Assembly: GCA_003221515.1 (NCBI GenBank)
Contig: QHSI01000059.1
Location: forward strand, 17,733-49,773
Direction: 5' to 3'
Length of the DNA stretch: 32,041 nucleotides
DNA from: Candidatus Rokuibacteriota bacterium
GTDB taxonomy: Bacteria; Methylomirabilota; Methylomirabilia; Rokubacteriales; CSP1-6
The notes under the pieces: model-generated
Told to the model about the DNA's origin: nothing
Databases searched by the model: none
The model's input: only the letters and a program-made list of their open reading frames with translations
Part shown: positions 1-32,041 of the stretch, in pieces
Layout: each line of letters starts with the position of its first letter
How positions within the stretch are numbered: the first letter of the stretch is position 1
Program-made: the position numbers and the translations under genes

Positions 1-315
1 TGGGAAGATTCAGCGGCTCGGCGCGAGGGTTTCTACGGATCACGCCGTGAGGCAATACCCGGAGAGAGGCCGCTACGTCGCCCCCGATGCCTTTCAGGCG
101 ATTCGCGTCGATCGGCATGCGCGACCAGGCGGACTATCAGGAGCCAAACGTGTGGATGCTCCACTGTTTACAGCCGCCCCTCGGCCGGCGGGCCCCAAGC
201 CTCCGCGACGGCCGGCGGCGCGCGCCTCGCGACAGAAGTGTAAAGTTTACGCGGGGTGTGTCGCTATGGAGTACACACGCAGGACCGTTGAGGGTCCGGG
301 TTTTCCCGGACCTCG
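1..315. other. Intergenic region, no convincing gene
   Basis: Short overlapping frames occur here, but none gives a recognisable protein. Small symmetric elements are visible: GTAAA-G-TTTAC at 240-250 and GTGTGT-N11-ACACAC at 256-261/273-278. Either could be an operator for the downstream glycosyltransferase gene. I see no clear promoter hexamers and no RNA gene. Confidence 0.5.
293..312 (+). promoter_or_regulatory. Perfect 8-bp hairpin before the glycosyltransferase gene
   Basis: GGTCCGGG-TTTT-CCCGGACC is a perfect stem with a four-base loop, ending three bases before the first in-frame ATG (316). No T-run follows, so it is a poor intrinsic terminator. In the mRNA it would occlude initiation at 316. 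This argues either for a later start (373, 460 or 517) or for translational control. Confidence 0.5.
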
Positions 316-3009
316 ATGGTGACGATCGTCCTCGCGATCCGTTGTCGACCGCACTTCCATGACGCTGGCGAAATGTCGAAGCGATTGGCACGCGGCGTGC
401 CTGTGAAGGCCATCCGAGCGCGGGGTCTCGCTCGGTCGGAGGCCGCCGCCGCTCAAAAAATGGCCAAACTCGCTGAACCATGGTCGGGATCACCGAATGG
501 GAATGGTTCCCAGGGAATGGCGGCCCGACCGCCGTTGCAAAGGCCGCACGTCCGGGGCCGCTTCCTTTTCCGCGGCGACAACAAGATCTGGGTTCGCGGC
601 GTCACGTATGGCACGTTCCGACCCGATGCCACGGGCCACCAGTACGGCCGTATGTCTGCCGTCGCCCGCGACTTCGAAGCGATGGCCGAGAACGGTGTCA
701 ACGCGATCCGCACCTACACGGTACCTCCCCGATGGCTCCTCGATGCGGCGTACGGTCACGGCATCCAGGTGCTGGTCGGCCTCCCCTGGGAGCAGCACGT
801 CGCCTTCCTCGACGATCGGCGCCGTGCCCGGACGATCGCCACACGCGTTCGCGTGTCCGCCGCCCTGTGCGCCGGTCATCCGGCCGTCCTCGGCTATGCC
901 GTCGGCAACGAGATCCCGGCTCCGGTGGTTCGCTGGCACGGCGCGCGCCGGGTCGAGCGGTTCATCGAGCGACTCACCAACGAAGTGCGCGAGGCCGATC
1001 CCGGCGCGCTCGTCACGTACATCAACTACCCGTCGACCGAATACCTCGAGCTCCCGTTCGTGGATTTCGTGTGCTTCAACGTCTATCTCGAGGCCGCCGA
1101 CCGCCTGAGCGCCTATCTGGCCCGCTTGCACAACCTGGCGGGTGACCGCCCGCTCCTGCTGGGCGAGGTCGGGCTCGACAGCCGGCGAAACGGCGAGGCG
1201 TGTCAGGCCGCAGTCCTCGACTGGGAGCTCCGCACGGCATTCAGCAGCGGCTGCGCTGGCGCGTTCGTGTTCGCGTGGACCGACGAGTGGCATCGCGGCG
1301 GGGACGACATCGAGGACTGGGACTTCGGTCTGACGAACCGCCGGCGCGAGCCCAAGCCCGCCCTCGCGGCGGTGCGCCAGGCCACCACCGAGCTCCCGTT
1401 CGCCAAGTGCGTCGCGTGGCCGCGCATGTCCGTGGTGGTCTGCAGTTACAACGGCGCTCGCACGATCCGCGACACGCTCAATGGCCTCGTCGAGCTCGAC
1501 TATCCCGACCTCGAGGTGATCGTGGTCGACGACGGCTCGACCGACGACACCGCCCTGATCGCCCGCGAGTATCCGGTGCGCGTGATCAGCACGCCGAACC
1601 GCGGGCTCAGCAACGCGCGCAACACCGGGCTGCGCGCGGCGACGGGCGAGATCGTCGCCTACATCGACGACGACGCGTGGCCCGACCCCGACTGGCTTCG
1701 CTACGTGGCGTGGACGTTCTTGACGAGCGACCACGTCGCGGTCGGGGGCCCGAACCTTCCGCCGCCGGGCGACGGGCTCATCGCCGACGCCGTGGCGTTG
1801 TCGCCGGGCGGGCCGATTCACGTGCTCCTCACCGACCGCGAGGCCGAGCACGTGCCCGGCTGCAACATGGCCTTCAAGAAGAGCGCGCTCGAAGCCATCG
1901 GTGGGTTCGATCCCAGGTTCCGCGCCGCCGGCGACGACGTCGACGTCTGCTGGCGCTTGACCGCGCGCGAATGGACCATCGGCTTCCACCCGGCGGCGCT
2001 CGTGTGGCACCATCGGCGGAACTCGATCCGCACCTACTGGAAGCAGCAGGCCGGCTACGGGCGGGCCGAGGCGCTGCTGGCCGGGAAGTGGCCCGAGAAG
2101 CACAACGGCGCCGGGCACGCGTCGTGGTCCGGCCGCCTGTACGGCCCCGGGCGCGTCGCGCGTCTGCTCCAGCGCGGCCGCATCTACCAGGGCAGCTGGG
2201 GCACGGCGCTCTTCCAGTCGCTCTACGAGCGGACGCCCGGTCCGCTCACGTCGTTCCTGTCGATGCCCGAGTGGTGGTTCGTGGTCCCCATGCTCGCCGT
2301 GCTGGGTCTCCTCGGGTTCGAGTGGACCCCGCTGCGGACCGCGTGGCCGCTGTTCGGGCTGGCCCTCGGGGCGCCGCTCGCCCGCGCGATCGTCGCGGCG
2401 CGGCGAGCGCACTTGCCCATCGCCTACGTGTCGCCGCGCGATCGCGTTCGGCTGCGCGCGGTCATCGCCCTTCTGCACGTGCTCCAGCCGATCGCGCGTC
2501 TCGTTGGTCGGGTGAAGCATGGCCTCACGTTGTGGCGTCGGCGGGGTGTTCCCGCCCTCGTGACGCCGCGCGCGCGGACGCTGGCGTTGTGGAGCGAGCA
2601 TTGGCGCGCGCCGACCGAGCGCCTCGCCGCCCTCGAGTCGTGGCTCCGCGGGCAGGGGCAAACGGTGGTGCGCGGCGGAGACTGGGACCGATGGGACCTC
2701 GAGCTCCGGCAAGGATGCCTCGCGGCGGCCCGGCTCCTGGCCGGGCCGGAAGAGCATGGACGCGGCCGGCAGCTCACGCGATTCCGCGTGTGGCCGCGAT
2801 GGTCGCGGATCGCGGTCGCGTCGGTCTCGGTCACCGCCGGGTTGGCGGTCGGCGCCACCGCCGCCCATGCCTGGTTCGCCGCGAGCCTGTTCGCGGCCGG
2901 CGCGGTCGGGCTCGTCTTGCGCGCCCTCACGGACTACGGCGGCGCCGCGCGACTCCTCCACGAAGCGATCCACGAGCTCGCGACCGACAGTGAAACCTGG
3001 GTGCGTTGA
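316..3009 (+). CDS. Glycoside hydrolase (TIM barrel) / GT2 glycosyltransferase fusion, membrane-anchored
   Basis: Numbering is from the first ATG. Residues about 80-355 form a (beta/alpha)8 glycosidase-like domain of the GH2/GH5 clan, with a GNE motif (N198-E199, acid/base) and a GE motif (E284, likely nucleophile). Residues about 371-600 are a family 2 glycosyltransferase: SVVVCSYNG, DDGS at 405-408, DDD at 451-453, and GDDVD at 539-543 as the likely base region. Two hydrophobic helices follow near 675-720. The soluble C-terminal part ends with another hydrophobic pair near 820-865. The likely role is synthesis, with trimming, of a cell-surface glycan; the substrate is unknown. The stop overlaps the TTG start of an ABC exporter, so the two are probably co-translated and function together. 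The start is uncertain because no good ribosome site precedes any candidate; ATG 373, 460 or 517 are possible and the conserved fold only begins near residue 80. Confidence 0.85.
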   Translation: MVTIVLAIRCRPHFHDAGEMSKRLARGVPVKAIRARGLARSEAAAAQKMAKLAEPWSGSPNGNGSQGMAARPPLQRPHVRGRFLFRGDNKIWVRGVTYGTFRPDATGHQYGRMSAVARDFEAMAENGVNAIRTYTVPPRWLLDAAYGHGIQVLVGLPWEQHVAFLDDRRRARTIATRVRVSAALCAGHPAVLGYAVGNEIPAPVVRWHGARRVERFIERLTNEVREADPGALVTYINYPSTEYLELPFVDFVCFNVYLEAADRLSAYLARLHNLAGDRPLLLGEVGLDSRRNGEACQAAVLDWELRTAFSSGCAGAFVFAWTDEWHRGGDDIEDWDFGLTNRRREPKPALAAVRQATTELPFAKCVAWPRMSVVVCSYNGARTIRDTLNGLVELDYPDLEVIVVDDGSTDDTALIAREYPVRVISTPNRGLSNARNTGLRAATGEIVAYIDDDAWPDPDWLRYVAWTFLTSDHVAVGGPNLPPPGDGLIADAVALSPGGPIHVLLTDREAEHVPGCNMAFKKSALEAIGGFDPRFRAAGDDVDVCWRLTAREWTIGFHPAALVWHHRRNSIRTYWKQQAGYGRAEALLAGKWPEKHNGAGHASWSGRLYGPGRVARLLQRGRIYQGSWGTALFQSLYERTPGPLTSFLSMPEWWFVVPMLAVLGLLGFEWTPLRTAWPLFGLALGAPLARAIVAARRAHLPIAYVSPRDRVRLRAVIALLHVLQPIARLVGRVKHGLTLWRRRGVPALVTPRARTLALWSEHWRAPTERLAALESWLRGQGQTVVRGGDWDRWDLELRQGCLAAARLLAGPEEHGRGRQLTRFRVWPRWSRIAVASVSVTAGLAVGATAAHAWFAASLFAAGAVGLVLRALTDYGGAARLLHEAIHELATDSETWVR

Positions 3010-4796
3010 GGACGCTTCGCCGGCTCCTGCCCTATCTCAGAACCCACCCGCGCGCGATCGCGATCATGCTCGGGGCGATGGGCGCCGGGGTCGCCGTCGA
3101 CCTCCTGCGGCCGTGGCCGATGAAGCTCTTGATCGATCACGTGCTCGGGGGCCAGCCGCTGCCACCCGGCTTCGCCGCCCTGGTCGCCGCCCTCCCGGGC
3201 GGGCAGAGCGCGAACGCGCTGCTCGCGTGGGCCAGCGTCGCCACCATCGTGATCTTCCTCGGGGGCTCCACGCTCGCCACGGTGTCGCTGGTGACCTCCG
3301 TGCGACTGGGACAGCGCATGGTCTACGCGCTCGGCGCCGACCTGTTCGCGCACGTTCAGCGGCTGTCGCTCGCGTTCCACAGCCGCCGCCCCGTCGGTGA
3401 CTCGGTCGCGCGCGTCACTGGCGACCCATACTGCCTGCAGATGCTCGTCAACGGGACCGCGTTACCGGTGGCGCAGTCGCTCCTGACACTGGGCGCGATG
3501 TTCGTGGTCATGTGGCGGCTCGAACCCGCGCTGACACTACTGGCGCTCGGCGTGGTGCCGTTCCTGGGCCTGTTCATCTACGGCTTCGGCCGGCCGATGC
3601 ACGTGTGGGCCCGCGAGCGGCGCGATCGCGAAGCGCACCTGATGGCGGGCGTGCAGCAGACGCTGACCGCAATACCCGCGGTCCAGGCGTTCGGCCGCGA
3701 GGACGCCGAGTCCGATCGCTTCCGCCGGCAGGCCGCCGCCACGGTCGCCGCGTACGAGCGATCGAGCATCGCGGACATGGCCTTCAAGCTCGCAGTGGGG
3801 CTGGTCACGGCGATCGGCACCGCGTCGATCATGTGGGTGGGCGGTCGCTACGCGCTCGAGGGCACGGTGACGGCGGGGACCATCCTCGTCTTCCTTTCGT
3901 ATCTCGCCGCGCTCTACACCCCGCTCAACGAGCTCGCCCACACGGCCTCCACCGTGCAGTACGCGGTGGCCAACGCCGAGCGAGTGGTCGATCTCCTCGA
4001 CACCGCGCCCGACGTGGTCGATCAGCCTGGCGCGACCCAGGTTCGGCTGATCGGCCACGTCCGCTACGACGACGTGACCTTCGGCTACGAGGCCCGGCGC
4101 CCGGTCGTGCACGGGCTCACGCTCGACGTCAAGCCCGGCGAGGTGGTCGCGATCGTCGGCGCCACCGGCGCGGGGAAGAGCACACTGGTGAGCCTCCTGT
4201 TGCGCTTCTTCGACCCGTGGTCCGGCCGGATCACGATCGACGGCCACGACGTGCGCTCGCTCTCCGTCAAGAGCTTACGGGCCCAGATCGCGATCGTGCT
4301 CCAGGAGTCGTTCATCCTGCCGATCACCGTGGCGGAGAACATCGCCTACGGTCGGCCGGACGCCACGCGCGAGCAGATCGAAGCCGCCGCCGTCGCCGCC
4401 AACGCCGCCGCCTTCATCAACCACTTGCCCCACGGCTACGCGACGGGGATCGGCGAGCGCGGCATGACCCTGTCGATCGGCGAGCAGCAGCGGCTGGCGA
4501 TCGCGCGCGCCTTCGTCAAGGACGCGCCGATCCTCGTCCTCGACGAGCCGACGTCGGCCCTCGACGCCCACACCGAGTCGGCGGTGCTCGACGCCCTCCA
4601 GCGTTTGATGAAGGGCCGGACGACGTTCATCGTGGCCCATCGCCTGTCGACCATCCGCCATGCCGACCGCGTCGTCGTCCTCGACGATGGCGCCCTCCTC
4701 GAGGAAGGGCCTCCCGCGGAGCTGCTGCGACGGGATGGCGGCCCGTTCGCGCGGCTGTGGGCGCGCCAGCTCGGCAGCACCGCCACCCCGGTGTGA
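3006..4796 (+). CDS. ABC exporter half-transporter (fused permease and ATPase, MsbA-like)
   Basis: This 596-residue protein has the usual exporter layout: a six-helix membrane domain (about 1-320), then an ATPase domain. The ATPase shows Walker A GATGAGKST (385-393), a Q-loop in VLQES, the signature LSIGEQQ (489-495), Walker B LVLDEP (D513, E514) and the switch His in VAHRL. The signature departs from the usual LSGGQ. The protein would act as a homodimer moving a lipid, glycan or peptide outward. The proposed TTG start lies inside the stop of the glycosyltransferase fusion (TTGA overlap), so the cargo is plausibly that enzyme's product; this is inferred from coupling only. A conventional ATG is not available at the conserved N-terminus. 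Confidence 0.9.
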   Translation: MRTLRRLLPYLRTHPRAIAIMLGAMGAGVAVDLLRPWPMKLLIDHVLGGQPLPPGFAALVAALPGGQSANALLAWASVATIVIFLGGSTLATVSLVTSVRLGQRMVYALGADLFAHVQRLSLAFHSRRPVGDSVARVTGDPYCLQMLVNGTALPVAQSLLTLGAMFVVMWRLEPALTLLALGVVPFLGLFIYGFGRPMHVWARERRDREAHLMAGVQQTLTAIPAVQAFGREDAESDRFRRQAAATVAAYERSSIADMAFKLAVGLVTAIGTASIMWVGGRYALEGTVTAGTILVFLSYLAALYTPLNELAHTASTVQYAVANAERVVDLLDTAPDVVDQPGATQVRLIGHVRYDDVTFGYEARRPVVHGLTLDVKPGEVVAIVGATGAGKSTLVSLLLRFFDPWSGRITIDGHDVRSLSVKSLRAQIAIVLQESFILPITVAENIAYGRPDATREQIEAAAVAANAAAFINHLPHGYATGIGERGMTLSIGEQQRLAIARAFVKDAPILVLDEPTSALDAHTESAVLDALQRLMKGRTTFIVAHRLSTIRHADRVVVLDDGALLEEGPPAELLRRDGGPFARLWARQLGSTATPV

Positions 4797-4910
4797 CCGT
4801 GGCCGCGCCGGAGGAGGCCCTCGGTCTCGCCGGCTGACGCCCCCCGCGAACGCGTTTCGGCTTCGGGGTGCCGCCGGTAAAACTTGGCCCATGCCCGGGA
4901 CTTTGTTTCT

Positions 4911-6917
4911 ATGGGGGCATATGCGAGAGAGCCTTTGGCAGCCGCCAGCCGCAACGTAAGCCCCCCGCCTCCCGTTCCTGCCGTGACGCCCGCGCCGCCG
5001 CCCAAGCCGACGATGACCGCCGTCGAGATGGGGGCGCGCCAGCGGGAGATCTCGGTCTCCGAGTTCTTCACCAAGAACCGCCATCTGCTGGGGTTCGACA
5101 ATCCACGAAAGGCGCTGCTGACGTGCGTGAAAGAGGCCGTCGATAACGCGCTCGACGCCTGCGAGGAAGCCGGGATCCTCCCGGACGTGGTCGTCAAGCT
5201 CGAGCCCGTCGCCAACGGCGGACCGCCGCCGCCGGCGAGCCAGGCGACCCGCTTCCGGATCACGGTCGCCGACAACGGCCCCGGCATCGTCCGCCAGCAG
5301 ATTCCGCCGATCTTCGCGAAGCTCCTGTACGGCTCGAAGTTCCATCGGCTGCGCATGAGCCGCGGCCAGCAGGGGATCGGCATCTCGGCAGCCGGCATGT
5401 ATGGACAGCTCACGACCGGCAAGCCCGTGCGGATCATCTCGCGCACGAACGCGAGGGCGCCCGCGCACTACTTCGAAGTCCAGATCGATACCAAGAAGAA
5501 CGAGCCGCTGATTCTCGAGAAGAAGCAGATCGACTGGGAGTCCCCGCGGGGGACCCAGGTGACGATGGAAGTCGAGGGCCGCTATCAGAAAGGGCGGGCC
5601 TCGGTCGACGAATACGTCGAGCAGACGATCATCGCCAACCCGCACGTCAAGATGACCTACGTCACTCCGGAAGGGGAGACGAAGGAGTTTCGCCGCACGT
5701 ACGAGCAGCTCCCCGCGTCGCCGCGCGAGATCAAGCCGCATCCCTACGGGATCGAGCTCGGGATGCTGTTGAAGATGCTCCAGGATACCAAGAGCCATTG
5801 GCTCTCGGGGTTCCTGTCCGGTGATTTCAGCCGGGTATCGCCGCGCCTCGCCGAGGACATCTGCAAGGCCGCGAGCCTCTCGCCGCGCGCCCGTCCGCGA
5901 GACGTTCACGGGCAGGCCGCCGAGAACCTCTACAAGGGCATCCAGGCCACCAAGATCATGGCGCCGCCCACCAATTGCCTCTCGCCGATCGGGGAGAAGG
6001 CGATCCTCGCGGGCCTGTACCAGCAGATCAAAGGGGAGTTCTACACCGCGGTGACCCGGCCGCCCGCGGTGTATCGCGGCAATCCCTTCGTGATCGAGGC
6101 GGGCTTGGCCTACGGCAAGGGACCGGAGCCGGCGCCGGAGAGCCAGGCGAAGAAGGAAATCTCGCTCGCGGAAGGGGAGGCCGCGGAGAACGATCACGAG
6201 CTCGCCCGCGTCATCCGCTACGCGAACCGGGTGCCGCTCCTCTATCAGCAGTCGGCCTGTGTCAGCTACAAGTCCGTGCTCGACACGACGTGGCGCAACT
6301 ACGGCGTGGCGCAGTCCCGCGGCGCCGTGCCGTCGGGCCCGATGGTGATCTTCGTCCACATGGCGTCGGTCTGGGTCCCGTTCACCAGCGAGTCCAAGGA
6401 AGCGATCGCCGAGTACGACGAGATTCGCAAGGAGATCACGCTGGCGCTGCGCGAGTGCGGCCGGCGGCTCGGCGCGTTCCTCCGGCGGCGCGAGCGCGCC
6501 CACAGCGAGTTCCGCCGGCGCAACATCTTCGAGCTCTACATCGAGGAAGTCGTCGCGTCGTGCAACCGTCTCAAGGGCGGCAAGCTGGCCACCGCGAAGC
6601 TGAAGGACCAGCTCCAGAAGATGGCCATGAAGCGGACCGGCGGCGAAAAGACCGACGAGCTCCTGGGGCAGAATGGAAGCGGCCCCGAAGGCCTGCCGCA
6701 CTCGATCATCGTGACGCCCGAGGGCGTCGAGGGCGAGGTGCCCGCGCCGGTCGCCGACGCGGCGACGGCGGGGGCGCCGAACGGCGTCGCCAAGACGAAC
6801 GGCGGCCCTCCGCCGAGCGGAGCCGGCGACGGGGCGAAGGGCGCCAGGCGCTCGGGACGTAAGGGAACGACCAAGGCGCGCGCGAAGGCCAGGCCCACCG
6901 CACGCAAGAGAAGGTAG
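4911..6917 (+). CDS. top6B: DNA topoisomerase VI subunit B (GHKL ATPase)
   Basis: Subunit B of the type IIB topoisomerase, which couples ATP-driven dimerisation to DNA transport through the break made by subunit A. Numbered from ATG 4911, the Bergerat-fold motifs are clear: N-box E75-A-V-D78-N79, G1 box DNGPGI (121-126), and G2 box GQQGIG (152-157). The helix-two-turn-helix and transducer regions follow. At 668 residues it is longer than most archaeal homologues. The last 70 or so residues are a low-complexity Gly/Ala/Pro stretch turning into a Lys/Arg-rich tail, probably disordered and DNA-binding. The start is uncertain: no Shine-Dalgarno is seen, TTG 4884 and ATG 5013 are alternatives, and the segment before 5013 is Pro/Ala-rich and may be untranslated. 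Subunit A starts 9 bases downstream. Confidence 0.95.
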   Translation: MGAYAREPLAAASRNVSPPPPVPAVTPAPPPKPTMTAVEMGARQREISVSEFFTKNRHLLGFDNPRKALLTCVKEAVDNALDACEEAGILPDVVVKLEPVANGGPPPPASQATRFRITVADNGPGIVRQQIPPIFAKLLYGSKFHRLRMSRGQQGIGISAAGMYGQLTTGKPVRIISRTNARAPAHYFEVQIDTKKNEPLILEKKQIDWESPRGTQVTMEVEGRYQKGRASVDEYVEQTIIANPHVKMTYVTPEGETKEFRRTYEQLPASPREIKPHPYGIELGMLLKMLQDTKSHWLSGFLSGDFSRVSPRLAEDICKAASLSPRARPRDVHGQAAENLYKGIQATKIMAPPTNCLSPIGEKAILAGLYQQIKGEFYTAVTRPPAVYRGNPFVIEAGLAYGKGPEPAPESQAKKEISLAEGEAAENDHELARVIRYANRVPLLYQQSACVSYKSVLDTTWRNYGVAQSRGAVPSGPMVIFVHMASVWVPFTSESKEAIAEYDEIRKEITLALRECGRRLGAFLRRRERAHSEFRRRNIFELYIEEVVASCNRLKGGKLATAKLKDQLQKMAMKRTGGEKTDELLGQNGSGPEGLPHSIIVTPEGVEGEVPAPVADAATAGAPNGVAKTNGGPPPSGAGDGAKGARRSGRKGTTKARAKARPTARKRR

Positions 6918-6926
6918 GACGCCCCC

Positions 6927-8030
6927 ATGGCCCAGAAGCAACGAACGGCGACCGCGGTCGAGAAGAAGCTGATCGGCGTGGCCGACGTGGTGATCCACGC
7001 CGCCGAGCGGCGCAAGGATCCGACGCTCACGATCCCGGTCCGCTCGCTGTCGAACGTGACCTTCAACGACCGCAAGGGCCTGATCGAGATGGGCAAGCGC
7101 AAGCAGGCGCGGTCGTTCTTCAACGTCGGCATGGCCAAGAAGTTCATGCAGACCGTCCTGGTGGCCGACGCGCTCTGCGAGCTGCAGCGGGCGAACCTCA
7201 CGACCTCGCTCCGTGAGATCTACTACCGCACCAAGCACACGATCAAGAACTCGCACGAGAACACGATCGACACGCAAGACGAGTCCGATCCGCTCATCGA
7301 AGACCTCGAGGTGACGCTGACGGCGCTCCGCGAGGAGCTGCACGTGCGCGCCGAGAACGCCGGCTCGATCGTGGGCCCGCTGGTGCTGGTCGACGACGGC
7401 GACCGGGTGGACTGCGCGCGGCTCGGGAAGGGCGGCTACTCCGTGCCGTCCATCGTGGAGCCGGAATATCTACAGATCAGGCAGTGCACCGCCGATTTCC
7501 TCCTGCTGGTCGAGAAGGGCACCCAGTGGAACCGGCTCTCGGAGGACAAGTTCTGGCGCCGATACAACTGCGTGCTCCTGACCGGCAACGGCCAGCCGCC
7601 CCGCGGCGTCCGGCGTCTGGCGCGGCGACTGCACGAGGAGAAGAAGCTCCCGGTCTACGTCCTCGTGGACAACGATCCGTGGGGCTACTACATCTACTCG
7701 GTCATCAAACAGGGCTCCATCAACCTCGCCTTCGAGAGCCAGCGCATGGCCATCCCGAAGGCCAAGTTCGTCGGGCTCTCGAGCGCCGACCCCGAGGCGT
7801 ACGAGCTCCCGCGCAACGTGGGCATCAAGCTCAACGACAAGGACGTCGCGCGCGCCAAGGAGCTGCTCGGCTACACCTGGTTCCAGAAGAAGAGCTGGCA
7901 GGCCGAGATCAAGCGGATGCTGGCGAGCGGGCTCAAGTACGAACTCGACGCGCTCGCCAACAAAGACTTCCAGTACCTCACCAAGAAGTACCTGCCCCGG
8001 AAGCTCAAAGAGCAGGACTGGCTGGACTGA
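6927..8030 (+). CDS. top6A: DNA topoisomerase VI subunit A (Spo11-like)
   Basis: This catalytic subunit makes a double-strand break through a 5'-phosphotyrosyl link. At 367 residues it is normal for the family. The winged-helix domain carries REIYYR (Y99-Y100). By comparison with Spo11/Top6A, whose active Tyr is the second of the pair, Y100 is the likely nucleophile. The Toprim domain shows E196 in LLVEKG and D248-N-D250 in LVDNDPWG, which ligate Mg2+. The ATG lies 9 bases after the top6B stop, so the two form an operon and probably an A2B2 enzyme. No frameshift or missing catalytic residue is visible. Topoisomerase VI is typical of archaea and plants and is patchy in bacteria. Confidence 0.96.
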   Translation: MAQKQRTATAVEKKLIGVADVVIHAAERRKDPTLTIPVRSLSNVTFNDRKGLIEMGKRKQARSFFNVGMAKKFMQTVLVADALCELQRANLTTSLREIYYRTKHTIKNSHENTIDTQDESDPLIEDLEVTLTALREELHVRAENAGSIVGPLVLVDDGDRVDCARLGKGGYSVPSIVEPEYLQIRQCTADFLLLVEKGTQWNRLSEDKFWRRYNCVLLTGNGQPPRGVRRLARRLHEEKKLPVYVLVDNDPWGYYIYSVIKQGSINLAFESQRMAIPKAKFVGLSSADPEAYELPRNVGIKLNDKDVARAKELLGYTWFQKKSWQAEIKRMLASGLKYELDALANKDFQYLTKKYLPRKLKEQDWLD

Positions 8031-8073
8031 CGTCGGCGGTGCTAGTCTGAGCCGCCCGCCGAGGGCGGACGCT

Positions 8074-8856
8074 ATGCCGCTGGTATCATTCCTCGACGTC
8101 GAGAAGACCTATCGGTCGCTGCAGGGCGCCGACTACACGGCGGTCGAGCACTTCAACGTCGAGATCGAGCTCGGCGAGTTCTTCTGCCTGCTCGGCCCCA
8201 GCGGGTGCGGCAAGACGACCGTGCTCAAGATGCTCGCGGGCTTCGAGGCCCCGACGACGGGCCAGATCCTGATGGACGGCCGCCCGGTCACCGGTGCCAG
8301 TCGCGACCGCGGCGTGGTCTTCCAAGGAGACGACTCGCTCTACGGCTGGCTCACCGCCGTGGAAAACGTCGAGTTCGGACTGCGCATGCGGCACGTGGGC
8401 AAGACGGAGCGGCGTGAGCGCGCGATGCGGCACCTCGAGCTGGTGGGACTCAAAGGGCAGGAGCAGAAATACCCGGCCGAGCTGTCCGGCGGGATGAAGC
8501 AGCGCATCCAGATCGCGCGGGTGCTGGCGAACGAGCCCAAGATGCTGCTCATGGACGAGCCGTTCGCGGCGCTGGACGCCCAGACCCGCGCGTTGATGCA
8601 GCTGGAGCTGGCCCACATCTGGCGAGCCACGCGCACGACCGTCTTGTTCATCACGCACGACATCGATGAGGCCGTGACGCTGGGCAAGCGCATCGGCGTC
8701 ATGCGCGCGGGCCCTCGCTCGCAGGTCAAGGGCGTGGTCGAGGTGGCGCTGAACGGGGCGCGCAGCCGTACCGACGACGGGTTTCTCCGATACTACAAAG
8801 AAGTCTACGAGATGATCCGCGACGAAGTCGCCAAATCCATCGCCGGTGCTTCGTGA
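8074..8856 (+). CDS. NitT/TauT-type ABC transporter, ATP-binding protein
   Basis: A 260-residue importer ATPase of the nitrate/sulfonate/taurine (SsuB/TauB) class. Walker A is GPSGCGKTT (41-49), the Q-loop is in VVFQGDD, the signature LSGGMKQR starts at L137, Walker B is LLMDEP (D161, E162), and the switch His is H195 in ITHDIDEA. It energises the permease encoded immediately downstream. The TGA stop overlaps the permease GTG by four bases (GTGA), showing translational coupling. The substrate cannot be read from the ATPase. Transporters of this class commonly carry aliphatic sulfonates, nitrate, or pyrimidine-type thiamin precursors. Confidence 0.93.
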   Translation: MPLVSFLDVEKTYRSLQGADYTAVEHFNVEIELGEFFCLLGPSGCGKTTVLKMLAGFEAPTTGQILMDGRPVTGASRDRGVVFQGDDSLYGWLTAVENVEFGLRMRHVGKTERRERAMRHLELVGLKGQEQKYPAELSGGMKQRIQIARVLANEPKMLLMDEPFAALDAQTRALMQLELAHIWRATRTTVLFITHDIDEAVTLGKRIGVMRAGPRSQVKGVVEVALNGARSRTDDGFLRYYKEVYEMIRDEVAKSIAGAS

Positions 8857-9638
8857 TCCGAGGCTCGGGCGGCGTCGCGCGACGCGGGATGAGCACCTAC
8901 GGAGGCTACGCGCTAGGGTTCGTCAGCTTGTTCCTGATCTGGCAACTGGCCTCCCTCTACCTGGTCAGCTCCGTGCTGTTTCCGCCACCGACGGTCGTGT
9001 TCAGAAAGGGCTGGCTGCTCCTGCGCAACGGTGTGCTGCTGGAGCACCTCGCGGCCAGCCTCCGGCGCATCCTGGCGGGGTTCCTGGCCGGCTCGCTCCT
9101 GGGTATTCCGATCGGGTTGGCGATGGGCTCGTTCCGGTCGGTGCGCAAGCTGCTCGAGCCCTACACGGAGTTCTTGCGGTTCATCCCGTCGGTCGCGATG
9201 ATCACCGTGGCCGTCATCTGGTTCGGAATCGGCGAGGCGTCCAAGATCTTCCTCATCATCTACACGACGATCTTCATCGTGATCCTGAACACCGCGGCGG
9301 GCGTCGCCGCCATCGCGCCGAACAAGATCCGAGCGGCGGAATCGCTCGGAGCGACGCGGGCGCAGATCTTCTGTCACGTGGCGATGCCGGCGACCGTTCC
9401 CTACATCCTCACCGGCATGCGCCTGGCGATGGGCAATTCGTTCACCACCATCGTGGCCGCGGAGCTGATCGCCGCCAACGACGGGCTCGGCAAGATGCTC
9501 TGGGACGGGCGGCTGTTCATGCTGGTGGACGAGATCTTCGTGTCTCTGGTGACGCTGGGACTGCTCGGGTTCGTCGTGGATCGCATGTTCCGGTGGAGCA
9601 TCTATACGTTCGCGGGCAAGTATTCGCCGGCGACCTAG
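8853..9638 (+). CDS. NitT/TauT-type ABC transporter, permease
   Basis: A 261-residue integral membrane protein with about six hydrophobic helices. The BPD_transp_1 coupling loop reads ESLGAT...VAMPATVPYILTG, close to the family pattern, and contacts the ATPase. The GTG start lies within the stop of the ATPase gene. The binding-protein gene begins 13 bases after this stop, with a strong AGGAGG between them. The three genes form one uptake operon. Length and topology match SsuC/TauC-type permeases. Nothing looks damaged. Confidence 0.93.
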   Translation: MIRGSGGVARRGMSTYGGYALGFVSLFLIWQLASLYLVSSVLFPPPTVVFRKGWLLLRNGVLLEHLAASLRRILAGFLAGSLLGIPIGLAMGSFRSVRKLLEPYTEFLRFIPSVAMITVAVIWFGIGEASKIFLIIYTTIFIVILNTAAGVAAIAPNKIRAAESLGATRAQIFCHVAMPATVPYILTGMRLAMGNSFTTIVAAELIAANDGLGKMLWDGRLFMLVDEIFVSLVTLGLLGFVVDRMFRWSIYTFAGKYSPAT

Positions 9639-9651
9639 GAGGGTGACGTTC

Positions 9652-10614
9652 ATGGTGACACTCGGTGCCCGATGCCTGCTCGTGCTGAGCCTGCTGGCCT
9701 GGAGCGGCGCGGCGTGGGCGCAGACCAAGATGACCATCGCCACCGGCGTGGATCCTGTGTTCTCCGCGTACTACGTGGCGCAGCAGGAGGGGTTGTTCAA
9801 GAAGCATGGGCTGGACGTGCGCATCAACACGGGGCCGTCCGGCTCGGCCATGGTGTCGTTCCTCATCAACGGCCAGATCGAATCGGCCTTCGGGTCGGAG
9901 ATCGCCGGCGTCGCCAACCACAACCTGGACCCGAACGTGGTGGTCGTCGCGCAGGCCACGCGTCTGGTGCGATGGATCGCCGTGGTGGGCCGCAATATCG
10001 ACAACCTCGACGGGCTCAAGGGCAAGAAGGTGGGCGTGGCGCGCGGCTCGGGCGGCGAGGTGTTCTGGCTAGCCATGCTAGACAAGCTCAAGCTGAACGC
10101 CGCCGACTACACGGTGGTCAACGTGGAGGCTCCGGAGATGGTGGCGGCGCTCGAGCGCGGCAACATCGACGCCTACGCCGTGTGGGAGCCCTGGGTGACG
10201 CGCGGGCTCGCCGCCGTCAGGAACACGAAGGTGCTCAAGGACCAGGAGGGCATTCTCGAGCAGGGCGTGTACATCTACATGAACCTCGGGTGGATCAAAA
10301 AGAACCCCGCGCAGGCCGACGGGTTCATGCGCGCGCTCGTCGAGGCGACGGAGATCATCAACAAAGACCGTAAGCGCGCCGCCAAGGACGTGTCCGATTT
10401 CCTCAAGAGCCTGGATCCGCCGATGGTAGAGCAGCTCATGACCAAGCTCACGTTCGACATGGAGCTGGGCGCGACGACGATCAACATGTTCCGGCTCGCC
10501 GAGGCGCAGCTCAAGGGTCAGGGCAAGCTCACCAAGCCCATCGACTACGGCGCGTTCGTGCATCCGGACCTGTTGCGCAAGATCGAGCCCAAGAAGGTCG
10601 ACTACAAGCCCTGA
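9652..10614 (+). CDS. NitT/TauT-type ABC transporter, periplasmic substrate-binding protein
   Basis: An NMT1/SsuA-like binding protein of 320 residues. I chose ATG 9652 over GTG 9643 because AGGAGG (9637-9642) sits nine bases before it, and because it gives a clean signal peptide: a hydrophobic core followed by AWA-Q. Family features include the N-terminal DPVFSAYYVAQQEGLFKKHGL stretch and the GLKGKKVGVARGSG ligand-cleft region. The C-terminal part is close to the usual length. It captures the substrate for the ATPase/permease pair upstream. The ligand is not predictable by eye. The gene runs tail-to-tail into NDH-2 on the other strand, the two overlapping by 13 bases. Confidence 0.92.
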   Translation: MVTLGARCLLVLSLLAWSGAAWAQTKMTIATGVDPVFSAYYVAQQEGLFKKHGLDVRINTGPSGSAMVSFLINGQIESAFGSEIAGVANHNLDPNVVVVAQATRLVRWIAVVGRNIDNLDGLKGKKVGVARGSGGEVFWLAMLDKLKLNAADYTVVNVEAPEMVAALERGNIDAYAVWEPWVTRGLAAVRNTKVLKDQEGILEQGVYIYMNLGWIKKNPAQADGFMRALVEATEIINKDRKRAAKDVSDFLKSLDPPMVEQLMTKLTFDMELGATTINMFRLAEAQLKGQGKLTKPIDYGAFVHPDLLRKIEPKKVDYKP

Positions 10615-11894
10615 CCGCTGGCGTCGCCCGAGCCGCGGCCTCTCCACGGCCCCGTGATCAGCCGCGCGCCGCGGTGCCAGGTGACGTACGCCCACGCCCA
10701 TTCGAAGAGCACGAGCAGCCGGTTGCGGAAGCCGATCAGGAACATGATGTGCACGAGCAGCCACGCGAGCCACGCGACCAGCCCCGAGAGCTTGAAGCGG
10801 CCGACGACCGCGACGGCGGCCGCCCGGCCGATCGTGGCCATGCTGCCCTGGTCGCGATAGCGGAACGGACGCGTCGGCTGCCCGCCGACCCGTCGCAGCA
10901 CGTTGTCCGCCACCGCGCGGCCCTGCTGGATCGCGACCGGCGCCACGCCGGGCAGCGGCGCGCCGGTCTGATGCAGGCAGGCGCACACGTCGCCGATCGC
11001 GAACGCCTCCGGGTGGCCCGGAATCGAGAGATCCGGCTCGACGAGGACGCGTCCGGAGCGATCGAGCGGCGTCCCCAGCGTCCGCGCCAGCGGCGCCGCC
11101 GCCACGCCGGCGGCCCAGAGCACCGTGCGTGCGCGGATCTGCTCGCCCCCGAGCCACACGGCGTCGGTGGTCACCCGGGTCACGGTGACGCCCGTGCGCA
11201 CCTCGACACCGATGCGCTGCAGAGCGTCTCGCGCCGCGCGCGAGAGCGATTCGGGAAAGGCGGTGAGGATGCGCGGGGCGCCCTCCACGAGGACGATGCG
11301 CGCTCGCGAGGGATCGATCAGCCGGAAGTCGCGCGTGATGGTCTGGCGCGAGATCTCGCCGAGCGCCCCCGCCAGCTCGACACCCGTTGGACCGCCGCCG
11401 ACGACCACGAAGGTGAGGAGCGCCTCCTGCTCGGCGCCATCGCGCTCGCGCTCGGCCGCTTCGTAGGCCAGCAGCACGCGGCGCCGGATCTCGAGCGCGT
11501 CTTCGAGGGTCTTGAGCCCCGGCGCCAGCAGCTCCCAGTCGTCGTGGCCGAAGTACGAGTGGCTGGCGCCCGCCGCGAGGATCAGCACGTCGTAGGCGAT
11601 CTCGCCGCGATCGAGGACCACCCGGCGGCCGGCCAGATCCACGCGCTCCACGTTCGCCAGGAAGACGGTCACGTTCGAGGCGCCGCGCAGGATGGAGCGT
11701 AGCGGCACCGCGATGTCCGAAGGATTGAGCACGGCGGTGGCCACCTGGTACAGCAGCGGCTGGAACAGATGATGGTTGCGCCGGTCGAGCAACGTGACCC
11801 GCACGGGACGGCCGGCCAGCGCGCGAGCGGCGTACAGCCCGCCGAAGCCGCCGCCCACGATCACGAGGTGCGGACGGAGATCGGGCCGCGCCAT
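10602..11894 (-). CDS. ndh: Type II NADH dehydrogenase (NDH-2) family FAD/NAD(P) oxidoreductase
   Basis: A two-Rossmann flavoprotein that oxidises NADH and reduces quinone without proton pumping. From ATG at 11894 (430 residues), the FAD site is VIVGGGFGGLYAA (GGGFGG 14-19). The NADH site is VVVGGGPTGVELAG, and the FAD-closing motif is AIGDVCA. The C-terminus has a strongly hydrophobic stretch (LVAWLAWLLVHIMFLIGF) and aromatic residues typical of the membrane-attachment region. Upstream in-frame codons to 11966 run through the promoter/operator region of the divergent tetR gene, so they are rejected as coding. It may share control with the TetR operators about 40-90 bases upstream of its start. 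A sulfide:quinone-type activity is less likely because the diagnostic Cys pair was not seen. Confidence 0.9.
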   Translation of the reverse strand: MARPDLRPHLVIVGGGFGGLYAARALAGRPVRVTLLDRRNHHLFQPLLYQVATAVLNPSDIAVPLRSILRGASNVTVFLANVERVDLAGRRVVLDRGEIAYDVLILAAGASHSYFGHDDWELLAPGLKTLEDALEIRRRVLLAYEAAERERDGAEQEALLTFVVVGGGPTGVELAGALGEISRQTITRDFRLIDPSRARIVLVEGAPRILTAFPESLSRAARDALQRIGVEVRTGVTVTRVTTDAVWLGGEQIRARTVLWAAGVAAAPLARTLGTPLDRSGRVLVEPDLSIPGHPEAFAIGDVCACLHQTGAPLPGVAPVAIQQGRAVADNVLRRVGGQPTRPFRYRDQGSMATIGRAAAVAVVGRFKLSGLVAWLAWLLVHIMFLIGFRNRLLVLFEWAWAYVTWHRGARLITGPWRGRGSGDASGQGL

Positions 11895-11923
11895 ACCCGT
11901 ATGGTACCGCCGGGGCGGGGGGC

Positions 11924-11951
11924 TTGACAGACAAGTAACCGTATGGATACT
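11924..11951 (+). promoter_or_regulatory. Sigma-70-type promoter of the tetR operon
   Basis: A perfect -35 TTGACA (11924-11929), a 16-base spacer and GATACT (11946-11951, four of six to consensus) lie 24 bases before the tetR ATG. The -10 and spacer are covered by the first palindromic operator, the arrangement expected for negative autoregulation. Confidence 0.75.
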
Positions 11952-11983
11952 CTCAGCGCCCAGCAAGTATCCATATGGTTACT
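11934..11983. promoter_or_regulatory. Two 18-bp TetR operator palindromes
   Basis: AGTAACCGTATGGATACT (11934-11951) and AGTATCCATATGGTTACT (11966-11983) are inverted copies of each other with one mismatch. Each is itself a near-palindrome. Their centres are 32 bases apart, about three helical turns. The first overlaps the -10 and the second overlaps the tetR start codon. They most likely bind the adjacent TetR protein and could also influence the divergent ndh gene. Confidence 0.75.
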
Positions 11984-12613
11984 TCCAGCCGCGACCCCCT
12001 CCGTACCCGCGTGCGCATCCTCCGCGCCGCTCGCCGCGAGTTCGCGCGCAAGGGGTTCGCCGGCGCCCGGGTGGACGCGATCGCCCGGGCGGCGTCGGTC
12101 AACAAGCGGATGCTCTATCACTACTTCGGCAACAAGGAGGCGCTGTTCCGCGCCATCCTGCGCGAGGGCATCGCCACGAACCTCGACCTGGTGGCCGCCG
12201 CGCCGGCCGACGCGGTCGACCTCTTGCCCTTCCTCTTCGAGCGCGCGTCGAAGCGCGGCGAGGGGATCCGGCTGCTCCAGTGGGAGGCGCTCGGCAGCGG
12301 TGACCGCAAGCCGATCGCCGAGGAGGAGCGTCGCAAGGCATGGGTCGAGGGCACCGAGCGTCTCCGGGGCGCCCAGCGCGCCGGGCTGTTCCACGGGGAT
12401 CTCGATCCCGAGTACCTGGTGCTGTCGCTGATGGCGCTCACCGTCTTTCCGCTGGCGTTCCCGCAGCTGGTTCGCATGGTCACCGGCGCGCGGGTGAGTG
12501 ACACCGAGTTTCAACGGCGCCAGACCCGCTTCCTGCGCCGGCTGGGTGCCTGCCTGCGCCCGCAAGCTCCCGATCGCGAGCAATCCCTGGGTCCAAAGGA
12601 GAACCACCCATGA
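11975..12613 (+). CDS. TetR/AcrR family transcriptional regulator
   Basis: A 212-residue repressor. The N-terminal HTH domain (about residues 10-57) shows the family pattern ILRAARREFARKGFAGA...IARAASVNKRMLYHYFGNKEALF. The C-terminal ligand-binding domain is divergent, as usual, so the ligand is unknown. The gene is preceded by its own promoter overlapped by a palindrome, with a second palindrome across the start codon, arguing for autoregulation. Its TGA overlaps the ATG of the membrane protein downstream (ATGA), so the two are co-expressed. The divergent neighbour is NDH-2. If the second operator is real, the annotated start lies inside it, so a leaderless or short-leader message is implied. 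Confidence 0.93.
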   Translation: MVTSSRDPLRTRVRILRAARREFARKGFAGARVDAIARAASVNKRMLYHYFGNKEALFRAILREGIATNLDLVAAAPADAVDLLPFLFERASKRGEGIRLLQWEALGSGDRKPIAEEERRKAWVEGTERLRGAQRAGLFHGDLDPEYLVLSLMALTVFPLAFPQLVRMVTGARVSDTEFQRRQTRFLRRLGACLRPQAPDREQSLGPKENHP

Positions 12614-13794
12614 GCTCCGTGCAGACTGCGTTGCTCGGGCATACCACGGCGGCGCCGGCGGCCGACGTCGAGTCCCTCGCTCTGTACCGCATCGCGCTCT
12701 GGGCCCTGCTGGCCGGCAATCTCATCGCCGGCTGGGGCGTGCAGTGGGACATCCAGTGGCACGTGCGGGTCGGGCGGGACTCGTTCTGGATTCCGCCGCA
12801 CGTGATGACCTACGGCGGCGTCGCCATCGTCGTGCTCGTCAGCTTCGGCGTGCTGGCGCGTGACACGCTCCGCCATCTGGTCGGCGGCCGTGCGCCCCGC
12901 GGCACCACACGGGTCGTTGGGGTCATGGGCACGCCGGGCTTCTACCTGGCGGCGTGCGGCATCGCGCTCACGGTGCTGGCCGCCCCGATCGACGACCTCT
13001 GGCATCGCTTGTTCGGCATCGATGTGACGCTCTGGAGCCCACCGCATCTGCTCGGCCTGCTCGGCGTCACGATCAACACCCTGGCCTGTCTGCTCATCGT
13101 GCGCGAGGCGTACCCGGCGCGCGGCTGGGCCCGTTATCTGGGCCTCGTCCTCGCCGCGAGCACGCTCTTCGGCAGCCTCGGCGTCGCGCTGCGGCCGACG
13201 GGCCGACTGGCGTTCCTGTATGGCGGGATCTCGTTCTATTCGTACCCGATCCTGGCGGCGCTGCTCCTGCCGATGGCCCTCGTGGCGGTGGCGCGGCTGA
13301 CGGGCCACCGCTCGGCGCCCCTCGTGGTGATAGCCATCGCGCTCGCCGTCGGCATGCTCGGTGCCTGGATCGCGCGGGTTGGATTCGACATCATCCAGCC
13401 CGTATCTTTCATCCAGGAGGAGATCGCGAAGGATCCGACTTCGCCGATCGCGGTCGCTCACGCGATCGCCCAGAAGAACCGCACGACGCCCGGCGGCGCG
13501 CCGAGCGGGAGCCTCTCGCGGCTCCTCGCTTTCGTCCCAATACTGATGATGGTCGTGCTCGACCCGCGTCGCCGGCCGGTGGTCGCCACGCTTGGCTACG
13601 CCATCGGCGTGTTCGCGGTCTGGGGATTCGCAATGGGCCTGACTCCCGCGTTCCGCCCGATGGTCCCCGGCGTGGGGCCGACCGCCGTCGCCCTGCTATT
13701 GACGCTCGCGACGGCGCTGGTCGGCGGTTTCGCGGCGGCCTGGCTCGCCGACCGCCTCGAGCGGGCCGTGAGCTCACCCGTCGCGGCGAGCTGA
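12610..13794 (+). CDS. Polytopic membrane protein with a duplicated D-x2-WH...W-x-PPH motif, function unknown
   Basis: A 394-residue protein with about nine to ten hydrophobic helices. I do not recognise a named family. Its striking feature is an internal repeat. The first copy is D47-x2-W50-H51-x3-G55-x-D57-x2-W60-x-P62-P63-H64. The second is D128-x2-W131-H132-x3-G136-x-D138-x3-W142-x-P144-P145-H146. Each copy follows a hydrophobic helix, so the four histidines and four acidic residues would cluster at one membrane face, a plausible metal or haem site (inference). It is translationally coupled to tetR (ATGA overlap) with its own AAAGGAG (12595-12601). It is therefore probably the main target of that repressor. 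Transporter, respiratory accessory protein or metal handling are all open. Confidence 0.85.
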   Translation: MSSVQTALLGHTTAAPAADVESLALYRIALWALLAGNLIAGWGVQWDIQWHVRVGRDSFWIPPHVMTYGGVAIVVLVSFGVLARDTLRHLVGGRAPRGTTRVVGVMGTPGFYLAACGIALTVLAAPIDDLWHRLFGIDVTLWSPPHLLGLLGVTINTLACLLIVREAYPARGWARYLGLVLAASTLFGSLGVALRPTGRLAFLYGGISFYSYPILAALLLPMALVAVARLTGHRSAPLVVIAIALAVGMLGAWIARVGFDIIQPVSFIQEEIAKDPTSPIAVAHAIAQKNRTTPGGAPSGSLSRLLAFVPILMMVVLDPRRRPVVATLGYAIGVFAVWGFAMGLTPAFRPMVPGVGPTAVALLLTLATALVGGFAAAWLADRLERAVSSPVAAS

Positions 13795-13807
13795 CGACCG
13801 GCCGCGC

Positions 13808-13862
13808 TGGCCAGAGACTAGCTCCTCCTGGTCAGGGACCCACCAGGCCCATCTCTGACCAG
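13808..13862. promoter_or_regulatory. Cluster of TGGYCRGAGA half-sites upstream of SLT1
   Basis: TGGCCAGAGA (13808-13817), TGGTCAGGGA (13829-13838) and TCTCTGACCA (13852-13861, i.e. TGGTCAGAGA on the minus strand) share one half-site. The last two form an inverted repeat with perfect arms CTGGTCAG/CTGACCAG (13828-13835/13855-13862). Relative to the predicted sigma-54 start they span about -119 to -66, the normal zone for enhancer-binding activators. The same half-site occurs before the HTH-SLT2 operon at matching distance. Confidence 0.55.
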
Positions 13863-13900
13863 CGCGCCGGAACGTCGTGAGATATGGGGAAATTCCCCCG

Positions 13901-13916
13901 CGGTATCGATCTTGCC
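13901..13916 (+). promoter_or_regulatory. Sigma-54-like -24/-12 element before SLT1
   Basis: CGGTATCGATCTTGCC has the invariant GG-N10-GC spacing and the TTGC core of sigma-54 promoters, but only a partial -24 match. The predicted start would be near 13927, three bases before the ATG, implying a nearly leaderless message. Its strength comes from conservation: the same 32-base block, 24 of 32 identical, precedes the HTH-SLT2 operon. Confidence 0.45.
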
Positions 13917-13929
13917 CTGCAGTACTGGC

Positions 13930-14526
13930 ATGGAACGCTTGAGTCCCCGGTCCCTGGTCCTGATCGCCGTAACCGCGGCCATGACGGTGGCCGCCCCGGC
14001 CGCCGCCGATTCAGCGCGGCGAACCGTCGCGGAAGGCTACCGATACCAGCGTGAGATCGCCGAGGCTTCGGCGCGATATTCGGTGCCGGCGCGCTTGATT
14101 CGCGCGGTCATCATCGCCGAATCCGGATTCGATCATCGCGCGGTGTCCCGAACGGGGGCCTGCGGGCTCATGCAGCTGATGCCGGAGACCGCGGCGATTC
14201 TCGGGGTGCGCGATCCGTTCGACGCACGCCAGAACATCCACGCGGGTACGCGTCACCTGCGCGCCATGATGGTGCGGTTCCGCTCCGACCTGCCGCTCGC
14301 GATCGCGGCCTACAACGCTGGCGAAAAGGCGGTGGCGTCGTACGGCGGGATTCCGCCGTATCCGGAGACTCGCGAATACGTCGTTCGGGTGCTGCGCCTC
14401 TATGGCGCGTCGATCGAGTGGGAGCGGTTCGAGGGCACCGGCATCCACCGGGTCTTCCAGCCCGACGGAACGGTTGTCTACACCAACATCCCGGTCCGCC
14501 CCGTCAGTTCCGCCTCGCTCGATTAG
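13930..14526 (+). CDS. Lytic transglycosylase (SLT domain), exported (SLT1)
   Basis: A 198-residue enzyme that cleaves peptidoglycan between MurNAc and GlcNAc, giving 1,6-anhydro ends. ATG 13930 gives a signal peptide (about 1-27, ending APAAA); the upstream TTG 13912 adds only six residues. The SLT domain (about 40-155) shows IIAESGFD with catalytic E64. It also has GLMQLMPETA, the substrate loop INI-type segment, and AAYNAGEKAV, all diagnostic of the MltE/Slt70 catalytic fold. A short C-terminal piece (FQPDGTVVYTN) resembles DUF4124-like tails. It is a paralogue of the enzyme at 20.6 kb and shares its upstream control sequences. The paralogue-type membrane protein P1 lies downstream, so a joint envelope role is possible. 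Confidence 0.93.
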   Translation: MERLSPRSLVLIAVTAAMTVAAPAAADSARRTVAEGYRYQREIAEASARYSVPARLIRAVIIAESGFDHRAVSRTGACGLMQLMPETAAILGVRDPFDARQNIHAGTRHLRAMMVRFRSDLPLAIAAYNAGEKAVASYGGIPPYPETREYVVRVLRLYGASIEWERFEGTGIHRVFQPDGTVVYTNIPVRPVSSASLD

Positions 14527-14529
14527 AGG

Positions 14530-14840
14530 CTTGAGCGCGACCACCGGCCAACTGGCGCCCAGCGCCCGCACCGCCTCGATGTACTCCCTCTCGCGCTCGT
14601 CCAGCACTGGCCCCCGCATGAGGCGGGCGAAGAGCGGCGTGTAGACGATCGTGATGGCCACGACCGCGCTGTTCACGCCTGGCCCGCGCATCGCGGCGAC
14701 GCCGACCGCCAGCAGGAGCCCGGGGATGCTGAAGAACACGTCCATCACCCGGTTGATGGCGTTGTCCCACACGCCGCCGGCATAACCCGCCGTGAGCCCC
14801 AGCGCTCCGCCGACCAGCATCGCCAGCCCGAAGGGAGGAA
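14530..14840 (-). pseudogene. Remnant of a DppC/OppC-type peptide ABC permease
   Basis: On the minus strand the frame reads LVGGALGLTAGYAGG...VMDVFFSIPGLLLAVG...EREYIEAVRALGAS. This is the middle of a dipeptide/oligopeptide permease including its EAA coupling loop. Both ends are missing: homology stops at the SLT1 stop codon on one side, and near 14840 on the other, with no N-terminal helix and no partner DppB, DppD or DppA. It is a relic, about one third of the usual length. The abrupt edges suggest deletion or recombination between SLT1 and P1. Confidence 0.75.
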
Positions 14841-14945
14841 AACTCGTGAGATCCTCGGATCACCGCGCTATGATGACCCCGTGGCGCGAGCTCGTTCATC
14901 GGCCTGCCGCCGCGCTCGCCCCGGCTATCGCCTCCATGGTGTCTG

Positions 14946-15995
14946 ATGAAAGATCGAGATCCAGTCCGTCGAGATGATGTCGGATCGCGTGCCGCGTCTG
15001 GCGGGGCGTCCAGGCGCCTGTGCATCGTCTCCCGCGATCGGCTGTTGTCCGGCGCGTCCGTCGCAGCTCTCACGACAGCCCTGAGCCCCGGCGACGAGCT
15101 GGAGATCATCATGGACCGGCGCGGCGTCGGGCCCCCGACACACCAGCCGCCCATCGAGCGCCGCCACCACCCGGACGTCGACCACGCGCTCGAGCGAGAC
15201 GGGTTCGCCATCGTGCCGACGCAAATTCCTCGACCGACGATACCGGGTGGTCTGAAATCTCCTCGAGTCCCATCGACGTCACCGATCGAGCACCTCGCCC
15301 TCAATGAGGCGGATGCGCGCGAGCTCGAGCGCATCCTCGGGTTCAAGCGCCACCGGACAGCTCGACTCCGCCGAGGGCTGATTTTGGCCGGGCTGCTGAG
15401 CGCGATCCTGGTTCTGCTGGTCCTTTCGCCGCCGGTGCAGACCCTCCTGAGTCGGGCTCGCCCAGCCGCGCCACGAATCGCCGAAGCTCCTCGGCCGACG
15501 CCAACTCCACCGGTCGCGGCGACTCCTTCGCCGAACCCCGCGGTTCTCGCGTCGCCGCGCGCCGTCCGCCCGCAGAGCTCGGAAGAACGCCCACGCGAAG
15601 CGGGCAGCTCGACGCGAGGGCTCTCGGGACCGAGCGCGGCCGCGCCGCCGAAGGCGGTGCCCGGCCCGAGCACTGTCGATCCGCCGGCGAAGGGAACGCG
15701 GGTCGCCACGCTGCCCCAGGCGGACGTGACGCGCAACCCTGTGCCGATGTCGGAGGGCGGGGGCGAGGCGTACGCCGTGCGGCTCTCGGACCCGGCCGGG
15801 CGACCCGTCTCAGGCGCCCAGGTCTCGCTTCTCTTCCGCATGGCGGACGGCACCCTGCTCGACGTCCCGTTCGCATCTGGTGCCGAGCCGGGGACCTACC
15901 ACGCGACGGTGCCGCCCCTCGATCCAACTCCGGTCGATCTTCGCATCCGGGTCGTCACGAGCGACAAGCGCGTCGAGATCCCGCTGACGCCATAG
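14946..15995 (+). CDS. P1: DRR/ERR-domain protein with one TM helix and an Ig-like C-terminal domain; family not recognised
   Basis: This 349-residue protein has four parts. (1) Residues about 22-92 are a small N-terminal domain: RRLCIVS, then ELEIIMDRR (51-59), ERRHHPDVD (71-79) and DGFAIVP. (2) A charged segment follows, ADARELERILGFKRHR (122-137). (3) A single TM helix spans about 144-163. (4) After a Pro/Ala/Ser-rich linker (about 164-272) comes a C-terminal beta domain (274-349), with pattern RPVSGAQVSLLFRMADG...EPGTYHATVPP...DLRIRV, resembling FixH/YtkA-like Ig folds. Positive charges before the helix predict the N-domain inside and the C-domain outside. It is a full-length paralogue of P2 at 25.8 kb, and its N-domain recurs in P3 at 30.2 kb. 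No ribosome site is clear, and TATGAT at about 14868 is the only promoter-like hexamer. Function unknown; a membrane signal or scaffold role is a guess. Confidence 0.85.
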   Translation: MKDRDPVRRDDVGSRAASGGASRRLCIVSRDRLLSGASVAALTTALSPGDELEIIMDRRGVGPPTHQPPIERRHHPDVDHALERDGFAIVPTQIPRPTIPGGLKSPRVPSTSPIEHLALNEADARELERILGFKRHRTARLRRGLILAGLLSAILVLLVLSPPVQTLLSRARPAAPRIAEAPRPTPTPPVAATPSPNPAVLASPRAVRPQSSEERPREAGSSTRGLSGPSAAAPPKAVPGPSTVDPPAKGTRVATLPQADVTRNPVPMSEGGGEAYAVRLSDPAGRPVSGAQVSLLFRMADGTLLDVPFASGAEPGTYHATVPPLDPTPVDLRIRVVTSDKRVEIPLTP

Positions 15996-16025
15996 CCCGC
16001 GCGCGCCGCCGGCCGCGGCGCAACT

Positions 16026-17744
16026 CTAGACCGCGGGCAGGCGCTCGTACATCGCGTGCACGTCGGGACCGTGGAAGCGCGCGACGTGGTTGGTGGGCGG
16101 CAGCGGCTCCGAGTAGAAGAACTCGGGCAGCTCGTCGTCCTTCTCGGTGAAGCCGGCGCGACGGTTGAACTCGTACTCGAGCCGGAGCGCGTCCCGCCCC
16201 AGCGGCTCGAAGAAGTCCTTGGTCAGGCTCGTCCCGTGGGCGGCGTTGATCGCGTTGACGAGAAACTCCGTGTTCGGATTCGTCACGCTCATCCCGAAGA
16301 TGCAGAGCCCGAGCGAATCGTTCGCCGCCACGCGCGCCTGGTGGGCGAGGGACTGTTCGACGATCTGCTCGGCGTTCATCTCGCGGGTCTTGAGCCGAGG
16401 GAGATTGCCGGCGGTGTGATCGGCGCCCTGCGCGGTCGCCATCATCGTGATACCCGTCGCCTCGACCACGCGCGGATCGTAGGCGCTGATCGCCTGCTTC
16501 TTGATGACCGGGACGCGGCGGACCCTGTAGTGCGCCCCGACGCGCGCGGTGCCCTGGGCCCACAGCCGCCCTTTCTCGGTACCCTGGCGGATCTCGGCTA
16601 GGCAGTCGGCCATGAACTTCACGTCGCCGAAGGCGCCGAGGCCGGCTTCCATCAGGACGGCCAGCGTGGCGCCGAGCTCGATCGTGTCCACGCCGAGGTC
16701 GTTGGCCAGGAAGTTCATCTGGGCGAGCTGGTCGGGATCGCTCAGCCCGCAATTGGTGCCGAGGAGGCCGAGCGTCTCGTACTCCACCGGCGAGACCACT
16801 TCCTTGCCGCTGGCGTCGACGTAGACGTTGCTGCACTGGATCACGCAGCCGGGCATGCAGGCGTGCGTGTGCTCCCCCCCGCGCGAGACGTTGAGCTGGC
16901 TGATATGGTCGCCGCCCATCTTGAACTTCTCACCGCTCTTGACGTCCACCTGCTGGCCGGCGCTGAAGTTCCGCACGGGCAGGCCGCCCAGCGCGTTCTG
17001 GAGGTCCGCCATCCCCATCGTGCCGATCTTCTGGTAGAAGTTCGTGACCATCGAGTCCGCCAGCAGCATCTTGGCGTAGTCCTTGATCGCCACGTTGACC
17101 TTCTTGGCGTCCGTGAACGGCGGGATCTTGTCCATGTCGACTACAACGGCCTTGACCTTCTTGGAACCCATCACCGCGCCAACGCCGCCGCGCGCCGAGA
17201 GCCGCGCCGGCCGGCCGTCTTTGTCGCTGAAGGCGATGCCGGCGAGCAGTCCCTGGTATTCGCCGACGGGACCGCACAGCCCGATCGTGACCTTCTTGCC
17301 GTACTTCTTGTGCAGCATCTCCTGAGCCTGGAAATTGCCCTTGCCCAGGTACGGCGCGGCGTCGTCGAAGTCGATCGTGCCGTCCTTCTTGAAGTGGAGG
17401 ACGACCCATTCCGGCGACGCCCCGTGGAGCGTGAAGCCGGCGACCTTCAGCTGGCCGAGACCGTAGCTGAAGCTGCCGCCGCCGTTGGCTTCCTTGACGC
17501 CGCCGGTGAGCGGGCTCTTGCAGCCCACGCTCGTGCGGTTGGCGTTGGAGAAGCTCGTGCCCGCGAAGGGGCCGGCCGAGAAGATGAGCGGATTGGCGGG
17601 CGACAGCGGATCGACCGTGGCCGCGCCCAGCTCGAGCAGCGTCTTGGCGATCAGATAGCGGCCCGCCCTCACGATCTCCTCGCCGTGCAGCTCCCGCGTG
17701 GTGATCGTTCGACCGGTCAGATCGATGTCGTAGTAGATCCGCAT
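16026..17744 (-). CDS. aor: Aldehyde ferredoxin oxidoreductase (tungsten-pterin enzyme family)
   Basis: A 572-residue protein. AOR enzymes oxidise aldehydes to carboxylic acids using a tungsten bis-pyranopterin and a [4Fe-4S] cluster, with ferredoxin as acceptor. I start at ATG 17744, which has GAGGAG seven bases upstream and begins MRIYYDIDLTG as in the family; the longer frame to 17942 is discarded. Cluster ligands are C296, C300 and C304 (C-x3-C-x3-C) and C481 in DSLGLCIFG. The N-terminal domain shows the pterin-binding LSARGG-VGAVMGSKK region. Length is normal. No ferredoxin or pterin gene is adjacent, so the electron partner is unknown. The gene stands alone on the minus strand, divergent from the AraC relic. 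Related AOR-family members act on other substrates, so the exact aldehyde is not claimed. Confidence 0.93.
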   Translation of the reverse strand: MRIYYDIDLTGRTITTRELHGEEIVRAGRYLIAKTLLELGAATVDPLSPANPLIFSAGPFAGTSFSNANRTSVGCKSPLTGGVKEANGGGSFSYGLGQLKVAGFTLHGASPEWVVLHFKKDGTIDFDDAAPYLGKGNFQAQEMLHKKYGKKVTIGLCGPVGEYQGLLAGIAFSDKDGRPARLSARGGVGAVMGSKKVKAVVVDMDKIPPFTDAKKVNVAIKDYAKMLLADSMVTNFYQKIGTMGMADLQNALGGLPVRNFSAGQQVDVKSGEKFKMGGDHISQLNVSRGGEHTHACMPGCVIQCSNVYVDASGKEVVSPVEYETLGLLGTNCGLSDPDQLAQMNFLANDLGVDTIELGATLAVLMEAGLGAFGDVKFMADCLAEIRQGTEKGRLWAQGTARVGAHYRVRRVPVIKKQAISAYDPRVVEATGITMMATAQGADHTAGNLPRLKTREMNAEQIVEQSLAHQARVAANDSLGLCIFGMSVTNPNTEFLVNAINAAHGTSLTKDFFEPLGRDALRLEYEFNRRAGFTEKDDELPEFFYSEPLPPTNHVARFHGPDVHAMYERLPAV

Positions 17745-17864
17745 GGCCACGCTCCTCGTGTTCGACGCGCTGGTGTCCTGCTGCGTCAAATTAAGCCGCC
17801 GGCGACGTAGAGTCAAATCGCGCCCGCCGATCCTCCGGAAAATGGGAAGATCGCAGCGCAGACG

Positions 17865-18158
17865 ATGGCCGGGACCGTGGACTTCGACCGCCTGGAATAC
17901 GAGAAGCGCGTGAACCTGGTCATCGACCACGTCTCCGCCCATCTGGCCGAGGACCTCTCGTCGTCTCCCCCGACTTCGCCGGGGACAAGTGGGTCAACGT
18001 CATGGACGTGCCGGGAGGCAAGGTGGCGATCGGCGCCAGGCAGCGGCTACGAGCCCGCCGATCGGCCGTGTCTCGAGGTCTACCGCGGCAACCCGGAAGT
18101 CGCCGGGCGGCCCGGCGCGTTTCGCTGCGAGCTCTGCATCCCGGTGAGGCCGCGATGA
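17865..18158 (+). pseudogene. Broken AraC-type regulator with GyrI-like domain
   Basis: The N-terminal piece YEKRVNLVIDHVSAHLAEDLS matches the start of AraC HTH domains. A middle piece, DFAGDKWVNVMDVPGGKVAI, lies in a different frame and resembles the opening of a GyrI-like ligand domain. The end, GYEPADRPCLEVYRGNPE then ELCIPVRP, is back in the first frame and matches the GyrI C-terminus. Most of the HTH and the core of the effector domain are missing, so at least one internal deletion and two frame changes separate it from a working gene. Intact relatives are roughly three times longer. Confidence 0.7.
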
Positions 18159-18197
18159 ACCGCGACGGACGGGTCATTGCAGGTAAGATGTAGCGCC

Positions 18198-19804
18198 ATG
18201 GGACTCGATCTCCTGATCCGGAACGGAACGATCGTCGATGGCTCGGGTGCCGCCCGCTACCGCGGCGACGTGGGAATCGCCGGCGGGCGCATCGTCGAGG
18301 TCGGACGCGTGGCCTCGGTCGCCGAGCGCACGATCGACGCCGACGGCCTGATCGTCGCGCCGGGCTTCATCGATGGCCACACGCACATGGATGCGCAGGT
18401 CGCGTGGGACCGGCTCGGCAGCTGCTCCTGCTGGCACGGCGTCACCACCGTGATCATGAGCAATTGCGGCTTCGCGCTGGCGCCGTGCCGTCCCAAGGAG
18501 CGCGAGTGGTTCGCGCGCTGTCTGACCGCGGTCGAGGACATCCCGACCGAAGCAATGCTGGCGGGCATCGACTGGACTTGGGAGCGCTTCCCCGAATACC
18601 TGGCCACCGTGCAGCGGCTGCCGAAGGCGATCAACTACGGCGCCTACCTCGGCCACTCGGCGCTGCGCATGTACGTGATGGGCGAGCGCGCGCTGACCGA
18701 GAAGGCGAGGGAAGACGATCTCACCGCGATGGTCGCGATGGTCAAGGAAGCGATCCGCGCCGGCGCGATGGGCTTCTCGAGCTCGCGCGCCACGACCCAC
18801 ATCACACCGGATAACACGCCGGTGGCCAGCCGCATCGCCGACTGGGCGGAGATCGATCGTCTCGTTGGCGCCATGGCGGAGCTCAACGCCGGCATCTTCC
18901 AGATCGGCCCGGACATCTCCGGCGGTGAAGCGCAGCGTCGTTTCTTCGCTCGGCTGAAACAGGTGGCCGTGGCGACGCGCCGCCCCGTGATGTTCGGCGC
19001 CATCTCGAGCCTTCAGGGCGACAAGCCCAACCCGTGGACCTATCAGCTCGAGTACCTCGATGACTGCGCCGCCGCCGGTGCGACGATGTGGGGCCAGGCC
19101 ACCACCCGCTCGATCAACGCGATTTTCTCGCTGAAGTCGTACCTTCCGTTCGACGTGTTGCCGGCGTGGCGGGCGCTGCGCGAGCTGCCGCTGGCCGAGC
19201 AGAAACGGCGCCTGGCCGATCCGGCGACGCGCCGGCAACTGGTCGCGGCCGAGGCGACCATGAAGCCCCGCGACAACGTGATGCAGGGCGGCGGTGCCGC
19301 GACCTGACGCTGCAGAACGAGAACCAGATCTTCGTCCAGCCGCTGGTCAACGAGCACCCCGACCACGTGCTCGGCATGCTGCGGCACCCGCGGACGCTGG
19401 CGACGTTCTCCGACTCGGGCGCGCACGTCTGCCAGGAAATGGGCTCATCGTTGCAGACCCACATGCTGAGCTACTGGGTGCGCGCCCGGCAGGCGTTCAC
19501 GCTGGAACAGGCGATCCGCAAGCTCACCTTCGACAACGCCTCGGCATGGGAGCTCGGCGACCGCGGCCTCCTGCGGGTCGGCTACCGGGCGGACCTCGTG
19601 CTGTTCGACGAGGGGCGCGTCAAGCCCGCGATGCCGACCGTCGAGACCGATTTGCCCGGCGGCGCGCGCCGCCTCGTTCAGAAGGCCGAGGGGATCGCCG
19701 CCACCATCGTCAACGGCCAGGTGACGCTGGAGAACGGCCAGTCGACCGGCGCCACGCCCGGCGCCCTGCTTCGCGGCCCCGGCGCGATCGTCCCGGTCGC
19801 TTGA
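18198..19804 (+). pseudogene. N-acyl-D-amino-acid deacylase-like amidohydrolase, frameshifted
   Basis: The first frame starts at ATG 18198 and ends at a TGA at 19305-19307. It carries the amidohydrolase start LLIRNGTIVDGSG, metal ligands H-x-H in DGHTHMD, and the Cys of SNCGFAL. The C-terminal half continues in another frame from about 19300: DLTLQNENQ, FSDSGAH with the metal-binding Asp, and GYRADLVLFD. At the junction, the segment that normally links the GGGAAT region to DLTL appears absent, so a deletion that is not a multiple of three is more likely than a one-base error. The His ligands usual in the central barrel of D-aminoacylases were not seen either. Sequencing or assembly error cannot be excluded. 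As written, the gene cannot make a full enzyme. Confidence 0.8.
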
Positions 19805-19826
19805 GGCCGCGCCTCACTGAATCACC

Positions 19827-20192
19827 GTGACCGAGCTGGACCGCCATCGCTACTTGAGCCTCGCCACGTTCCGCCGGAGCGGGGTCGAGGTGAGGACGCC
19901 GGTGTGGTTCGCCGTCGCAGACGGCAAGCTTTACGTGTTCACATCAGGCGACTCGGGCAAGGCCAAGCGGCTCCGGAATTCGCCGCGGGCTCGCATCGCT
20001 CCCTGCGACGCGCGGGGCGGAGTCCGGGGTGCCTGGCGCGAGGCGACCGCCCGTCTCGTGACCGACCGGGCGCTCATCGCGCGCGCGGGAGACGCGCTGC
20101 GCGCGAAGTATGGCTGGCAGATGACGATCCTCGATCTGTTCTCACGGGTCGCGGGGCGCATCGAACGCCGGGCGTGGATCGAGATCGCCTAG
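19827..20192 (+). CDS. PPOX-class flavin/F420-dependent oxidoreductase (Rv2061-like)
   Basis: A 121-residue single-domain split-barrel protein of the pyridoxamine-5'-phosphate-oxidase-like superfamily. The pattern YLSLATFRRSGVEVRTPVWFAVADGKLYVFTSGDSGKAKRLRNSPR is close to the TIGR03666 group of F420-dependent or FMN-binding reductases. The second half is short and ends normally. It would reduce small organic substrates with bound F420H2 or FMN; neither cofactor nor substrate can be settled by eye. The GTG start gives the usual N-terminus but has no evident ribosome site. It lies 22 bases after the broken amidohydrolase. Confidence 0.85.
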   Translation: MTELDRHRYLSLATFRRSGVEVRTPVWFAVADGKLYVFTSGDSGKAKRLRNSPRARIAPCDARGGVRGAWREATARLVTDRALIARAGDALRAKYGWQMTILDLFSRVAGRIERRAWIEIA

Positions 20193-20236
20193 CGGTCGAG
20201 CGGCGGAAACGACCGTCTCCGAATTTCCGGAAGCAG

Positions 20237-20262
20237 TGGTCGGAGACGCACCTCTCCGGCCA
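20237..20262. promoter_or_regulatory. Inverted TGGYCRGAGA sites upstream of the HTH-SLT2 operon
   Basis: TGGTCGGAGA (20237-20246), a six-base spacer and TCTCCGGCCA (20253-20262) form an inverted repeat with nine of ten pairs. The half-site is that seen before SLT1. The first copy starts about -118 from the predicted start, against about -119 at SLT1. It could also fold as a hairpin after the PPOX gene, but no T-run follows. Confidence 0.55.
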
Positions 20263-20322
20263 GCGGCTTACCAGACTCAAACCTGACCAATGCTCCCGAA
20301 GCTAGTGATGTCGCTGGCGATT

Positions 20323-20344
20323 CAATTCCGGTATCGGAATTGCC
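20323..20344 (+). promoter_or_regulatory. Sigma-54-like element overlapped by an 8-bp palindrome, HTH-SLT2 promoter
   Basis: CGGTATCGGAATTGCC (20329-20344) has GG-N10-GC spacing and a TTGC core. It is embedded in CAATTCCG-GTAT-CGGAATTG (20323-20330/20335-20342), a perfect inverted repeat that might be an operator, possibly for the small HTH protein it precedes. The distance from GC to the ATG is 14 bases, the same as at SLT1. Confidence 0.45.
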
Positions 20345-20357
20345 TTCATGTACGGGC

Positions 20358-20558
20358 ATGGACGAGACGAAGATCTTCCAGCGCAGGGGCGTCGGGCGCC
20401 CGTCCACGGTCAAGCCGTACGAGGTCCTGCTGGCCCAGTGGCTGCGCGCGACCCCGAGCCTCACGGGCGCCGAGATCCTTCGTCGCGCCCGGCTCGAGGG
20501 GTATCGCGGCGGCAAGAGCGCGCTCTACGAGCTCATCCGCCGTACGAGGACGCAATGA
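20358..20558 (+). CDS. Small HTH protein resembling the IS21 IstA N-terminal domain
   Basis: A 66-residue protein from ATG 20358. The segment RPSTVKPYEVLLAQWLRATP, then SLTGAEILRRARLEGYRGGKSALYELIR, resembles the second helix-turn-helix of IS21-family IstA transposases and related homeodomain-like repeats. No DDE catalytic domain, IstB or terminal inverted repeats are present, so this is not an insertion sequence. Its stop overlaps the ATG of the second lytic transglycosylase (ATGA), and a palindrome sits just upstream. A domesticated DNA-binding regulator controlling its own operon is a reasonable reading, though a transposase relic that happens to overlap is possible. Confidence 0.65.
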   Translation: MDETKIFQRRGVGRPSTVKPYEVLLAQWLRATPSLTGAEILRRARLEGYRGGKSALYELIRRTRTQ

Positions 20559-21079
20559 AGCATCTGCTGGGGTTTGGAGTCCTGGTGCTGACGGTCGCGT
20601 CCGGATATGCGATCTCCGGCTTCGCCGGTGCGCCTGGGCCTCGCCCGGTCGAGAGTGCGCCGGTGACGGGAGTCGACATCGACGCCTTCATCGCGACCGC
20701 GGCGGCCCGCTACCGGGTGTCGGAAGAGCTCATTGCCGCCATCATCGAGGCTGAGTCCGAGTTCAACCCGCGCGCCGTCTCGCGCCGCGGGGCGCAGGGA
20801 CTCATGCAGCTCATGCCGGAAACCGCCGCGACGCTCGGCGTGAACGATCCCCTCGATCCGCGCGCGAACATCGACGGCGGCGTCCGGCATCTCAGGGCGC
20901 TCATGGACCGGTTCGACAACAACCTGCCGCTCGCCCTCGCCGCCTACAACGCGGGCGAGGTCGCGGTGATCAAGCATCGCGGCGTGCCGCCCTATCGGGA
21001 AACGCAAGGCTACGTGAGTCGCATCCTGCGGAGGCTCGATCGCGACCTCTCCCACTCGCGCGATCTGTCTCGAACTTAG
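20555..21079 (+). CDS. Lytic transglycosylase (SLT domain), exported (SLT2)
   Basis: A 174-residue peptidoglycan lyase and paralogue of SLT1. ATG 20555 gives a hydrophobic signal or anchor (about 1-25). The SLT domain shows IIEAESEFNPRAVS with catalytic E67, then GLMQLMPETAATLGV, the NIDGGVRHLRAL segment and AAYNAGEVAV. It lacks the DUF4124-like tail of SLT1 and ends in a short basic stretch. The start lies in the stop of the small HTH gene, so the two are co-translated. Control sequences upstream of the HTH gene match those of SLT1. The next gene encodes a secreted protein. Confidence 0.93.
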   Translation: MKHLLGFGVLVLTVASGYAISGFAGAPGPRPVESAPVTGVDIDAFIATAAARYRVSEELIAAIIEAESEFNPRAVSRRGAQGLMQLMPETAATLGVNDPLDPRANIDGGVRHLRALMDRFDNNLPLALAAYNAGEVAVIKHRGVPPYRETQGYVSRILRRLDRDLSHSRDLSRT

Positions 21080-21425
21080 CGCAGTCGAGGAGCGCCACGC
21101 TCTTCGCATAGATCACAGCGTCAGCCCGCCGACAGCGTTTTGCCAGCTCGGCACGCGTCTCCCGGATGTCGGCGGCCAACTACAGATCGTTTCGAACAAA
21201 TCGAACAATCGTTTTCTGGTACACGCCGTGCAGTCTCCCGTATTCACGGGAACAAGGTGCGGCGAGCGAGGCCAAATTGCGCGTTAAAGGTGACGATCCC
21301 TGCCAGCCTCGTCAATCGCGCATAGCGCACGCACGGCTCGGAAGGAGGGAATGAGGCGAAGAAATCGGGACCTATCACACGAGGGCAAAAGCCCGGTCGT
21401 TACGACGGTCGAACAGGAGAAGCCG
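21080..21425. other. Intergenic leader of the secreted-protein gene
   Basis: No clear gene. The first 100 bases read on the minus strand as ADIRETRAELAKRCRRADAV, which looks coding-like but is too short to assign. From 21187 the DNA is AT-richer, with TCGAACAA repeated. CCCGT-ATTC-ACGGG (21237-21250) is a small hairpin. GGGC-AAAA-GCCC and GTCG-TTA-CGAC hairpins precede the AGGAG ribosome site, leaving room for a structured 5' leader. Confidence 0.5.
21217..21232 (+). promoter_or_regulatory. Possible sigma-54-like element before the secreted protein
   Basis: TGGTACACGCCGTGCA keeps GG-N10-GC and the TGCA core (nine of twelve to TGGCACG-N4-TTGCA). The predicted start near 21243 would give a leader of about 180 bases. 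Weaker than the P2 and CheY sites. Confidence 0.35.
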
Positions 21426-22187
21426 ATGAAGCACGTGAGCATTGGTGCGGCATTCATGCTGGTCATTGCCCTGGCGGTCCCGGTGTACGCCGGTAGCAAC
21501 CTGAACGGTAACGGCCTGCCGAGCGGGGCGCACTACAACCTCAATATTCTCGGCAAGGATCACTGCCCCGGTGACGATCTGAAGGGCACCAACCGGCACA
21601 CCATCATGGTGAAGCTCAATTTCAGCGATCCCAACCCCAACAACATCGTCGGCGACAATCCCTTCAATATCACGACACTTGACAAGACCAACAAGATCTT
21701 CCTCACCCCGGGCGATTTCGCGGTGCTCGACGGCAACGCCTGTGACAGCGACGGCGCCGCGTTCCAGCTTCCGAATAACAGCACCCCGGGTCTCGACGGT
21801 ATCCTCGGGACCGCCGACGACGTTCTGGGCGCGGTGTACGAGGTCTTCGCGCGCGAGCTGGGGAAGCCCATGACCCCCGGCACGAATAGCTTCATCACGA
21901 CCTGCGGAATCAGCGCGGGGCTCGACGGCATCGTCGGCACGAACCCTGTAACCCTCACGAACGATGACGAGATCGTTTGCTCCACCGAGAACGTCATCCT
22001 GTTCCGCGACAAGGGCCAGCCGAAGGCGCAGAACGTGACCACGCAGCTGACAACGATGGTCGTCCAGGATCTCAGCGGCGGCACCACCCGAATCGGCATC
22101 TTCGACCCGCTCCTCTATCAGTATTTCTGGGACTACGACAACAATGGCCTGCGGCTCGTGCAGCTGCGCTTCTATCGGCTGAACTAG
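21426..22187 (+). CDS. Secreted protein with GLDGI-x-GT repeats, function unknown
   Basis: A 253-residue exported protein. ATG 21426 follows AGGAG and gives a signal peptide ending VYA-G (about 1-22). The mature protein is Asn/Asp-rich and acidic, with four cysteines (C47, C106, C160, C185) that could form two disulfides. Two similar loops, GLDGILGTADD (122-132) and GLDGIVGTNP (165-174), are followed by acidic residues and resemble calcium-binding turns. It ends in an Asp/Tyr-rich DYDNNG segment and a beta strand. I recall similar uncharacterised secreted proteins starting GSNLNGNG after the signal, but cannot name a function. It sits between SLT2 and a DUF1573-like protein, an envelope context. 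Confidence 0.85.
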   Translation: MKHVSIGAAFMLVIALAVPVYAGSNLNGNGLPSGAHYNLNILGKDHCPGDDLKGTNRHTIMVKLNFSDPNPNNIVGDNPFNITTLDKTNKIFLTPGDFAVLDGNACDSDGAAFQLPNNSTPGLDGILGTADDVLGAVYEVFARELGKPMTPGTNSFITTCGISAGLDGIVGTNPVTLTNDDEIVCSTENVILFRDKGQPKAQNVTTQLTTMVVQDLSGGTTRIGIFDPLLYQYFWDYDNNGLRLVQLRFYRLN

Positions 22188-22205
22188 GACCAACTCCGCG
22201 AGGGA

Positions 22206-22242
22206 AGCCCGCAGGCTCGTGCTCGGTGCGGTCTTGCGGGCT
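22206..22242 (+). terminator. Hairpin after the secreted-protein gene, weak terminator candidate
   Basis: AGCCCGCA (22206-22213) and TGCGGGCT (22235-22242) are perfect complements, separated by 21 bases and followed by CTCTCCTG. The stem is strong but the loop is long and there is no T-run, so it is at best a partial terminator or a leader structure for the next gene. Confidence 0.35.
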
Positions 22243-22269
22243 CTCCTGTGCGCGATGGTGGATACCGAT

Positions 22270-23283
22270 ATGCTGGTGCGTCGAGTCGGCGTGACGTTCG
22301 CACTGTTGCTGATGCCGCTGGCGTCGGCCGCTTCCCTGGGACCGCGGGCGGTGTTTTCTCAAACGACCGTCGACTTCGGGACGGCGGTCCAGGGAGCGAA
22401 GCTCGTTCACGAATTCATCCTGCGGAACGAGGGCGCCGTCGCGCTCCGTATCCGCGGCCTGCAGGCAACGGCTTCTCTTCTCCCAGACCGCATCTCGGCG
22501 TCCATTGCGCCCGGGTCTCAGGTGGTTCTTCGAGTCCGCCTGGACACCACCACGCTCAGCGGGCACTTCGAGGGCGTCGTTCGTGTCTTGCTCGACGATC
22601 CGGCTCTCGCCGAAGCTGATCTGACGGTGGTGGGGCGCGTGGTGCCTCCGATCGAGGTGGCTCCGGCTCCCGCCTTCTTCGTCGCGGCGCAGCGAGGCGA
22701 ACGGAAGGAAGTGGCGGTCGAAATCGTCAACCACGAGCCCGAGCCGCTCGCCATCGAGGCCGTGGAGCACTCGAGCCAGCGGTTCACCACGCGCCTGGAT
22801 TCACTCGAGGCCGGCCGGCGCTACCGGCTCAGTGTGGTTCTCGACCCCGAGGGACCCGCGGGGAAGGACAAGGACGTCCTGCGGATCCGGACGTCACGTC
22901 GCGCGAGCCCGGTGCTCACCATCCCCGTGTACACGAATGTCCGGGAGCGCGTCTACACGTTTCCGGATGCCGTCGACCTCGGAGCCCTGCGTCTCTCCGA
23001 TATCGAGGCGAAGCCCGACCTGCTCCTGCGAACGGCCCAGACGCTGATGATCTACCAGTCAGGTGGCGCGAACTTCCGCGTCACGCTGAGCAGCGATCTT
23101 CCGGAACTGGACCTCAAGTTGGAGCGCGGGGGGCAAGGCGATCGATATCAGGTCACCGTGACCTTGATCAGAGAGAAGCTGCGGCCTGGTGCGATCAAGG
23201 GCTCCATCATCATCGCGACGAACGACCCGCAGTTTCCGACTGTCACAGTTCCGGTCTCCGCGGCCATCATCGAGGCTCGCTGA
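22270..23283 (+). CDS. Exported DUF1573/ASH-like beta-sandwich protein
   Basis: A 337-residue protein from ATG 22270, with GGTGG about eight bases upstream and a signal peptide (ALLLMPLASA). ATG 22255 is an alternative. Residues following the signal match DUF1573/ASH-type Ig domains: VDFGTAVQGAKLVHEFILRN, then a strand pattern to DLTVVGRV. A second similar sandwich (FVAAQRGERKEVAVEIVNHE) and a third (ending IKGSIIIATNDPQFPTVTVPV) follow, the last being the classic DUF1573 C-terminal motif. These proteins are surface or periplasmic adhesion and assembly modules; no enzyme site is seen. It follows the secreted protein by about 80 bases and could be co-transcribed through a weak hairpin. Confidence 0.85.
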   Translation: MLVRRVGVTFALLLMPLASAASLGPRAVFSQTTVDFGTAVQGAKLVHEFILRNEGAVALRIRGLQATASLLPDRISASIAPGSQVVLRVRLDTTTLSGHFEGVVRVLLDDPALAEADLTVVGRVVPPIEVAPAPAFFVAAQRGERKEVAVEIVNHEPEPLAIEAVEHSSQRFTTRLDSLEAGRRYRLSVVLDPEGPAGKDKDVLRIRTSRRASPVLTIPVYTNVRERVYTFPDAVDLGALRLSDIEAKPDLLLRTAQTLMIYQSGGANFRVTLSSDLPELDLKLERGGQGDRYQVTVTLIREKLRPGAIKGSIIIATNDPQFPTVTVPVSAAIIEAR

Positions 23284-23295
23284 ACCCGGGCACGA

Positions 23296-24264
23296 TCAGA
23301 ACCAGCGCGCCTTGTCGACCACGTTGCGCAGCGGCTGGTCGGTCAGGAAGCGCCGGCAGTTGTCGCGCAGGATCTCGAATCGCCGCTCGTCCAGGTGCGG
23401 TCCGTGCCCGGCGGTGTGCGGCGTGATGAGCACGCCGTTCATCGTCCACAGCGGATGGTCTGGTGGCAGCGGCTCCTGCTCGAAGACGTCGAGTCCAGCG
23501 CCCGCGATCTCGCCCGCGCGCAGCGCCGCCACCAGGTCGTCGAGCCGGGTCGTCATGCCGCGCCCGATGTTGATGAAGAACGCGGTGCGCTTCATGCGCT
23601 GGAAGCGCGCCCGGTGCATGAACCCCTCGGTCTCCGGGGTGTGCGGGACCGTGAGGATGACGAAGTCGGCCAGCGGCAGGAGCGAGTCGAGCGCGTCGGG
23701 GCCGTCGAGCTTCAGCACGCCCGGTGGCGCCTCGCGGCGGCGCGCGTCGACGCCCATCACGTACATGCCGAACGCCGCACAGAGCCGCGCGGCCTCGGCG
23801 CCGATCCCGCCCACGCCGACGATCAGCGCGTTGGCCTCGGGCAAGTGGATCACGCCGCTGTCGTTCGGCTCCCGGCGCCATTCGCGTCGGAGCTGGCGCG
23901 GCAAGTAGTGATGGAAGCCGCGGGCGAACGCCAGCACGAACGCCATGATGTGGGCGCCGATGTGATCGCTGTAGATCTCGCGGAAGTTGGTGACGACGAC
24001 GGGATGCGCGATCAGCGCCGACGAGTAGTAGCCGGCCGGCGGCGCGGCCTGTGGCGCCTGGAGCCACCGGAGCTTCCCGGCGTCGCGGAGCAGCGCGTCC
24101 GGGAGCGTGCCGAAGGCCGCGTCGGCGTGGCGGACGGCTCGCGCGGCGTCGTGCTCGGTCTCGGCGACCACGACCGCGATCTGCGGCACCGCGCCGGCGA
24201 GCCGTGTGGCCCAGGCGCGGGTGGTCGTGGTCTGCGGCGGCAACATCAGGAGCGTGGTCGGCAT
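23296..24264 (-). CDS. D-2-hydroxyacid dehydrogenase
   Basis: A 322-residue NAD(P)-dependent enzyme of the D-isomer-specific 2-hydroxyacid dehydrogenase family, interconverting 2-oxoacids and D-2-hydroxyacids. The start at ATG 24264 gives MPTTLLMLPP; longer frames run into the intergenic region. The Rossmann motif is GVGGIG (150-155). The catalytic triad is R235 (NIGRG), E264 (DVFEQEP) and H283 (TPHTAGH). The gene follows the MetE-like gene by 28 bases on the same strand, so they form an operon. The substrate is not predictable; glyoxylate/hydroxypyruvate-type specificity is common among relatives. Confidence 0.92.
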   Translation of the reverse strand: MPTTLLMLPPQTTTTRAWATRLAGAVPQIAVVVAETEHDAARAVRHADAAFGTLPDALLRDAGKLRWLQAPQAAPPAGYYSSALIAHPVVVTNFREIYSDHIGAHIMAFVLAFARGFHHYLPRQLRREWRREPNDSGVIHLPEANALIVGVGGIGAEAARLCAAFGMYVMGVDARRREAPPGVLKLDGPDALDSLLPLADFVILTVPHTPETEGFMHRARFQRMKRTAFFINIGRGMTTRLDDLVAALRAGEIAGAGLDVFEQEPLPPDHPLWTMNGVLITPHTAGHGPHLDERRFEILRDNCRRFLTDQPLRNVVDKARWF

Positions 24265-24292
24265 CGGTGGTCCCCTTATCGCCGCAGAGCTG

Positions 24293-25507
24293 TCAGCGCC
24301 AGAGCTGGCGGGTCGCCAGCGCCGCGCCCTGGGCGAGCGTCTCGAGCTTCGCCCACGCGATCTGTGGATGCACGCGGCCACCCAGGCCGCAGTCGGTGGA
24401 GGCGATGACCCGCTCGCGCCCCACGAGGGTGGCGAAGCGGGTGATGCGCTCGGCGACGAGCTCCGGGTGCTCGACCACGTTGGTGGCGTGACTCACGACG
24501 CCGGGCAGAATGAGCTTGCCGTCGGGCAGCTTGACGTCCTGCCACACCTTCCACTCGTGCTCGTGACGCACGTTGCCCGCCTCGAACGAATAGCCGCGGC
24601 ACTTGACGGCCAGCATGACCTCGACGATCTCGCGCATCGGGGTATCCGTCGTGTGCGGTCCGTGCCAGCTGCCCCAGCACAGATGGAACCGGATCCGATC
24701 CTCCGGCAATCCCTGGATCGCGTGGTTGAGCGCCTCCACGCGGACCATCGAGAACTTCCGGTAGTCGGCGGGGGCGGGCTCGGGATTGACCATGTCCCAG
24801 TTCTCGGCGATCGCCGGATCGTCGATTTGTAATATGAGCCCGGCGTCGACGATGGCCGTGTACTCCTCGCGCATGGCGTCGGCGCAGGCGAACAGAAACT
24901 CTTCCTCCGTCTCGTAGTACCGGTTGGCTATCCGGGAGGCGCTGCCGGGCGCGATGGAGGTCATGAAGCCCTCCGCGACACCGGCGGCCTGCAGCGCCGC
25001 CTTGAAGTTGGCGATGTCCGATTTGATCGCCTCGTGCCCCGTGTAGGTCAGCTTGCCGACGCACACGGGCCACAACGGGGCCCGCGGCCCGGTCGTGATG
25101 CCCGAGTCGGGGTCGGCGTAGGCGGCCGCGAACCGCAGTCGATCGCGACGGTCGGCGAAGCTCGTGAGCACGACTTCGCCGGGCCGCGACCGTTGGGCGG
25201 GCATGTCGTAGAGACCGCTGGTGCCGAGCTCGAGCCCTCCGAGCCGCTGGAACGAGTAGCTCCACCACGCGCGATAGTTCACGCGGTGCCCCATCGACTT
25301 GCCGAACTCGCCGTCGCCCGGTACGTCGATCCCCAGGCCCTTCTGGTGATGCACGACGTCGGCGACGCTGGAGCGCAGCTTGTCCTGGAAGCGCCGCTCA
25401 TCGGTGGCTCCGCCCGATTCGCGGGCGCGGTTGGCGTCGATCAGGTCATCGGGCCGCGGCAAGCTCCCGGCGTGACTCGTGAGGATGTGGTCCTGACTGC
25501 GCCTCAT
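24293..25507 (-). CDS. Cobalamin-independent methionine synthase-like protein (MetE C-terminal domain family)
   Basis: A 404-residue single-barrel protein of the MetE/UROD superfamily. The zinc-type ligands of MetE align: H275-x-C277 in RFHLCWGS, E309 in SFEAGN, and C373 in STDCGLGG. It lacks the N-terminal barrel of true MetE (about 750 residues). It therefore belongs to the single-domain group that includes core MetE and alkyl-transfer enzymes such as epoxyalkane:CoM transferases. A thiol alkyl-transfer role is supported; methionine synthesis itself is not. The gene leads an operon with a 2-hydroxyacid dehydrogenase. A perfect 12-bp inverted repeat lies about 60 bases upstream of its start and probably controls it. 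Confidence 0.88.
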   Translation of the reverse strand: MRRSQDHILTSHAGSLPRPDDLIDANRARESGGATDERRFQDKLRSSVADVVHHQKGLGIDVPGDGEFGKSMGHRVNYRAWWSYSFQRLGGLELGTSGLYDMPAQRSRPGEVVLTSFADRRDRLRFAAAYADPDSGITTGPRAPLWPVCVGKLTYTGHEAIKSDIANFKAALQAAGVAEGFMTSIAPGSASRIANRYYETEEEFLFACADAMREEYTAIVDAGLILQIDDPAIAENWDMVNPEPAPADYRKFSMVRVEALNHAIQGLPEDRIRFHLCWGSWHGPHTTDTPMREIVEVMLAVKCRGYSFEAGNVRHEHEWKVWQDVKLPDGKLILPGVVSHATNVVEHPELVAERITRFATLVGRERVIASTDCGLGGRVHPQIAWAKLETLAQGAALATRQLWR

Positions 25508-25568
25508 GACGTGCCCTCCCGGCGCGACGAAGAATGGCCCGCCTCGTCGGAAAGATCAAGACGCGTAT

Positions 25569-25597
25569 AGAAGTTACTTGACTGCCAAGTAACTTCT
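25569..25597. promoter_or_regulatory. Perfect 12-bp inverted repeat upstream of the MetE-like operon
   Basis: AGAAGTTACTTG (25569-25580), a five-base spacer, and CAAGTAACTTCT (25586-25597) pair without mismatch. This is a likely repressor or activator site for the minus-strand operon. The inner sequence TTGACTGCCAAGTAAC matches TTGACAGACAAGTAAC in the tetR promoter at 14 of 16 positions. It also lies about 140-170 bases upstream of the P2 promoter on the other strand. Confidence 0.65.
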
Positions 25598-25820
25598 GCT
25601 TCCCCGCGCCGGCGTTCGGGTGGTTCACGCATGCCCGCGTTCGCCGGAACAATCCTCTTTTCTCCTGTGCGCTGACGCACATCGGACGCCTTCGGCCCCG
25701 AGCGGTGCTCGTGGGCACTCGCATTGCTTAGGGGAAAGCCCGATGAGGCCCGGGCTGGTGTGTCAGCCATCCGACGTCGACGAGGTGGGCCTCCGAGGCC
25801 GTCTCTGACAGGAGGATCCG
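25598..25820. other. Intergenic region and 5' leader of P2
   Basis: TGTGCG-CTGA-CGCACA (25666-25671/25676-25681) is a palindrome about 60-70 bases before the predicted P2 start. The leader (about 25739-25820) contains GGCTG-GTGTGT-CAGCC and GGCCT-CCG-AGGCC hairpins, and TGTCAG pairing with CTGACA just before AGGAGG. It could be a structured regulatory leader; no known riboswitch was recognised. Confidence 0.45.
25713..25728 (+). promoter_or_regulatory. Sigma-54-type promoter of P2
   Basis: GGGCACTCGCATTGCT matches TGGCACG-N4-TTGCW at ten of twelve positions, with exact GG-N10-GC spacing. The predicted start is near 25739, about 80 bases before the P2 ATG. Confidence 0.6.
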
Positions 25821-26927
25821 ATGCCCAGGCGGCTGTGCATCCTTTCGGGCAACCTCATGCGGTGTGACGCGTTCATCCCGGCGCTGACGTCGTTGAGTAG
25901 GGATGACGAGCTCGAAATCGTCCGGGACCGACGGCGAGGCGCCGCTTCGAGCGAAGCGACGAATCGACCGGTCCAGGAGCGGCGCTGCCGGCCCTACCTC
26001 GATCTCGCACTGAGGGTCGATGGCTTTGCGATCGTGCCCTGGTCCCCTGAACCCGCGGCGCCGCTCCCGGCCCCAGCACCGATGCCCGCACCTTCGTCGG
26101 CGCCCCCGCCGACGCCTGACCGCTTTCGGCCCGCGTCGTCGCTCGATCGCTTCGCCATTGACGACGAGAACGAGGCCGATCGCGAGCGGCTCGAGCGCAT
26201 CCTTCGCTTCAAGCCTCGGCGCAGGGTCGGTCCGTTGGTCATGATCGTCTTCGCGACCGCGATCGTGGTCGCCGCCTTCGCGACGATGCCGGCGCTGCGG
26301 GACCGGGTGAGTCTCATCGTGCCGGACGCGCCGCGGTCTGGCGACCAGCCGACGCCTGCGGGTCAGCCAGAGGAGAGCGCGGTGGCCACGCAAACACTGC
26401 CGCCCGTCACCGAGGCCCCCGCGACGAACGCCCCGGAGCCCGCAGCCTCTCCGTCTGCCGTCGCGGCGAACACCGAACCGGACCGCGGCCGTGAGCCCCT
26501 CACGCCGGCGCCTGCGCTGCCGCCCGAGCCGAGCGCTCGAGTGGCGCGACCGCGTTCGGCACGCGTGACGCCCAGAGTCGTGCCCCCGCCGATCGCCAGC
26601 GCACGCGTCACGTCGCCGGGCCCGGTCAAACGTGAGTGGTCCCCGCCGCTGCCCGGCGTGCCCCGCGTGGAGCTGTCCCGCGCCCACGCGAGTCAGGGCG
26701 AGACGTACACCGTGCGTGTCTCGGATATCAGCGGGCGGCCGCTCGCCGGCGCCGACATCCTGCTCCTCGCGCGCATGGCCGACGGAACGGCGGCCAGCAT
26801 CCCGCTGAGCGCCGCCGAGCCCGGGACCTATCACGGAACGATGCCGCCCGGACGATCGTTGTTGGTCGATCTCCGGGTTCGCGTGACCACGAGCGACAAG
26901 CGAGTCGAGATCCCGTTCGCGCCGTGA
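25821..26927 (+). CDS. P2: DRR/ERR-domain protein with one TM helix and an Ig-like C-terminal domain; paralogue of P1
   Basis: A 368-residue protein with AGGAGG five bases before its ATG. It has the same order as P1. The N-domain is RRLCILS (3-9), DELEIVRDRR (29-38), ERR at 53-55 and DGFAIVP. It is followed by the linker element ADRERLERILRFKPRRR (119-135), one TM helix (about 138-156), and a long Pro/Ala-rich linker. The C-terminal Ig-like domain (about 293-368) carries YTVRVSD, GRPLAGADI, RMADGT, EPGTYHGTMPP and TTSDKRVEIP. Conservation with P1 is highest at the two ends and the pre-TM element; the linkers differ, as expected for true paralogues under selection. It is preceded by a good sigma-54-like promoter and followed by a histidine kinase gene about 100 bases on. 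Function unknown. Confidence 0.87.
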   Translation: MPRRLCILSGNLMRCDAFIPALTSLSRDDELEIVRDRRRGAASSEATNRPVQERRCRPYLDLALRVDGFAIVPWSPEPAAPLPAPAPMPAPSSAPPPTPDRFRPASSLDRFAIDDENEADRERLERILRFKPRRRVGPLVMIVFATAIVVAAFATMPALRDRVSLIVPDAPRSGDQPTPAGQPEESAVATQTLPPVTEAPATNAPEPAASPSAVAANTEPDRGREPLTPAPALPPEPSARVARPRSARVTPRVVPPPIASARVTSPGPVKREWSPPLPGVPRVELSRAHASQGETYTVRVSDISGRPLAGADILLLARMADGTAASIPLSAAEPGTYHGTMPPGRSLLVDLRVRVTTSDKRVEIPFAP

Positions 26928-27031
26928 GCGAATTTGGCTTGCGTTCGCCCGCCGAGCGGCGCCAGAGTAGCGCCCTCTAGCCCCGGGTCGAGCTAGCACC
27001 AACGGAACCCAATCCGCAACGAGGGCGCGCA

Positions 27032-28726
27032 GTGTTCTACACGCTCGCCGGTCGTCGATACGTCATGAGCTTGGCCGTGGTGTTCGGCCTCTATGTCCTC
27101 GCGGGCAAGGTCGGCCTCTCGCTCGCGTCCGTCCACGCCAGCGTGTCCGCCGTCTGGCCGCCGACTGGCATCGCGCTCGCGGCGCTGCTCACGCTCGGAC
27201 ATCGAGGCTGGCCCGCGATCTTCGCGGGCGCGGTCGTCGTGAACGCCACCACGGCCGGCTCGCTGGTCACCTCGTTGGGGATCGCCGCGGGCAACACGCT
27301 CGAAGCGCTGCTGGGCGCGTACCTCGTGAACCGGTTCGCCGGCGGCGCCCGCGTCTTCGACCGCGCCCCCGACGTCTTCAAGTTCGTCGGGCTCGCGGCC
27401 CTGCTGAGCACGACCCTCAGCGCCACCGTCGGCGTCGTCGTCCTGGTGCTCGGGGGCTCCGCCTCGTGGGCCGACTTCTCTCCCATCTGGTTCACCTGGT
27501 GGCTCGGCGACGCGGCCGGAGCCTTGATCTGCACTCCGCTGCTCGTGCTGTGGTCGCGCGACTGGTGGTCCGAGTCGCCGCGGGGCCATGTCCTCGAGGC
27601 CGCCGCGCTGTGGCTCTCGACGATTCTCGTCGGCCTCGCGGTGTTCGGCGAGGGCCTCGTCCACTTCGGGATCATGACGCTGCCGCTTACGTTCCTGTGC
27701 ACGCCGCCGCTCGTGTGGGCCGCCGTCCGCTTCCGCCAGCGCGAGGCGGCGACGCTGGTCGGCGTGTTGTCGGGCATCGCGATCTGGGAGACCCTCGGCG
27801 GCTCCGGCCCCTTCGTGAGCACGTCCGAGAACGAATCGCTCCTGCTGTTGCAGGTCTTCATGGGGACGGTGTCGTTGATGGTGCTGTCGGCCGCCGCGCT
27901 CGTCGACGAGCGCCTGCGCATCGAGCACGAGCGGGAGGCGCTGCTGGCGCGGGCCCAGGCCGCGCGCGCCGAGGCGGAGGGCGCCAACCGGGCGAAGGAC
28001 GAGTTCCTGACGATGCTGGGCCACGAGCTGCGCAACCCGCTCGCGGTCATCATCAGCGCGGTGAGCGTGCTCGACCGCATCGGCGGTTACGACGCGGTCG
28101 CGGACCGCGCGCGCGGCGCGATCCGCCACCAGATCACCCATCTCGGGCGGCTGGTCGGCGACCTGCTCGACCTCGCGCGCGTTAGCAGCGGCGACATCGT
28201 GCTGGCGTGTGGCCCGGTGAACCTCGGGGTGAGCGTCCGCCAGTCCGTGAGCGTCCTGGCCAGTACCGGCAAGCTCGGACGTCACGCGGTCGACGTCCAG
28301 GCGGACCCGATGTGGGTGAGCGCCGACCCGCAGCGGCTCGACCAGATCGTCGCCACCCTGATCACGAACGCGATCCGCTTCACCCCGCCCGGCGGCACGA
28401 TCCGAGTGCGCGTGGAGGGCGAGGACGCCGAGGCCGTCGTCTGCGTCGAGGACAGCGGTGTCGGGATTCCCCCAGAAGTGCTGCCGCGCGGCCTCGATCT
28501 GTTCGCCCAGGGCGAGCGCCGGCTCGACCGCGCCCCGGCGGGCCTCAGCCTGGACCTGAGCCTCGTCCGGAGGCTCGTAGAGCTCCACGGCGGCCGGGTG
28601 CAGGCGTTCAGCGTTGGCCCGGGCCGCGGCAGTAAGTTTCTCGTCCGCCTTCCCAGGATCGAGCCCTCGGCAGGTGTCGGGGAACGGCCCGGGATCGTCG
28701 CCAGCCCGCCTGTCTCCATCGTCTGA
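27032..28726 (+). CDS. MASE1-domain sensor histidine kinase
   Basis: A 564-residue membrane kinase. The N-terminal part (about 1-290) is an eight-helix MASE1 sensor, with VSAVWPPTGIALA and the FTWWLGDAAGALICTPL signature. HisKA contains the phospho-accepting H331 (GHELRNP). HATPase_c shows the N-box TLITNAIRFTPPGG and the G1 box DSGVGIP. The G2 box reads GLSLDL (504-509) where active kinases have GLGLGL, so two glycines are replaced by Ser and Asp. The H-box is intact. No receiver or output domain is attached. A GTG start is used; ATG 27065 is an alternative that shortens the first helix. Partner regulator unknown; the CheY-like protein at 31.0 kb is a candidate only by proximity. Confidence 0.9.
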   Translation: MFYTLAGRRYVMSLAVVFGLYVLAGKVGLSLASVHASVSAVWPPTGIALAALLTLGHRGWPAIFAGAVVVNATTAGSLVTSLGIAAGNTLEALLGAYLVNRFAGGARVFDRAPDVFKFVGLAALLSTTLSATVGVVVLVLGGSASWADFSPIWFTWWLGDAAGALICTPLLVLWSRDWWSESPRGHVLEAAALWLSTILVGLAVFGEGLVHFGIMTLPLTFLCTPPLVWAAVRFRQREAATLVGVLSGIAIWETLGGSGPFVSTSENESLLLLQVFMGTVSLMVLSAAALVDERLRIEHEREALLARAQAARAEAEGANRAKDEFLTMLGHELRNPLAVIISAVSVLDRIGGYDAVADRARGAIRHQITHLGRLVGDLLDLARVSSGDIVLACGPVNLGVSVRQSVSVLASTGKLGRHAVDVQADPMWVSADPQRLDQIVATLITNAIRFTPPGGTIRVRVEGEDAEAVVCVEDSGVGIPPEVLPRGLDLFAQGERRLDRAPAGLSLDLSLVRRLVELHGGRVQAFSVGPGRGSKFLVRLPRIEPSAGVGERPGIVASPPVSIV

Positions 28727-28734
28727 CCTGGAAG

Positions 28735-28766
28735 TTATGCACTCCTGTGGATAAGTCTGTTGGTAA
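28735..28766. promoter_or_regulatory. DnaA-box-like cluster
   Basis: TGTGGATAA (28746-28754) is a perfect consensus DnaA box on the minus strand. TTATGCACT (28735-28743) is an eight-of-nine match in the opposite orientation, making a TTATGCAC-TCCT-GTGGATAA inverted repeat. TGTTGGTAA (28758-28766) is a weaker third site, 12 bases on. It lies in a short AT-richer gap before an amidohydrolase gene. No dnaA, dnaN or gyrB is nearby, so an origin is not claimed. Confidence 0.45.
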
Positions 28767-28814
28767 GAGCAGGAGATAGCCTGTGAACTACATGCAAAAA
28801 TTGGCGAAGTCGTG

Positions 28815-30173
28815 ATGGCGACTTCGACGGCCCTGGCGGTGCAAGGAGCTGTCCTGATCGACGGGACTGGCCGCCCGCCGATGCAGGACGCCACAGTCGT
28901 GGTTGAGGGCGAGCGGCTGACCGCCGCGGGTCCCGCGGCGACCACGCCTGCCCCGCCCGGTGCCCAGACCATCGACGGGCGCGGCAAGTTCTTGATGCCC
29001 GGCCTGGTCGACATGCACGTGCACGTCTACACGCGCGACAAGTGGCACCCTGAGCTCTTCCTCGCCGCGGGAGTCACGACCGTGCTCGACCTCGGTGGAC
29101 AGCTCTCCGACCTCACGGCCTACCGCGGCGCCGTCGCGTCGGGCGCGCGATCCGGGCCGCGCATCCTCTTCACCGGGCCGATGCTCGAGGAAGGCGAGGT
29201 CTATCCGGGCTTCGCGGGATTCTGCCGGCACGTCGACGCCGATCGCATCGAGACCGAGGTCGACGCGCTGGCCGACGCCGGGGTCGACGGGATCAAGCTC
29301 TACGTCACGACGCGGCCCGAAACGGCGCGACGCGCCTGCGCTCGCGCGCACGCTCGCGGCTTGCCGGTCTTCATGCACCAGCACGCCACCTGGGGCGCGG
29401 AAGCCGCGCTGGCCGGCGTCGACTCCGTGGAGCACCTCAACGTCTTCGGTCAGCTGGCGCCGGCGGCGCTCAGGATGGCCGAGCCCGGGAAGCTCACGCC
29501 GTTCGAGTACGGCGGCTGGCTCTGGCGCTGGTTCGGCGACCTCGATCCGCGCGCCGACCACGTGCGCAGGCTCTACGACGCGCTGATCGGCGCCGCCACG
29601 GCCCTCGACCCGACGCTGGTGCTCTACGCCGCGCGGCCCGGCGCGCTCGGCGACGACGTCGGGGATACGTCGATGGACGATCCGGAGCGCACGCGGCTCC
29701 TGCCGCTGCTGCCGTCGCCGGTGTCCAAGGAGCTCGTCGGTCGGTGGGCCGAGCGTCGAACGGCCGCGCGCGGCGCATCCGAAGTCACCCGGGGCAAGAC
29801 CCGTCGCGCGTGGGACAACATGCTCGAGGTCGTGGGCGGCTTCCATCGCGCCGGCGGCGTGGTGCTCGCGGGGACCGACTGCCCGAACGTGGCGATCGTC
29901 TCAGGCTACTCGTTGCATCGCGAGCTCGAGCTTCTGGTGCGCGCGGGGCTCTCGCCGATGGAGGCGATCATGGCGGCCACGCGGCGCCCGGCCGAGCGGC
30001 TGGGCAAGCGCGACCTCCTCGGCACGATCATGCCCGGGCGCTCCGCCGATCTGCTCGTGCTCGCGGCCGACCCTCTGGCGGACATCCGCAACGTCCGCCG
30101 CATCGAACGGGTGATCGCGCGGGGCGTTGCGCACACCCCGGAGGCGCTGCTCGCGGGGCTGCCGAAGAGCTGA
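28815..30173 (+). CDS. Imidazolonepropionase/prolidase-like metal-dependent amidohydrolase
   Basis: A 452-residue TIM-barrel hydrolase. Metal ligands are all visible: H-x-H in DMHVHVY after the usual PGLVD, a likely carbamylated Lys in GIKLYV, His in MHQH, His in VEHLN, and the catalytic Asp in LAGTDCP. The C-terminal small beta-domain ends GRSADLLVLAADPLADI, typical of the group. Relatives cleave cyclic amides, Xaa-Pro dipeptides or organophosphates, so no substrate is named. ATG 28815 is chosen; GTG 28812 adds one residue. No signal peptide is evident, so it is probably cytoplasmic. Unlike the amidohydrolase at 18.2 kb, it is intact. A DnaA-like cluster lies 50-80 bases upstream. Confidence 0.9.
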   Translation: MATSTALAVQGAVLIDGTGRPPMQDATVVVEGERLTAAGPAATTPAPPGAQTIDGRGKFLMPGLVDMHVHVYTRDKWHPELFLAAGVTTVLDLGGQLSDLTAYRGAVASGARSGPRILFTGPMLEEGEVYPGFAGFCRHVDADRIETEVDALADAGVDGIKLYVTTRPETARRACARAHARGLPVFMHQHATWGAEAALAGVDSVEHLNVFGQLAPAALRMAEPGKLTPFEYGGWLWRWFGDLDPRADHVRRLYDALIGAATALDPTLVLYAARPGALGDDVGDTSMDDPERTRLLPLLPSPVSKELVGRWAERRTAARGASEVTRGKTRRAWDNMLEVVGGFHRAGGVVLAGTDCPNVAIVSGYSLHRELELLVRAGLSPMEAIMAATRRPAERLGKRDLLGTIMPGRSADLLVLAADPLADIRNVRRIERVIARGVAHTPEALLAGLPKS

Positions 30174-30184
30174 GGGCGTTGCCC

Positions 30185-30685
30185 TCAGCTGGCGTGGGTG
30201 AGTGGCTGCTGCGCCGAGCGGTGCTCCGCCCAGTAGCGGCACGTCTGGGCGTGTGCGACGACGACCTCCATCAAATCCGTTCCGCAGCGCGGGCACGGGA
30301 GCGCGCCGGGCTCGACGTGCGAGATCCAGCCGAGCCGATACGTGTCCTGGCACTTCTGGCAGGGCACCACGTGGTTGTTGCAACACAGGAACAGGATCGC
30401 CTTCACGTCGAGGTCGCGGAAATCGACGTGCCCCGACGCGCGCGGCACCGCGATCCAGCGATCGACCTTCAGCTCGGCGTCCGCGCCGATCCGGCGCCGG
30501 CGCTCGTTCTGACGTCGTTCCGGACCATGACCGTTCGCGTTCGATTGAACGCGGCGGTCGGCGCTCCGGCGATCGACGATTATCTTCACGCTCGCATCGT
30601 CCGCGAACGTCTGGCTCAGCGAACGACACGCATCCGGTTCGGTTTTCGGAACGACGATGAGGAGCGAGTGCCCGTTAGCCTTCAT
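30185..30685 (-). CDS. P3: DRR/ERR N-domain fused to a Cys-rich zinc ribbon
   Basis: A 166-residue cytoplasmic protein with GGAGG seven bases before the ATG. The N-terminal half has the layout of P1 and P2: strand LLIVVP (8-13), helix, strand VKIIVDRR (33-40), an ERR-rich patch (ERR at 56-58 and 61-63), then DRWIAVP. The C-terminal half is different: C101, C102, C109-x2-C112, C131-x2-C134 and C149, with two nearby histidines (H105, H145). This is a probable zinc ribbon with an extra site. It has no TM helix. It is divergently placed from the CheY/CheW operon, and a weak sigma-54-like motif on the minus strand at 30919-30934 points toward it. Function unknown; nucleic-acid or protein binding is plausible for the ribbon. 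Confidence 0.8.
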   Translation of the reverse strand: MKANGHSLLIVVPKTEPDACRSLSQTFADDASVKIIVDRRSADRRVQSNANGHGPERRQNERRRRIGADAELKVDRWIAVPRASGHVDFRDLDVKAILFLCCNNHVVPCQKCQDTYRLGWISHVEPGALPCPRCGTDLMEVVVAHAQTCRYWAEHRSAQQPLTHAS

Positions 30686-31047
30686 ACTGATTCCTCCCTG
30701 AAATCGAGAAACTCAGCTTACTCCCAAGCCTCGCAAACTGGCATCGAGATTCTTCGCTCGAACGCGGAAATTTTCGGGGCGCGCGTACGGAATTTACCGG
30801 GGGGGGTCGGGGGCGACCGCGCCGCTGGACACGACAGGATGGCACGCCAGGACAATGACAGAAGTCGTCACGCGAGCGGCCAGTTGTCACGGCGCTCCAC
30901 TCTAAGTCTCGTCCGCATCGCAATTGTCGAGCCTCACCGCCGTCAAAGCGCCGGTTTTCCAACCGGTCTTTCCCTGGCAGATGGGTTGCAGTTCAACACG
31001 GTGGCGACAAAAAGGCCCGGTGTCGCGCGGGGGGAGATTGTCTGTCG
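30686..31047. other. Divergent control region between P3 and the CheY/CheW operon
   Basis: No gene. It contains CCGGTT-TTCC-AACCGG (30951-30966) followed by TCTTTCC, a modest hairpin. A minus-strand GG-N10-GC motif (30919-30934, nine of twelve) points to P3. A strong plus-strand sigma-54-like promoter lies at 30975-30990. GCGACA-N11-TGTCGC (31004-31009/31021-31026) lies just after the predicted start. Confidence 0.55.
30975..30990 (+). promoter_or_regulatory. Sigma-54-type promoter of the CheY/CheW operon
   Basis: TGGCAGATGGGTTGCA matches ten of twelve consensus positions, including TGGCA and TTGCA, with exact GG-N10-GC spacing. The predicted start is 31001, giving a 47-base leader with an inverted repeat and a G-rich ribosome site. 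Confidence 0.65.
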
Positions 31048-31410
31048 ATGGCCAAGGTGATGGTGGTCGATGACGCCTATTCCGAGCTCCAGGTGATGGA
31101 GTCGATCCTGCGCTCGGCCGGTCACGACGTCGTGACGTACCTCGACGGCGACCAGCTCGAGGAGAAGATCGTCAAGGAACGCCCGGACGTCGTGCTGCTG
31201 GACATCGTCATGCCCAAGCGCAACGGCTTCGAGGTGCTGCGCGCCCTGCGCAAGGACGAGCGCACCCGGCAAACGCGCGTGATCGTGGTCAGCTCGAAGA
31301 ACCAAGAGAGCGATCGCGTGTGGGGCCTACGGCAGGGCGCCGACGAGTATCTGCCCAAGCCGTTCACCCCCGACCAGCTGCTGACGGCCGTGCGGAGGTT
31401 CGCGCGGTGA
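31048..31410 (+). CDS. CheY-like single-domain response regulator
   Basis: A 120-residue receiver domain without an output domain. The acidic pocket is D8-D9, the phospho-acceptor is D52 in LLDIVMP, the switch Ser is at 82-83 (VVSS), and the conserved Lys is K104 in LPKPF. Relatives of this kind (PilH/CheY) act by protein contact in chemotaxis or type IV pilus control. Its stop overlaps the GTG of the CheW-like gene (GTGA). It is preceded by a sigma-54-like promoter. Fully intact. Confidence 0.94.
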   Translation: MAKVMVVDDAYSELQVMESILRSAGHDVVTYLDGDQLEEKIVKERPDVVLLDIVMPKRNGFEVLRALRKDERTRQTRVIVVSSKNQESDRVWGLRQGADEYLPKPFTPDQLLTAVRRFAR

Positions 31411-31859
31411 CGACGAACCTGCTCGACACCCCGGCGGCGATCCGCGCGTGCGTGTTCACGCTCGCCGGGATGCCATACGCGATCGACGTCACCCAGGTCA
31501 GGGAAGTGGCGATCTTCGACGAGTGGACGGTGATGCCCTTGGCCCCGCCCAACGTCCTCGGCGTGGCCAACCTGCGCGGGGACGTCGTGGCGATCGTGGA
31601 CGCCCGGCCGCTGTTCGGGCTGCCGTCGCCGCGCGCCGGGCGCCGGCAGTGGACGCTCGTCGTCGCGGCCGAGGGACTGGAAGCTGCCCTCGTCATCGAC
31701 GGCGTCGCCAGGCTCGAGGCCTTCACTGGCGTCGTGCCGCTCGACGACCCGAGCGCGCCGCACGCCCCCTGGACGCAGGGCGTCCTCACCGGCGGGGAGG
31801 GGCGGGTGCCACTGCTCGGTTCGGCGAAGCTCCTGCGGGCGTTGAGAGAGGAGCGATGA
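31407..31859 (+). CDS. CheW-like scaffold protein
   Basis: A 150-residue CheW domain. GTG 31407 is chosen because GGAGG (31394-31398) sits eight bases upstream and the family N-terminus begins soon after (ACVFTLAGMPYAIDVTQVREV). The hallmark LGVANLRGDVVAIVDAR is present. CheW couples chemoreceptors to the CheA kinase. The gene is coupled to CheY upstream and to a Tat-exported binding protein downstream (ATGA overlap). A CheA and a receptor are expected beyond the window. At about 150 residues it is normal in length. Confidence 0.93.
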   Translation: MTTNLLDTPAAIRACVFTLAGMPYAIDVTQVREVAIFDEWTVMPLAPPNVLGVANLRGDVVAIVDARPLFGLPSPRAGRRQWTLVVAAEGLEAALVIDGVARLEAFTGVVPLDDPSAPHAPWTQGVLTGGEGRVPLLGSAKLLRALREER

Positions 31860-32041
31860 CGATGAAGCGGCGGAGCGTGCTCAAGATCCTGTCCGGGGCG
31901 GTGGCCGGCGGCGTCCTGGGCCGCGAGCCCGCGCGCGCGTGGGCGCAGCTGCCCCCACGAAGCGTCGTCGAGCCGCGGATGGCGAGCGCGCCGGGCGTCA
32001 CACCGAAGGACATCAAGGTCGGCATGAGCGCGGCCTTCAAG
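31856..32041 (+). CDS. Tat-exported LivJ-like substrate-binding protein (partial, runs off the window)
   Basis: Only the first 62 residues are present. The N-terminus KRRSVLKIL is a twin-arginine signal followed by a short hydrophobic stretch and an AWA-Q-type cleavage site. The mature start, GVTPKDIKVGMSAAF, matches periplasmic binding proteins of the branched-chain amino acid (LivJ/Peripla_BP_6) family. The ATG overlaps the CheW stop, so it belongs to the chemosensory operon. It may feed a chemoreceptor rather than an uptake system; the rest lies outside the window. Confidence 0.8.
   Translation, partial: MTMKRRSVLKILSGAVAGGVLGREPARAWAQLPPRSVVEPRMASAPGVTPKDIKVGMSAAFK

Follow-up and report, generated by a model that had tools for sequence, protein, structure and literature searches.

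The window analysed here, a stretch of 32,041 nucleotides from a soil bacterium, contains an open reading frame for a membrane protein that is preceded on the same strand by a TetR-family regulator gene and, further upstream and divergently oriented, by a gene for an NDH-2-like NADH dehydrogenase (Table 1). The stop codon of the TetR gene overlaps the start codon of the membrane protein gene, and the same overlap is present in all seven same-genus loci (L001, L004-L009), in line with the coupling of the two genes proposed in a sequence-only reading of this DNA; they probably constitute a two-gene operon. The overlap also occurs in L162, a locus of a divergent subfamily of relatives, and TetR genes adjoin two mycobacterial members divergently; the other rokubacterial loci fetched mostly have no TetR gene within 3 kb, some of their flanks being short. 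The NDH-2-like gene possibly shares a promoter region with the operon, and among the loci of the relatives linkage to NDH-2 was found in L023 only. Clustering of the loci by neighbourhood with a simple gene caller revealed little. Downstream there is a lytic transglycosylase gene (13912-14526, plus strand; SLT, E 3e-26), which adjoins the membrane protein gene only in the closest relative (L004/L023).

Elsewhere in the window, this bacterial genome encodes topoisomerase VI, a mainly archaeal enzyme: subunit B (Topo-VIb_trans, E 1.1e-55) and subunit A (TOP6A/Spo11 toprim, E 6.4e-59) are adjacent at 4884-8027 on the plus strand. In addition, three ORFs (14946-15992, 25821-26924 and 30188-30685), none of them with a Pfam match, share an N-terminal stretch ending in (I/V)(I/V/M).DRR with ORFs in L045 (13050-13754) and L047 (12346-13050), and could represent a recurrent, unnamed rokubacterial family.

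Table 1. Coordinates in the window of the membrane protein gene, its parts and its upstream neighbours.
Feature	Position	Strand	Details and evidence
NDH-2-like NADH dehydrogenase, divergent	10602..11966	-	Pfam Pyr_redox_2 6.9e-46, NDH2_C 6.2e-8
TetR-family regulator	11975..12613	+	Pfam TetR_N 2.8e-17, TetR_C_21 4.2e-10
PmoC-like membrane protein	12610..13794	+	394 aa, ATG at 12610, stop end 13794 included
Four-helix core, residues 16-170, corresponding to PmoC residues about 124-270 (7s4h_C numbering)	12655..13119	+	AlphaFold2, Foldseek, VIA
Site 1, D47-x3-H51-x12-H64, putative CuC counterpart	12748..12801	+	Motif spacing, alignment
Site 2, D128-x3-H132-x13-H146, putative CuD counterpart with Asp for Asn	12991..13047	+	Spacing, in-register alignment
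C-terminal membrane half, residues 171-394	13120..13791	+	Further predicted helices

The membrane protein matched no NCBIfam model and nothing in Pfam better than E 0.12, and as a single query it found no match among PDB sequences. Its first half carries two copies of a motif, D47-I-Q-W50-H51-V-R-V-G55-R56-D57-S-F-W60-I-P-P-H64 and D128-D-L-W131-H132-R-L-F-G136-I-D138-V-T-L-W142-S-P-P-H146. As had been noticed from the sequence, these lie 81 residues apart and each follows a hydrophobic helix: the spacing is the same up to the second Asp, copy 2 having one more residue before the last Trp, and each copy closes a predicted helix (residues 17-54 and 109-135). This half of the protein is a true internal duplication. 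Profiles of repeat 1 and repeat 2 built from 52 relatives aligned with an hhalign score of 61.3 (E 2e-11) over 56 columns, preceding helix included, against a best score of 27.6 in 100 block shuffles; the two crops overlapped by 20 columns, and the aligned stretch lies outside that overlap. Of 77 family ORFs with 150 residues or more, 65 have the two-site pattern D-x3-H-x12-H...[DN]-x3-H-x13-H, as do 61 of 62 PmoC sequences, whereas none of 2273 other ORFs and none of 20000 shuffles of the window protein has it. The 12 family ORFs without it correspond to the divergent subfamily, to members with other spacings and to cut or frame-broken sequences.

Two actinobacterial members first pointed to a known family: the AmoC model matched them weakly at motif 1, with E 0.044 and 0.094 and scores well short of the cut-off. 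Against the AmoC model PF04896, with a curated cut-off of 26.7 bits, two full-length relatives scored 12.5 and 13.6 bits, five of 23 cores of relatives matched at E <=1 (best E 0.0032), and the window protein itself gave no match at E <=1 and stayed short of the cut-off. Three alignments were used in profile searches: A1, close-family, with 20 rows; A5, diverse cores, with 23 rows; and A6, with 27 rows, which adds the divergent subfamily. An hmmsearch with A5 over 177,635 distinct PDB sequences returned 14 matches at E <=10, all of them PmoC/AmoC (best E 2.8e-5), with the alignment in register as far as the (D/N)-x3-H of the second site. With A6 the 14 matches were again all PmoC/AmoC (best E 4.5e-5), and the alignment ran through the last His. 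A diverse profile is needed for this detection, since neither the single sequence nor A1 matched anything in the PDB. In the reverse direction, a profile of 62 PmoC sequences was run against 4866 ORFs with a minimum length of 80 residues, including 78 from the family, and gave 41 matches at E <=10, every one a family member (best E 1.2e-5), the window gene itself reaching only E 5.1. When 52 family cores were compared directly with 62 PmoC sequences by hhalign, the score was 32.3, with the alignment limited to motif 1; block shuffling (150 controls) gave no more than 25.6, full shuffling (100 controls) no more than 20.9 and reversal 14.2. Repeat 2 of the family alone did not rise above shuffles when compared with the second PmoC site. 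Judged from these profile searches, homology to PmoC/AmoC extends beyond the motif, and the first 170 residues of the window protein are a remote homologue of the PmoC/AmoC copper-binding helical core. The protein had been assigned to an unknown family, which holds insofar as no Pfam or NCBIfam family covers it and has to be amended in view of this remote relationship.

PmoC sequences fetched with PF04896 carry DGTWHQTVIRDTDFTPSH and NEWGHTFWIMEELFVAPLH, and according to a passage of PMC12576850 the PmoC ligands are D156, H160 and H173 for CuC and N227, H231 and H245 for CuD, with R165 and F177 nearby. At matching offsets the window protein has D47, H51, R56, H64 and Y68, followed by D128, H132 and H146, R56 corresponding by spacing to R165 and Y68 to F177; this equivalence is based on spacing, site 1 and site 2 being 71 residues apart in the fetched PmoC, as are positions 156 and 227. 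The CuC ligand pattern D-x3-H-x12-H is present in the window protein (D47, H51, H64), and both His and the spacing of the CuD pattern N-x3-H-x13-H are kept, with Asp (D128) in place of the Asn found in all 62 PmoC sequences examined. The window protein and PmoC/AmoC (PF04896) are alike in their four-helix core and membrane location, in the spacing of D-x3-H-x12-H and (D/N)-x3-H-x13-H, in the Arg nine positions after the first Asp and in the aromatic residue four positions after the third ligand. They are unlike in that the window protein has no Pfam match, replaces the CuD Asn by Asp, separates D47 from D128 by 81 residues instead of 71 and has an extra C-terminal membrane half, for which (residues 171-394) no relative was found and which has no invariant column between subfamilies. 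They also differ in the internal sequence duplication, which is clear in the family and undetectable in PmoC, where disjoint crops of repeat 1 and repeat 2 showed no similarity.

The columns D, H, G, R, H and D, H, G, D, W, H were invariant in 16 of 16 relatives and in the 23 rows of A5, the ligand columns were invariant in A1 (20/20) as well as in A5 (23/23), and once the divergent subfamily was included the invariant columns were reduced to D, H, H, D, H, G, H, that is, the six ligands and one Gly (27/27); the rows for these 16-, 20-, 23- and 27-member counts were chosen without the motif pattern, and the 23- and 27-member crops were placed around the motif. Conservation of the ligands in 52 of 52 sequences was set aside because those rows had been picked with the motif pattern, which makes the count circular; the pattern excluded five of 62 sequences, three apparently cut by contig ends and two apparently out of frame upstream. 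All 23 rows of A5 have the Arg that corresponds to R165 (R56), and the aromatic residue in the place of F177 (Y68) is almost as constant. The six ligands are also present in the Nonomuraea and M. vanbaalenii members, whose site-1 spacings are x11 and x14. Variation of the His residues among homologues, which the sequence-only reading had named as evidence that would count against it, was not seen, all six ligand positions being kept in 27 of 27 diverse relatives.

An AlphaFold2 model built from 20 sequences had a pLDDT of 87 overall and 89 in the core (residues 16-170). In this model motif 1 joins helices 17-54 and 62-92 and motif 2 joins helices 109-135 and 144-167, with the last His of each motif at the start of the next predicted helix. 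The motif loops are predicted to lie outside because the intervening loop, residues 93-108, has three Arg and no acidic residue. In the predicted topology both share one end of the bundle, with the Arg-rich loop at the other, and are not on the opposite membrane faces that had been put forward as a possible objection. When the core model was searched with Foldseek, PmoC/AmoC chains accounted for seven of the top nine matches (ranks 1, 3, 4, 5, 7, 8 and 9; 9pxf_G, 7s4m_C, 9leg_C, 7yzy_C, 7s4h_C, 9cl6_C and 7s4l_C), with E 0.055-0.39, each above 0.05, probability 0.97-1.00 and TMq 0.49-0.62. VIA superposed the core on 7s4h_C with Z 9.1 and an rmsd of 3.3 over 142 residues (model 1-155 on 124-270); at its ends the superposition is shifted by one residue relative to the motif register (offsets 123 and 115 vs 124 and 114). 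The VIA Z values were 8.5-9.4 for PmoC/AmoC chains, up to 11.8 for soluble four-helix bundles and about 8.8 for oxidase subunit III; the fold is consistent with PmoC and not discriminating, since soluble bundles outscore it and oxidase subunit III equals it. With the full-length model, PmoC was not among the best 50 matches listed by Foldseek and VIA.

The taxonomic range surveyed comprised Methylomirabilota and plasmid records. A family match was found in 30 of 59 related genomes, and A5 matched 46 of 95 Methylomirabilota genomes at E <=1e-5, most of them from the window's own family and two from the genus that holds true PmoC. At least three architectures exist among the relatives, the window gene being the short form. 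A long form, some 520 residues in length and extended by a C-terminal domain, occurs in pairs in L045, L046, L047, L048, L164 and L165; the pairs in L045 (6735-11472), L046 (7004-10387), L164 and L165 have a conserved C-terminal part (GPAWC) without a Pfam match. The third form has a weak FixH- or YtkA-like region, below Pfam cut-offs, which is N-terminal in L055 and C-terminal in the actinobacterial L060 and is absent from the window protein. The divergent subfamily (L158-L162; L158, 5915-6988), also present in the genus holding true PmoC, has D-x3-H-x16-H as site 2 and lacks the Arg. In L161 the gene of this subfamily follows a TetR gene and enoyl-CoA hydratase-like and dehydrogenase-like ORFs, the latter two named by reading their sequences. 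A tblastn search of plasmids matched nine actinobacterial records, in which all annotated matches are called hypothetical; the M. rufum match covers the C-terminal end only, and that of Streptomyces FR1 equals F2 in identity and coverage. Viral contigs contained no relative of the family.

The window genome, a draft, has no PmoA, PmoB or PmoC match; in having no PmoA or PmoB partner the window protein also differs from PmoC/AmoC. The AmoC model matched nine of 95 Methylomirabilota genomes and none of the 28 listed family-bearing ones, in which PmoA (PF02461) and PmoB (PF04744) were equally absent (0/28); as these genomes are drafts, absence from any one of them is weaker than absence from all. 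True XmoCAB clusters are reported in rokubacterial MAGs in a passage of PMC8780371. PF02461 and PF04744 matched one of seven plasmids, that of M. chubuense NBB4, and genome G074, which had been added to this search because a PmoC match was found there. Both contain true operons, holding PmoC/A/B matches together with family members; on the NBB4 plasmid the operon lies about 165 kb from the family gene, and the sequences are far apart. No description of PmoC relatives outside monooxygenase operons was found among the open-access papers listed by literature searches.

Copper genes surround several of the relatives. The rokubacterial paralogue L055 comes directly after CsoR, the copper chaperone PpoB2 and a CopA-type ATPase. 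In six of the seven annotated plasmid loci opened, the member lies amid copper/heavy-metal ATPases, CsoR, multicopper oxidases, cupredoxins, CopC or DUF305. In Leifsonia the neighbouring gene encodes a CsoR-type regulator, and in M. vanbaalenii the family gene is the next one downstream of CopC. The Rubrobacter plasmid locus has no copper neighbours, and the Nonomuraea record carries no annotation. HMA or CsoR genes are within 10 kb of four of seven plasmid members (P 0.0155 against position in the same records, with markers chosen after the islands had been seen). No copper genes are near the window gene, and the CsoR and HMA matches of its genome are on another contig. Relatives of PmoD, another protein linked to pMMO, occur beside copper genes according to passages of PMC6688271 and PMC6189053.

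We favour, with a probability of about 0.72, the reading that the window protein is a stand-alone PmoC-type membrane protein with two CuC/CuD-like Asp/His/His sites, probably for copper. In each of two helical hairpins, D-x3-H would terminate one helix and a His would open the following one, with both sets of ligands at one end of the bundle; together the hairpins would form two sites corresponding to CuC and CuD. These sites very probably bind a metal and, in all likelihood, face the periplasm; that the metal is copper seems probable. Another metal (zinc, iron or manganese) or a structural role of real sites is rather unlikely: relatives with solved structures are copper proteins, and the copper genes beside L055 and the Leifsonia and M. 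vanbaalenii members speak against it, even though Asp/His/His is a generic metal ligand set and the PmoC motif is called a predicted zinc/copper site in a passage of PMC6688271. The two-fold metal or haem site of the sequence-only reading agrees with the predicted model as to a two-fold metal site on one membrane face and not as to haem, which is not supported because the sequence relatives are copper-site proteins of the PmoC/AmoC type and not haem proteins. A two-fold haem site could draw on the four conserved His at helix ends and on weak VIA matches of the full model to haem A synthase and CcmF (Z 5.4 and 6.7), but the tool itself rates such values as background among helical proteins, profile searches match no haem protein and each D-x3-H pair is arranged as in CuC and CuD. 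We consider it barely credible, and the haem-site reading was rejected for having no sequence support in the PDB profile searches. It is also very unlikely that an unrelated four-helix bundle independently gained PmoC-like D-x3-H hairpins. Such bundles are common, VIA ranks several of them above PmoC, and repeat 2 alone is without significant similarity to the second PmoC site; nevertheless, in reciprocal profile searches the two families match nothing but each other, along some 100 residues that include helices, and both ligand spacings (x12, x13), the Arg at +9 and the helix order agree.

Regarding function, the most likely job of the family, at somewhat less than even odds, would be copper handling on the periplasmic side (acceptance, buffering or relay), which we place first because of the copper neighbours in Actinobacteria and in L055. 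Oxygen activation comes second because the Arg and the aromatic residue by the sites are kept in most members and because a TetR, not a copper regulator, is coupled to the gene in the window. From gene order, the TetR protein would probably repress its own operon and release it when a small ligand appears. If the protein were a single-subunit copper oxygenase or oxidase, its twin sites, needing neither PmoA nor PmoB, would activate O2 on a hydrophobic substrate, and that substrate would be what TetR senses. This alternative, which we consider less likely than not, would fit the conservation of R56 and Y68 beyond the ligands, the recurrence of the TetR overlap in L162 and the TetR genes adjoining the mycobacterial members, as well as the divergent NDH-2 gene of the window as a possible quinol source. 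However, the family has no conserved partner for electron transfer and is seldom linked to NDH-2, the Arg is missing from the divergent subfamily L158-L162, and the actinobacterial copper-island context suits handling equally. A more far-reaching proposal, which we find doubtful, is that the family retains a more symmetric state that preceded PmoC. CuC and CuD of the methane and ammonia monooxygenases would then have arisen by duplication of a single D-x3-H...H hairpin, a trace of which can still be read in the sequence of this family; with an Asp in each half, the protein would carry two equal Asp/His/His coppers, perhaps both at once, and would activate oxygen unaided as a one-subunit, TetR-controlled copper oxygenase.

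The reading of the window protein as a stand-alone PmoC-type copper protein is of interest because the PmoC sites are now argued, in a passage of PMC12576850, to be the active site of methane oxidation, and a one-gene relative with both sites would be a simpler protein for testing the roles of CuC and CuD. The family would show that the site pair is a duplicated hairpin, and it offers a clue to a conserved, so far uncharacterised protein of actinobacterial copper islands. A stand-alone relative would also suggest an origin for the copper monooxygenases, and these results suggest that the enzymes of methane and ammonia oxidation belong to a broader family of copper proteins.
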